Positions 1 through 64,000 of a stretch of DNA of 64,000 nucleotides are shown here, piece after piece. The DNA is taken from assembly GCA_004519485.1 (NCBI GenBank), contig CP038130.1, forward strand, positions 496,001 through 560,000. Reading direction: 5' to 3'. The stretch's first letter is position 1. Every line of letters begins with the position of its first letter. The notes under the pieces are model-generated. The model searched no databases. It was given only the letters and a program-made list of their open reading frames with translations, and was not told where the DNA came from. Source of the DNA: Nannochloropsis oceanica. Lineage: Eukaryota > Sar > Eustigmatophyceae > Eustigmatales > Monodopsidaceae. The position numbers and the translations under genes are program-made.

Positions 1-1477
1 TGTCATGCTCTCGGCCGGGTTCGTTCATTTACTCCACGACGCCGTCTCCTCCCTCGCGGGCCTGCAAACGAAAATGAACGGCTACCCCGTCAGTGAATTT
101 GTCTGTGCCTTGTCGTTTATTTGCGTTTTCTATATCGAGACGTTGGTTTCCCCGCCGGTCAAACCGGGGGAACACCATCATCTTGATCATATTCAGGTGG
201 ACAAGGGAACGGAGTGCTTCCCTTCTCAATGGGAATGGCAGGCAGGCCAGTCACCCAATAGAACCACGTGGACTCGCCCCAAGCAGACAGAACAGCAGCA
301 GCGGGAGAAGCAGCAGCAAGACTCATCACCATTATTACCACTATATGGTGCTGTGTTGCCGCCATCAACGGCAACAGGGGGCTTGTCAGGACCTAACTGC
401 TGCAGCCACAGTAGTAGTTGCAGCAAACAAATGAAAGAGACAACATCTTCGCCACAAATGCGAGCAGGCCCCGCAACCAGACTGTTGGAAGACACGGGCA
501 ATCAGGCGGGAGCCGGAGGAGGAGGAGCAGCAGTACAAGGACACACAGGTCTGCTGGCACACATGCAGCTGACCCATTCCCATCAGGTTGACCTCGAAGG
601 GTCTTTAACCGCGCGTGGCGACCATCAGGATCAGGAAGTGTGTACAAGAGCCGCAAGCAGTACCAAAGCGGGCCATCCCTCGTCCTCCTCTGCAGCGCAA
701 ATGCACTCTCAAACTCATTCTTACGGCCACGGCCACGGGCACAGCCATGAGCAAGGACACAATCATAGTCATACCCACGGAGATGGTGATATGCTTGGCC
801 TTTCTCTACATGGGCACAAGGACCTGCACACTTTCGCAGGTGCCTTATGCCTGCTTGCTGCCTTGGGCTTTCATTCTGTCATCGAGGGACTTGGGCTTGC
901 CACGGCCACGACGCAAAATGATGCGACGCAAGTAGGGGTCTTCATCGCGATTCTGGCGCACAAAGGATTAGCAGGTGAGTGTGTAGAAAGGATTGTTCGC
1001 CACCCCCCACATATACCCCTCTCTTTTTCTCCTCTTCTCTTCTCTCCTCTTCTCTTCTCTCCTCTTCTCTTTCTCTCTTTGCTAAGCGGGCCTGACCCTC
1101 CCCGAAGACTCCTTCTCATCCTTCCGCTCCCTTTCCCCTCTCTTGTTGCCGCCTACCCCCCTATCTCTCCAGGCCTTACCCTCGGCACCACCATGCTCCT
1201 CGCCGAAGCGAGCCAGACGGAATTCCTGGGCACGGCCCTGCTCTTCTCAGTAGCTACCCCTTTAGGGGTGGGTTTAGGAGCGTTGATTTCCTCCTACTGT
1301 AAGTCAGCAGAGGCTTTGGGTCTCATGGCTGCCATCGCGGCAGGGACATTCATTCACGTGGCGGCGATTGAAATCATCCCGTCGGCGTTCCGGGACACCA
1401 GCGCCACGCATCTTGCGAAATTGGCGTCCTTGACGGTGGGTTTTTTGGCAATGTCGGCCTTGTTTCTGGTAGAGTAA
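1..1477 (+). CDS. ZIP family zinc/metal transporter (5' partial)
   Basis: ZIP (SLC39) proteins move zinc and related metals into the cytosol. The window opens inside the first membrane segment (SAGFVHLLHDA), so the true start lies upstream. A second segment follows near residue 30, then a long Q/H-rich cytosolic loop ending in a histidine cluster (nt 725-785) typical of the metal-sensing loop. The transport core is clear: HSVIEGLGLATA (segment IV), AHKGLAG joined to LTLGTTMLL (segment V), and GTFIHVAAIEIIPSAF near the end. A GT-AG intron at 975-1172 interrupts segment V; it is 198 nt, a multiple of three, with no in-frame stop, so unspliced message would add 66 residues. The exact metal cannot be told from sequence. 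Confidence 0.88.
   Translation, partial: VMLSAGFVHLLHDAVSSLAGLQTKMNGYPVSEFVCALSFICVFYIETLVSPPVKPGEHHHLDHIQVDKGTECFPSQWEWQAGQSPNRTTWTRPKQTEQQQREKQQQDSSPLLPLYGAVLPPSTATGGLSGPNCCSHSSSCSKQMKETTSSPQMRAGPATRLLEDTGNQAGAGGGGAAVQGHTGLLAHMQLTHSHQVDLEGSLTARGDHQDQEVCTRAASSTKAGHPSSSSAAQMHSQTHSYGHGHGHSHEQGHNHSHTHGDGDMLGLSLHGHKDLHTFAGALCLLAALGFHSVIEGLGLATATTQNDATQVGVFIAILAHKGLAGECVERIVRHPPHIPLSFSPLLFSPLLFSPLLFLSLLSGPDPPRRLLLILPLPFPSLVAAYPPISPGLTLGTTMLLAEASQTEFLGTALLFSVATPLGVGLGALISSYCKSAEALGLMAAIAAGTFIHVAAIEIIPSAFRDTSATHLAKLASLTVGFLAMSALFLVE
1021..1085 (+). repeat. Pyrimidine-rich CTCTT repeat inside ZIP intron
   Basis: Imperfect tandem copies of a CTCTT/TCTCC unit lie inside the intron of the ZIP gene. 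It may serve as an extended polypyrimidine tract; no other role is visible. Confidence 0.6.
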
Positions 1478-2319
1478 GTACCGGTGATTAGAAAGGAGAC
1501 GGAGCAAAAAATTAGCCTGTCCTTCCATTCTCGGTATTTGCATTTGGTCACGTGAATATGAGGAGACGAGAGGGAGGAAAAAACATGTTGGAATAAAGAA
1601 CGCTGAGAGACTTGTCAGTAAGAGGTGTCCAACTGCCTGCTTTTGTCGTAGAGGGAAGCCCCTCTACCCTCCCTTTTTAAGGACGAGATGTATTCATCTT
1701 AGTTTGAGAGAGAGTAAATAGAATACAACGAGAGCATTGGTCAGGCGAAGCGAAAGACTCCCTTGTCCGACGAGGACGTTTTGAGAACACACACATCCTT
1801 TCCCTGGTCAAGAAGGAAAAGTGCTGAATCGAGGGGAAGCAGGTCTACTTATTGTAAAGATATGAAAGCTCCCCGATCATGGATAGACAGTGCCTGGACA
1901 TAGAGGGGAACGCACGCAAGCGAGTAAACAGACACAGAATGGGTGAGTAATTTGACAGTATTCAAACATATACAAAGACACGGAGTGGGAAAATGTCTTT
2001 GGTGTGCAGCGTAAGGGTATGTTAATGAAAATAAATTTTAAACAGCAGAACGACGACTTGAGCAGACAGGATGATCTTCTCCCTCAATCCTTTCCTTCTC
2101 CCTCCCTCCCTCCCTCCCATCTCCCTCCACTCAACCGGCCGTTAACCACTTCCGATCCCCCCCTTTTCCCCCTTCCCTATGCGTTGTACGTAAGTCTAAC
2201 AAGTGGGTCAAGATGATGTCAGCGTCTGCCGCTCAAGTTTTTGGTCGTCTTCTGATTCTTTTAAATACTCATGTATACACACGTCTTGTTCCTCTCCTTC
2301 CCACCCTCCCTCCCTGTGC
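1478..2319. other. Convergent intergenic region, no gene seen
   Basis: This stretch separates the 3' ends of the ZIP gene (+) and NHP2 (-). It is expected to hold both 3' untranslated regions. It contains CCCT-rich simple sequence near 2100-2170. The short frames here have no recognisable protein character. Confidence 0.6.
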
Positions 2320-3427
2320 TCACGCAGTCGACGCCTCCTTTATCTCGAGCACCATCTTGGCATACGTTTCTTTCTCCTCCTTTCCTGCATCTTTATTGCT
2401 CACCAACACACAACTTGTTGGTCGCTTCACTGCCGCTGCACTGCCCAGGTCATGCTTGGACGGTACGTAAATATAGGGGGTGTCTTTCTCCTCACACAAG
2501 ACTGCCAGGTGGCTTATGACGTCGACCGGGTAGATGTCCCCCGCGATGAGACAGATGCCTTTCTCGCCCTTCTTGAGTCCTTTTACCACTTCCTTGACGC
2601 CGCGTTTAACGTTCTTGGCGGACGAGGCTTTTTTTACGAGCTTGTAAAGTTTCTTGGTCAATTTCTTACCGGCCAGAGGCTTGGAGATGATACTGACAGC
2701 TTTTAACCGGTCTTCGTAGGATTTGGCGCTGTTGGTTAGGTGGAGGGATGAGGGATGGATGGTGGCTTATGTGAGAGATGGTGAGCGCGGGAAGGGAGAG
2801 TTAGGAGGGGAAACGTTATCAGCACTATGTCTTCGTGGGTCATGGCTCTGCTTTGTTTTGGGGAGTGGATAGGGGAAGAAAGGTAAGCGGAGTGGGATTC
2901 ACAGAGTTCGCGTGCCAATGATATTGGCCTTGAATAGGTCACCATTTATTCATGCAAAGACATGATTGCATTCCAAGAAGGGCGATTGTGTGAATGAAAT
3001 GAGTCAAGGGCGTTGCTGATAGGAGAGGTTGTACTTTGAGACGACGACTGGGCGACATTTTGTCGAAAGCATGCTTGTGCTCAAGTGATTTATCCTGATC
3101 TCTGAGGAACGCAAAGCCTTGTCATTATAGTGGCTCTGAATTTTGGGGAAAACGTGGCACACGGCGGCCGAGTTAAGAGGCCGAGGCAGGGAGTACCAAG
3201 TGCGGGTTGGTGTGAGCACAGGCCAAACTCTGCTCACAGCCTATAATTCTTGCTGCGCCGCGCCAGACTCTCAAACAGGGTATGCTAAAGGCGAGGCGAA
3301 CAAGAGCCCACAACGACAGGGCATAGAGAAGGTGGATGCATTGCGAGAAGGCAGGGTATACTTGGATGGGTGGGGAGGCTGTGCAAGAACAAACGTACCC
3401 TTTCTTCGTGCCCTCGTCGTCGCTCAT
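2320..3427 (-). CDS. NHP2: H/ACA snoRNP subunit NHP2 (L7Ae family)
   Basis: NHP2 binds H/ACA guide RNAs in the nucleolus and is part of the pseudouridine synthase complex (and of telomerase in some lineages). The L7Ae core is in the long exon (2320-2728): LTKKLYKLVKKASSAK, KRGVKEVVKGLKKGEKG, IAGDIYPVDVISHLAVLCEE, YIYVPSKHDLG and KRPTSCVL match NHP2 rather than ribosomal L7Ae. Exon 1 is 29 nt (3399-3427, MSDDEGTKKG) with donor GTACGT; the 670-nt intron 2729-3398 ends with a CTAAC branch-like sequence and CAG. Joining restores frame (GG+C = Gly), giving 145 residues, close to the 150-160 of the family. The tiny first exon rests on phase and start context only. Confidence 0.88.
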
Positions 3428-3492
3428 GTTCCCGGTGCGACTGCAGACTCTTCTGCTGCTCTTGAGCTGTAAGATTGTGGTGAAAGGGTGAC

Positions 3493-4342
3493 ATGGCAAG
3501 TAAGTGGCAAAAGAAAAAAAATAGCTGGGGTCCATTGATTGATATCCGAGATGTGCCGAGTTTTTCTCCCGTCGGCATGCGTCGTGTGATGGATGGTATA
3601 CCTCAAGGTAAACCTTGTCCGGAGAGTCTCTTTACTGAACAAGGTTTACAAAAAGCGGTCAATGATTGCTTGAGTCAATTTTCAGATTCATTTGTAGCTA
3701 AAATGCTGCCCCCCCCCCCCACCCAGCATAAAAGTGACTTCGTGTGAGGTAACAGAACATACAGATGCCCATATGGAAGGTGAGGGAACTTACTTTACTT
3801 TTCGGGAACTTCTAGACGCCGCAAGCATCGGCACAAAATTTACTGAATCCCATACACACACCAGTAAATCGAAATCCTGTAACCCCCATTGATGCTTGGC
3901 GCCGGCCTGTTGCAGGCTTCGTGCGTGCTGCACGAAATTGCCATCCTTCCTCATCGCACTTCCCACATCTCCATCTGCTTTGCAGCCTATGTGCTTCTCT
4001 CTCTTGCGCAAGAGGCGCACCACAGCAAAGGCAGAGTGCATAGCTTGGCCACAACATCGCAGTGGCCCACCAGTGTCCCTTTCGAGTATTGCAGGGGAGA
4101 GATTTGCCGTGCCGTGGCTATCACATGGGACGAAACAAATTGGACAGAACATTTGAGGTCCGCTTCCCAGCTGGCGAATCGCATTATCCTGCAAGCACCT
4201 GGCCCTATTGCGGAAAGGCGCATCAAGAGCCTCTCTCGCACCATTAAATGCATCACTGATGTACTTGGCTATTATCCGTGGATTTGCTTACCCTTTCCAC
4301 CTTATCACCATCTCTACCCACCAAACAGAAAACATTACATAA
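3493..4342. promoter_or_regulatory. Upstream region between NHP2 and sHSP; weak frames only
   Basis: This region separates divergent NHP2 (-) and the small heat-shock gene (+). It has an open frame at 3493-3747 (+, 84 codons, begins MASKWQKKKN) and one at 3790-4194 (-, 134 codons). Neither shows a domain I recognise, so I do not call them genes. A perfect heat-shock element (alternating GAA and TTC blocks) was not found by eye. Confidence 0.4.
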
Positions 4343-4966
4343 ATGTTTGGGCATCCTGGCCATATGCTCGCGTTCGACCAAGGTGGGATGAATGCTGACA
4401 TGGCCCATCATCTGATGCTTAATCCCCACCATCCGCACCACCACTCGCACATGTTGATGGATATCAGGTACGAGGATTGAGGGAGAAAATTGTGGAAGAA
4501 GAAAATCGGAGGATTAAAGAAGAGTGAAGTGTTTTATGTACATGTATTCTTGGCAGCGCTTTATAAGGACTTCTTTCTTCTCACACTCCCTCTCATCCTC
4601 CTCCTCCCTCCTTCTCTCCCAACCTTTTGCTCACGACACAGTGAGACCGACCGTGAGTACCGCATCGAGGTTGACCTCCCCGGGAACAAGAAAGACGACA
4701 TCGATATCAGCGTGGACGACGACGTGCTGACCATTCAAACAGAGCGTCGGGAGGAGTCCAGCGAGGACCAACTTAACTATCATGTGAAAGAACGACGGGT
4801 GGGCAAGAGTAAACGCTCCATTCGTCTGCCCAAGAGCGCTGATACTGATTCGATTCGAGCGCAGTACATGGATGGGGTATTGCGAATCTGTGTGGACAAG
4901 AAGACGGAGAAGTCCCAGAGCAAAAGCGTTATAATTACTGACCATTCTTATCCTTTTGCGAAATGA
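4343..4966 (+). CDS. Small heat-shock protein, HSP20/alpha-crystallin
   Basis: Small HSPs are ATP-independent holdases that keep unfolding proteins soluble. Two exons: 4343-4467 and 4642-4966, with donor GTACGA and an acceptor after CGACACAG. The join makes Ser from AG+T and creates the domain opening DISETDREYRIEVDLPG. The alpha-crystallin domain continues through DDIDISVDDDVLTIQ, the middle loop, and a beta-9-like LPKSADTDSIRAQYMDGVLRI; the tail ends SYPFAK. Total 149 residues. The start is the first ATG after an in-frame TAA. The N-terminal arm is Met/His-rich (HHPHHHSH), unusual for the family and able in principle to bind metal. A class I-type cytosolic or nuclear protein is likely, as no targeting signal is seen. 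Confidence 0.88.
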
Positions 4967-5671
4967 GAAGGCCGCCCACCCCCGGAGGGGGCGGAGGTGA
5001 GGAGCCGGAGATGGAGGAAGAAGGGTAGGACAAGTCGGCTACATCGGGAAAGCGGAAGAGAGAGCGGAGTAAAGCGAGGTGGGGGTTAAGAAGACGTTGA
5101 GGTTTGAGACAGATGAAGAAAATGTGGTAGATAGAGAGCAAAGACGTGAATGAGAGGCAACTTCCTGAGCAGCCCAATTAGTTGCTACACTCGCAAGGAG
5201 TAGGGGAATATGTGTAGAGACAAAGGGATAGAGATGCAGTGGGTGGAGATTAAAGGGAATAGGACCCCGAAGAGAATAGCAAATGATGCGAGTGTCCCCT
5301 GCTTAGGATCGAATGTCAAAGAGGTATTGGCGTGAGGAGGGAGGGGAAACACCAAGTCTTAGAGGAGCGAGCTGCGCTGGCAGTCACATCAGGATAGACG
5401 AAGTCATGGGACTCAATAAGAACAAAAGCGGCGGACGACTGTCCCTGACAACCAACTGTTACACTCATACATGTAAAAGTGTGACTGCTTTTGCGCTTTT
5501 GCTTTTGCGTTACTTTTTTTAGGCCCAAGTTTCTTTAAAAAAACACGCACATGGGCCAGCGAGCCTGTCCTCCGCGACCTTGCTTGTCCCCTTGCGCTAT
5601 TCCCTCGCCACCATGAACTAAGTCCGCCGCAACGATTGGCAACCAAACAGCACCACTCCCGCTATAGCATC
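4967..5671. other. Intergenic, sHSP 3' end to 5-oxoprolinase start
   Basis: The region holds the expected 3' untranslated sequence of the heat-shock gene and the upstream sequence of 5-oxoprolinase, both on the plus strand. I see no gene, tRNA or repeat of note. Frames in it are short and of low-complexity composition. Confidence 0.55.
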
Positions 5672-8600
5672 ATGGCTCCTGCCTTCAGCTTCGCCATCGA
5701 CCGTGGGGGCACGTTCACCGACGTCTTTTGCGTCCTGCCTGGTAAGTCTTTCCCGGGTAGGGCAACCTCCCCTTCCGCCCCCGACCTCTCATACACAATC
5801 ACAAACCCGTACAGAAGGAAAGGGCCACCGTGTTTTGAAGTTGTTGAGTGAAGACCCTGCCAACTACCCAGATGCGCCGCGAGAGGTGAGGAAAGAAAAG
5901 GGACGACGGACCGAAGGAGGGGAAGGCAGACAGTCTTATCTCAATAAGCCAGAGACCTCATAATACATACTTTCTCTTTGAAACCCAGGGTATCCGTCGT
6001 ATTCTGGAGAAAGAAACAGGCGTGCCGCATCCACGCGACCAACCTCTCGACACTTCGCGTATCGCCTCAATCAAGATGGGCACCACCGTCGCCACCAACG
6101 CCCTCCTCGAACGGAAAGGAGAACGCTTCGCTTTGGCTATCACAAGTGGATTTCGCGATCTGCTCCATATTGGCAATCAGTCCCGGCCCAACATATTTGA
6201 CCTCAAAGTGCGTAAACCCGAAGTCCTTTACGAAACCGTCGTTGAGATCGAGGAGCGTGTTGTGCTAGTGCCCGAGAGTCAGCCGTCCCATCCCGACGAT
6301 TTGCTGGGCGTGACAGGGGAGCGGATACGCATTGAAAAGGCCGTGGATGAAGCGATGGCCCGGAAACAGCTGCAGGCACTGTATGATGCAGGTTTCACCA
6401 GCGTGGCTGTTGTTTTGTTGCATGCCTACACTTTTACTGCTCATGAGGTGCTGTTGGGGAGGCTGGCCAAGGAGATTGGTTTCAGGCAAGTCTCGCTCTC
6501 ATCGCAGGTGATGCCGATGGTAAAGATGGTACCGAGAGGATTAACTACTTGTATTGATGCCTATCTTACCCCGGTCATCGATGCGTACTTGCAGTCGTTC
6601 AAGTCAGGGTTTGACAGGGGCTTAGAAGGGAACGTCAAGGTGGCATTTATGCAGAGTGATGGAGGTTTGGCGCCCATGAATGCGTTTTCGGGCCATCGGG
6701 CTATTTTGTCAGGGCCAGCAGGAGGGGTGGTGGGGTATGCAGCAACGGTTTTTCAGAAGGATGGAGAGGGGGAGGGAGGGAGGGAAGGACAGCCTTCGAT
6801 TGGGTTTGATATGGGCGGGACTTCAACGGATGTGTCGAGGTATGACGGCTCGTTTCAGCACGTGTTTGAGACGACGACAGCGGGGATTACCATCCAGTCC
6901 CCTCAGTTGGATATAAGTACCGTGGCGGCCGGGGGAGGGAGCCGGTTGAATTTCCGCAATGGCCTATTTGTGGTCGGTCCCGAGAGCGCCGGGGCGCATC
7001 CAGGGCCTGTTTGCTACCGGAAAGGTGGGGTTTTAGCCTTGACAGATGCGAACTTATTGCTGGGACGTGTGATTCCTAAGTATTTTCCTCATATTTTTGG
7101 TCCACGGGAAGACGAGCCTTTGGATGCCGTGGCGGTGCGGATAGCTTTTGAGGCTTTGACTGAGGAAGTGAATGCATTCAGTGCTGCGGAAGCTGCTGCT
7201 TCTGCCACTGGTGGCGCAGAGCTGCAGTACAAGAAGAAGACAGTGGATGAAGTGGCGTATGGGTTTGTACGGGTGGCGAACGAGGCGATGTGTCGGCCGA
7301 TTCGGAATTTGACGACGATGCGAGGGTTCGATATTACTACGCATGCCCTCGCTTGTTTTGGGGGGGCTGGTCCACAGCATTGTTGTGCGATGGCCAAAGC
7401 GCTGGGCATGCGGAGGATTGTTGTGAGCCGTTTCTCCGGCGTGTTGTCGGCATATGGCATTCATTTGGCAGATATCGTTGTGGAGAAGCAGGAGCCGGCG
7501 GCAGGGTTGTATTGTCCTCAATCGAGATCTGTATTGGAAGCTCGCTTGGATGCCCTAGAGGAAGCAGCGAGGGAAGAGTTACAGGCGCAGGGCTTTGAAC
7601 CAGAGGCTGTGCAGGTGGAACGATATTTGAATCTTCGGTTTGCGGGAACGGACTGTGCGTTGATGACGACGGCGGCATGTGGCAGCAGTGGTGGTGACGA
7701 TGGTGATTACGGCGCTGCTTTCGAGGCCAACTACCAGCGGGAGTTTGGGTTTAAGCTAACTGGACGGGATATAATGGTGGATGATGTCCGTATCCGCGCC
7801 ACGGGGCACAGTCAGTCAGGGGCCCGCCAAAAAATAGCTGCAGCAGCAGCAGGTGAGCAGCCTATCGCTACGGATTACGAAGCTGTGTATTTTGAAGGGC
7901 TTGGGCGGGTGCAAACGCCCTTGTACAGAGCTGAGGAGCTTAAGGCAGGGTTTGTCATACCGGGCCCTGCGATCATTATGCAGAACATTTCGACTGTCGT
8001 TGTTGACCCGGGTTGTGCTGCTCATGTGACACTCGAGGGTGATTTTGAGATAGTGGTGGGGGAGGCGGAGACAAAGAGGATTACCACTGAATTGGACCCG
8101 ATTTATCTGTCAATCTTTGCGCATCGCTTTATGGGTATTGCGGAGCAAATGGGACGGACATTGCAGAGGACCTCGATAAGTGTGAATATCAAAGAGCGGC
8201 TTGATTTTAGCTGCGCGATTTTTGATGAGTCAGGGGGTCTGGTTGCCAATGCACCACATTTACCCGTCCATTTGGGCGCGATGCAGGAGGCTGTGAAGTA
8301 TCAATTGAAACATTGGGGAGAGAAAGGCTTGAAGGAGGGAGATGTGTTGGTATCGAACCATCCACAATTGGCGGGAGGCTCGCATTTGCCTGACATTACG
8401 GTGATTACGCCGGTGTTTAATGAAGGGAGAATTGTATTTTTTGTGGCAAGCCGTGGACATCATGCTGATGTGGGTGGCATTGCCCCTGGGTCGATGCCGT
8501 CACTGTCGAAGCGATTGGAGGAGGAGGGGGCGGCGATTGTGGCTTTTAAGTTGGTGGAAGGTGGAGTGTTCCAAGAAAAGGGAATCACCGAGTTGCTTCA

Positions 8601-9825
8601 GGCTCCGGCCCAAGTGCCGGGTAGTAGTGGCACACGTAATTTACAAGACAATTTGAGTGATCTACACGCACAAGTGGCAGCTAATACACAAGGGGCAAGT
8701 TTGATGCATTCTCTGGTAGCAGAATATGGGATTGAGGTGGTCCAAGCGTACATGCAGCACATCCAAACCAACGCCGAGCGGGCCGTCCGCGTGATGCTCA
8801 CCGCTTTTTCCACCCGTCAGCAGTTGCCGCTGATTGGAACAGTCAAAGCGGAAGATTTTATGGATGATGGCACGCCGATCTGCTTAGCGATTACAATTGA
8901 TCGGACGCAGGGCTCGGCGGTATTTGATTTTGCGGGCACGGGGCCTGAGCTGTATGGGAATTTGAATGCCCCTCCTGCTGTGACGGCTTCTGCGGTCATT
9001 TATTGCTTGCGTTGCCTCCTGCCCGACGTGGATATTCCTTTGAATCAAGGTTGTTTGGTGCCGGTTGAGATACGTATCCCGCCTTCAAGTCTGTTGAACC
9101 CAAGCCCGACCGCCGCGGTGGTTGGAGGCAACGTATTGACTTCCCAGAGGATAACTGACGTGATTTTTCGAGCGTTTGGCGCCGTGGCTGCTTCGCAAGG
9201 ATGCATGAATAACTTGACTTTCGGATATGCTTCTATGGGCTACTATGAGACAATCGCGGGAGGGGCAGGGGCAGGGCCAACGTGGCATGGGGAGAGTGGC
9301 GTGCATACTCATATGACGAACACACGGATTACGGATCCAGAAATTTTGGAGAGGCGGTTTCCGGTACTATTGCGTGCTTTTGTATTACGGAATGGCTCGG
9401 GGGGAAGGGGGAAGCATTGTGGTGGGGACGGGGTGATACGTGAGTTGGAGTTTCGACGGCCGTTAGTTGTGAGTATCTTGTCGGAGCGGCGGGCCTTTCG
9501 ACCGTACGGGCTGGAGGGGGGAGAGGCAGGGGCACGGGGCTTGAATTTGTTGACTTTTGCCAAGAGTGGGATAAACGGAGAAGGAGGAGGAAGAGGGAGC
9601 AGGCTGGTAAATTTGGGGGGCAAGAACACGGTGCAGGTGCATGCAGGGGATGTCTTGACAATTTACACCCCGGGTGGGGGGGGGTTTGGGGTGGGCTCGG
9701 GGGGAGAGGAAGAGGAGGGTGGGGGGGAAAGGAGACCGGTCAAGCGGCGAGGTGTCGTGCATCATCTAGGTAATAAGGGTGGTGGTAGTTTGGGCCAATA
9801 CAAAATTGCGCAAGAGTCGGCGTAA
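5672..9825 (+). CDS. OXP1: 5-oxoprolinase (ATP-hydrolysing)
   Basis: Cleaves 5-oxo-L-proline to glutamate with ATP in the gamma-glutamyl (glutathione) cycle, in the cytosol. Three exons: 5672-5741, 5815-5885, 5989-9825, giving 1,325 residues, near the usual 1,290. The joins build the family sequence [19 protein letters not shown] followed by [10 protein letters not shown]. The N half is the HyuA (hydantoinase A) fold with its two nucleotide-loop motifs [12 protein letters not shown] (residues 8-19) and [12 protein letters not shown] (near 320), then [13 protein letters not shown]. The C half is HyuB, starting about residue 745 with [20 protein letters not shown] and including [15 protein letters not shown]. 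Both subunits fused in one chain is normal for eukaryotic oxoprolinases. The C-terminus carries a Gly/Glu-rich tail beyond the HyuB core. Confidence 0.95.
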
Positions 9826-10919
9826 GAGGTATTGGTGTGGAGAAATGGGACGCCCGGGTATATGAGGGATTGAAACGACGTGGATGGAAGAAGGCGGGGG
9901 ATTGACCAGTAAGATTTAAGGTGTGTAGTTCATCGTGAATGCGAATTGTAATTTGTAGGTCATGAACATCGGTAACGTATGGATCCCCCCCCAAAAGAAG
10001 CAAGAACAAGTAGCCATGAAGAGAATTTGGACGTTGGGGTTGGAATGAGTGGGAGGTCGAGCACCATCGAGATTCGAGGATTCAAACGTGTGGCTGTCAG
10101 GACTTCAAGTAAGATCTCCCTTGATTTTTGGATATTCGAGCATTCATGCACCCACCGAATCCGCTTAGGCTTGCCTCTTCATACCTCTCCAAATCAAGTC
10201 GATGTTGGTATGGGCCATCGGTTGAGGGAGAAGCTGCTGGCTGTTGTCACGCCTAAGCTGCTTCCAGTCTTGGGAGAAATTGGGGACAACGTGGCTGCTT
10301 TCTCCTTCGATTGTGAGAGGCCACGTTTGCACATCGTGACAGCGTTTTGCTTGGTCATGTGCATGCTGTACTCTCGTGCTGACCACCTCTATATTAACCT
10401 TGCATTCAGCTTGTTCAATGGGTAGCAGAAATCTACGTCAACATTCAGCCAACCCTTTACAGAGCGAACGAGCTCTTTTGGCAAGATCAATCAATGCAAA
10501 GGCGAGCTCTTCGTACACACAATGCCATCCATTGCACACGATGCTTGCCGTTGGCTCACCCCTTACCTCTCAAATATGCATGCAAATCAGTGCGCGTGTT
10601 CATGGTCTGAGAGTGCGGCGATCTGACCTATTCATCACGCTAAGGCCAATCGAGCTTATTCAAGATGGCTGGCTCTCAGTAGCCTTCTCGAATTGCTGGC
10701 CTCCCCCCCTAGCCATGCGCCACTAACAGAAGTCCTCATGTCATCCTCCTTTCCCCACCCCTTCCACCATACACAGGCAATAGCCACTCGTGCTCCTTGT
10801 CAGCGCGGCGTGTAAGCTATCAGCTCCTTGCATCCTTCCAAAAAGCAGACACAGCTACCACCTAGGTAGCAGGAAAAGCAAGCCTTGCAAGAAGCAAAGA
10901 AGCCAAAACCACGGAAACT
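9826..10919. other. Intergenic, 1.1 kb, no supported gene
   Basis: This is the 3' flank of 5-oxoprolinase and the upstream region of the ApaG-domain gene. An open frame at 9979-10425 (+, 148 codons) and one at 10376-10726 (+) show no domain or conserved motif, so they are not called. No RNA gene was recognised. Confidence 0.5.
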
Positions 10920-12083
10920 ATGTCCCGCACGTCAATCACCAGCCAATTGGCGCTCCTTCTCGTTTTTTGGGGCCTCTCTTCGACCCAAGCCTTTGTCAGC
11001 CCTGCCATTTGGTCCCGGATTCACAGCAGTCTGCGCCTCTTTGGCCGCAACCCTGTAGTAGCAGAACAACAGCTTGCCGCCACCAGGAGTAGTGCCTCTA
11101 CACCGTTTTGGCGGGCGCTGACGTTTGGAGAGCGCATGACAGCACTTCGGGCAACAGCACCGATGAGCTTTGGGGATTTCGGGGGTTCACATGGGAGCGA
11201 AGAGCTGACCTTCGCAGAGATGCGAGAGCAACTGGGCACGCTCGAGTCGCAGTTAGCGGGGGCGATGGAGTTGGGACGGTACGAGGAGGCTAAGGAATTG
11301 GTTAATGAGATCACCACCATGAAGAACTTTTTGGAGAAGCAGATTAATGGTGGGGAGAACGGCGGTGGCATGTTGAACACGAAGGCGCCCCCCCCTGCAT
11401 CCCGCAACCCTTTCTTCGACGCCTTCGGCTTGGGCGGGGCCTCTCCCGCGGCTGCAGCCATGATGGCTCCTGTCCAGCCCCCTGCCTTTGCACCGCAGCC
11501 TCGCCGTAGCAATCGACCTGGCTTGGGTGCTTTTGGAAGCGCTGTTGGCAACCGTCGCCGACCTGCACCCAGCACGGGCAAGAGCTCGGGGGGGCTGGTA
11601 AACCGTGAGGGGTGGGCAGGGAAGGGAAAAAGCGGGGATTTACCAATGGAAGCTGTTAGGAAGCGTCATTCTGACATCACCGCCTACGGCATCCGCGTCG
11701 AGGTGTTTTGTTTTTTCCAACCAGGGGCAAGCAAGCCCCAGGACAACCTGTACCAGTTTCAGTGCAACATCCGCATTACCAACACCAACCCGGGGGACGT
11801 GCAGCTTCTTTCTCGCGAACTCAAGATCTTTAAGGCTGACGGCTCGCCTCCTGAGTACGGGCCTGCGTCGCAGCAGTTGGAGAGTCAGCCGACGGTGGGT
11901 CCAGGATCAGTTTATATGTACATGAGCGAGTTTGGGATTACGTGTGTGCCGGAGGATAAGAAGTATTTGGGGCGGATCGAGGGTCATTTTAATGTACTGG
12001 TCAAAGAGGAGAATGCAGTGGTTAAGGTGCCGATTGCCCCGTTCTGGCTGGAGTTGCCCGGAGATACGTTGGTGTTGGCTTAA
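10920..12083 (+). CDS. Plastid-targeted UVR-ApaG domain protein
   Basis: A single-exon protein of 387 residues. The first about 24 residues form a signal peptide (SQLALLLVFWGLSSTQA) followed directly by F-V-S-P, the bipartite plastid address of stramenopile algae. Residues about 94-140 resemble a UVR (UvrB/UvrC) helical pair: LTFAEMREQLGTLESQL and GRYEEAKELVNEITTM. A disordered Pro/Gly/Arg linker follows (about 140-225). The C-terminal part (about 245-385) is an ApaG/DUF525 beta-sandwich: YQFQCNIRITNTNPGDVQLLSREL, with later IEGHFNVLVKEE and VPIAPFWLELP. ApaG domains act as protein-binding modules (F-box FBXO3, POLDIP2). UVR motifs occur in Clp adaptor ClpF and EXECUTER-type plastid proteins. 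A substrate-adaptor role in the plastid is inference. Confidence 0.85.
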   Translation: MSRTSITSQLALLLVFWGLSSTQAFVSPAIWSRIHSSLRLFGRNPVVAEQQLAATRSSASTPFWRALTFGERMTALRATAPMSFGDFGGSHGSEELTFAEMREQLGTLESQLAGAMELGRYEEAKELVNEITTMKNFLEKQINGGENGGGMLNTKAPPPASRNPFFDAFGLGGASPAAAAMMAPVQPPAFAPQPRRSNRPGLGAFGSAVGNRRRPAPSTGKSSGGLVNREGWAGKGKSGDLPMEAVRKRHSDITAYGIRVEVFCFFQPGASKPQDNLYQFQCNIRITNTNPGDVQLLSRELKIFKADGSPPEYGPASQQLESQPTVGPGSVYMYMSEFGITCVPEDKKYLGRIEGHFNVLVKEENAVVKVPIAPFWLELPGDTLVLA

Positions 12084-13701
12084 GCAGCACCAGGACCATG
12101 AGAGAGGGGAGCGGGACATGACAAAAGAGAATGACTTGTGGGACGTTAATCTCATAACGATTGGATCAACAGAGATCGATTGGAGCAATGAGAAAGACCG
12201 CTCCCTTTTTTCCTTACAATTTGGCAAGGTGTGACGAAAAACGCTATGTGGTAATTTATATGAGAGCGATACGTACGATGGTGATGGCGGGTTCGAAAAT
12301 CGAAATAGATCGCGGCAAGAGGGGCCTGGTGATGTAGCAGTGACACAGTGCGTGCTTGCTCCATCCACTTCTCTTGTCTGCGGAGCAGCAACAGCCAACC
12401 TGACCAAAGAAAGGGACTTACTGGTCTATGGGTTCGGGGAAAGACGACGAAGGCGAAGGTGGAAATGATATAGTAGAGAAAAAGCAAACGGCGCGCAACG
12501 AGTGATCACATTGTCGTGAGTAAATGTCAATGGCAAGGCGAGTAAGAGGAGGATTAGTAGAGAATGAGAGGTTCACATATTTTTTTCGTACATTTTGTGT
12601 TGATTGTTTTTGGATTTCCTCTGGAAGTCAATTTATGGTGTCGAGATGGAAAGCCAGCGTTCGAGCGGGATAGTGCGAATTATGAATGAGAGGAGAATGA
12701 TGGAAACGAGAGTTACCGACAGGAAACAAGAAGCGAGGAGGGTTTTGCGTGTTATACCCCTCCTCGATAAGCAAGACACTGGGGAGAGAATGATGAGTAC
12801 TTGACTGTGTTAGACGTGTGTCGACGATAAGAACAAGAAGGAGAGAGGCATTGCAAAGCCAAAGAAGGGATAAAAAAGAGAGACGGTTAATCAACAACCC
12901 CATGTACCAACCCACAAGCAGCCGTTAAATGGAAGACAGACAAGCGAGAGAGCACTAGTGTTGGCACACGGTTGATTTCGAATTCGATGGAACGAAGAAG
13001 GCAGAAAATGGTGTACGGGGGGTTTATTGGTCGTTTTTCATCTTGATAGTGCACGAGTAGCAGGTTGGAGAAACGAATCTGTCTGAAACGTCTAAAGTAT
13101 TGGGCACTCTTCTTTTGGTTCATGGTATGAGATGTAATTGAGTGTGATGTCTATGTGTTGTCCGTGTGATTTTTGTGTGCCTTTTTCATCCGAGGTTCGC
13201 AAGGCGGGTAGAGAAAGGGAATGTGTAGTTCTAGCATCCCGAGTGTATGTGTGTGATGGTCATTTTCTTCCTTATGTTGCCACCATTTCTTTCCCTCCCG
13301 TCGCTCGTGTTATGTGGTGGGGAAAACCGTACTTTTAGCGGATTGAAAACAACTGCTGCAGCAGCAGCAGCAGCCGCAGCAGCAGCCTGTTGTGCCATGG
13401 AGGCAAAATAAAGAAAGAGATAGAGACAGATAGAGAGGCCGGGTACTGATGTTAAACAATGTTATCAGGAAAAAGGCAAAAAAAAATGCAAACAACGACA
13501 GAAACCAGGAAAAAACGCCTGTCTTTCTTCATTTTTCATTTCGGTTCCACGCATATTTTTTTTTGGCTCGATTTCTTAAAGCCTATTAATTTCTGCTTCT
13601 TGCCCTTATCACTTGGTGCACGCCTCCAATCTTCAGTGCCCTTTCTTTCACTTCACCATCTCCTCCCTTCCCTTGTCTCCTTCCCTCCCTTCCCCCTTCT
13701 C
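12084..13701. other. Convergent intergenic region, 1.6 kb, no gene
   Basis: It lies between the 3' ends of the UVR-ApaG gene (+) and MoaA (-). The sequence is A/G-rich on the plus strand with many short frames, none protein-like. A short CAG/CTG run sits at about 13352-13388. Long 3' untranslated regions would explain most of it; a non-coding RNA cannot be ruled out. Confidence 0.5.
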
Positions 13702-15096
13702 CTACCCGCCGATCAATATCATCGGCCGATTCTTTGACTTGGCCAAGGCAAACATGTCTTCCTGTCCTCCCAATGAAAATTTCTTTAATCCCACCGCCCG
13801 TCCCACCATTCTTAACATCTCTTCCTCCGTCCGCCCCTCTCTCAACGCATCCCTCAAACTCAAGTCCTCCGCGCCAAACAAACACACCTTCAGCTTGCCA
13901 TCCGCCGTGATTCGCAGCCGATTACACGAGCCGCAGAAGTGCTGACTCATCGACGTTATAAATCCCACCCTTCCCTTGTATCCCGGGACTCGCCACCACT
14001 TCGTCGTGTCATGCGGCGCGTCCACTGCCCGAGCAACAGACGGAAAAGCCTCTTTCAGCCTCGTGGTCATTTCCGTGTATGGCACGAAGGTCGTTTTATT
14101 CCACCCATTGCTATCAAATGGCATCCATTCAATGAATCGCACGTCCAATTTTTGCTCGGCCGTCAAGGCAACAAAATCTGCAAGCTCGTCGTCGTTCACC
14201 CCGCGCATCACAACATTATTCAACTTGACCCTCCCTCCCACACCCAAAGGACCCAAGAGCTGTGCCAGATTGACTTGGACGGCCTCTAGGTACTTGGCTG
14301 GTCTTCGGCTGATCGATGCAAATCGAGCTGGTTGTAAGGTATCGAGGCTTATGTTGAAATGCGTCATGCCCGCCGCGACGAGATCCGCATATTTGCTTGC
14401 CGGGGCCACGCCATTGGTGGTGACAGCTAGCTCCCTCAGGCCTAAAGCTTTCAGAGATCGGGTAAGAGAAACGATATCCTTGCGAACTAATGGCTCGCCT
14501 CCTGTAAGTCTGATCTTGGTTACTCCCATACGCACGAATATCTCGGCAATTCGCAGGACTTCGTCGGTGCTCAGGAGGCGGTCTTGGGCTTGGAGTTGGA
14601 CGCCTTCCTCAGGCATGCAGTACGTGCAGCGGAGATTGCAGCGCTCGGTGAGGGAGATGCGGAGGTAGGTATGCTGTCTTCCAAAAGAATCGGTCAATGG
14701 GGCTCGTTCAACGGAGGCGAGCGGGCCGAGGGTGGACGCGGGACCTTCGTCTTCGTCCTCGTCAAGCAGGACGGCCGGCTGCGACGAGAGGTGGAGAGGT
14801 GTTGGTGGTTGTAGAGGCGGTGACGGCTGGAAAAACATTTGAAGCGAAGATCCCTCATTTCGTATTCTTGCGCGGAGCTCTTGGAGGCGTGGAGATGACG
14901 CGGTGGAGAAGGGCTTGGATTTGGGGGGGATGGATTGAGGCTCTGCTGCTGCTGCTGATGTTGGTGACTCGGGTGCGGGGATATCGGCCACGCGCACGCT
15001 GGACAAGTTGGATCGTTGACAACCACATCTCCGTCTTCCTGCGCGTCGTACTATTGCTCTGGTGGTGGCGGTGGCCGCCGACGTCAGCAAGGGCAT
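13702..15096 (-). CDS. CNX2: GTP 3',8-cyclase, molybdenum cofactor step 1 (MoaA/CNX2)
   Basis: Radical SAM enzyme that turns GTP into 3',8-cyclo-dihydro-GTP, the first step of molybdenum cofactor synthesis, in mitochondria of eukaryotes. It is one exon of 464 residues. The N-terminal 120 residues are Arg/Ser/Ala-rich, fitting a mitochondrial presequence plus extension. The radical SAM cluster is CNLRCTYC (Cys 153, 157, 160) after RISLTER, followed by TGGEPLVRKD. The second cluster region is FCGSCNRLRITADGKLKVCLF. The chain ends in Gly-Gly (LIGG), the conserved MoaA C-terminus needed for activity. All expected motifs are intact. No MoaC domain is fused. Confidence 0.95.
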   Translation of the reverse strand: MPLLTSAATATTRAIVRRAGRRRCGCQRSNLSSVRVADIPAPESPTSAAAAEPQSIPPKSKPFSTASSPRLQELRARIRNEGSSLQMFFQPSPPLQPPTPLHLSSQPAVLLDEDEDEGPASTLGPLASVERAPLTDSFGRQHTYLRISLTERCNLRCTYCMPEEGVQLQAQDRLLSTDEVLRIAEIFVRMGVTKIRLTGGEPLVRKDIVSLTRSLKALGLRELAVTTNGVAPASKYADLVAAGMTHFNISLDTLQPARFASISRRPAKYLEAVQVNLAQLLGPLGVGGRVKLNNVVMRGVNDDELADFVALTAEQKLDVRFIEWMPFDSNGWNKTTFVPYTEMTTRLKEAFPSVARAVDAPHDTTKWWRVPGYKGRVGFITSMSQHFCGSCNRLRITADGKLKVCLFGAEDLSLRDALREGRTEEEMLRMVGRAVGLKKFSLGGQEDMFALAKSKNRPMILIGG

Positions 15097-15593
15097 TTTC
15101 CAGGGGCGTCTAGGGGGCGGATATTCGAGTTATGACGTGATGGGGGGGGTAGGGGAGGGGAAAGTAGGATAGTAGAGACGTCGACGGATTGCGGGAGACC
15201 TTCAGCTCTTTCCTGTGCTTGTACGAGGGAGTATATTGAGGTGCGCCAAGAAGCTTAGTCTCTCAGCCTAAAGGTGTGACTTCGCGTTGAAAGCCGGGGA
15301 ATGAAGTCTCTCGTTGAGGCAACCATGTTCGTCGACCTCCCCCGCCCTCCGCTTTCTCCAATAAATAATACAGACACTTTGACAAAAAGCGTTGGCTGCT
15401 GGTAAATAATTATTTCTTGATTGTTTCAAAACACGGATTGTTCTGTACATTCTTTTTTATTGAATCAGCCGTGCCATTTTCCTTAACATTCATGCAAATA
15501 CCAGAAATGCTCAATTGCCGCTCCTTCCTTCCCCTTCCCGCCCTCCCTCAGCGCCTCTCCACTTAAATTCCCTCAGCGCCTCTCCACTTAAAT
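15097..15593. other. Intergenic between MoaA and SRPBCC gene
   Basis: MoaA upstream sequence and the 3' flank of the SRPBCC gene share this space; both genes are on the minus strand. At 15545-15597 a sequence of about 27 nt (CCTCAGCGCCTCTCCACTTA and flanks) is present twice in tandem just after the SRPBCC stop codon. No gene is seen. Confidence 0.5.
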
Positions 15594-17264
15594 TCAAGCC
15601 GTCGCCACTCGACTGTCCTGCTGGTGCTGTTGCGGCTGCTGCTTTGTGTTGCTCTTGTCATCCTTAGACCACAGCTGAATCAGCCCATACGTCAAAATCG
15701 ACACCCACAAAAACACCAAAACATTGCGCGCGTCGTCGTGTCCTGGCCCGGACATCTCTACCTTCACTCCTTCCTTCCCCTTCTTTCTCCTTTTTACCTT
15801 CTTCTCTTTACCTGCTTCCTCATCCTTCCGCTTCTCCTCCCTCGCTCTTACTTTTTGCGCGTACATCTCCGTGTCAATAATATCCGAAAACTCATCAATG
15901 AAACCCTCCCACAAATCCCCCCCTCCAAACTTCCTCGTCTTCTTCTTCTCCTCGCCCCTCCTTGAATTTCCACCGTCCGCAGTCCCCATCATGACAACAG
16001 GAGCAGCAGCAGGTGCTACAGTCTTCCTAGAAAGTGAAGCCTGAAATTTCTTCTCACTTTGTGTCTTGACCCACGCAGTTGCCGAGGTCAGGGCTTGCGT
16101 ATTAAGAATGTTCACCACAAACTGAGGAATCCACGCCGGAATCCGAAGGTCGATCGAATAAAAAACCCGCGACCACTCCCCTTCGTCTTTCCCGCCCTTT
16201 TTCTTCAAAGGCACCACGGACCAGTACCCAGCCGTGTCATCGAGATCAGAGGCGCGGTCGTAGTCGAGCGTCCAAACGAGCGAGTGGATGGAGGGGCGGT
16301 AGATGTGTCGAACGAAGTATTCGAGTTTAAAGCCAAGGATCGAGAGGACATAGCGTGTTTTCAGCTCCAAGTCACCCTGTGTGGATGAATCGGGAGGACA
16401 TAATCGTGTTCATTTGGAATGGATGAAGGGAGGAAGGGAATGAGGGGCGGTTTCGCTGTGATTGGAAAAGCATAGTGGAATATGAACTATCACATTAGGA
16501 GTTATTGAGGACGCAACAATTGTTCAGTGCTAGACTTCCCAAAACATGCAACCACCAGTAGGCTCGTTGGCGCCAAATGCCCCCCAAGTCTTGCCTCCGT
16601 CGCTCTTTGTCAAGACTCGTCATGGACCGGAGTGGGCGGGCAAAATTAATGCTTAATCGCAGCCACACAAAATGAATTGATGATGACACTTCGCGGGCTC
16701 CACCCTGGTCATGCCGCTGCCTTTTTTGCCTTTCCTTTCTCACTACCCTGCCATCTGCCCCCCATCCTCCACACTCACATTCCTCAATTTCCGCGTAGCA
16801 TAGTTACCGCACTGCGCAACATTTGGCACCATTTTGTTGTAATTGCCAAAATCCAAAATGCGGTCCATCACCATGGCGGGTGGGGCATGCACATCCTGGA
16901 TGACAATGCCCCTTCCCCCAGATTTGCCCGCTGACTGAATCTGCTTCTTTACCGGCTGACCCTTTTCGAGCTTGGACAAGGCGTCGCTGTCAAGGCTGAT
17001 CTTGGGAACCTTAAGCTCGTATTTCTATTTGTAGTGTCAAGAAAGGTACATGATTACATTGCATGATCATCCTCGTGTTTAGGCCGTCGGCCATCACTAC
17101 ACCTCGACGCGGAGAATGTATCTCTTTTCCTCTCGTCTTTTTACCTCCAGTACGCCATTGTGGGGATGCGAAAATTTGGGGCTGGCCGCTTGGCCAGGGA
17201 GCGGCTGAAGTAGGACGACAAGGGCTACCAGCAGAAGCAAGGCCAAGGGCGTGCGCGGCAGCAT
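15594..17264 (-). CDS. SRPBCC/START-like lipid-binding membrane protein
   Basis: Three exons (17145-17264, 16779-17024, 15594-16376), all joined at phase 0, give 382 residues. Residues 1-27 form a classic signal peptide (LALLLLVALVVLLQPLPGQA). A SRPBCC fold follows: VIQDVHAPPAMVMDRILDFG, YNKMVPNV, then after the second intron ELKTRYVLSILGFKLEYFV, SLVWTLDYDRASDLDDTAGY and WSRVFYSIDLRIPAW. These match the START/polyketide-cyclase-like family that shields hydrophobic ligands. A basic, disordered stretch precedes a single C-terminal membrane segment (VLVFLWVSILTYGLIQLW), so the fold probably sits on the lumenal side of the endomembrane or plastid envelope system. The ligand is unknown. It is head-to-head with EF-Ts. 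Confidence 0.75.
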
Positions 17265-17862
17265 TTTCCTTGCGGAACTTGCTTGGATGAGACGAAGATG
17301 TGAGGCAGGTCTGGGCGCACCTGCAGAAGGTGGCTGAAAGGGGAAAATTGAGTAGTCGCATTTTTGTTACCAATGCCCTCTTTGTGGTGGACTTGTGGAG
17401 GTGTTGCTTTGAACTGTGTCTCAAGAGCACGAGTTTGTGCCGAAGCCAAGACGAGGAACGTCCCCATCATCACCTCGGCATCCTCCTCCTCCAGCAGCTC
17501 CATGTCGAGATGCTGATGCTATTTCTGAAGCCTACGACATGAGTGTATGAGGGAGGATAACCAAAAAAGCTCTTCCGGCACGTTCAGGATCCTGGGCTTG
17601 CATTTTCGGGTCACCTTTTGTCAATCAAAAAGCAAGACCCTTCTCAACCGAGATTCGACCTCCTCACCCCGCTCCGCACAACCCCCAACCCACATTTTTT
17701 TTTGTGGAAAAAAACAATTGTATACAGCCTATGCATTCTGAAGCGCTATTTCTCCTGTAAACGTGGCTGAGGAGCGACGCTTAGCTCCTCAACTTCGACA
17801 AGCCCCTAAATCGACTCACCCTCAACCCCCTCCACGTACACCACATCTCACAGGGAAAAACC
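17265..17862. promoter_or_regulatory. Shared upstream region, SRPBCC (-) / EF-Ts (+)
   Basis: About 600 bases separate two divergent start codons. Both promoters must lie here. No TATA box or other element stands out by eye. Confidence 0.4.
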
Positions 17863-18927
17863 ATGATGCTATGGAGATCCGCCGCCGCGTCCACTACTAT
17901 CCGGACCCGGGCATCCTTCTTCCTACTTGGATCATGGGAGGTTAACCGTGCTTTTGCTACGGCCCCTTTGGCCCTGGTCAAAGAGCTTCGTGACGCCTCG
18001 GGTGCCCCTATCACGGACTGCAAAAAAGCCTTGGAAGCCGAGGGCGTTGAAGGGGACCTGGCCAAGGCATTCGAATGGCTTCGTAAAAAAGGGCAAGCCA
18101 CGGTCATGAAGAACAATCGGGCGGCCAACGAGGGGCTGGTCGGTATTGCTGTCGAGGGCTCCGCGGGAGTGATTGTCGAGGTGAACAGCGAGACTGATTT
18201 CGTGGCCCGCAACGCCGACTTCCAAGTCTTCATCAAAGATCTCGCCACCGCCATTCTTCACATGCCCCCCCCCATGGGCCAACATGGCGAGCTCAGCAAC
18301 AGCGTTTTGATAGAAATGGACATTCCTTCCCTCCTCGAGCAAGCCACCAGCTCAAACGGCGCCTCCCTCTCCCAAGAACTCGCAGACCTCGTTGCGAAAA
18401 TCCGCGAAAACATTTCCGTTCGGCGCGCCGCCCGCCTCGTCCTTCCCTCTGACACCAAGGGTTTCGTCGCTTCCTATGTGCATAACGCACTCAACCCCGC
18501 CATGGGCGCCGCTGCCGGCCTTGTGGCGATCCAATCATCGAAAACCCCAACAGATGCCCCTGCGCTTGGCCTCTTCGGGAAACGCCTCGCCATGCACGTT
18601 GTCGCGGCCAAGCCTCGTTACCTCTCCCCCTCCTCCATCCCTCCCTCAGTCTTGGAATACGAGCGTAGCTTGATAGCAGCTCAAGCTGCGGGAAGCAACA
18701 AACCGGCTAAGGTTGTGGCAAAAATGACGGAGGGGAGGCTGAGAAAGGTGTTGGGGGAGATTTCCCTGTTGGAACAGCAGCACATGATAGAGGAGGGGAA
18801 GCCGATCGTATCTGAGCTTGCGGCACGGGTGGGTAAGGAACAGGGATGTGAGGGGATGGAGGTAGTGGGTTTTGTGAGGTACAAGTGTGGTGATGTGGAG
18901 GAGTTGGGGAAGGGAAGGAATAATTAG
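17863..18927 (+). CDS. TSFM: Organellar elongation factor Ts
   Basis: EF-Ts exchanges GDP for GTP on EF-Tu during organellar translation. Single exon, 354 residues. The N-terminus (MMLWRSAAASTTIRTRASFF) is a basic amphipathic presequence, better suited to mitochondria than to the bipartite plastid address. The UBA-like N domain reads LVKELRDASGAPITDCKKAL, then GDLAKAFEWLRKKG. The core signature is NEGLVGIAV followed by VIVEVNSETDFVARN, where TDFV contacts EF-Tu. The second half of the dimerisation core includes LGLFGKRLAMHVVAAKPRYL and a C-terminal VVGFVRYKCGD. Length is near the usual 300-350. Two in-frame Met codons open the protein; the first is taken. Confidence 0.93.
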   Translation: MMLWRSAAASTTIRTRASFFLLGSWEVNRAFATAPLALVKELRDASGAPITDCKKALEAEGVEGDLAKAFEWLRKKGQATVMKNNRAANEGLVGIAVEGSAGVIVEVNSETDFVARNADFQVFIKDLATAILHMPPPMGQHGELSNSVLIEMDIPSLLEQATSSNGASLSQELADLVAKIRENISVRRAARLVLPSDTKGFVASYVHNALNPAMGAAAGLVAIQSSKTPTDAPALGLFGKRLAMHVVAAKPRYLSPSSIPPSVLEYERSLIAAQAAGSNKPAKVVAKMTEGRLRKVLGEISLLEQQHMIEEGKPIVSELAARVGKEQGCEGMEVVGFVRYKCGDVEELGKGRNN

Positions 18928-19358
18928 AGAGAGGGGAGTGAGGGGATGAGGGAGGGAAGTATGTTGGTGGTGAGAAGATGAGACGTACAAATAAAGCAAC
19001 AAGAAATAGACAAAGCAATCCGCACTGATTCTGATTGGATGTGGGCTGTCATAGTAAAGCGTGCAACCACAGGTCTTCCTCCTCGTTTGATGCCCTGTGG
19101 AGGCCTCCATTTCTCTCCCCATGTCATGATTTGCTAAGCAGTGGACGCCCAGTCGGCGCCTTCGCTTGCTCTCTCGCAGTTGCATTCATAAATGTGCACG
19201 TAAACTCAAGCACCTTGCGTGCATTTTAATTCTCATCCACCCTTTTGGGAAAACGCCATCACCCATTCACAAAAGAGCGCGCGGGTAATTTTTCCTCCTC
19301 ATGTCCTCATCTCTCCACCTCTGTCCCATCCTCTTCCCCCTCTTCCTCTTCCTCTTCA
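18928..19358. other. Convergent intergenic region
   Basis: It lies between the 3' ends of EF-Ts (+) and PIF1 (-). No gene is seen. An AATAAA-like site (AAATAAAG) near 18990 could serve EF-Ts polyadenylation. Confidence 0.4.
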
Positions 19359-22655
<3,297 letters not shown>

Positions 22656-23353
22656 GGCCGTTGTGGCGGGCGTCGAATACGCCTATGTGAGGTGGGGGGG
22701 GGAAGGAAAATTAAGCAGGGTGTAGAGCACCGAGCAGGGGAGAACAAAGACGGGCCATTCGCGGCGAGGTCGTGTTTACAACACAGGCGTACAGCAGAGA
22801 CTTACGTAAAACCGTGTTGTGGAAAGCACGCGGCGAGCATCGCCGCTGCTTCAACAGTGTTCACTACGGCGCTGCTATTCGTCCTCCTCGTTGGACCCAC
22901 CATTTTGGTGTTCACTTCCCACATTCACACCACCTACTTCATCTTCCTGCATGATGTTTTTTTATTGAAGCATCTTTTTGTCTTGAGCGTGCCTGGGGCG
23001 GTGCTGGTAGCTTGTACCGCTCCTATTTGACTTTCGCTTCGCTTTTACAGAACAACGCATCAAGCATTCCCTTAAAAGCGAACCCTGCATCCTACAAACT
23101 CACGCTGAAGTACTTGATGAAAACATGCCACATCTATGGCAGGACATCCACATCCTGTTTGGGGGCGCAGCTGGTTATGACAGCCACGAAATCCCTTTAC
23201 GTATGCAATGGAAGCCTCCCTGACGTCTGCAATGAACCTCATCCCTCGCTCCCTCCTCACATCTTCTTGTATACCGCATACCTACCCCTCTCTCCCACCC
23301 TCGTTGCAGCATCCCCCTGTCCCTCATAGACACAGAATTACACATCAAAAAGT
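22656..23353. promoter_or_regulatory. Shared upstream region, PIF1 (-) / MGST3 (+)
   Basis: A 698-base gap between divergent start codons. Short frames here have no protein signature. Both promoters are expected within it; no element is identified with certainty. Confidence 0.4.
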
Positions 23354-23881
23354 ATGGCCACCCTGACAGTCGCCTCCGAATACGGCTACGTTCTAATCGT
23401 CGCCGGTGTCCTCGTCCTCGAAGGCTTCTTTCTCGGAGGCATTGTCATGGGGCTGCGCAAACAATATTTCAGTAACGAATTCCAGAAGAAGAACCAGGAC
23501 CTGATGGATGAGCATAAGAAGGCTTTCCCCACCGTGCCCTTCTCCAGTGGCTATCCCGACATGGGTTCTGGTCGCTACACAGATCGCTTGAGTTATGAGC
23601 AGTGGTTCCTCTTTAACAACGCGCAGCGTGGACATCAAAACTTTTTGGAATCCGTATGGGCCACGATGGCGCTGCTGTTGGTCGGCGGGTTCTTCGAGCC
23701 TAAGATCTTCGCCAGTTTGGGGGCCGCGTATATTGTGGCGCGTGCACTCTATGCCCATGGCTATGCCTCGCACGGCCCTAAAGGACGGGAGGTAGGAGCA
23801 GTGGTGGGATTGCTTTCGTTATTGGGAATGGTGGGCATGTGTATCAAGATTGCTGTTGCCCTGATCAATGGAGGGAACTAA
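23354..23881 (+). CDS. MGST3: Microsomal glutathione S-transferase 3 (MAPEG family)
   Basis: MAPEG enzymes are trimeric, four-helix membrane proteins that use glutathione to conjugate or reduce lipid peroxides and eicosanoid-like substrates. Single exon, 175 residues, a little longer than human MGST3 (152). Four hydrophobic segments are visible: VLIVAGVLVLEGFFLGGIVMG (cut by Lys/Arg), WATMALLLVGGFF, IFASLGAAYIVARALYAHGY and VVGLLSLLGMVGMCIKIAVA. The glutathione-site signature is FNNAQRGHQNFLES, which corresponds to FNxxQRxHQNxLE of MGST3. The loop between helices 1 and 2 (YFSNEFQKKNQDLMDEHKKA) is longer than in animals. It is likely in the endoplasmic reticulum. Confidence 0.92.
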   Translation: MATLTVASEYGYVLIVAGVLVLEGFFLGGIVMGLRKQYFSNEFQKKNQDLMDEHKKAFPTVPFSSGYPDMGSGRYTDRLSYEQWFLFNNAQRGHQNFLESVWATMALLLVGGFFEPKIFASLGAAYIVARALYAHGYASHGPKGREVGAVVGLLSLLGMVGMCIKIAVALINGGN

Positions 23882-24938
23882 GGAAAGGGGGAGAAAGAGA
23901 TAAAGAGAAAGAGAGAGTGTGTGTGCGTAGGTTGAGAGAGTGTAAAAAAGTTAAGCAGGAGGCGTAGCCTCTGCGAGTGTTGTGGAAAGACATAGCAGAA
24001 GGACGGAGCAGAGAGAGGGTAAGAGAAAAGCATCAGCCTCAATACTTAGTGTTTTCTGTTTCTCAAGGCGATGAGACAAGAAGACAGGAGAGTGAGGGAG
24101 AGACGAAAATTCGACTGCTCACATCGACCACATAATATATGAATAAGCGTTTAAATCTCCCTCTTTCTTCTTTTCCTTGTCAAGAAATTTCTATCCTTCT
24201 CCTTGGAACTCCTTCGCTCTGCCCTCTATTTCCCGCCTCTCTTTTCTATGTGTGCGGCCTAGTCGAGTCAATACACCACCACCGCAACGATGCACTCACT
24301 CTTTGGTCAAGCCAAATACAACACGAGAAATAGAGAAAAGATTGTGCAGAGTGGACCTTCGTGACCCGAAGGAAATGCCCTCTGCTACTCGAAGAAGGCC
24401 AAGATGGATACACAACACCAGGCACGACAGGAGGAAAGAGGGGATTTCTAACTGACTACCACGACTAAAGAGAGCTTCAAAATCTCCTAGTTGCCTGCCA
24501 CCGCGACTGCGCTGCGACTGCTTCGATGAATATTCTGACACTTTGTTTTTGTCGTAGGGGTTGCCGGTGAAATGATCTCATCTCGTCTCTCTGGCGCGGG
24601 AGAAGCGCACTCACTCACTCTCATCACCCCACCTACTTCGACGCGAGTCTGTCTTCACGCGCTCACTCTCTCGCGAACTTATTTTCTTACTTACTCGACC
24701 TAAAAAAACTTCTCATCTTTCTGATACTGCTACTACTCTTGCCGCCGCTGCTTCTACCGCTGCTGCTGCTGCTGCTGCTGATACATACGTATAAATGAAG
24801 GAGATATAAGCATGCCCACACGTGCGCGCGTGCCCTGACTAACCCAAAAATACACACAAAACTGCCAACGCGCGTTTTCCCATCAATGTGTGTTGATCAA
24901 TCCCAAAACCCCTTGGTGCAGCTGCTCTTGCTGTCGCA
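23882..24938. other. Convergent intergenic region, 1.06 kb
   Basis: It lies between the 3' ends of MGST3 (+) and eIF4G (-). It contains a GA-rich stretch at 23885-23950 and a short (CTG)n run at about 24750-24780. No gene or RNA was recognised. Confidence 0.5.
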
Positions 24939-27900
24939 TTAAGTCGACACCAGGTCCGCCCCCTGCTTCTTCATCACGTCAATCACAATATCATGCGCGA
25001 GGGCACTATCAGGAGTGGACGCCAAGTCCTGCTCCCAGGCCGATAGGGCGCCAGGTAACACAGCCCCGGATCTAACAAGCTCATCGAACAGGCTCACGAG
25101 CATCCCCTTTCTGTCCATGGCCACCGCAAACTCATTCACAAAGCGCTGGATCCCGTGCAAACAAGCCACCTGCAGCCTCGGGGCTGCCTGAGCAGCAATC
25201 TCGGTGAACAATGTCCGCACCTCCGCCAGTAGGGGCAAAACCGTGTTGGGCACCTTCGGGCTTTCCACTAGCAACCGAAAAGCCAAAGCGCGGGTGAAGG
25301 GCACATTATTCCTCAAGCCCGGATCCAAGGACCTGACCCAGTTCAAGATGCCCACCGTCCCGTGCGCCAGGCGGGCCTGCTCGATGATCTTGGCACTCAA
25401 AGGTTCGACATACGTGGCCCACATCTGATGCTTCTCCACGAAATCCATAAACACCTTTATATTCTTATTTCGATAAGCAACAAACAACACCTCCCCTGCG
25501 CTGCTCACCAAATCGCATGACCACGGCGCCAGTCGATCCACATCATACGCCCGGAACACCGCAGACAACAACCGCGTGAACGGTTGTTCCTCCCTCAAGG
25601 CATTTCTTGCCTCCGCCTGAAACCACTTAAAATCAAGCGCATTTGTCCTCAACAGCACCGCCATAGCATAGGCAAAATTTTCGTAGACATGCGGAACATC
25701 CACGACGATATCCTCCAGGGTTTCAAACACCAATTGCGTCTGCGCCCGCAAATCCTTGCTCAAAATCCGATTCTTATCGATGAGGAGCAACATCAGCTGG
25801 ATGAGTGATCCACGCTGCGATTCCTTGCAATCACACAACTTCCCGAGCAACTTATTCGCGGCCACCTCGCTCCCCAACTCCTGGGGGACCTGCTCTATCG
25901 ATGCCTCCACCTCCGCCTCGTCCTTGATGACCAAGAATTCAGCAATTAGACTGTGTATCACCCTCTCCACGTCCTTTCTCGACGTGCTCCCTTCTCGCTC
26001 CCCCCCACCAGCCTTAAGGCCCACAGAGTGATCCAAAAACCCTCGTGCGTCCCTTCTCTCCGATCCCTCCACATCCATGGACGATGAGTGCGGTGCATGT
26101 CCTCCTCTCCTGTCTAGGCGAGAAGCGCGGGCATTCTCCCCTCGATAATCACCCCCACCTTTTCTATCCGCGACAGCCGCCGGAGGAATGTTCCCTCTCC
26201 TATCCCACCCTCCCGGCTCACCTTGCCCGGCCCCCCGCACAGACCTCCTCTCTCCCCCTCCACCACCACCCCGAGCATCGCCTCGCGTATCTCCACGCGC
26301 CCCCCCCTTATCCCCCGACACTTGCCTTGACACCGAAGTCGGCGTCTGGACCGACCCCCTTGTTCCACCACCTCCTCCTCCACCTCCACCACCTTGGCCT
26401 CCCCCTCTTCCACCTCCTCCAGGAAGTCCCCCCGCGACAGGCTTGACCGCCTCGATTTCTCTTCTGAATTCGTCGGTCTTAGTCGCCTTGGCTTCGATTC
26501 GCCTAGGCACCCAATCGTTCTCTCTGAGCTCCAACAGGTCCTTGATCATGAAGCGCGCCCGTGCCGGTAACCCTGACTTTTTATCAGTGCTCAAGTCCTT
26601 CAACTGCTTGTAATAAAATGCGATATCCTTCTCGTGGTGTTCAGGGGGTGGCCTTCCCTTAGCCCTCTGCTCCCCCTTCCCTCCACCCTTCACGTCATCC
26701 AGCTGCTTTCCAACAGTCGTCAAGAGCTTGCATAAAGCCTCAAGGCTCTCCTCGTCCCACGTCGCGGCGCTCTTAACAAGCTTGCGGTCGCTAGGCCGAT
26801 CACCCCGTTGCTCGACGAATCCTAACAGCTTCAAAATACACTCATGCATGATGTGCTCCTTGAGCATTTTCTTCTTGTATAACTCACCAATGAAACGGAT
26901 ATTCCCCAGCATGCGCCTCTTGGCCTTCATCCTTCCCTCCTCCTCATCTGCGCGATTCTGCGCCAGTTCCTGCTTTGATATTCCTGAGCCTGCAGAGGAC
27001 TTGACAACATCATCATAGATATTTTCCTTATAAAATTCCTCCTGGCACTTCTTCAAAAGGAGTTTCTTGAATGTCGTCGCCCTATGCCCGTCCTCCATTG
27101 CGCTCATCTCATCCTCAAACCCGCCGTGGATCCGATCCCTCACCTTCTCCTGCCCCTCCTCCTCTTCTGCCAAGGACCTGAACACCGTAAAGAATTGAGG
27201 AGCCGCTCCCTCCATGCTCTCCAAGACCTTCACAAATTTATCCCCGGTGATTACCAGCTCCGACAACCGCAACTTCTGCGTCCGGGCCTGCGCCGCCGGT
27301 TCCTGCTCGCTTACCGCCGCCTCCAAACACGCCTCCCTCGAAGGAAAAGGTCCCACTATCTCTTTCTCTACCATGATATCGTCCGTCCAAAAGTACTTCC
27401 CTCCTTTATCCAAATCCTGCCCTGTGCGGATCACGGACCATTCCCCGGATTTCTTGCTCACATGCACGCACAACGTTGCGTACATCTCTCCAAATGACGG
27501 TTCATCCACCGCCTTGTCAAACACCAACGAGATGATTTTGCTCAACATGTCCTTCGAATCCAGCTCGATCGAACACAGCTGCGTCGACAACTTCTCAAAC
27601 GTGTCCCATGTCATTTTATTCAACAGGCCCCGCACCCGGGCCTCGCACTGCTCCAATCCCGACGTGTCCCTCTGCGGACTCCATGCATTCTTAGCCCTCG
27701 CCAACCCCATGTTCTCTCTCTTCCGCGCAAAGTCCGAACCAACCCCTTGCCGGCCATATTCTCCTCCTCCACCACCGCCCTCCTTCTTTGGCAACTGCTC
27801 CCCCCGTCGCCAGGCACTCCCTCCACCACCAGCGGTAGCACTGCTTCCCGACGACGACACACCTGGACTAACGCCACCACCAGCAGCTGTCCCACGAGAA

Positions 27901-28417
27901 GAGGCACTGAGCTGGTCGGTACTCTTTCTTGCCTCCATCAGCAACGGCTTTCGCTGCCAAGGACCTTCCTCTAGAGTGCTAACCGACGACCCACTCCTAC
28001 TTATGGACCCTCCCAAGCCCCCGAGCGACGGCCTTCCACCTCCCATCCCTCCCCCCATTCCTCCTCCTGCATTACTCGACAAGCCTGGGGGCTTGCTTAC
28101 TAGAAGTTTACCCACAAGCTCAGCAGGCTCAGAGAGCATACTAGGCTTGAGACGCTCCAAATCCACCTTTCCATACACCACCTTTCCTGCAGCAGATGCA
28201 GCGGGAGTAAAAGTGGCGGCAGTTATGGCAGCTGGAGGGATTTCAACACCTGCCTTCGGGGCAGAAGGTTCCTGAGCTGCGATAGACATGCCCGTCACTT
28301 TATCGCTCAGAGCAGCCGTCACCACATCCTCTTCTTGCTTCTCAGCTACAACAGGCGATGCTGCTTCTGCTGCTGCCACTGGTAGGGATACTGATACTTC
28401 CGCCTTCGCTGATTTAC

Positions 28418-28463
<46 letters not shown>

Positions 28464-30367
28464 ATTCACAACAGCGGCAACTGGGGCCTCCTTTACTTCC
28501 TCCTTCACCTCGACCACTGCTAAGGCAGCTGGCGCTGCTACCGTCGTGGTCGCCTCGTACGCAGGAACGCTTGGTACAGGAACGCTTGGTACTGGTGTTG
28601 ATGGGGCTGTTGCTTCTTTCTCTTTCTTCTCCTCCATCGCTGCGTCCGCCTTGTCCTTCTCTGGAGCAGCAGTAGCGACAGAAGCACATGCCTTTGATTT
28701 GATTTCTAAAGCACCGCTCTTCGAAGCAGCCGCAGCTGTAGTAGCCGCAGCAGAAGAGGGCATGTCACCAGGAAGAGAAGGAGGAACGCCGGCCTTGCTG
28801 GCTGCTCCAGCCACGGGGCTGGGAGCAGGGGAGGTGCGAGGGGTACTGCCAATGCCGGTATTTGTAGGGGTTGTGGCTACCGAAGAAGGCTTCACGACTT
28901 TGTTGTCCTTGTCAAGGATGACTAATGCCTTGCTCTCTCGCTTTGCAGGGACGGCAGGAGGGCGAGGGGGAAGGATGGGGGGAGGAATGGGTACTTGCTT
29001 GTGGAGGGAAGGGGCTCGGTGAGGAGAAAAGGTCGGAGAATAGACGGCTGCTGCTGGTCCTTGGCCTGAGGGATGCACGCTGCCTTGACGTGAGCTTCCT
29101 GACATGGCTTGGTAGCCACCTCGAGAATGAGGGCCGGAAGAAGGGCCATTAAATCTCGCCCCTCCTCCTCCTCCTGGGCCTCGTTCTCCATGTTGGTGCG
29201 AGACGGCGTGGTGTGATATAGCTTGGAGTTGCTGCTGTGCGTGATATTGATGCTGTTGCTGTTGCTGCGGCGGCGGTGGCAGCGGTGGGGGTGGTTGAGG
29301 GTGGTGTTGCGGAGAGTGGTGGTGGCCATGCATTGAGGCAGGGCCGGAGGGAGACATGGAGGAAGGGGCATAGTACACTGGTTGTTGACTGCTGGCGTGA
29401 GATGGGTAGCCAGCATAAGGGATCGCATAACCACGAGGGGTCATGCCTTGGGACGAGGGAAGGGGGGGAGGAGGAAGTTGGGCATGGTGGGGGTGTTGCG
29501 GGTGGTGGGAGTAGGTGTTTCGAGGAGGACCGTTCCCTAGAGAGTTTACCCCTGCCCCTCCTCCTCCCCCCCCGCCTGGCATATGGTCGCCATAGCTGGT
29601 TATATTACTGTTGTTGTTGCTGCTGCTGCTGCTGATATTGCTGTTGCTACTGCTGCTTGGGCTCATAAACATACCTGGGCCCCGTCGAGGCCCCCCGCTG
29701 CTTTGAGCCAGAAGGGCATGTGCGTGCTGCTGCTGCTGTTGCCCAGGGTGGAGGTGGTGAGGAGATTGGGAAGGATGATGGGAAGGCTGCGGAGAAGGGT
29801 GGAGATGAGGAGAGTGATGATGGTGGGAATGATGGGACGGACCATGGTGCCCTGTCGGTCCTCCATCCATCCCTCCTCGGGACGGTAATTGCTGTTGCTG
29901 TTGAAGTTTTTGCGGCTGCTGCTGCTGTTGCGACTGTACTGGTATCCAGCCAACTGGTCTATGTTGGGGAGATAAGTTATGTTGAGGGTGGTGGGAGTAG
30001 TGGATTGGGCCTCCTTTGTGCTGCTGTTGCTGCTGCTGTGAGGGCGCGATGCCGTAGTGGGGCATGGCCATAGGCTGCCCTGCTTGAATGTAAGGGGGGG
30101 GGGGTCCTGCCATACGAGGGCATACCCCAGGGGAGAGGTGTGGTAGCTGCTGCTGCTGCTGCTGCTGCAACTCTTGGGGGGGTAGAGGTGGAGGGGCTTT
30201 TTGAGGGAGCTGGTGTTGTCTTGGGGAGGCGGTCTCTCCGTCGACAACGGTGAGAGGGGTGGGACCGCCCGTTGGGGAGGAAGTGGATAGAGAGGAGGAG
30301 GAAGAGGAGGCAGGAGGGTGCGGTTCCTTGGTAGCGCTGCTGCTACTACTGCTGTTGCTGTTGCTGT

Positions 30368-30428
<61 letters not shown>

Positions 30429-31364
30429 AGGCCCGCCGCCGTGTTGCTGCTGCGGGTGCTCCTGCAACTGCGGCGACTGCTGCTGCTGCTGTTGCCCCGG
30501 CGGTGGCAGGGGATAACGATGCATGGAAAGAGGCACCTGCTGAGGATGGGGCTGAGAGCGACGTTGTGGGAAGGCTTGCTTGTTATTCATGGCATGCTGA
30601 TAATACCCTTGAGTACTCTCATACCCCTGCACGTTTTCAGCAGGTGGCGCAGAGGACACCCGCGTGGGTAAACTAGGCATAGGTGCGCCTTGCATCGTCC
30701 CAGGGTGCAATGGCCGAGGGGATGAAAATTCACCCCCATGCTCTCCTGGGCTGCGTTTTGATGATCCTTGTCCTCCTGATCGTCCTCCACAACGCCCTCC
30801 GCCCCTCCCTCCTATCACCTCTCCTCCTCGACCGGCACCGAGCACCCCACCAACACCAACCACCCCCGGAATGCCTATGCCCCCGCTGGAAGGTCCTGTC
30901 ATCCGCCCCCTTTGCAACCCTACTCCTAGACCCATACTCACGCCTCTGCCGCCGCCCGCGACAACTCCGCCGCCTGCCACAGGTTTGAAGGGCGGACCAT
31001 GCAAGGCCATGGGGGACGAGGACGAGGAGGGTGCTGGGGGCACCATGCTAATAATATTGCTTCCGACGCCCCCCGTACTGCTGGTGGTGGTCTTGCCCGA
31101 GGGCGGCAAGGGTGAGGATTGCGGCACGGGAGGAGGAGGCAACGGAGAGGAGGTGGAGCTATCGCCCCCGCTGTAGCGTCTGTCATCACCAATTTTGGGG
31201 CTGGTGTTGATGCTGAGGTTGCTGGGGTTGTGGTGCCCATTTGTTGTCGTGGTGGCGGTGGGGATGATTATGCTGGGCGATGTCTCATTCTCTCCTATCG
31301 GCGGAGCCGTCGCCCCGGCTGCTGCTTCATTGTCTAGCTGGCCAGAGGGAGGCGCTGTCGACAT
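24939..31364 (-). CDS. EIF4G: Translation initiation factor eIF4G, very long form
   Basis: Scaffold of eIF4F that joins the cap-binding protein, eIF4A helicase and eIF3. Intronless, 2,141 residues from the ATG at 31364 (an open frame continues 44 codons upstream without ATG context). The first about 800 residues are Gln/His/Ser/Pro/Gly-rich and disordered, encoded largely by CAG/AGC repeats. Around residue 1100, VVYGKVDLERLKPSML sits where the eIF4E-binding site is expected but does not fully fit YxxxxL-hydrophobic. The MIF4G domain runs about 1235-1640 (RGLLNKMTWDTFEKLSTQL, ISLVFDKAVDEPSFGEMYA). An RGG-rich linker and the MA3 domain (SRKDVERVIHSLIAEFLVI, about 1785-1930) follow. The end (SLFDELVRSGAVLPGALSAW) resembles the W2/eIF5C HEAT domain seen in animal eIF4GI. 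Confidence 0.92.
28424..28462. repeat. (GCT)n run in eIF4G
   Basis: A near-pure CTG/GCT run, read as AGC (Ser) on the coding minus strand, giving about 13 Ser in a row. Confidence 0.8.
30330..30500. repeat. GCT-rich microsatellite in eIF4G N-terminal region
   Basis: Interrupted GCT/GTT/ACT repeats. On the coding strand they read as long Ser and Asn runs next to Gln runs of CAG codons. Confidence 0.8.
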
Positions 31365-32091
31365 GGACTTCGAATGGACGCGTCGTTGCAAATCTGTGGC
31401 CAGGGAGAGGGGAGGACAGGGAAAAGATTTCTCAAGTGTGTAGATACGCAGTGTTACCGTGCATCTAGATTGCATCTGGAGACTGGTGTGGAACACGATG
31501 CCACAGAATTCATGGCCGCCTTCATGCAGGAAAGACGCTATGAGGGGGGGTGTTCATTCGTCCGCCCGTCTTCCTTTTCTAAGAAGGACCGGCAGAAATC
31601 TGCCGTAGACACCCCGAAATGAGATTCATTACGAGCATGCCCAGCAATTCCTTGTCCTCATGCTTATCTTAGTTCCCCGCACGTGGAGGCTGCTCGGGGT
31701 AAGTCAGGGCATTATATATCCAGCTGGAAGAAGTGATGCGTGAGCTTCTTCGCCCATCGATTGATGAGAACGCCCTTGGCATTCGTGACCCCGATCTGTG
31801 TCTCCCAGATTGAGTATGTCAGGCTTGGTAGTAACTATGTACAGCAGTCCAGGGGAGGCTAGGGGAGTGTGCCCCCAGAGCGCACGTACTGACATAAGCG
31901 CACAAGAGGGCATGGAAGCCTCGCGGTTGTTGGCGGGCGAAGCTACCGCACAGGTAGCTAGGACAGGCTGCGTATGGCTGCGTCTAGGTTGCCCATATTT
32001 TAAGAAATGTCTCTCTGTCTGTCTGATGCTCTGTGCTTCAGTGCTTACAACAGACTTTGACCTCTCCACCTAGCATAGGTCATTAAATCGA
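31365..32091. promoter_or_regulatory. Shared upstream region, eIF4G (-) / twinfilin (+)
   Basis: This gap between divergent starts holds both promoters and the eIF4G 5' leader. On the minus strand, CCTGGCCACAG just above the eIF4G ATG could be an acceptor of a leader intron. No other gene is seen. Confidence 0.4.
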
Positions 32092-33231
32092 ATGGTACGG
32101 GCGCACCTGGCCGTCTCGGAGAGTCTTCTCGACGTCTTCCAGCAGCCGGAGTCTGCCCGCCTTCTCCGCATCAACATCAAAGGCGAGGCTCTGGAGCTGG
32201 CAGCCCCTCCCCTATGGAAGCAGGCAGATGAGGAGGCAGATTTTCATGCAATGGTGGTGGAGGGTGTGCTCCGAGCTTCCCCCATCCCATCCTCTTCCTT
32301 GCTGATATTTACACTCGATGACGGCACGCGGGTGCTCATCAAATACCTGGGCCTCTCCTGTCCCGTGCGCGAAAAAATGCTCTACTCCTCCTCAATTACG
32401 GACCTGAAGAGGGGCTGTGCTGCCAACCTTTCCCTCTTTGAAGCGCACGAACGGGAAGATGTGACTTTCTCCGGCCTGCTGGATGCTCTCGGTAAGCGAC
32501 GGAAAGCACCAGCAGGTGGAGTGGCTACCATGATGGCGTCATCCCAGCAGCAGTCACAGCAGTCTGCACCTCATCCACTCACGAAATTGGAGGAGCTAAC
32601 CCTGGCAGAAAGGGGGACGGAGAAGAACGCGGCCGTGCGGCTTCATGGCATGAGCCGCTCGTCTCTCGAAATACATCCCGACGCGAGGGCAGCGCTTGCG
32701 AAAGTCCGAGCGGCGGGCGAGCCGGGAAACTGGTTAGCATTGGCCTTGGTTGAGGAAACAGTGGTGGTTGCCGCCCTTCTTTCGGTGTCTTTTCCATCAA
32801 TCAATGACAATGTATTTAGGAATGAAGGGATCTTGTCCTCTACGCTGCCCACAGACGAACCAAGGTTTATAATCGTGGCCCAGCAACCACAGCATGTCTT
32901 CATTTACTACTGCCCGCAGGTTGCGCCCATTAAACAAAAACTTGCTTATTCTACTGCGAAGGAAGTGGTGGTTAAGGCTTTGAGTGCCACCAAGGCCTTC
33001 GACCTTGTGATAGAAGTAGGGGAAATTGATGACCTTGTGCAAGCCTTGGCGACAAGCCATGAGGAGGCAGGCACCAGCCGTCGTTGTGACAATAGTGATG
33101 AAAGTGGTAGTAGTATCAGTAGTAGTACACGTTTAAGCGGAGAGTCCACCCCAAAACTGGAACATCCATTGCTAGCGCGTGCCCGACCAAGACGTCCGGG
33201 AAAGCCACGGCCTCGTGTGGTGGAGGGATGA
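32092..33231 (+). CDS. Twinfilin-like actin-binding protein (two ADF-H domains)
   Basis: Twinfilins bind actin monomers and cap filament ends through two cofilin-like domains. Single exon, 379 residues. The first ADF-H spans about 1-140, with LIFTLDDGTRVLIKYLGL and CPVREKMLYSSSITDLKRG; the last matches the actin-contacting helix of ADF/cofilin. The second spans about 165-320, with EPRFIIVAQQPQHVFIYYCP, VAPIKQKLAYSTAKEVVVKA and a final FDLVIEVGEIDDL. A Ser- and Arg/Pro-rich tail follows, in the place where animal twinfilins bind capping protein. Sequence divergence is high, so the name rests on domain order and length (family about 350). The start ATG sits immediately before the first domain. 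Confidence 0.82.
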   Translation: MVRAHLAVSESLLDVFQQPESARLLRINIKGEALELAAPPLWKQADEEADFHAMVVEGVLRASPIPSSSLLIFTLDDGTRVLIKYLGLSCPVREKMLYSSSITDLKRGCAANLSLFEAHEREDVTFSGLLDALGKRRKAPAGGVATMMASSQQQSQQSAPHPLTKLEELTLAERGTEKNAAVRLHGMSRSSLEIHPDARAALAKVRAAGEPGNWLALALVEETVVVAALLSVSFPSINDNVFRNEGILSSTLPTDEPRFIIVAQQPQHVFIYYCPQVAPIKQKLAYSTAKEVVVKALSATKAFDLVIEVGEIDDLVQALATSHEEAGTSRRCDNSDESGSSISSSTRLSGESTPKLEHPLLARARPRRPGKPRPRVVEG

Positions 33232-33689
33232 GAGAATAGGAAACCCGTACGCAGATATTGCGATCAGGTCAATAAGAGGCTAGGGGTCGCCAAAGTCCTC
33301 ATATATCCTCTAAAGAAGACAGAGGCGTGTACTTGGCCAGAAACCACCTGTTGAAGGCTCTCATTGGTGTCCAAAATTACTAGTGTAACATGAGGAAAGA
33401 ATGTAAATTTCGGGAAAATCCGTTACAGATTCGATTTTCTTGCTTTTGGGCATCGTCGCCTTTACATGTGTCCTATTCTGTTGCATTTCTACGAATGATC
33501 ATGACGTATGCTGTGGAGATTCTGTTATAGTTAAAAGCTTTGCGATTCTTGTCTGCAGGTGCTCTAGTTGTTCTCGCATGCTCTGTTTATTTTCACTGCC
33601 CCTCACACCTTTTCGCCGGTCTTCCCCTTCCTGGGCAACCAAAAAACAGTCTTTCCCCAACATTTACCCTGTACCGGACCCAGATAATA
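33232..33689. promoter_or_regulatory. Intergenic, twinfilin to G-alpha
   Basis: It is 458 bases between two plus-strand genes, expected to hold the twinfilin 3' end and the G-alpha promoter and leader. The G-alpha frame is open upstream of its ATG but lacks homology there. No other feature is seen. Confidence 0.4.
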
Positions 33690-35019
33690 ATGGGCAATAT
33701 ATGTGGTACGATTTCAGCAGAGGAGATCAAGGCCGCCAAGATGAGTAAGGAGGTAGACCAGGCCAATGAGGCGGCCTTCAAAAGGGAGCAGGAGAAAATC
33801 AAGCTGCTCCTTTTGGGGGCCGGTGAGTCGGGCAAAAGTACTATCTTTAAACAAATGAAATTACTTTATGGCGCAGGAACTACGTTAGAAGACAAGAAAA
33901 TGATGACCCCGGTAATCTACTCCAATACCATTGGAGCCATGCGGATCCTGCTTGACCAAGCCAAGCAATTTGGTAACGACGTCGAGGTGAGCAGGAAAGG
34001 GAGGGACTAGAAGGGTGGGGACGAAACCTTGTCCCCACCCTACGAAGGTCTATATTATGCATGTTTGCTCCAGGTGAGTACTGTTTGCGTGTCTGGTGAA
34101 TATTCGTGAATATTTTGTGCCTGAATGGATGCGACAGAATGTGGGCCCTTGTGGACACCCTTGTGATTTTGTGCGAATGGGGTTGTGGCTGCCGCTCAAA
34201 CGCTGAAATGTTAGTCTATTTGTCACCTACGTCCATTCTCTCTTACAGATTGTGGATCAAGAAGCGATCGAAATAGTCAAGACCATCCCCGATACGGACA
34301 TTGACTTCAAAGTGGGCGCCGCCATCAAGGGTCTTTGGAAGGACCCCGCTATTCAGAAGACCTGGGCCCGCCGCTCAGAGTTCCAAATAGTTGAATCTGT
34401 CAGGTACTACTTCAACAAAATTGATGTAATCTCTCAGCCTGACTACCTGGCATCGGACGAGGACATTTTGTATGCGCGTGTGCGGACCTCGGGCATCGTC
34501 ACGGAGCGGTACATGATCGATGGGACAATGTTTGAGATGTACGACGTCGGCGGGCAACGGAATGAGCGGAAGAAATGGATCCACTGTTTTGATAATGTCA
34601 CGGCGATCATTTTTGTGGCTGCTTTATCGGAGTATGACCAGGTTTTGTTCGAGGATGCTTCGACCAACCGTATGATTGAGGCCATCCAGCTCTTTAAAGA
34701 AATATGTAACAACAAGTTCTTCGCCAACTCATCCATGCTCCTCTTTCTGAATAAAAAGGACCTCTTCGCGGAGAAGATTTGGGTCAAGGACATCAAGGGC
34801 ATATCTCAATTCTCGGATTTTAAGGGGGGGCTGGGCGACTTTGACTCGGGCGTTGAGTACTTCGTCAATTTGTTCCTGGCTGTCAACGACCGACCTAATG
34901 AGAAGATTATCTACAACCACGTGACTTGCGCGACGGACACAAAGAATGTGGAAGTTGTGATGAACGCGTGTAAGGACATTATTACCCGCGGGAGTCTCAA
35001 GGATAGTGGGTTCATGTAA
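33690..35019 (+). CDS. Heterotrimeric G-protein alpha subunit
   Basis: GTP switch of seven-helix receptor signalling at the inner plasma membrane. Two exons (33690-33986, 34249-35019) give 355 residues, the normal length. The start MGNICG offers a myristoylated Gly2 and a palmitoylatable Cys5. All nucleotide motifs are intact: P-loop LLGAGESGKST, switch I arginine in YARVRTSGIVT, DVGGQRNERKKW with the catalytic Gln, FLNKKDLF and TCATDT. The last residues are LKDSGFM: the Cys at position -4 that pertussis toxin modifies in Gi proteins is Ser here. The subclass cannot be assigned to an animal group. Its presence implies G-beta-gamma and receptors elsewhere in the genome. Confidence 0.95.
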
Positions 35020-35367
35020 GGGGTGGAGTTTGGTGATGGAGGCCAGGGAGTGGGAGGGGGAAGGAACAGACACGGTGCGTGGGTTTGTGTTTTTGACACA
35101 CGATAGAGAAAGAGGGGCGAAAAACATAAATAAGCGAAAAACATAAATGCCGGGAAAAAAGGAGACCTCTATTTTTAAAGGCGCGTTACCGAATCCATCT
35201 TATTTTCTTCGCTGACCCGCTGATACTTCAATCATACATATCCCTACCGGTACTTTCGAGGCTCCTTTGCGACCTCCCCTGTACATTTCCATCCTTCACC
35301 TCATTTGTACTATCTCATGCCTTTAATTAATAAACTCTGCTTTTGCTTAAATCACTAGCACAATCAT

Positions 35368-36566
35368 CTAGTACTCCCCGAAATTTTGATGTCGTGTCGC
35401 CGCGGCATGGGCTTTCGCCTCCTCCTGCCCTGAAAGTCCCTTCATACACGTTAAGCATCTCAACGTAAACCCAGCCATATCAACAAATTGCCTCTCCTGC
35501 TTCAATTGGGCCGCCACCGCCAACGCTGCGTCCTTCGTCCCCTCGTCGCCGGCAGGAAACTGAGTCATGTCGAGCGACTCAGGCGCGGTGGGCGAGCCCG
35601 CAGCCATGGCAAGGGCATCATAATGCACCCCATCATATAACACATAGATCCGCCTTGAGTAATTCTTCCCTTCCCCATACACATAGGCATGGACGCTCTT
35701 GATCTCCACCGCCACAATTTCGCAGCCGTAGTACTGAGAGAGGACAAAGAGCTCGATTTCTCCTCCCCATTGCGTTGGGTCCTGACAGAAATGTGACAGG
35801 AAAAAGACAGGTAAAATTGAGTCCCGTTACTTCCTTTATCCACTTTCCTCTTTCCCCCTCCCTACCTCCCTGGCGCGCATCCTACCTGAATCCAATCCGA
35901 GTACTCCTTCGGCGTCTTGCCCAGCGTTGCCTCAGTATACACGTCCGGGCGGTTCCTCACACAATCAGCAATAATCCTCCTGAGCTTCGTTCCCAACTTC
36001 CGATCCTTCTCCATGCAATACCCAATGGCATTGAACAAACAACTGTTGTCCGCATCCACCACCCGCCGAATCATCACCCGATTCGCGGTGCTCATCCCCC
36101 CATGAGTCGATACCGGCACAGAAGGAGGCGGGGCAGGCGCAGACCCCAAGGATTCCTCCGTCACTACCCCACCAATGCAAAGCTCCAATGCACCCCCAAC
36201 GTCGTTGTGTGCCATTTCCAGCGCCTTGGCAGCCACGGCAGCAGGAAAGCCCATGTCCATCAGCTGTCGCACTGCCGAGGTAATGGTGACAGCAGCGGCA
36301 GCAACAGATGCAGACTCATTTGCCGCCTCCCGCACAACAGTGATGGCGCTCCCAGACTGAATCCCCAAGGCCGTCACCAAGGCGGTCTCATCTTGCATGA
36401 CAACATCTTTGGGCGGGAAGCTGGCCCTAAGCTTCTGCTCCACCCCCGGCACGCCGAAGGTTTCCTGTACTTTGTCCTTGAGTTGCTGCAGGGTCAGCCC
36501 GTCATCCAAGCCCTTAAGCACGACGCTCTTGCCCTCCGGACCATTGATCTTCAGGGTCAATGGCAT
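35368..36566 (-). CDS. OTU1: OTU1/YOD1 deubiquitinase with an inserted UBA domain
   Basis: OTU1 trims ubiquitin chains on substrates of the p97/Cdc48 segregase in ER-associated degradation. Exons 35886-36566 and 35368-35781 join at phase 0 (DWIQ-DPTQWGGEIEL), giving 364 residues. Order: UBX-like domain (1-78, the p97-binding end), a UBA-like helix bundle (about 95-135, VRQLMDMGFPAAVAAKALEM then GGALELC), the OTU domain with catalytic DADNSCLFNAIG (Asp173, Cys176) and LYDGVHYDAL (His280), and a C-terminal C2H2 zinc finger RCLTCMKGLSG with H-x5-H. Yeast and human OTU1 lack the UBA part. The frame is open 5' of the chosen ATG through a Ser/Thr/His repeat, with no ATG in it. Confidence 0.92.
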
Positions 36567-36862
36567 GCTGTTGCTACTGCTGCTGTTGCTGCTGCTGCTG
36601 CTGTGTGTGTGTGTGTATGTCTGTATCTGTGTCTGTGGTGGAATGCAATGGGAATGAGCATAGCTTTGACTGTGTGTGGGTGCGCTCTCATTTGTGGACT
36701 CACATTGTATGTCGAGCGTGGACCTCAGAGATACAACCACGTTCTCATCGAGATCGCTGTGAGTTCCATGTGCGTGTGGTCGTTTGTGAAGTAAAAATGG
36801 GGTAGGCGGCGCGTGGGTGAAACGCTTGAAAGCTTAAAGCGCATTCAAGTTTTTTGCGGGCG

Positions 36863-37002
36863 ATAGAGCTCTTAAATAATTATGTAAGAGTGGCTGCTAT
36901 TTACGGCGCGGAGTTGAACACACCCCCTAATTATTAGGGGGTGTGTTCAACTCCGCACCCGTAAATAGCAGCCACTCTTACATAATTATTTAAGAGCTCT
37001 AT
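36863..37002. repeat. 140-bp near-perfect palindrome (head-to-head transposon ends)
   Basis: Two arms of about 65 nt (36863-36927 and 36937-37002) are inverted copies with one small mismatch, around a 9-nt A/T spacer. The inner 17 nt of each arm is the terminal inverted repeat GGGGGTGTGTTCAACTC of the adjacent DNA transposon. The left arm is therefore an inverted extra copy of the transposon's left end, or the end of a second element. A partial third terminal copy (GTGTGTTCAAC) lies at 37021-37031. Confidence 0.85.
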
Positions 37003-37428
37003 TTAACTGTTGGCCCAGGTGTGTGTTCAACCGGCCGGATATGCTCTAAATAGCGAAGCACCCTTAAATAGCGAAAGCAAGTCTTAATTAGTGATAGCAA
37101 GTCTATACATAGCCACAACAACTTTTGACAAGCACTAGCGCGACCCTAAAGTCAATTGTTAATGGGTCCATGTGCTTCTTGTCATTTATATTTACCGGCA
37201 GATTTTTTTGGTAGCTGGGATGTGGCCTCCACAGGCCCATAGGCCCATAGAGGCTAATAATTTTGAACTCTGGTACACCATTTGAATGCTCACATACGAC
37301 GCTTTTATTCGCCGTACGATGCCATTCACGACTTCTTCTTCCCTCTCTCCTCACACAATCACAAACGCATACACAGCGTTGTCTTGAAGAAGTGTCTGCG
37401 AAGGCAGAGTGGGGCTGGTTTGCGCAAC

Positions 37429-38447
37429 ATGGACCAACACATGATGTATGTGGAATATGACAACAACCTCGTACTCTGCTTACTCTTCGTGCACATGTAC
37501 GTCATTGGCGGCAACCAGTTTCCCCGTACGTCTTGGAATCTCGATCCAAACCGCCCTCGTACATTGCCGCAGCTCTTCGAAGACTTTACCGATGATTTAT
37601 TCCTGAAAATGCACCGGTTTACCAAGGAACAAGTGTGGTACATGCTCCCCAGACTCCGCATCGAAACAGTTATCGAGTTGGAAGGGTAAGCACTCATGGC
37701 CAATATTGACTATCTTACACGTACTACTCTTCCCAATGGCTCACGCTGTGGTTCTTGACCCACAACTTTCTCTCCCGCTCTCCTACCATTTACCTCATCA
37801 CCCGCCTAACAACATGGACAGAATGCCAAAAATGTGTGGAGGAATGGTCTTTGTGATGCTTCTTGGCCGCAATGCTCATCCTCACTCTGTAAGAGGGACG
37901 ATGGAAAAATTGTACGGCTATGACAGAACACAAATTACGAAATGGACCAACTACATGCTACAGTACGTGTTCGATCAATGGGCCTTCCTTCTGGACTTAA
38001 ACGAGGAACGTTTGTCAAACAAGATGAACGAGTACTGTGCATTGTTGGGCACAAAAGCAAACCCAGAGGATCCGTCTGCCTGCAAATCTTATCTTTGCAT
38101 TGATGGCGTCAATGTGTAAGTCCCCGTCGCCCTTGTTATTCCTTGTCTTGCTTCTCCACGAGCCACTTTGGACTACCCCCCTCACCCTCAACCACACATT
38201 AACTGTCTTCACCTGTAGAAGGGTTTGCTACCCTACCAGGTACCAGGAACGGTACTACAATGGGGCCTACAAATACCATGGGATAAAATTCCAAGGGATG
38301 GTATCACCAGTGGGAATCGTTGAATCGTGTTATGGTCCTCTTCCTAGTGTGCGCAATGACGCTGCGATGTGGGACATCGCCCGTGACTTCAGTGCGATGA
38401 CCCGCATCAATGAACGTGTTGGGAGAGTATGCACAGTGTCCGAGTAG
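37429..38447 (+). CDS. DDE transposase (DDE_Tnp_4/Harbinger type), apparently C-terminally short
   Basis: Three exons (37429-37685, 37822-38115, 38219-38447), phases matching, give 259 residues. The catalytic region shows the first Asp in LCIDGVNVRVCYP, the family stretch YNGAYKYHGIKFQGMVSP, and the second Asp in GPLPSVRNDAAMW. Upstream is a helix-rich region (HSVRGTMEKLYGYDRTQITK) like the Harbinger N-terminal HTH. The family's third acidic residue, normally in the following 35-60 residues after a GDxGY motif, is missing because a TAG ends the frame. The element may thus be defective in this protein, or a further exon was missed. The start is the first good ATG; the frame is open for another 49 codons upstream. 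Confidence 0.72.
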
Positions 38448-39599
38448 CGCGCTAAGACGAGTTGGTAAGCAAGTCCGTATGCTAGTTCCTTTGCCTCCTC
38501 CTGCGACATCTTATGGCCACACTCCTCCTTGAGCCAAGTGTAGTATGCCTGTGGTTTTTTTGGCATTTTGTCCACTTTGATGTCCTGAAACTGGATCAAT
38601 TTGGAGGTCGACCGGTCACACCCTTTCTTGAGGGCGTGGAACATATTCTGGGTCCCATCTTGTGTAGCGGGAGCATCCTATCGGATTTTTTTGGTGAACC
38701 GTGTGTGTTGCAGTGTGAAAGGATGGTTGTGTGGGTGGTGGTGGGTGGTTGACTCCCGTACCTCCGCCGCAAATGCTCCTGCTCCAGAGTAATGCCTGGC
38801 TATTTCTCCGGTAGTCATGGTGACGTAGCTTTCGTGGAGGAACTCAGATACCCTCACCTCGTAGGGCGTGCGGACGAGGACAGGGCTGCCATTCACCGTC
38901 ACACGACTCCCATCGTGCACCGTGGGCTCAGGGATCTCCATCTCCAAGCGAGGGACTCTTTTCAGGTTCTTCCCCCCCCCACCAAGCCCACCTTTTACCT
39001 CTTCTCCGCTTCTCTTCACCCACATTTGGTCAGTGTAGGTCTTACATTTGTCCGCCGTGAACCCAGCGAAGGCAGGCACAAAAGCAGGGTAGTGTTTTTT
39101 GATTAGGGCCTGTAGTCTTTGGACACAGGACTTGAGGAGGGCGATGTTGCGCCGGCCGTTTAGATCAAAGGGTGAAAACCAATCCACTCGGCCATGCTCG
39201 AAGGTTTCATCTGTGAGGTCAATGGGACCATCCACCACTGAGGATGTGGTGGGGTAGTTGTGTGAGTTAAGAACGGAAACACAAATGCACAGACATGTCA
39301 CTCACACAGCCACATCATCACTTACTCAGATATAAAAACAGGGCGAAGATGTAAGGGTTGGAGTGGAATTTTTGGAATGGGGAAGCTTTGGTAGTCTGCT
39401 TCCTGGTGGCGCGTTTCTTCCCCACCCCCGCCCCGTGGTCCCTATGGACCAGGGGTGCTGCCTGGTCACTCGAGCCATTCGTGTCCGCGTCCGGGGAATT
39501 GGTGCCAGGGTCAGAGTCTGAGTCTGAGTCAAACTCTTGCCCCTCGTTGACAAGGTTGCTCCCAGGTTGACAGGAATTGTCGCTTGCTTGTGTTGACAT
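38330..39599 (-). CDS. Second protein of the transposon, unrecognised
   Basis: Predicted exons 39326-39599, 38762-39237 and 38330-38647 join in phase to about 355 residues. The N-terminus is acidic (DSDSDSDPGTN) followed by a basic stretch (GKKRATRKQTTK). The middle has FEHGRVDWFSPFDLNGRRN and a Gly-rich loop; the last exon has KPQAYYTWLKEEC. PIF/Harbinger elements usually carry a Myb/SANT-like DNA-binding partner. I do not see the Myb tryptophans, so the role is inferred from position only. The last exon overlaps the transposase's final exon in antisense by about 118 nt, so its true end is uncertain and may lie near 38450. Confidence 0.5.
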
Positions 39600-40164
39600 G
39601 TCTGTGCATGAGTGGGAAGGACGGGGAAGAAAGAAGAAAATGATGAGTGTTTATTTCGCTCCCCCACCAGTCACTCAAGCGCCCATAGCCTACGCTGTGA
39701 AACACCAGTCAAGGCAATATACCATGAAGTCCCTTTGATGCGCTGCGCACTTAATGGTACGATGCATGAAAGGCTGCTAGACCTCGAGGAAACGACGGGG
39801 GCAGTGTGAAGAAAGGGGATGATGATTTTTGTGTTTTTTTGGTCATTTTATTTTTATGGGTATGTCCACACCCACCCACATCACCACAAATCGGTTCATA
39901 TGTGTTGCTCTCTTGTGATCTGTGGCGTACCAAGCATATGAAGGAGGGTGAAGCGACTAAAATGGTCGTTTTCTCTATTTAAGGGCAATGTTGCTATTTG
40001 ACAGCTGGGAAGGAAGAGACCTTAAATACTAACGGTAGTATTTATGGCGCTGCCCTGCTCTTAAATAGGCAGCCCTTAAATGGAAGCGCCGAATTCGCTA
40101 TTTAAGGGCTAAAAATCCTTAAATAGCCTATTTAAGGGTTTTGGGGAGAGTTGAACACACCCCC

Positions 40165-40375
40165 TATTATTGATGGCGTGCGGCGAAATGTTTCCTTTCC
40201 TTTTCCTCCCACAATTGCGAGCAATCTAACTCACACAGCACGCGACTAAGACATACAGCCATCACGACAATCGCGAAGACAACCACTAAACCACCACCAC
40301 ATCTTTCTTTATTTTCCCTATAATCACCACAGATCGGCAAGCGAAGTGTCAGCTTCCCGCGCCAATCATCATCAC
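40165..40375 (+). promoter_or_regulatory. TrmB upstream region abutting the transposon
   Basis: Only about 210 bases lie between the transposon's right end and the TrmB start codon, so the insertion sits in or next to the TrmB promoter. Several CACAC/CCACCACCA words occur; no defined element is seen. Confidence 0.4.
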
Positions 40376-41706
40376 ATGCCCGCGAGTAAAGCTGGGCCCT
40401 GGACAGGCTTTTGGAATTCCCGTTGGCCTCTCTTCCTTCTTGTTAGCGTCGGCATGAATTTGCGAAGTCTAGCCCTCGTGTGGCGTGCGGAAGGCGGAGT
40501 GGGAAAGGAGCGCATTAGCCTTCCAAGAATAGCGGAGGGGGCGTTGAGGGTTGCTGGACGGCCTTGTTATTGCAGCAGTAGTAGTAGGGGTAGCGTGGCT
40601 TTCTGTGATAAAAGTGGTACCGACATTGGCGCTAGCACCGATGATGAGGAGGAGGCTTCCACCACCGTTGGCAAGGTGGAGAAAGGAGGCGACGAGACGA
40701 CGGGTTCCCCCCGTGGCGGCATCAAGTAAAGTCTAACTTCGTAGCCGGGGTTCTTGGCACAGCTTTTGATTTATCGAGTTTCCTATTCAATCTTACCCAA
40801 ATATCTCACACATCCATCACAGGAAGAAGCTCCGCGCCATTCGGCAGCACGTCAACCCACTGTCCTCCCTTTACCAAAGACCCGTGGATCTACCTGAAGG
40901 TTGGGTCAAGGCAGCTTTCGCCAAGCCTCACCTCCCTTTTCACATAGACATTGGATCCGCCCGAGGACGCTTTTGTATTGACATGGCGCGCGAAAAGTCG
41001 GAGATAAATTTCTTGGGGCTTGAGATTCGAAGGCCATGTGTAGAAGAGGCGTTGAAGAAGATGGAGAAGTATGGGATTAAGGATAATGTACATTTTGTCG
41101 CCTTGAATGCCAATGTGGACATTGACCGGGTGGTGAAGGACGTGCAAGAGCAGAGCGAGATTGTGCGATGTGGGTATAGATGGAGGATGGAGAGGGAGAG
41201 ATGAAGAAGGAGGAAGTGGTGAAGTAGGCCTTAGGCAGACTGTCGAGTCATTTGCCCGCTTGCTCGCGTGCGCGCTTGAAGCAAAAGTCATCATGCCTTT
41301 TCCATTTCTCCCTCCTGTGTGTGTCTTACATCCGTGTCGATTTAAAAACTCACCGCTCCGCCACAACCCTTCCCTCTTTGCGACTCTAGACTCCGTCCAA
41401 TTCCCCGACCCCCACTTCAAAGCCAAGCACAAAAAGCGGCGCATGGTCCAGCCTGCCTTGGTGGCTGCCATGTGCGCCAGTCTCAAGCCGGAGGGAGGGG
41501 AGATATTGATTCAATCAGACGTGCTGGAGGTAGCAGAGAGCATGCGAGAGGCCTTCGCGGAGGATGAGCTCGTGACTGATGTTTGTCCGCCGGGAGAGTG
41601 GATGGAGGAGAACCCTTTAATGGTGCCGACCGAGAGAGAGAAATTGACGTTGGGAAGAGGGGATCCGGTTTATCGGACTGTCTTTCGTAGGAAAGACAGC
41701 AGTTAG
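40376..41706 (+). CDS. TRMB: tRNA (guanine-46-N7)-methyltransferase, TrmB type
   Basis: It methylates G46 in the variable loop of tRNA using S-adenosylmethionine. Three exons (40376-40725, 40823-41169, 41390-41706) with phases 2 and 1 give 337 residues. Motifs: IDIGSARGRFCIDMA (SAM site), FLGLEIRRPCVEEAL, VHFVALNANV, then after the second intron SVQFPDPHFKAKHKKRRMVQ, the TrmB signature with the tRNA-binding basic run, and VYRTVFRRKD at the end. The form is closer to the bacterial/cyanobacterial than to the Trm8 type (PDP-x-FK-x-xH-x-KRR). The first exon (116 codons) is unrelated to TrmB and begins hydrophobic (WPLFLLVSVGMNLRSLALVW), possibly an organelle targeting extension. The second donor, GTGGGT, is weak and was chosen on phase. 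Confidence 0.88.
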
Positions 41707-41836
41707 ATAGGGAGAGTGGGGGAAGGGGTATTCAGTAGCAACACAGATAACGAAAGAGGAGGAACTTAAAGTAGTGCATTTTAAATTAAATTATGTTTGC
41801 TCTCTCAGTTTAGATATTTTTTGGTTTCATATGTGG

Positions 41837-42830
41837 TCACGTACACGAATTGGTTACTTTCCTTTCCTCCTCTTTCGAGCTATAGTCGTCAGCTCCCCAC
41901 AAATCCGGCCACCCCTCCCCTTCCTCCTCCCCTTTCCCCCCTTCCTGTTGCGACAAAATATCCGCTACCTGCCGTTGCTGTCGCCTCTCTGCTTGCAGTC
42001 GTTGCTGCTCTTCTTTGTCCACCTCGCCTGTCCTCCCTGGCTGACCGAGCACGTATTTCTGGCCCTGAAACCTGTGTCAAAGGCGAATTATATTATTTTA
42101 AAAAAAGGGTTGGAGGAACGGAAAGGTTGCACATATCGTATCCGCTCACGTGAGCTTAGACGCACACACGAAGCTCCATTTTCCCCAACCCCACCATCAA
42201 CCCACCTGTGTGCCTCTCTTTGGCTCCAAGCGGTAAAGTGATGCAACACGACAGACAAGGCCACATCTGCCTCTAAGGTCAGCCCACCGCCGGAAGGACT
42301 GAACACAGCATTTGCCGCGGGCCCGCCCATGATAGGAACGTGCACGAGTGAGTGGCAAGCTGCCCTCTGCTCCTCGGTCAGAGTCTTGCCTTTAGTTGAC
42401 GTCACAAAGATGGTGGGGCCATTGAATGGCCGTTTGTGTACGGACAATGATTCGACGGCTCGTTCAAGACAGACTCCTATGACGCGGTACTTCTGGTTGT
42501 CGGCGTGCTGGCGCAAAGCCTTCCAGCTAGAAAAGGCTCGTGTGGACAAGTAGTGATGACTTCCAAAGCTCCCATGCTTGCTAAAGCGTGGCCGCCCCAC
42601 ACCTACCAGACAAAGGCATGCCGTGCCAAATGCTACGCTGCAGCGCACCGTCGTCCCCGCATTCGTCTGCCGTCGTATGGTTCGTCGGGATTGTTAACTT
42701 GGGGAGGGGAGGGGAGGTCGGTTGTGCGCTTACACCATCTCACCTTTCTGTCCACCTCGATGGCAACCATCAAGTGCGGCGGCCCCTGGGATTCCTTTTT
42801 ATTGTCCTGTTGTGGTGGCGATGCCTCCAT
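41837..42830 (-). CDS. SpoU/TrmH-family RNA 2'-O-ribose methyltransferase
   Basis: SPOUT-fold enzyme methylating ribose 2'-OH in tRNA or rRNA. Three exons (42744-42830, 42206-42666, 41837-42071) give 260 residues in phase. The first join makes VAIEVDRKTNAGTTVRCSVAFG, equivalent to the family's N-x-G-x-x-x-R motif 1. Then come VGRPRFSKHGSFGSH, motif 2 (STKGKTLTEEQRAACHSLVH, equivalent to GxExxGL) and motif 3 (VPIMGGPAANAVFSP, then LEADVALSVVLHHFTAW). In motif 2 the usual Gly-Asn-Glu is replaced by Ser-Thr-Lys, and the SLN(V/I)S of motif 3 is poorly kept, so activity needs confirmation. The last exon is a charged Gln/Glu-rich tail. No clear target peptide is seen. It is head-to-head with FUN14. 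Confidence 0.8.
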
Positions 42831-43150
42831 TCGTTGCCTGTGTAGTGTGTGCGGCGCGTGTGGTCGAGATTTGTGTTGAGAATTCTCACAATAATGACAA
42901 TGAGCATGACCCCGGGCTGCCTCACTTGGCAAGCCGCTTGACACGCAACGGCTGCCGTTGCGTGCTTCACATCAAACACGACGGGCAGGAAGCACACCCT
43001 TTAGGTTACATCGCGCAAGGCATTACCTTCACGTCCCCAACACACTTGACATACCCCTGGCGGCATGTTCCTCACGATGCACAGTTTCGCAACCCTCGCT
43101 TTGCCCCTTCCTGACCACACACACGTTCTCAAGCCCAACACGTGACGACT
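42831..43150. promoter_or_regulatory. Shared upstream region, SpoU enzyme (-) / FUN14 (+)
   Basis: A 320-base gap between divergent start codons. No coding sequence with family character is seen. Both promoters should be here. Confidence 0.4.
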
Positions 43151-43933
43151 ATGTCGATTGCAGCTTCGAAAGCCACGAGGACAAAGAAGCGGGCCCGAAC
43201 AAGCGCTGTTTTTGCCTTAGTGTCCGCCTCTATCCTCATCATTCTTCTCCTCCTAGCGGTACCCGGTCGCCACGTCGCGCATGCTATCTCTCCGTCCCGA
43301 CTGCTGGCTTCGTTTGCCAGCCAGCAACAACAACGTGCCACAATGACAGGGCGGGTGGGTAGCCGGGGCCGATCGGCAGCAGCCGCCTTTCGCAGTGCCG
43401 CGGCAGCAGGGTCAAAAACGTCTGCACCCTATGCACCTAATGGTGGAAGGCGAGGGCTGGCTGGGGGCAGCAGTGGCTGCAGCAGAGCAGGCATCGGCCC
43501 ACCGCCAGACAACACTGCGTTCGTTGCAACAGGCAACGACGGCGGTTTGGGGGAGTTCTGGGGCCTCCGGGATGGGAGCCGGGACATGTTGTCCAGGCGT
43601 CCGCAGGATATGGCTAGCAACATGGGTGTAAGTGGATTAGGAGGGATTGCCGCAGGTTATGTAGCAAAGAGGTTTGGGAAATTTTTGAGTTTCGCATGTG
43701 GGTTTATGTTGGTGTCGATGAAGGTGGCGGAGGAATTCGGGTATGTGGCGGTGAATTGGGAGAAGATTGAGGATGATGTGCATTCGTTTGGAGAAAGTGC
43801 ATGGGGGCGGCAGGGGAAGGTGCGATTGAAGGCGGAGAAACTGGCAAAGTCGTGGCAGAATGAGCTAGGGTGGAATGCGAGCATTGCAGGGTCATTTCTA
43901 GCGGGCTTTGCGTACGCCTTCAAATCCACTTAA
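43151..43933 (+). CDS. FUN14-domain membrane protein
   Basis: FUN14 proteins are small membrane proteins of mitochondria or plastids; animal FUNDC1 is a mitophagy receptor. Single exon, 260 residues, much longer than FUNDC1 (155). A basic N-terminus and a strong hydrophobic stretch (VFALVSASILIILLLLAV) suggest a signal anchor or the first part of a bipartite address. About 100 disordered Gly/Ala/Ser residues follow. The FUN14 domain is C-terminal: GLGGIAAGYVAKRFGKFLSF, FMLVSMKVAEEFGYVAVNW, EKIEDDVHSFGES and a last segment AGSFLAGFAYAF. The glycine-rich G-x3-G-Y pattern and VNW are diagnostic. No LC3-interacting motif (W/Y-x-x-L near the N-terminus) is evident. Confidence 0.88.
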   Translation: MSIAASKATRTKKRARTSAVFALVSASILIILLLLAVPGRHVAHAISPSRLLASFASQQQQRATMTGRVGSRGRSAAAAFRSAAAAGSKTSAPYAPNGGRRGLAGGSSGCSRAGIGPPPDNTAFVATGNDGGLGEFWGLRDGSRDMLSRRPQDMASNMGVSGLGGIAAGYVAKRFGKFLSFACGFMLVSMKVAEEFGYVAVNWEKIEDDVHSFGESAWGRQGKVRLKAEKLAKSWQNELGWNASIAGSFLAGFAYAFKST

Positions 43934-44388
43934 TTGCTCGGATGGGAGCGGTACGTGTGTAATGCGCCAATTGTGAGATCGTGCTTGGGTGGAGTGATGA
44001 TCAGCATCCCAGGTTTGTGTCCTGGGGATTTGATTCTTACGAGTTGCCTTCTGAGACGGCATGAGTATGTGCGAAGATGCGTGTACCATGTACAAAGAGG
44101 AAGATTAAAGCCAGAGATTAAATGGTGTCCGGATTTGTTTATATTATATATATTCAGGGGTGTACGCGAAGAAGAAGAGGTTATTCACGGACGTGAGTCA
44201 GAGCAGATTTAAAGGAAGAGAGTAAAAGAGGATGGTCAGAAGAAAGGGAATTTTTTACTTGACTTTTTTTACCATGAGCACGACAGACAAACTCAAAGCA
44301 TATGGAATGAAAAGAAAGAGTGCTACTACCTGCTGTAATTTTTAAATGTATGTACACACAATGTATTACTCACTTTTCATTTTATTGC
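43934..44388. other. Convergent intergenic region
   Basis: It separates the 3' ends of FUN14 (+) and RsmG (-). No gene is seen. Confidence 0.45.
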
Positions 44389-45489
44389 TCATCTCCTCTT
44401 TTGGTGCACACTCCCTCCCCTTCCTGCTCCCCCACCAACCACCCAACCCCCTTCTCCCCTTACCTTAAACCCACAACCACCGGTAGCAGCAGCCCGAAAC
44501 CCACCACCTCCAGCAGCTCCTCCTCCATGTGGTCCCCGCTGCAAATCCTGTACTGAAAAGTGTAACACGCTCTTATCCCCTTCATAGACCCCCCCACCAA
44601 TCAACTCACTGATCGGGTAGCGAGCCGTGGGTGCCCAACCCCCTAAGTCCTCCTCTTGGTTCTCTTCGTTGATTCCCCCTTTAATGTACAGAATACCCCT
44701 ACTTGGAGTCATTTCCCCTTCTACTGCTGCTGCTACTGCCTCTGCTGCTGCAGAGGGCACTATAAACTTGTCCTGGACCCATCCAACGAACCGAGGCATG
44801 GCCGTAACTGACCGCCCGGTAATATAGTGGAATTTCTCCCTTACTTCCTCCACCCGCGTATGCCATGCCGTCACATTCTTCAGTCCCAACCTTGCCGCCA
44901 TATCTCCCACAACCTTTACCTTCTTTCCTATTGAATCCACCAACCAGAAATGTACATGCGGGCAGCAAATAGCCAACGGAAGACCAGGGAAGCCCCCTCC
45001 AGTACCAACATCCATCAGCTTCGTGCCTGACGGCGCCTTGGCCAAGAGCTTGCTAATACCCATGCACGGTAACACGTGCCGAAGAAGCACATTCTCAATG
45101 TCCTTTCGGGAAATGACGTTCACTTTGCCATTCCATTCTTGGACCAGGGCACCCAGAGCCTCGAGTTTCGCCCACTGCCCGGGCGTAAGTTCAGAAAAGC
45201 GTGCCTTTGCCTCGGCTGTAAATCCCTTACATGCTACTTCTATAGATGTCGCAGGAGTCGTAGAGGGAAGAGTTGCAGTAGCCTCGGCGGGTGATGCAGG
45301 TGGCGTCGGTGGACGGGGGGCCGCTACACCGTCCTGATCGGCCATATAGGATCCATCGAAGCGCTGCTGCTTGGAATGCTTATGTTGCTTATGCTTCGTC
45401 TCCTTCTGCTGCTGCTTCTTGGAATTCTTGATGTCCCGCCTGCGCGTCTTGTGGTCTTGCCCATTGTGGTCAACACCGTCGCGCGTCAT
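44389..45489 (-). CDS. RSMG: 16S rRNA (guanine-527-N7)-methyltransferase RsmG/GidB
   Basis: Methylates G527 in the 530 loop of bacterial-type small-subunit rRNA; here it presumably works in plastid or mitochondrion. One frame of 366 residues from the ATG at 45489. The N-terminal 90 residues are Lys/Gln/His-rich then Pro/Ala-rich, in the place of a targeting region. The RsmG core is clear: LEALGALVQEWNGKVNVISR, the SAM site LMDVGTGGGFPGLPLAI, VDSIGKKVKVV, LGLKNVTAWHTRVEEV and ITGRSVTAMPRFVGW, matching the bacterial TARAVA-x-L region. The C-terminus is a Gly-rich low-complexity tail; a GTAAGG donor just before it leaves open a different last exon. Head-to-head with organellar PheRS. Confidence 0.9.
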   Translation of the reverse strand: MTRDGVDHNGQDHKTRRRDIKNSKKQQQKETKHKQHKHSKQQRFDGSYMADQDGVAAPRPPTPPASPAEATATLPSTTPATSIEVACKGFTAEAKARFSELTPGQWAKLEALGALVQEWNGKVNVISRKDIENVLLRHVLPCMGISKLLAKAPSGTKLMDVGTGGGFPGLPLAICCPHVHFWLVDSIGKKVKVVGDMAARLGLKNVTAWHTRVEEVREKFHYITGRSVTAMPRFVGWVQDKFIVPSAAAEAVAAAVEGEMTPSRGILYIKGGINEENQEEDLGGWAPTARYPISELIGGGVYEGDKSVLHFSVQDLQRGPHGGGAAGGGGFRAAATGGCGFKVRGEGGWVVGGGAGRGGSVHQKRR

Positions 45490-45944
45490 GATATGATTCG
45501 CGAGGCTCGGGGGGCAAGAGGGCAAGAGAGGAGGTTGTCGTAGGGCTGGGGTACGTCTTTATTAGTCGCCCGGTTTTCCTGTGCGGGTAGCGACCTATAT
45601 GCGGTGTGGTATACGTGCTGGTATGAGTTTGCCAAAAGAGAGGGCAATTTCTCAAGTCCCTCCGAGATACATCGCCAGCAGCGTCGTTATATTGCTCCAG
45701 ATTTGCTGATCTCCACCTCACACATGCCTCCACGTAACCCTTTTGCCAATCTCTTTCGTACTCACAAACACTCATAGTCACTTTTCTCTCCACAAGACGC
45801 TGCCAGAAGAGGGTCCAAGCTTTTGGGATTCCTCTCTTATCCTTTGCCTGTTGTGCCTTTCGAGTCTCTCGCTAGCTGGATCGGAGCTCCGCCGCCACCT
45901 CTACCGCCTAACCTCACCACCTACGCATCCCCGTCATCAGGCAA
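45490..45944. promoter_or_regulatory. Shared upstream region, RsmG (-) / PheRS (+)
   Basis: The 455 bases between two divergent organellar translation genes must carry both promoters. No specific element is assigned. Confidence 0.4.
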
Positions 45945-47270
45945 ATGAAGGCCATGGCCCCAATACTTCTTGCCTGTTACATGTCTGGAGCTGGCGCAGT
46001 TGCTGCCGCTGGTGGCATGACGGCACGATACACCCGTGCATTTGTCCGGCCGCTGGGGTCCAACCCCGCTGCTGCCACACGCCGTGCTGCTTCACATCAG
46101 CAAACCCGGCACATGATGATGGCGTCTGCCTCCTCCGTGGCTGAAGGCAAGCAGCTGGACGCTCGTGTACATACGGGCCACCACAAGAACAACGTGCCGG
46201 TGGCACTGTCGGAGAAGATTGGCCGGGAGCTGCATCGCAACCCCAGCCATCCGCTGGGAATCATCAAGGACCGAATCGAAGGCTACTTCCGCGAGCGGGC
46301 GGCCACCACAGGCGTGGCCGTGGAGATTGTAGACAACTTTTTCCCCGTCGTCTCGATTGTGAATAATTTCGATGATTTGTTGATTCCGCCTGATCATGTT
46401 TCGAGGTCGCCTATTGATACTTACTACGTGGATGACCAACAGGTGTTGCGGACGCATACAAGCGCGCATCAGAGCACTATGTTGGGAAAGGGATATGAAG
46501 CGTTCTTGGTGACTGGTGATGTGTATCGACGGGATGAGATCGATCGGACGCATTATCCCGTTTTTCATCAGATGGAGGGAGTACGTGTCTTCCCGGGATT
46601 GTTGGAAAAAAGTGGGAGTAGGGAGGAGGGGGTCAAAATGGTGGAGAAGGATTTGAAGGACGCCCTTGAAGGGATGGTGATGGCTTTGTTCGGAGATGTG
46701 GAAAGGCGGTGGGTGGATACTTACTTTCCGTTCACGGACCCGTCATTCGAGTTGGAGATATTTTACAATGACGAGTGGTTGGAGGTTTTAGGGTGCGGGG
46801 TGATGCAACAAGAAATTGTGCGGAAGGCGGGGAAGGGGGAAACGCTTGGATGGGCCTTTGGCCTGGGTTTAGAGAGATTGGCGATGGTTTTGTTCCAGAT
46901 TCCGGATATTCGTTTGTTTTGGTCCACGGATAAGAGGTTTACGGATCAGTTCTCCGCTGGGAAGATTAGCAAGTTCTCGCCGTTTTCGAAGTACCCGCCT
47001 TGTTATAAAGACGTGTCGTTTTGGGTGGACCCGGTGGCGGGATTCAATAATAATGACTTTTTCGAGATTGTTAGGGGGGTGGGGGGGGATTTGGTGGAGA
47101 GTGTAGTGTTGGTGGATGAGTTTGTGCATCCTAAGACAGGGAGGGGGAGCAAGTGCTTCCGGGTCAATTATCGGAGTATGGAGCGGAGTTTGACGAATGA
47201 TGAGATTGATGTGTTGCAGGAGGAAGTTAGGAAGCAAATGGCGGAGGCGTTGAAAGTGGAGTTGCGCTAG
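45945..47270 (+). CDS. FARS2: Organellar phenylalanyl-tRNA synthetase (monomeric)
   Basis: It charges tRNA-Phe for mitochondrial and, by analogy with plants and algae, probably plastid translation. Single exon, 441 residues, typical of the monomeric FARS2 type that fuses the alpha-subunit catalytic core to an anticodon-binding FDX-ACB domain. The N-terminus has a hydrophobic stretch and Ala/Arg-rich region (about 60 residues) that should act in targeting. Class II motifs: [28 protein letters not shown] followed by DTYY, motif 2 [31 protein letters not shown] and motif 3 [22 protein letters not shown] begins at [15 protein letters not shown] and ends [19 protein letters not shown]. All are intact. 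Confidence 0.95.
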
Positions 47271-47643
47271 AGGAGAGTGGGGGATGTGGGGGTGAGAAAA
47301 TAAATTCGGGTGTGAGGTAGCATCAGCTCGAGGGCTTGTCTGGCTTAGTACGGGGTCTTATCATTTAAGATCAACCAAAGTATGTGTGTACCTGCGCGAG
47401 GGAGGATATCGTGATTGCAGATACACGATAGTTAAGGGGAAATAAAGTGAAGAAGCACAAGCACATGGCACACACTGTAACAAGCACTTTGGCTAAGGGG
47501 CGCAACCTGTCATGCATTCAATTCACACAATTCTTTTCTTCTTTTTTGTTTTGTTCGTTCAGCTAATCCCTCAGAATACATTTCGCGCACACACATCAAC
47601 CATGTACTCGTACAGAATTCTCTCTCGTACATCCCCGCTACTT
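47271..47643. other. Convergent intergenic region
   Basis: It lies between the 3' ends of PheRS (+) and the transporter (-). No gene is seen. GAAAATAAATTC near 47296 may be a PheRS polyadenylation site. Confidence 0.4.
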
Positions 47644-49173
47644 CTACCTCTGGCGTCGATGCCTGATCAATGCACCCCTAGACTTTCCAACGACCTTCTC
47701 AATTCCCTCACCACTACTGCTGCTGCTGCTCTCATCGTCTTTCGTGATCTTCCCATTTCGGTACTTTCCCAGCTCAATGTAAGAGTACAGGAGGCTGCCA
47801 ATGACTGAAATGGTAACGCCAAGGAAGTTGGTGAAGCTGAAGACGTAATCGGACAGAAAGAGCATGGAGAAGTAAGTGGTGGCTGCGAGGGAAAGGATGG
47901 GGTAGGCAGAGCAGATAAGTTGCCGGCTTTTATAGTCTTATCCCAATTCTTCACAACAAGAAGAAGAAAAGGAAGAAAGGGACACATAAGGCCAGCTATC
48001 ATTTCCAACCTACCTAGATTTTTAAGGCAGCCCACAACCGTCGTCGTTAAGGCGCTATTGTGGTGCGTACACAAAAAGGTAGCATAATTAAGCAGAGAGC
48101 CCATCGCTGCGGCTAGAAAAAAGGTTAACACAAAAGCAGGGTCTTTCCAAGATGGAAAGTTACGGACGGCTTGCATTTCCTCGGGGCGACAGAGAAGGAG
48201 ACCGGTCATGAAAACAGCCCTAAATTGTATTGGAGTGGGACGCAGGAAATAGAGATAAATGGGTTTTGGGGTTTCGGCGGTGGGCTCTTGCGTAGACGAT
48301 GGGTATGAACTTGAAGAAATAAGTAAGTGCTTTGAATATATTTTTTGCACCATTACATAGGAAAATTGGCGGTATAAGGACATGAGTACTCCTCCCCTCT
48401 GTCTCAATTTTCATTACTTACCCGAACAGGCTATTGTAATAAAGCACTGCCATCCTGCTGATGTTGGGCGAAACCGTCAACGTCCTCTTCATCACCACTC
48501 CGTTAAGTGCCGTGCACACATTGTTAAACAAAATAAACAAGTATCCGACCAGGTTAAAATTCAAGTCGGCGATCCCCGCAAGCACAGCCCCAGCCACCAT
48601 TAAAAATACGCTAAATTGAATCTGTCGAGACGCCATTACTCCCAACAACAACCACTCCAACCCCATCGTCATCGGGATCGAAAAACGTCTCAATACCGTA
48701 AACATGGGTAAGCTGACCTTCTGCGTCCCTCCCAAGCCACAAAGAACATTAATCAACCCAATCGAAGCCAGGGGTCCCATCACTTTCAACACGTCTAAAG
48801 ACGGATCGGTAATCTGGACGCGGCCCGCTAAATTAAGTGTGTAAAGTACAAATGACGTAGAAAAGAATTGACAGGCAGCTACGGCGAAAAAGGATGGAAA
48901 CCCAAAGAATCCATGGGCAGTAGAAGCGAGCAAAGCCTTATTCACAAATATGATGGAAAATGAGGTCGAAGCGAAGAAGAGGGCACTGCCCAGCTTTTCA
49001 AAGGGCGTGGACACGACGAGCCCGTGGTGACGGGCCCGCTGCTGTGTAATGGCTGGCTCGTTTTTTCCGAGATGTTTGCTTCCGGATTCAGGCAGGAGTA
49101 CGGGTGCCTCGCCGGTGGCTGAAAGCAAGGGGGTGGGCGAAGAGCCGAGCATGGACTTGCCTGCGGTCAGCAT
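47644..49173 (-). CDS. Nucleotide-sugar / triose-phosphate-type transporter (SLC35 family)
   Basis: Exons 48422-49173, 48014-48219 and 47644-47882 join in phase to 398 residues. It belongs to the drug/metabolite transporter superfamily with about ten membrane segments: SIIFVNKALLASTAHGFFGF, FAVAACQFFSTSFVLYTLNL, GPLASIGLINVLCGLGGTQK, LFILFNNVCTALNGVVMKRT, AVLYYNSLFGAVFMTGLLLC and, after the last join, KNLATTYFSMLFLSDYVFSF. The YYNSL and C-terminal KN-x-x-TT patterns fit Golgi nucleotide-sugar carriers of the SLC35D/GONST group, which exchange UDP- or GDP-sugars for the monophosphate. The substrate cannot be fixed from sequence. The C-terminal tail is charged and Ser-rich, without a clear KKxx retrieval motif. 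Confidence 0.87.
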
Positions 49174-49711
49174 GGTATTGGAAGACGGCTGTGTGTGGAA
49201 AGCGGCGGGAGTGGGGGATTTTCTTGAGCTACCGAGGAAGAGAGTGTGTTTACACAGGGTATGGGCGTGGACTATTGATTGGTGTTTTAGTATGGCTTTG
49301 TAAGGGAGCTATTTTTGGACAATGGGCCACGTCCGTCATTATCAGTGCGCCAGTAAGGGTAGGAGGGAGTCCGGGCCGCCTTTCGCCACGCTACGGGGCT
49401 AAACAATTACAAAGCCTTTCGATGTTGTGAGGTGCATACATTGAATGTTGCGCCGTAGCAGGCGATATTTCGACGGGTGTTACGGTCTCTCCAGCACATA
49501 TTTGGCGACAGGTGATGGATGATGATTGATGATGATTCGAATGATGAAAGTAAGCGATATGCTTCTGTGCTAACCCCGTCCTTGCCAACACCGCTCTCAC
49601 GCAAAGCAATCAAGCGGCGCGACCCACAAATGTATTTATCTGCACACACACTTTAATCAAAGGTCGGTCGGTCTTGCGGAGCGGGATAACGAAACACGCG
49701 ACCCAGCAGCT
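49174..49711. promoter_or_regulatory. Shared upstream region, SLC35 transporter (-) / TauE (+)
   Basis: A 538-base gap between divergent starts with a short ATGATG-rich patch near 49510-49550. No gene was recognised. Both promoters are expected here. Confidence 0.4.
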
Positions 49712-52087
49712 ATGACAGGCTACGGTGCTCCATCATCATGTCGCGCTCGACGAAGAACAAGGAAAAGTCTGGCGCCGCTCCTCGTTCTAGGTGTGCTATT
49801 GGTCACCCAGGTCAGAATACCACAGGCCCAAGCGAATACTGGCGTGGGCTACGAAGGTGAGGATGTGAGAAATGTGTAGTCGTGAGCTCCCATGTTGCGT
49901 TTGTGCGTGCATTTTAGGACCGCCAAACTAATATTGTCGACCTCCCCCCTCCTCCCTCCCTCCCTCTCTTTTCTCTTCTCAGAAGATGACGATCGGGACG
50001 AGCTCTCGGTGGAGAGCCTTGCAGGAATGGACAAGCAGATAAGTGTGACACCATGGTACGCGGAGGCCGGCGGGGACGGGCTGGGCAAGGAGCTGGGTGG
50101 GTCAACTCTTTCGCAAGACGATGCGACTGGTGCAAGTTGGGAGGACGACGCAAGCGGCCATCAGCACAGCTACCGTCATCATCCGTTCCTGCCCTTGAAG
50201 TTGCGTGATATTATTGGCTTACTCTTTACGGCGTTAGGGCTCATGATTGCTGCGGGTGGCGGCATTGGTATGTATGGATACAGAGGACTCGCCAAATCGT
50301 ATTTGGCGCGGAAGAGACCGTGAGGGTAGGGAATGGTAAAGACTTGTGTGCTCGCGCTTTCCGTTTCATTTATGTGCTAGTGCCTACCTTGCACGAGCTA
50401 TTCTTTCATCTTGTTTTGTGTCTTGTGTGAATCACATGTGCTTCACTTATCATCGCCTTTTCTTCCTCCTCTTTCTCCTCTTCCTTCTCCCCTCCTTCTA
50501 GGCGGTGGTGGCATCCTCGTTCCCATCTTCATTCTCGTGATGGGCTTCAGCCCTAAATATGCCATCCCTTTGTCGAACGTCACGATCCTGGGCGGGTCGA
50601 TTATGAATATGGTGATGAATGTTTCTAAGCGTCATCCGTCCGCTGACCGACCACTGGTTGACTGGGATTTGATTTTAATCATGGAGCCTCTTACTATTGG
50701 AGGGGCGCTTGCGGGCAGCTTCTTGAACAAGATCCTGCCGGAGTGGCTGCTTGTGGTGGCATTGGTTATATTGTTAAGCTACACTGCGCAAACGACGTTG
50801 AACAAGGGCCTCAAGGTTTATCAGAAAGAGAGCGAGGCCAAAGCCAAGGCAGCGTAAGTATCCGGACTGTTGTGTATGCGCTCGCCTCACGCTACTGCCA
50901 TCTCTCCATTTTTCACTTTCTAGATGGCACACTGTGCTCAATGTAATTCTGGTATCTGATTTGCAGCTGCTTACATCCACCTCCATCTTCCTCATGCCCC
51001 CATTTTCCCCACTCTCTCGTCTCCCCGCTACAACACCTCAAAGCCGACCGGAATCCAAACAACTCAAAGATCTCACCATGGCTGAGAAAGGCGAGGAAGA
51101 AGACGAAGAAAAAACCCTTCTCCTCTCTCCTGACGAGTACGAGAGCCCCGAGGAGAACAGCGCTAAGGCTGAGCTCCAGGTAAGTCTTCTTTTTATCACA
51201 TTTTCTTTTTCCTTGTGTCTCAACCTCATGTCCATCTCGCCCTTTGGGGGCCTCTGTCCTTCTGTACTGTCTTCTTCATGCGCTGTGTAACATGTTTGTC
51301 ATTTTTTTCCTCGTACTTAAACATTTATCTCTGCTCCCTGCCGTCCTTTCCCCCCCCCCTCGCTTAGGCCATCATTGAAGGGGAGAAAGCCACTCCCTGG
51401 GTCAAAGTCCGCTTGCTGGTTTTCTGCTTTGTCGTGGTATTGATCCTCAACGTCTTTAAAGGTGGGGGCTCGTTTCCTTCTCCCTTGGGTGTGGAATGCG
51501 GGAGTTTCGCTTTTTGGTTCTTGACCTGTATGGTGTTTGCCTGGGTGGTGGGGGTGTCGCTGTACGTGCGGGGGGATTTGATTAAAATGTATTATTTGAA
51601 GGCGAAAGTGGGTTATAAATACGCAAAAGGTGACATTGAATGGAATGAGTGGGCAACCATTAAGTATCCATGTGTGTGTTTTTTCGCCGGGTTTTTCGCA
51701 GGCATGTTCGGGGTGGGTGGGGGGATTGTGAAGGGCCCTCTGATGCTTGAAATGGGTGTGGATCCTCGAGTGGCTGCAGCCTCGTCGGCGTGCATGATAT
51801 TGTTTACGTCGTTCACCGCCACGACGAGTTTCTATATCTTCGATTTGTTGATTTACGATTATGCGGTGTGGTTGTTTTTGATTGGCTTTGTGTTTACCTC
51901 CGCTGGGCAGTATGGCCTGACGTATTTGATGAAAAAGTCGAACCGGAATTCTTACATTATATTCTCGATTGGCGCCGTGGTGGGGTTGTCAGCAGTGTTG
52001 ATGGGCCTGCAGAGTGTTATTTCTTTGTTTTCGGGACCGGGGGTCGGAGGTGGGGGAGGAGGTTCGATTTGCGATGCGGTGGAGTAG
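49712..52087 (+). CDS. TauE/SafE-family sulfite/anion exporter
   Basis: TauE/SafE proteins export sulfite, sulfonates or organic anions across a membrane. Five exons (49712-49856, 49983-50267, 50502-50853, 51044-51179, 51368-52087) give 545 residues with consistent phases. Residues about 18-40 form a signal peptide (LLVLGVLLVTQVRIPQAQA). The first TauE half has GGGIGGGGILVPIFILVMGF, then PLSNVTILGGSIMNMVMN and DLILIMEPLTIGGALAGS. A charged acidic loop (EKGEEEDEEKTLLL) separates the second half: GMFGVGGGIVKGPLMLEMGV, ASSACMILFTSFTATTSFYI and GQYGLTYLM. The paired glycine-rich motifs are the family hallmark, and the layout resembles plant At2g25737-like proteins. The fourth acceptor (CCTCAAAG) was chosen on phase; a TTGCAG further 5' does not keep frame. 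Confidence 0.88.
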
Positions 52088-52609
52088 GATGAAGGCGGGG
52101 TGTAGAGAGAGGGGCTGAGGAAGAGGAAGATGAGAAGGAGGAGCAGGACTGCGGCACTTGGAAGGAATGGCGGTCACATGTGGAAGGAAGATGTGGTGTG
52201 TGTATGCATTGTATCTGAATTTGCTAGAGGGCAAAGGAGGCAGATATCAGCAGCGACAAGAATCCAGAAGAAACACTGCAGCTGCGGCGGCAGCAGCAGC
52301 AATAACAGCAACAACAACAGCATCAACGAAAGAGCTCACGAGCGATCACAAAAGTAATCAACATCAAGACCGATCAGGAACCCATGCCAGGCCTCACTCT
52401 TCTTTTTACACCGAAAGGTTCTTCTCGTGTTATGTAGTTTCCTCGAATGACACAACCTACCTATCTAACCAACCCCTACCCTCTCTCTCTCCCTCTCTCC
52501 CTCCCTCTTTTCCTAAAGCCCTTACCTCTAAATGACACATCTAAACGGAATCTTTAATCTTTACCAAAACATATCTCCCCCTCGTTCTTTGCCCTCTCAG
52601 ACTCCCTCT
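52088..52609. other. Convergent intergenic region
   Basis: It lies between the 3' ends of TauE (+) and the TPR-kinase (-). It holds an AGCAGC/AACAAC run at about 52290-52325 and a pyrimidine-rich stretch near 52480-52515. No gene is seen. Confidence 0.45.
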
Positions 52610-55600
52610 CTAGTCCTCCCCCGCCGGAACTTCGTATGCCAATTGCACCGCCTGGTGTGCCGCCAGCTCCTCTGCCGTTAAAAATGAATAGGAAAGCCGT
52701 TCCCTGTACACCTCAATGATACAAACATCTCTCACCATCACCTGCTGCACCTTGCTTGTGCTCTCTGTTTCCATTACCTCCTCTTCTTCCTCCCTCTTTC
52801 TTATATCCTCCTCGTCTGAATCCGACTCCTCTTCGTCGCTACTGCTCTCGCTGGCTGCAGTAGTCCCCTCTTCTCGTCCAGCAACAACATCAAGTACCCA
52901 TGAGGGTAACAATGCCAACGCAGGCACGAGCACTGCCCGCAATGCCGTCTCCCGCCCATGCAGCTTCCCCAAAGCCCACTTTCGCAAACGCGAGCTAATC
53001 GCTTCGTTACAATTGCGTCTGCCACTGTCCTTTTCCTTTTTTCCACTTTCACTTCCGTCCATTTCGGGAGCACTGAACCAAGGCTGCGACGCGAAGACAA
53101 GCACAGCCTGACTATCATTGTATCGGGCTTGCTCTAGCTCTTCCACCACCCAATCCTCCTCCCTCTTCTTGTCCTCCTTTCCTCCCTCCTGCACCACCTT
53201 CCCTGTGACAACCAAACCCCTCATCCCCCCATACCAAAATCCACACCCTCCACCCTCCACCCTTCCTGCTTCTCTTCCCCTACTGCTGCCTGTTACTACA
53301 ACGGGGATCGACTCACTTATGCGTCCAAGAATTTCCCACACTCTCTCTTCCTCCTCTCCGTCCTCCTCCTCCTTCCAGAGCGCCGGCGAAACAACCACCA
53401 ACCGAGGCCTCAACCTGTTTATCCCCAACACAGCCTTCTCTAGCTCCTTCCTCCTCCTCCCCTCCAAACCTACCTGCTGCTCCCCTAACCCACCGCCGAT
53501 GCCGCTCAAACCCCCCAAATATACACAGAAAAAGGGCCCCATGTATTTACTTTGATCTGCCTTCCCCAACCCATACAACTCTTTCCCGCTCCAATCCACA
53601 CGTCCTAGCAAACGTGCCTTGGCTCTCTGGCCAGCGCTGCTGCTGCAGCTGCCGCTGGGAAGAGAAGAACATATTCCTAATTGAGCTAATCGCAATATCC
53701 GTGGCTCTCCCAACCGTCCTTGTCGTTCTAACAGATGGAAGACCACGGCTCTTTCTTCCCCAGACAAGGTAGTCATGCACTCGGTAAAATCGTCGGCTGG
53801 TGGCGTGGTGCTCATGGCTTGAGTCACGCATTGCGCTGCCAACTCTCGCAAGCGGGCTTCGCGTGGGGTTGCTTCCAGTACAATATCTACGTCTGTCTCT
53901 GAGCCTGGAGATGGGGCAAGTGGGAGGCTCCTACTGCTCCCCTCCTTCCCGCCGTTTGTTGCTTTTACTCCTGTTCCTACTCCTGCTACGGCTTCTTTCG
54001 CAGGGGAAGACGAGGAAGAAGAAAAAGAAGAAGAAACAAAGGAAGCAGATGATGGTGACGATGAAAGGGAGGAGAAGAAAAGGTGATCAAGAATGGCGGC
54101 ATGTCCCTGGGCATCGATGTTCGAATGACGAAAAGAGCCCAAACGTTCCTGAGGCTGCTTTCGCAAGAGCCGACCAATCAAATCCCGGGCTAAAGGAGGA
54201 ATTACTGCTGGATATGTCGGGTTGCACCGTCGGGACCGCAGAAAAACAAGATATGGCGACGGGGCCCGAAATGGCGATAACCCCACCAAAAACTGATACA
54301 GGCAACAACCCAAGGCCCAGAGATCTCCTTCCATCAACGTTTCTCGACTTCTGCTTGCCTCAGGGCTCATGTACTCAGGGGTCCCGACAAACTCCGGTCC
54401 GTTCAGATCAGTCTCTTCTGTATCCTTTGCTGAACCAAAATCAATCAACTTCAATCTCCCTTTCGCCGTCAACACCATATTTTCTGGCTTTACGTCCCTG
54501 TGGATGATCCCCCTGCCATGCAAAAAACTCAATCCACAAATTACTTCACGGGCATAAAACCGGGCAAAGCTTCCCGGAACCCCAACGCTCGCCTCCCCCC
54601 CTCCATCAGCCTGCAGTCTTTGCCATACTTCCCCCCCCGGGCAGTATTCCAAAAGCAAATACAAGCATGTGTAATCTTGAAAAGCATGGTAGAGCTCAAT
54701 CACATTCGGATGACGCAGACGAGACAAAATCCGTCGCTCCATGCTTATCTCGTTGGCGACGTTTGGATGCCTCTTTTTCACCCGCTCCACTTGCGATTTC
54801 TCCAAAACCTTGAGCGCGAAATGCTCGCCGGTCTCCCGATGCATTACGTGGAGGATACGCGAAAAGTTTCCTTCTCCTAACGTGCCCAGTGTTTGGAGGT
54901 CGGCGGGCGCGACGCGCTTGCGGGGGTCCTTGGCGGTTTTGATGGATGCAAGCTCCCGTGCACGGGAGTCATTCAGGCTACCTTCCAGAAGGCGAAGTTC
55001 ACGGTTACTGGGCTCTTGGGCAAGGCCTTTGATGATTGCCTGAAATGAGGCAATCAGGGGCAGGAGATAAGACGGATATACGTATTTTTTTTAATTACCA
55101 GCTCCTTGATTTTTTGAGGTGAGGATGTCTTGTGTGTACAGACAGCATAGACGTCCCGGCGTTCTATCACCCCAAGATCAAGCAATCATTAAATGATGGA
55201 TACACCGCATGCATATATTGTTCGAAAGAAAGCTGTTGTTCATAACATTTCCACTTACCTCGTTTGCCGCGCCGTACTTGCCCATCTCCAGGCAGGCCTT
55301 GGCCAAACGGTAATACCCTTTCGAGAATCCAATATCTGCAGGAACCAGCGAAAGGCTTCGGTGTGCATCTGCTGCGGCATCCGCCCACTTCTCTAATTGT
55401 AGGAAGCACGAGGCCCGGTTCGAGAGGTAGAGATAGGCGGTCGTGGGACCATCGGGGTCGAGGGCGAGGGCTTGTGTGTAACAATCCGCGGCTGTCCTGT
55501 AATCCTTTTCCCTGTAGTATTGATTACCCTCCTCCTTCCACTCAATTGCCGTCTTGTCGCTCCGCGGTGGTGGTAGTAGTCTGCTCGGAGCAGGAGGTCC

Positions 55601-55636
55601 TTCTGATGATGACGCCGGTGGTAATGAGGCTGACAT
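52610..55636 (-). CDS. TPR - PDK1-like kinase - CPPED1-like pseudophosphatase fusion
   Basis: Exons 55259-55636 and 52610-55039 join at phase 0 (GAANE-AIIKGLAQ) to 935 residues. Residues about 30-130 carry TPR helices (WKEEGNQYYREKDYRTAADC, YLSNRASCFLQLEKWADAA). The AGC-type kinase runs about 172-450: LGEGNFSRI, FALKVL (Lys203), IIHRDVKPEN, DFGSAKD, FVGTPEYMSPEA, GDLWALGCCLYQFLVG. The SFVGT/DLWALGC pattern is closest to PDK1, which phosphorylates the activation loop of AGC kinases; no PH domain is seen. After a Ser-rich linker, residues about 625-860 follow the CPPED1 metallophosphatase layout (MGPFFCVYLGG, AVLGINRLRPRLVVVSPALW, IPVVVTG, GFWYGG, DWVVEELEQAR, AVLVFASQPWF), but the metal-binding D, GD-x-x-H, GNHD and GH-x-H residues are absent. 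The tail is acidic. Confidence 0.85.
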
Positions 55637-57181
55637 TGGCTTGCTTGCTTTTGCTCGCAGCACGCTGCCTCCTGTTTTTACAAGAGGAGAAAGAAGGTAA
55701 GGATGGTAGCTTCATGAATGTGCTCTTACCCCTTGGTGGATGGCTAGGAGGGCAGGAGGCAGGTTGGGGCGGCGTCGCCTCAAAATTCAAGAATGCCGCC
55801 CATCAGTTGAGAATCATCTCCAAATTCTCAAACTCTACACCCATACCTCACGCACAGGTCGCGGTCATGTACGGTGAGCACATGCAGCAAATCCCATCGG
55901 AGTACGGTTCGCAAGCTGGCATTTTGTCAGCGGTTGTCGAGTCGTTGCCGACCTCAGGTAGGAGCGTGTGCGGCATCAGCAGCACAGGAAAGTCCTCGTC
56001 CGAGGCCACCACTATCGAAGTGTGCTACCACACCTCGCGGCGTTCATTGCTCCAGGCCCTGCAGCTTTCCCAGGTACTGCTGTCTGCCGTCGACAAAACT
56101 ATCCAAACTATCAACGATCCCGAGATGATGCAAGGTAATGGATCCCTGCTCACAGTCGAGGCTATGAAAGCGCGAATGCTCGGGTTCAAAGAAATGGCCC
56201 GCAAGAGCCGGACATTGGAGCAGAGGGCGCTGAACGCACTTGACAATATACGGGCACCGGTAACGCACGAGACCGCGGGAGCTGGATTGCCTGTCTCGGG
56301 GTCGGGTTGGATGTCTCTCACGGAAGTGGGGCTGCTTATCAAGGGGCTTGTGTCCCCCCAACAAACCGAGACTGAATGCGTGCTGCACCGGGAAAATGCC
56401 AAATTTTGAATGAAGACCGAGAGCTTGCAACGCCAGGTTGAATTGCTTTCCTCTTCCTTGAAGGCCGCTGACACCACATCTTCGGCGAGGGCAGCGCAGG
56501 TGGATGTCCCTTCCTGGGTAATACGGGCCACGAAGCAGAATGCCCTTGATAGTGGGGCCAATGACGGCACTGCAAAGATAGTGGCAAAGCTGGGGAGAGA
56601 ATTGGAGGAGAAAGAGGGGTTGCTAGCAGGGTTAAGGACAACGGTGCGCGACGTGGCTGGTGGCCGGTACCCTATTTTGGAGGAGAGGAATGATTTGCGA
56701 GCAAAGATTCTGGTGAGTGTATGTCCACGGGAGGGGAGAGGCTCTTGCGGCATTACTATCAAAGACAACAAGTGAATAGGTATGATCGAAACATTCATTT
56801 GAATTCCACACACAGACACTGCTGCAGTCGCAAGCCCACTTGCTGGAAGACAGGGAGACTTTTGAGGTAAGGGGGAGTCAGCGGGTCTGATCGAACTTTC
56901 GCCCCTGGTTATTAAACTCATCATTTCCTCTGCACTTCTCCCATTCTCATATACAGACACACAATGCTCGCATCGAGAGTCAATTGCGACGCACGGCTGA
57001 TTGTTGCCAGGAGTTGGAAGCTTACGTGCGGTTCCTCGACGCTACTGCAGTGGCGGGGAATGAAGGGCGACGAGAGGGGAGATTTGCTTCCGCCTCTTTC
57101 GCCTTCCTGCCCTCCCATGGTCCATCGCCAGCATGTCGAGGTCGTCAGCCTTTTGGGTGCCCAAGCAGTGTCAATAAATGA
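55624..57181 (+). CDS. Secretory-signal coiled-coil protein with an in-frame TGA
   Basis: I do not recognise a family. Predicted exons 55624-56712, 56816-56866 and 56957-57181 stay in one phase. It starts with a signal-peptide-like MRLTLACLLLLAARCLLFLQ, followed by a globular-looking stretch (VAVMYGEHMQQIPSEYGSQA) and long helices (TVEAMKARMLGFKEMARKSR). At 56407-56409 a TGA interrupts the frame at codon 262; the next codon is ATG and the same frame continues as strong coiled coil (SLQRQVELLSSSLKAAD, AKIVAKLGRELEEKEGLLAG) into the two small exons. Readthrough, a missed intron, a sequence error, or two separate proteins are all possible. The start overlaps the kinase start on the other strand by 13 nt; a later ATG at 55714 would avoid that but lose the signal peptide. 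Confidence 0.55.
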
Positions 57182-57906
57182 AGCGAATGAACCAGAAACG
57201 GCACCCGATAACACTATCGCCGTGATGGGCGCCAAGGAAGAACAAGGTAAAATCGGGACAACTCCATCTTTCTTCTTGTGGCTTCTTTCGTTCTTTTTAA
57301 AGCCGTTGCAATTGGAGGAGGATCACCACAATTACTCGCCGCCAGCCATGATTGTGTAGAGTTTGAGTCACGTTGTCGTCCTCGTAGTGAGAACGAAAGA
57401 AGGAAGAAAACTCTGGGTCCAGCCTACTGATTCGACAGATGACCGGATTTTTCAAGGCACGGCGGCTTTTCACCTTGATTTCAGAATAAAGCACTGTGAA
57501 ACCAGTCGCAGCTGATAGACCAAGCACATTACAAACATTAATCGAGTCACATTTATAAGTCGTTCGTGTCTCGCATATGATTGGAATAGGCCGTAGCGAT
57601 GGGCTCTCCTCACAAAAGCGAAAGCATTAGATAGGAACCGAAACAAAAAAATGACGAACGAAAAAGAGGTATGTTTACGATACAGCTGCGAGCTACAGAA
57701 ACACATCAGGCTGCTAGCGAATCGAGGGAACCATGTAAGGAGGGGAGGGTTCAACCATATCCTTGCGCTTCATCATGACGACTACTTGCCCCGTTCGAGT
57801 TGCCTTTGTTCCAATCACATGATGTAGCCAGAACAGAATGGAGCCTTTTACTACACCCTTTACAAAGCTCTACCTCATTATTCATCATAGCGAAGGTTTG
57901 TCCGCC
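57182..57906. promoter_or_regulatory. Intergenic, coiled-coil gene to plastid repeat protein
   Basis: It is 725 bases between plus-strand genes. Minus-strand frames here are short and not protein-like. The region should hold a 3' end and the next promoter. Confidence 0.4.
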
Positions 57907-60900
57907 ATGGACAGAAGAGGGTCGCCGACCCGGTGCCGGAATCTGGTCGCCATCTTCGTCCTGCTGCTACTTGCTGCCTCGGAGGGCTTTCGAGTACCAT
58001 TATTTTCCAGCCCTAGAGTTCATGGGTCAAGGTCCAAGACCACTCTGTATGCCACTGAGGCGGATTCCAAGACTGGCGGCTTAAACGTCACGGTGGTAAG
58101 TCAATGGGTATGAGTTACTATGACTCCAAACTGTGACAGTAGGCTGCAGCGGGCGTTGTCCCTGGCTAGGGAATGACAGACAATTTTCTATCTGTCTCAT
58201 ACGTCATGTCGCTCTGATAACTCCATACAGCCATCTGTAGCAGGTATCGCTAAGCCCAATGAAAGCATCACCGAAGAGAAGAAGCCAATCGTGGCCGCGG
58301 CTGAGGGAGCCACGAACAGACCCCGTGTCGCTGCCCCGGCCCTCAAGGTAGTAGCAGCAGCTCCAGCGAAGGCAACGGCTCCGGCTAAAGCAGCGCCAGT
58401 ACCTGCGGTGGCGAAGGCCTCCATGCCCGATCCCATGGCAGCTTTCAAGAAGGCCGTCACTCCCGCTGCAAAGCCAAAGGCCCCTAAGCCTGCTCCCACT
58501 CCCCCACCGGCCGGCAAGCCACCTAAGAGCCCCCAGCCCTTTAATGGGGAGCGGCTGAAGGAAGAAATAGCCACTGCTGTGGGCGGGGCAGCCACGGGGT
58601 TCATTGTTGGAAAAGTACTCGAAAGTCAAGCGGCGAGCGATGAAGCCAGCTTGACGGCGGCCTCAGGCGCGGCGGTGCTAGGGCTGGTGTCTTACATCGT
58701 GTCTCGAGCTGATAATCTGGCAGGAGTAGCAGCACGCAAGACCTTCGGAGGCCTGACCCTAGGTTTTGTTAACGGCGTGACCGGTGCCATTACGGGTGCA
58801 GTCTCTGGTGCGTTGAATGGGATCAAGCGTGGGGTGCAGAAAAAGGTGGATGATATCAAGAGCACACCGGGTAGAATTCTGAATTCGATTAAAGCAGGTA
58901 TCAATCAGAAGGTTGAGGACGTGAAAGCTTTGCCGGGGCGTACTGCTCAGGCGGCCAAGCGCAAGGCACAGGCGACGGCTGAGGAGATTGCTGCTATTCC
59001 TGGGCGGACGGCCACGGCTATCAGCAACTCGGTTACGACTACAGTAGAGGGAATCCAGGTGGCTGTCTCTGATACTGTAGACAGCATCACTCGCGCCCCT
59101 TCGACGCTGATTGCTACTATCACCGGCGACGCGCCTTCCTCCCCTGCATCCAAGTCCTCCTCTACCGGCACTGCTTCCTTGTCCTCTGTTGTGAAATCGG
59201 TGCCAGCGGCCGCGCCGTCCAAGCCGGCTGTGTCCTTGAAGATTGGTGGCAAACCCATCGATCCAAGCAGCATCAGCAGCAGTAGCAGTAGCAGTAGCAG
59301 TAGCGCCGCAAAGCCTAAGTCATCCTCGTCTCCCATCTCCTCCTCCGTTTCATCCAGCCCGGCAGTCACTCCGGCTCTCAAGTTTCCTAACGCGGGACCA
59401 GCAGCAGCTAAGGCGCCTGTACCAGCGGCCAAAGCGCCCGAAAAGAAGAAAGAAGCGTCCGGTGGCTTTTCATTCGGTGGCCTTTTTTCCCCCGAAAAGG
59501 AAGTTGCCAGGAAGCCCGCGGCCCCTGCTGTTACTAGCTCAACAGCGGAAGCAGCCAAGCCCGCCTTGAAATTCCCTACCGCGGGACCTTCTGCATCTAA
59601 GACGCCCGTGACGGCCATTCCCGTAGCTGCCAAAGCACCCGAAAAAAAGAAAGAAGCGTCTGGTAGCTTTTCGTTCGGTGGCCTTTTTGCTCCAGAAAAG
59701 GAATTAAAGAAGAGCGTGCCTCCTGCTGCAGCTGGCGCATCAGCAACGGCCAAGGCAGCAATGGCCAGTAAATCGGCGGCTTTAAACTTTCGTGCCAGCG
59801 TACCTACTGTCACGAAATCGATTGCTGCTGCCCCGGTTTCACCTGCCTCAGCAGCAAAAGCAACGGAAAAGAAGGAGCCTGCCGGATCGCCTTTCGGTAG
59901 TCTATTTGCGCCCGCCCCCGAGGTCAAGAAGATTGCTCCTCCCGCTCGTCCCCCCACAACCACCCCAGTGAAGACGCCTAGTCCTCCACTTGCTTCTTCC
60001 AACCCTTTCGCGAGTCTCTTCGGTTCAGGCTCTTCCTCCACAGCTCCCAAAAAAGCGAGCAGCAGCACTTCCTCCTCCCCCTCCTCCTCCTCCACCACCA
60101 CCACCAGCTCCTCTGCTGCCGCCATGAAGAAATCTTCGCCAGCGAATGCCTCCCTAAAAAAAACACTTCCTTCTCCCCCAGCCGCCGCTAAGGTCGTCTC
60201 AAAGGTCACCACGCCCCCCCCTCAAAAAAAGAATTTGTTTTCCCCTCCCCCTCGACCAAAAGCATCTGTCAACCCCATGCTCTTCAAATCTCCTGGCAAT
60301 ACGGGCAAGGCCAGCTCCACGAAGGAAAAGGAAGCAGCTGCCGCCGCTCCTGTAGCAGCAAGTAAGCCTGTCTTTCGCTCCCCTCCTCCTCCCTCCCGTC
60401 CTGCTGCACCGACCTTCCCCAAGGCTGCCTCTCCCTCTGTCAGAAAGACAACGCCTGCGCCCACACCAGCAGTTGCACCCAAGAAGGATTCGAGCGGCGG
60501 TGGTTTGTTTGGTGGTCTTTTTGGCTCCTCCTCCTCCTCTTTATCCTCTTCCTCATCCTCTTCAAATATCGGCAGGGCCAAAGCTGGCAAAGCGGCCTCC
60601 AAACCCTTACCACCTCGGCCTGCACCAGCAGCTGCTGCCCCTAAGTCTGCGCCTAAGGCCAGCAGCGGCCAAGGTGCCTTAGGAGGTATTTTCGGTGGTG
60701 GGTCTTCGAAGGCCCCCCCTGTCAAGCTGGCCGCCGCTGCTGCTACTCCTGCAGCTGCTCCCAAGAAGCCGCAAGCCTCTGCTGCGTCCAAACCCAAGGT
60801 GGTCGCGTCTGCGCGTGCTGATAAAACCTCGTCGTCCTCCTCCTCCTCGCCGCCGTCGAGAAGTGGAGCTGGGTTATTTGGTGGACTCTTTGGGAACGGT

Positions 60901-61056
60901 GGCGGAGAAGCGAGCAAGCCGAAATTGGTCGCGACATTGAAGGCAGGGAGTGCTCCTAAGCCTGGAGGAAAGCTGGACGAGGTGAGCTTGCAGTCACTGA
61001 AGCAAACTATCCGCCAGGAACAAAGCCAGGCACTCAAGTCTTTGGGCAAGAAGTAA
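57907..61056 (+). CDS. Plastid-targeted disordered protein with spaced FGGLF repeats
   Basis: Exons 57907-58095 and 58231-61056 join at phase 0 to 1,004 residues. Residues 1-28 are a signal peptide (LVAIFVLLLLAASEG) followed by F-R-V-P, a stramenopile plastid address. Residues about 165-370 hold a helical domain with a Gly-rich stretch (GGAATGFIVGKVLE, TLGFVNGVTGAITGAVSGAL) and repeated x-PGR units (STPGRILNSI, ALPGRTAQAA, AIPGRTATAI). The rest is Ala/Pro/Ser/Lys-rich and disordered, with seven aromatic-Gly motifs: FSFGGLFSPEKE (about 475), FSFGGLFAPEKE (541), PFGSLFAPAPE (616), NPFASLFGSG (654), GLFGGLFGSS (819), GGIFGGGSS (880), GLFGGLFGNG (943). No known family is recognised. Stickers spaced by charged disordered linkers suggest a multivalent scaffold in the plastid; that is inference. 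Confidence 0.8.
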
Positions 61057-61523
61057 ATCCAACAGCAGCAGCGGTCATCTACAAGAACAATTACAAAGCG
61101 TCTGGAAGGTGAAACGAAACAGAAGAAGAGGAGAGACGCGTTGTAATGGAATTGATATTTGAAGGAGTGAGTGTGCGTTTTTGTGAGAGTGATTGTGTAG
61201 TTGTGTGGTTCTGTGTCTGGGTTAGTCGTAGCTGTCATTCAAGGGAGGCGAGACCCATATCACAGTAAAAGGGTGTGGAAGCAGGTATCATTTAGGTAGA
61301 GAGATTGGGAAGCGACACGAGCATCCTTCTCAATTTCGAGAGAGAGCAAGAAGCAAAAGAAAAACGATACGTGAAAGATTGATCGGCGTTCTCATCTCGT
61401 CTTCTCTCTTCTTTTGTTGTAAGCCCCTTTTTGACCTGTATCTTGCCAACGTACTGGGTTGACGACGATGAGTACCTTCCCATATGTGTCACTCCCCATG
61501 TCGCAAAAGTGTTCCTACTTCTA
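61057..61523. other. Convergent intergenic region
   Basis: The 3' flank of the plastid repeat protein gene. No gene is seen. Confidence 0.4.
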
Positions 61524-61946
61524 CTATTGAAGTTTGTTTGTTATTTCACCATAACGTAAAGGATATTTCTTCTTCCTTGGTTTTAAGAAGCCTTTGTGCT
61601 CTAGCCATTCATTCCCACTCGCGTGTGTTGGAAATTCCGTGGTGAAAGTTTCCCCGCTGATTAGAAGCCCTCCACTCCTGCCAGCTACACTCTTACGTCT
61701 GCTTGTTGCTGCGGCGCGACTGAACACTTACGTCTGCTTGTTGCTGCGGGGCGACTGAAGCTGTTTGTGCATGCTGTGCACACCCGCGCCGTCATGGTGC
61801 TTCGGTGGAATCTTGTTGTTGGTATTGTTCGCCGCGGCTTGTTGCTGGTGTTGGGTACCTTCGTGCTGGCTGCGGGTCAGCTCCGCCATGTCCTTGGGCG
61901 AGATCAGGTTGGTCACCCCATTGGGGTTGTGCGGCACGATGGGCAT
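61524..61946 (-). CDS. Candidate small gene, unrecognised
   Basis: Two open stretches can be joined: 61732-61946 (from ATG, MPIVPHNPNGVTNL) and 61524-61677 (ending KKYPLRYGEITNKLQ), across a 54-nt GT-AG intron with matching phase, giving 122 residues. The second stretch (LLISGETFTTEFPTHASGNE) looks protein-like. The first is Gln/His/Asn-rich. The frame also runs upstream to an acceptor-like CTCACAG at about 61998, so an earlier exon is possible. No family is recognised. It is convergent with the plastid repeat protein and divergent from the HIT gene. Confidence 0.35.
61692..61759. repeat. 33-bp tandem duplication containing a splice donor
   Basis: Copies at 61692-61724 and 61727-61759 differ at one base and are separated by two bases. 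On the minus strand each contains CAGACGTAAG, a good splice donor, so the donor of the candidate gene here is duplicated. Confidence 0.85.
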
Positions 61947-62566
61947 AGCTGAGGGAGTTGGTGTTGGCAGTTTTTCCTGGGGTTTGCTCTGTAGTGCCTG
62001 TGAGAAACATGTGTTTGGAGTGGAATGAAGAGGTATGAGACGGGTGCGGCTTGGGAGCTAGACGATGGCGCTCGCACTTCTTCCAATAAAGGCCTGCTTG
62101 AGTCTGCCTCGTGCTCAGGTCATCTCGAACAAGCGCGTTCATTTTCTTTCTCAACCATCAACTCGACAATCAAACAGGACAAAAGACCATTGCCACAACT
62201 ACAAGGACGGGCTTGAACTTCCAAAAAATATTTCAGTATGTTCTGCGGCAGAATTTCTGCCTCCGCCGGTCGCCTCCGCAGGCAGTCCCCAGAACATTCG
62301 AAATCGGAAGGCCATGGGCAGCCGGGAGGTTGGGAATCTGATAACCTGCAAGTTAAAAACTCGGCCAGTTTCAGCCCGCGCCATTATAAACCCACCATTT
62401 GCCGCATTCCTAAAGCAGCAGCAGCAGCGGCAGCAGATGCAGAGACAGCGTCGTCATCGGCATCAGCATGATAGAGGGTCTCTCGCTTTTCTCTTTCTTT
62501 TGGACTCGAGACAAATACACCCCTGCCCGCCGACACCGTAACTCCCCCAACACCACACCACACAGT
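61947..62566. promoter_or_regulatory. Upstream region of the HIT hydrolase
   Basis: It holds the HIT promoter and any 5' part of the minus-strand candidate gene. A short AGCAGC run (62417-62445) and an in-frame ATG at 62468 lie in it. No other gene is supported. Confidence 0.4.
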
Positions 62567-63001
62567 ATGACAGACCCTAGTTGCGTCTTCTGTAACATCA
62601 TCGCGGGCAATGCACCGGCGCACAAAGTGTACGAGGATGAGCACAATGTGGCCTTCCTAGACATCCACCCCCTCGCCGATTTCCACACGCTCTTGATTCC
62701 AAAGCACCACGTCGCCCGTATGGAAGACATCGATGATGCCAGTGCTGCTGCCTTGGGAATCGCCGTCAAACGGCTCAGTCGGATTGTCCACCGATTGACC
62801 GGGAACAGGGACTTCAATATTCTTCTTGCCAACGGGCAACAGGCTGGGCAAGAAGTGAGGCACTCGCATTACCATTTCATCCCGCGAGAAGGGCGACAAG
62901 ACGGCCTAGGCTATCGGTGGAAAACCGGGCGACTACCATCGCAAGAGAGGATCAAAGACTTTTGCAGAAAAGCCTTGTCCTTTTTCGCTTATGCAGGATG
63001 A
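62567..63001 (+). CDS. HIT-domain nucleotide hydrolase (HINT type)
   Basis: HIT proteins hydrolyse nucleoside phosphoramidates or adenylates; HINT forms are widespread housekeeping enzymes. From the ATG at 62567 the product is 144 residues. It opens CVFCNIIAGNAPAHKVYEDE, the HINT start with its C-x-x-C zinc pair, then FLDIHPLADFHTLLIPKHHV and ends with the active-site histidine triad VRHSHYHFIPR (H-x-H-x-H). A further in-frame ATG at 62468 would add 33 residues (LSLFSFFWTRDKYTPARRHR) that look like a mitochondrial presequence, so two isoforms are possible. The C-terminal 40 residues after the triad are longer than in HINT1. Confidence 0.9.
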   Translation: MTDPSCVFCNIIAGNAPAHKVYEDEHNVAFLDIHPLADFHTLLIPKHHVARMEDIDDASAAALGIAVKRLSRIVHRLTGNRDFNILLANGQQAGQEVRHSHYHFIPREGRQDGLGYRWKTGRLPSQERIKDFCRKALSFFAYAG

Positions 63002-63221
63002 GTAATTGTACATGGAGGGAGTTATACAAAGGGATGAGGATGGGAAAGAGCTGCGTGTTTACCCTCTTGGAATCGCGGGCATCGAGCACGATATCTACTC
63101 AGACATAAAGCACGTACCACGAAAAAAATAATAGTCAAAGAATAAACCAAATACTTGCCTTGTCCATGAAGTATCTTATCTATATTTGTACACTTAATCA
63201 CGCATGTCGTCAACCATTCCT

Positions 63222-64000
63222 TCAAGGGCGCCACAAAACTTCAACTGCATCCGTCCGGAATCGCTGGGTGCAGGCCGTGTCCGCCAACGTGTACATCGCC
63301 CCATACTGGTGAGCAAAAGCCCCTGCCTGCGCTATCATTCCCCCATTGTCAATACAATACCGATGGTCCATTGCACAAACCGATCCCCCTCTTTCCTTCG
63401 CCATTCCCTCCATCATTTCCTGCAAGCGTTTGTTACAACCCACACCCCCCACGATCAACACCTGCCGTTGCCCGCAGTGAGCCATGGCCCGCTCTGTGAT
63501 CTCAACAAGCATCGCAAATATAGTCTCCTGCAAGGAAAAGCAAAGGTCGGCTGCTGTTAAAGCCCCTGTCCTTAGCTGCGCCAAACCCTCTTTCTCAATA
63601 AAACTGAGCAAGCCCGCAAAAGAGACATCCATCCCTTTCACGACATAGGGGAGGGCCACGTATTCCTTGCCCTGCTTAGCCAGCTGCTCGATGTTATAGC
63701 CAGGAGAAGGGTCATTAGACAAATTCAAAAGTCGGGCGAAGCGATCCAAGCAATTACCGACGGCCATATCGATGGTCTCCCCGAAGATCCGATACCGACG
63801 CATGGAATAAGCAATCACCTGAGTGTTCCCCCCGCTCACATACAACACCACGGGGTCCGCAGCCTTAGTAGCCACTCGTCCCATCTCCACGTGAGCCACG
63901 CAATGATTCACTGGCACCAAAGGCTTTCCCCACAATTGTGCCAACGTTCGAGCGGCCACGGCGCAGGATCGAAGCGGTCCGCCCATGCCAGGCCCTTTTG
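63222..64000 (-). CDS. KAE1: tRNA threonylcarbamoyl transferase KAE1/OSGEP (5' partial)
   Basis: Catalytic subunit of the KEOPS complex, which places threonylcarbamoyl on A37 of ANN-decoding tRNAs in the cytosol. The gene runs off the window end; the first visible residues [12 protein letters not shown] correspond to about residue 70 of the family. Key parts seen are [14 protein letters not shown] (metal-binding His pair), [51 protein letters not shown], and [16 protein letters not shown] with the third metal ligand Asp. The wording ([16 protein letters not shown]) places it with archaeal/eukaryotic KAE1 rather than the organellar Qri7/TsaD type. No intron is seen in this part. Confidence 0.95.

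Follow-up and report, generated by a model that had tools for sequence, protein, structure and literature searches.

A TPR/PDK1-like kinase fusion protein of Nannochloropsis oceanica ending in a degenerate CPPED1-type metallophosphoesterase domain

Results

Gene Structure and Genomic Neighborhood

The analysed window, i.e., the whole stretch of 64,000 nucleotides to which the positions below refer unless another contig is named, stems from Nannochloropsis oceanica, a eustigmatophyte stramenopile, and carries a two-exon gene on its minus strand. As judged by translation and splice junction, exon 1 (55259..55636) encodes residues 1-126, including the start codon, an N-terminal tail and most of a TPR domain. 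Exon 2 (52610..55039), recognizable as an open frame of 826 amino acids, encodes residues 127-935 and the stop codon. The intron between them (55040..55258, minus strand) comprises 219 bases, is bounded by GTAAGT and TTTCAG and interrupts a TPR unit in phase 0. The spliced product of 935 residues is identical to the GenBank protein P0002 of N. oceanica, which has the identical junction and bears the name "agc pdk1 protein kinase [Nannochloropsis oceanica]". Because the helices of the TPR unit run on across the intron, both exons are parts of one gene, as had been proposed in the initial annotation; the opposite outcome, TPR and kinase exons from different genes, was not encountered in the relatives P0134 and P0219 from the transcriptome source MMETSP either, the domain lists of which join TPR and kinase within a single protein. 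A gene-model artefact was ruled out by the position of the splice junction inside the TPR unit together with the identity to P0002. As read from its sequence, the product is one chain composed of TPR repeats, a complete PDK1-like AGC kinase, a helical block and a CPPED1-type domain.

With regard to the surroundings of the gene, an open frame on the plus strand (51368-52087) with a match to TauE/SafE (PF01925) is convergent with it. A long plus-strand open frame (55246-56409) lies opposite exon 1 and beyond, ends with TGA and is immediately followed by an in-frame ORF (56410-56775). Pfam gave no match to either tested piece of these two frames; they could be separated by a real stop or belong to a single gene whose intron has gone unrecognised. 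In the genome searched for related sequences (29.3 Mb, 32 contigs), the kinase-fusion gene is located on contig 4.

TPR Domain

The TPR domain (54986..55543, minus strand, spanning the intron; residues 32-144) is detected as three stretches by Pfam TPR_2/TPR_1. Residues K34, N38, N73, K106 and R110 match the pattern (K-N, N, K-R) of the dicarboxylate clamp in TPR domains binding the tails of Hsp70 and Hsp90. When the five clamp columns were scored over the 81 listed relatives with a long N-terminus, the exact K-N-N-K-R combination was found in 16, while the single positions were kept in 78, 74, 78, 79 and 74 proteins, respectively, if R was permitted in the first place. This place is occupied by R instead of K in 52 of the 81 rows, which counts against the clamp reading. 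The N-termini of oomycete gene models comprise just 6-36 residues, and the TPR domain is therefore not universal in the fusion family. In one relative, P0126, an FKBP_C domain (residues 45-129) precedes TPR, kinase and CPPED1-like domain, an arrangement that recalls co-chaperones of the FKBP51/52 type.

PDK1-Like Kinase Domain

The protein kinase domain (54137..54892, minus strand; residues 176-427) scores 190 bits with Pfam Pkinase and contains both the HRD and the DFG motif. Its closest solved relative is human PDK1 (1.3e-51 over 263 residues), followed by PKA (1.7e-42). HRD was read in all 120 listed relatives and the string DFG in 117 of them; in at least three proteins (P0139, P0144, P0172), the first occurrence of this string lies outside the catalytic motif. 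The activation-loop serine of human PDK1 (3qc4), Ser241, aligns with a glutamate, Glu342, in the N. oceanica protein. Among the best 120 of at least 2,245 matches, this position is occupied by glutamate in 89, asparagine in 21, serine in two, aspartate in one and lysine in one, with six unread; asparagine occurs, among the matches listed, in 18 named oomycetes, in Mucochytrium (P0219) and in P0175 and P0177.

Pfam did not detect a PH domain in the N. oceanica fusion protein. In the whole genome, the PDK1-type PH domain (PF14593) is present on contig 27 only, where it follows another PDK1-like kinase (27:241683-243527) that has serine at the Ser241 position. The open frame of this second kinase contains long low-complexity inserts inside the kinase domain. 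Since a separate, PH-bearing PDK1-like kinase is thus present in the same genome, we regard the kinase-fusion gene as a PDK1-like paralogue. Of the kinase assignment made in the initial annotation, the complete PDK1-like domain stands, PDK1 being its closest solved kinase, but the label "PDK1" itself is too strong. Changes of PDK1 protein have been reported for N. oceanica under nitrogen stress, the gene being unspecified in the excerpt available to us (PMC12649847).

C-Terminal Domain of the CPPED1 Type

A conserved helical block (53672..53878, minus strand; residues 514-582), apparent from ten aligned fusions and helical in the predicted model, leads from the kinase to the C-terminal domain (52628..53626, minus strand; residues 598-930), for which the evidence comes from hhalign, genome search, predicted structures, fold search and a table of ligand positions. 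A poorly conserved acidic insert rich in Ser, Asp and Glu (52754..52885, minus strand; residues 845-888) is located within this domain.

The order of CPPED1 segments, as proposed in the initial annotation, proved to be real: hhalign aligned four related C-termini with 24 CPPED1 sequences at a probability of 96.6 (P 6.1e-10; 167 of 330 columns, 26% identity). A CPPED1 HMM recognized 88 of 119 listed fusion C-termini at E<1e-3, the remaining 31 lying above this threshold, and none of 119 reversed and none of 119 shuffled sequences, on which grounds a chance resemblance was rejected. The vertebrate CPPED1 HMM by itself matched P0002 at 7e-5, and a profile built from intact and part-intact fusions plus CPPED1, which contains the helical block common to the fusions, did so at E 3.6e-23, with 0/112 reversed and 0/112 shuffled controls below 0.1. 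Searching the genome with human CPPED1 pointed to two places only, the true CPPED1 gene and positions 53069-53464 within the fusion gene. In the reverse direction, the fusion domain did not find the CPPED1 gene of its own genome at E values up to 1; it has no second copy there, the next match being at E 0.04. A stand-alone CPPED1 gene with several exons and intact metal-ligand motifs resides on contig 13 (13:41983-42805).

For two predicted models of the domain, all 50 listed VIA matches were chains of the metallophosphoesterase fold with Rv0805 in first place, and Vps29 and GAP50 are present among the listed fold-search matches. An unrelated fold was not seen, and the models thus bear out the prediction that a fold search would lead to this superfamily. 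With neither model did Foldseek yield a match below E 0.001, phmmer against solved structures retrieved no metallophosphoesterase for this domain, and a sequence search uncovered no solved structure of CPPED1. Likewise, Pfam Metallophos has no match in the N. oceanica protein, the only C-terminal Pfam signal being a 9.7-bit match to the acidic tail, below cut-off. CPPED1 has been placed among the class III phosphodiesterases (PMC8366450), and we classify the C-terminus of the fusion as a degenerate CPPED1-type class III metallophosphoesterase, the predicted fold resting on profiles, relatives and VIA alignment.

Absence of the Metal Site

The metal ligands of class III enzymes are contained in the motif D-[X]n-GD-[X]n-GNH[E/D]-[X]n-H-[X]n-GHXH (PMC8366450). 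In P0002, the first six ligand positions are occupied by G636, S638, A679, S712, R713 and S777, and none of the six is present at the aligned positions in any of the proteins P0002-P0005, the lack of recognisable ligands having been noted before for the N. oceanica chain. The C-terminus of P0002 contains neither GD nor GNH, and GNH is missing from the C-termini of P0002-P0005 altogether. GD dipeptides of P0003 and P0004 fall outside the aligned ligand positions, and in P0005 a histidine immediately follows the position of the H motif. Because the hhalign match stops before the GHxH region, alignment is less certain at the last two ligand positions. AKT1 and PAK4 are reported substrates of the phosphatase activity of human CPPED1 (PMC8366450); with the metal ligands absent, such an activity is unlikely for the N. 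oceanica domain.

Distribution of the Fusion and Conservation of Its Parts

A homologue search with the C-terminus alone returned at least four proteins, a subsequent alignment search yielded the family, and the best 120 of at least 2,245 matches from the profile search form the set studied here. All 27 labelled rows among these 120 (the other 93 carry no label) are stramenopiles, three of them by look-up of the name and the remainder according to their known classification. They comprise oomycetes (Phytophthora, Peronospora, Pythium, Aphanomyces and others), the diatoms Ditylum, Fistulifera and Epithemia, Tetraparma, a sequence with a chrysophyte label, Mucochytrium and Nannochloropsis. At least 300 residues follow the kinase in 113 of the 120 listed proteins. 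This family of relatives rules out that the fusion is a private oddity of N. oceanica.

Among the matches listed, all six first ligands are kept in three of 116 alignable C-termini, namely P0130, P0133 and P0144. The others keep five (one protein), three (two proteins), two (two proteins), one (27 proteins) or none (81 proteins), whereby some ligand positions fall into alignment gaps in many rows of the diatom type, and these gaps were scored as losses. P0133 and P0144 also retain GHxH, pass the Pfam Metallophos cut-off and share kinase type and helical block with the N. oceanica fusion; the sequence of P0130 stops before GHxH. The expectation that the same fusion would occur in other stramenopiles, in some of them with intact ligands, is thereby borne out. 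The suggestion of a new architecture fared less well: we found no description in the literature searched, but the GenBank name of P0175 already mentions a kinase domain together with a calcineurin-like phosphoesterase domain.

Comparison of P0002 with P0005 indicated uneven conservation along the chain. Identity amounts to 210/260 residues in the kinase, 47/69 in the helical block, 62/126 in the pseudophosphatase core and 21/42 in the last strands, as opposed to 8/28 in the Ser-rich linker, 13/41 in the acidic insert and 0/12 in an insert at 783-803. The blocks GINRLRPRLVVVS and FWYGGMRGLV are invariant among P0002-P0005, and the fold-core motifs are widespread in the listed C-termini, with the N of AINKL present in 112 of 116 and the W of FWxGG in 104 of 116. 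A conserved fold with drifting inserts is unlike a decaying pseudogene, and a recent pseudogene was ruled out on the basis of these patterns over the four sequences.

In a quick tree of kinase domains (73 rows, long branches), P0144 is separate from P0130 and P0133. Counting losses as irreversible, at least five were obtained when branches below 95 were collapsed, 11 when those below 80 were collapsed and 16 when none were (69 scored rows, three of them intact, gaps counted as losses, tree rooted on a long outgroup branch). Unconstrained parsimony yielded three changes (34 scored rows). Repeated loss follows from the assumption that the metal site was never regained, which appears reasonable for a site of eight residues.

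Discussion

Proposed Function of the Fusion Protein

We consider it fairly probable (about 0.6) that the N. oceanica protein combines an active kinase with a pseudophosphatase serving as docking or regulatory module in a fused signalling protein of stramenopile type. As Glu occupies the Ser241 position, the kinase is predicted from sequence to be active without autophosphorylation of its activation loop, the acidic residue substituting for the phosphorylated serine. The dead domain would keep its fold and either bind the substrate or a partner of the kinase, presumably what CPPED1-type domains bind, or regulate the kinase in cis. The TPR clamp probably recruits the C-terminal tail of Hsp90 or Hsp70 or keeps the kinase in a chaperone complex. 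Dephosphorylation in N. oceanica would fall to the separate CPPED1 gene with its intact ligand motifs, and in species with intact ligands one chain may both add and remove the phosphate.

In evolutionary terms, fusion of a CPPED1 phosphatase to a PDK1-like kinase may have taken place early in the stramenopiles, often with TPR repeats in front. The phosphatase would have been active at the time of fusion, and its metal site would have been lost several times, the lineage of Nannochloropsis included. If the eraser died repeatedly, at least five times, yet was retained, its contribution would lie in capturing substrate or in controlling a permanently active kinase in cis rather than in catalysis, a scenario whose chances we judge to be even. 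Writer and eraser are then apparently both alive in a few species.

The retained domain could also be a structural leftover that folds the chain or stabilises the kinase without binding any partner, its conservation reflecting packing on the kinase or the helical block. We deem this unlikely, although the ligand positions are highly varied in residue across the relatives, as if folding alone were selected, and the conserved positions include the fold-core motifs in AINKL and FWxGG. Retention of at least 300 residues past the kinase in nearly all listed proteins (113/120) and the invariance of GINRLRPRLVVVS and FWYGGMRGLV in P0002-P0005 speak against a mere leftover, but neither is decisive between binding and packing. 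Even less probable is that the domain is not dead at all and instead hydrolyses phosphate in a non-canonical manner or senses nucleotides or phospho-ligands. Rv0805, which acts on small phosphate compounds, is the top fold match, and walls of the pocket may remain. Membership of CPPED1 in the class III phosphodiesterases (PMC8366450) points in the same direction, while the complete lack of the first six ligands in P0002-P0005 and of GNH in their C-termini argues against it.

Most remote of all would be a chance resemblance of an unrelated C-terminal fold to CPPED1 or a division of the TPR and kinase exons between two genes. The silence of Pfam, of phmmer against the PDB and of Foldseek at E<0.001 is what such a situation would produce; it is countered by the relatives P0133 and P0144, the intact domains of which exceed the Pfam Metallophos cut-off, by the controls without a single reversed or shuffled hit (0/119 each) and by an intron that splits the TPR unit at a junction shared with P0002.

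The family offers a natural series with a kinase-phosphatase fusion that looks intact at one end and fully inactive versions at the other, along which the conversion of an enzyme into a pseudoenzyme probably recurred within one and the same chain. This series makes testable what a dead phosphatase is retained for. Furthermore, a branch of PDK1-like kinases comes to light that occurs in a large group of algae and water moulds and combines an acidic residue in the activation loop with a TPR of the clamp type.

Comparison With Known Systems

The N. oceanica fusion kinase resembles PDK1 more closely than any other solved kinase domain but differs from it by the lack of a PH domain, the TPR repeats in front and the glutamate at the Ser241 position. 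With CPPED1 (CSTP1), a calcineurin-like metallophosphoesterase of class III, the C-terminus has in common the segment order, the predicted fold and motifs such as INxL and FWxGG; in the fusion, however, the domain sits behind a kinase, has an acidic insert before the last strands and, in N. oceanica, is changed at all eight aligned metal-ligand positions, the last two of which are less surely aligned. Vps29 and GAP50 are metallophosphoesterase folds that serve as scaffolds. They likewise exemplify use of this fold without known catalysis, but belong to other subfamilies and are not fused to kinases.

In the literature searched, we found no description of a chain that joins a TPR domain and a PDK1-like kinase to a CPPED1-type domain inactivated repeatedly. 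In the excerpt seen of the Phytophthora infestans kinome, the phosphatase accessory domains are PhoD and PP2C, with the CPPED1 type absent (PMC3019232), and the portion of PMC2705460 at hand describes no such fusion. Kinase-phosphatase fusions (PMC10925823) and pseudophosphatases as such are already known kinds of proteins, and it is their combination in this form that we did not find described. The oomycete PPM-kinase fusions are also stramenopile chains with kinase and phosphatase; in contrast to the fusion described here, the phosphatase is of the PPM family and not of the CPPED1 type, and the authors regard both halves as active (PMC10925823). PHLPP2 is a pseudophosphatase that arose from an active ancestor, has its place close to the PDK1-Akt pathway and has been proposed to retain substrate binding or scaffolding. 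It possesses a PPM-type phosphatase domain along with PH and LRR domains, its abstract describes no kinase in the same chain, and the loss of activity is placed at the base of the metazoa and not repeated (PMC12002173). As a dead phosphatase with an active ancestor and a proposed function as scaffold, PHLPP2 is nevertheless a close precedent in logic for the fusion of N. oceanica (PMC12002173).
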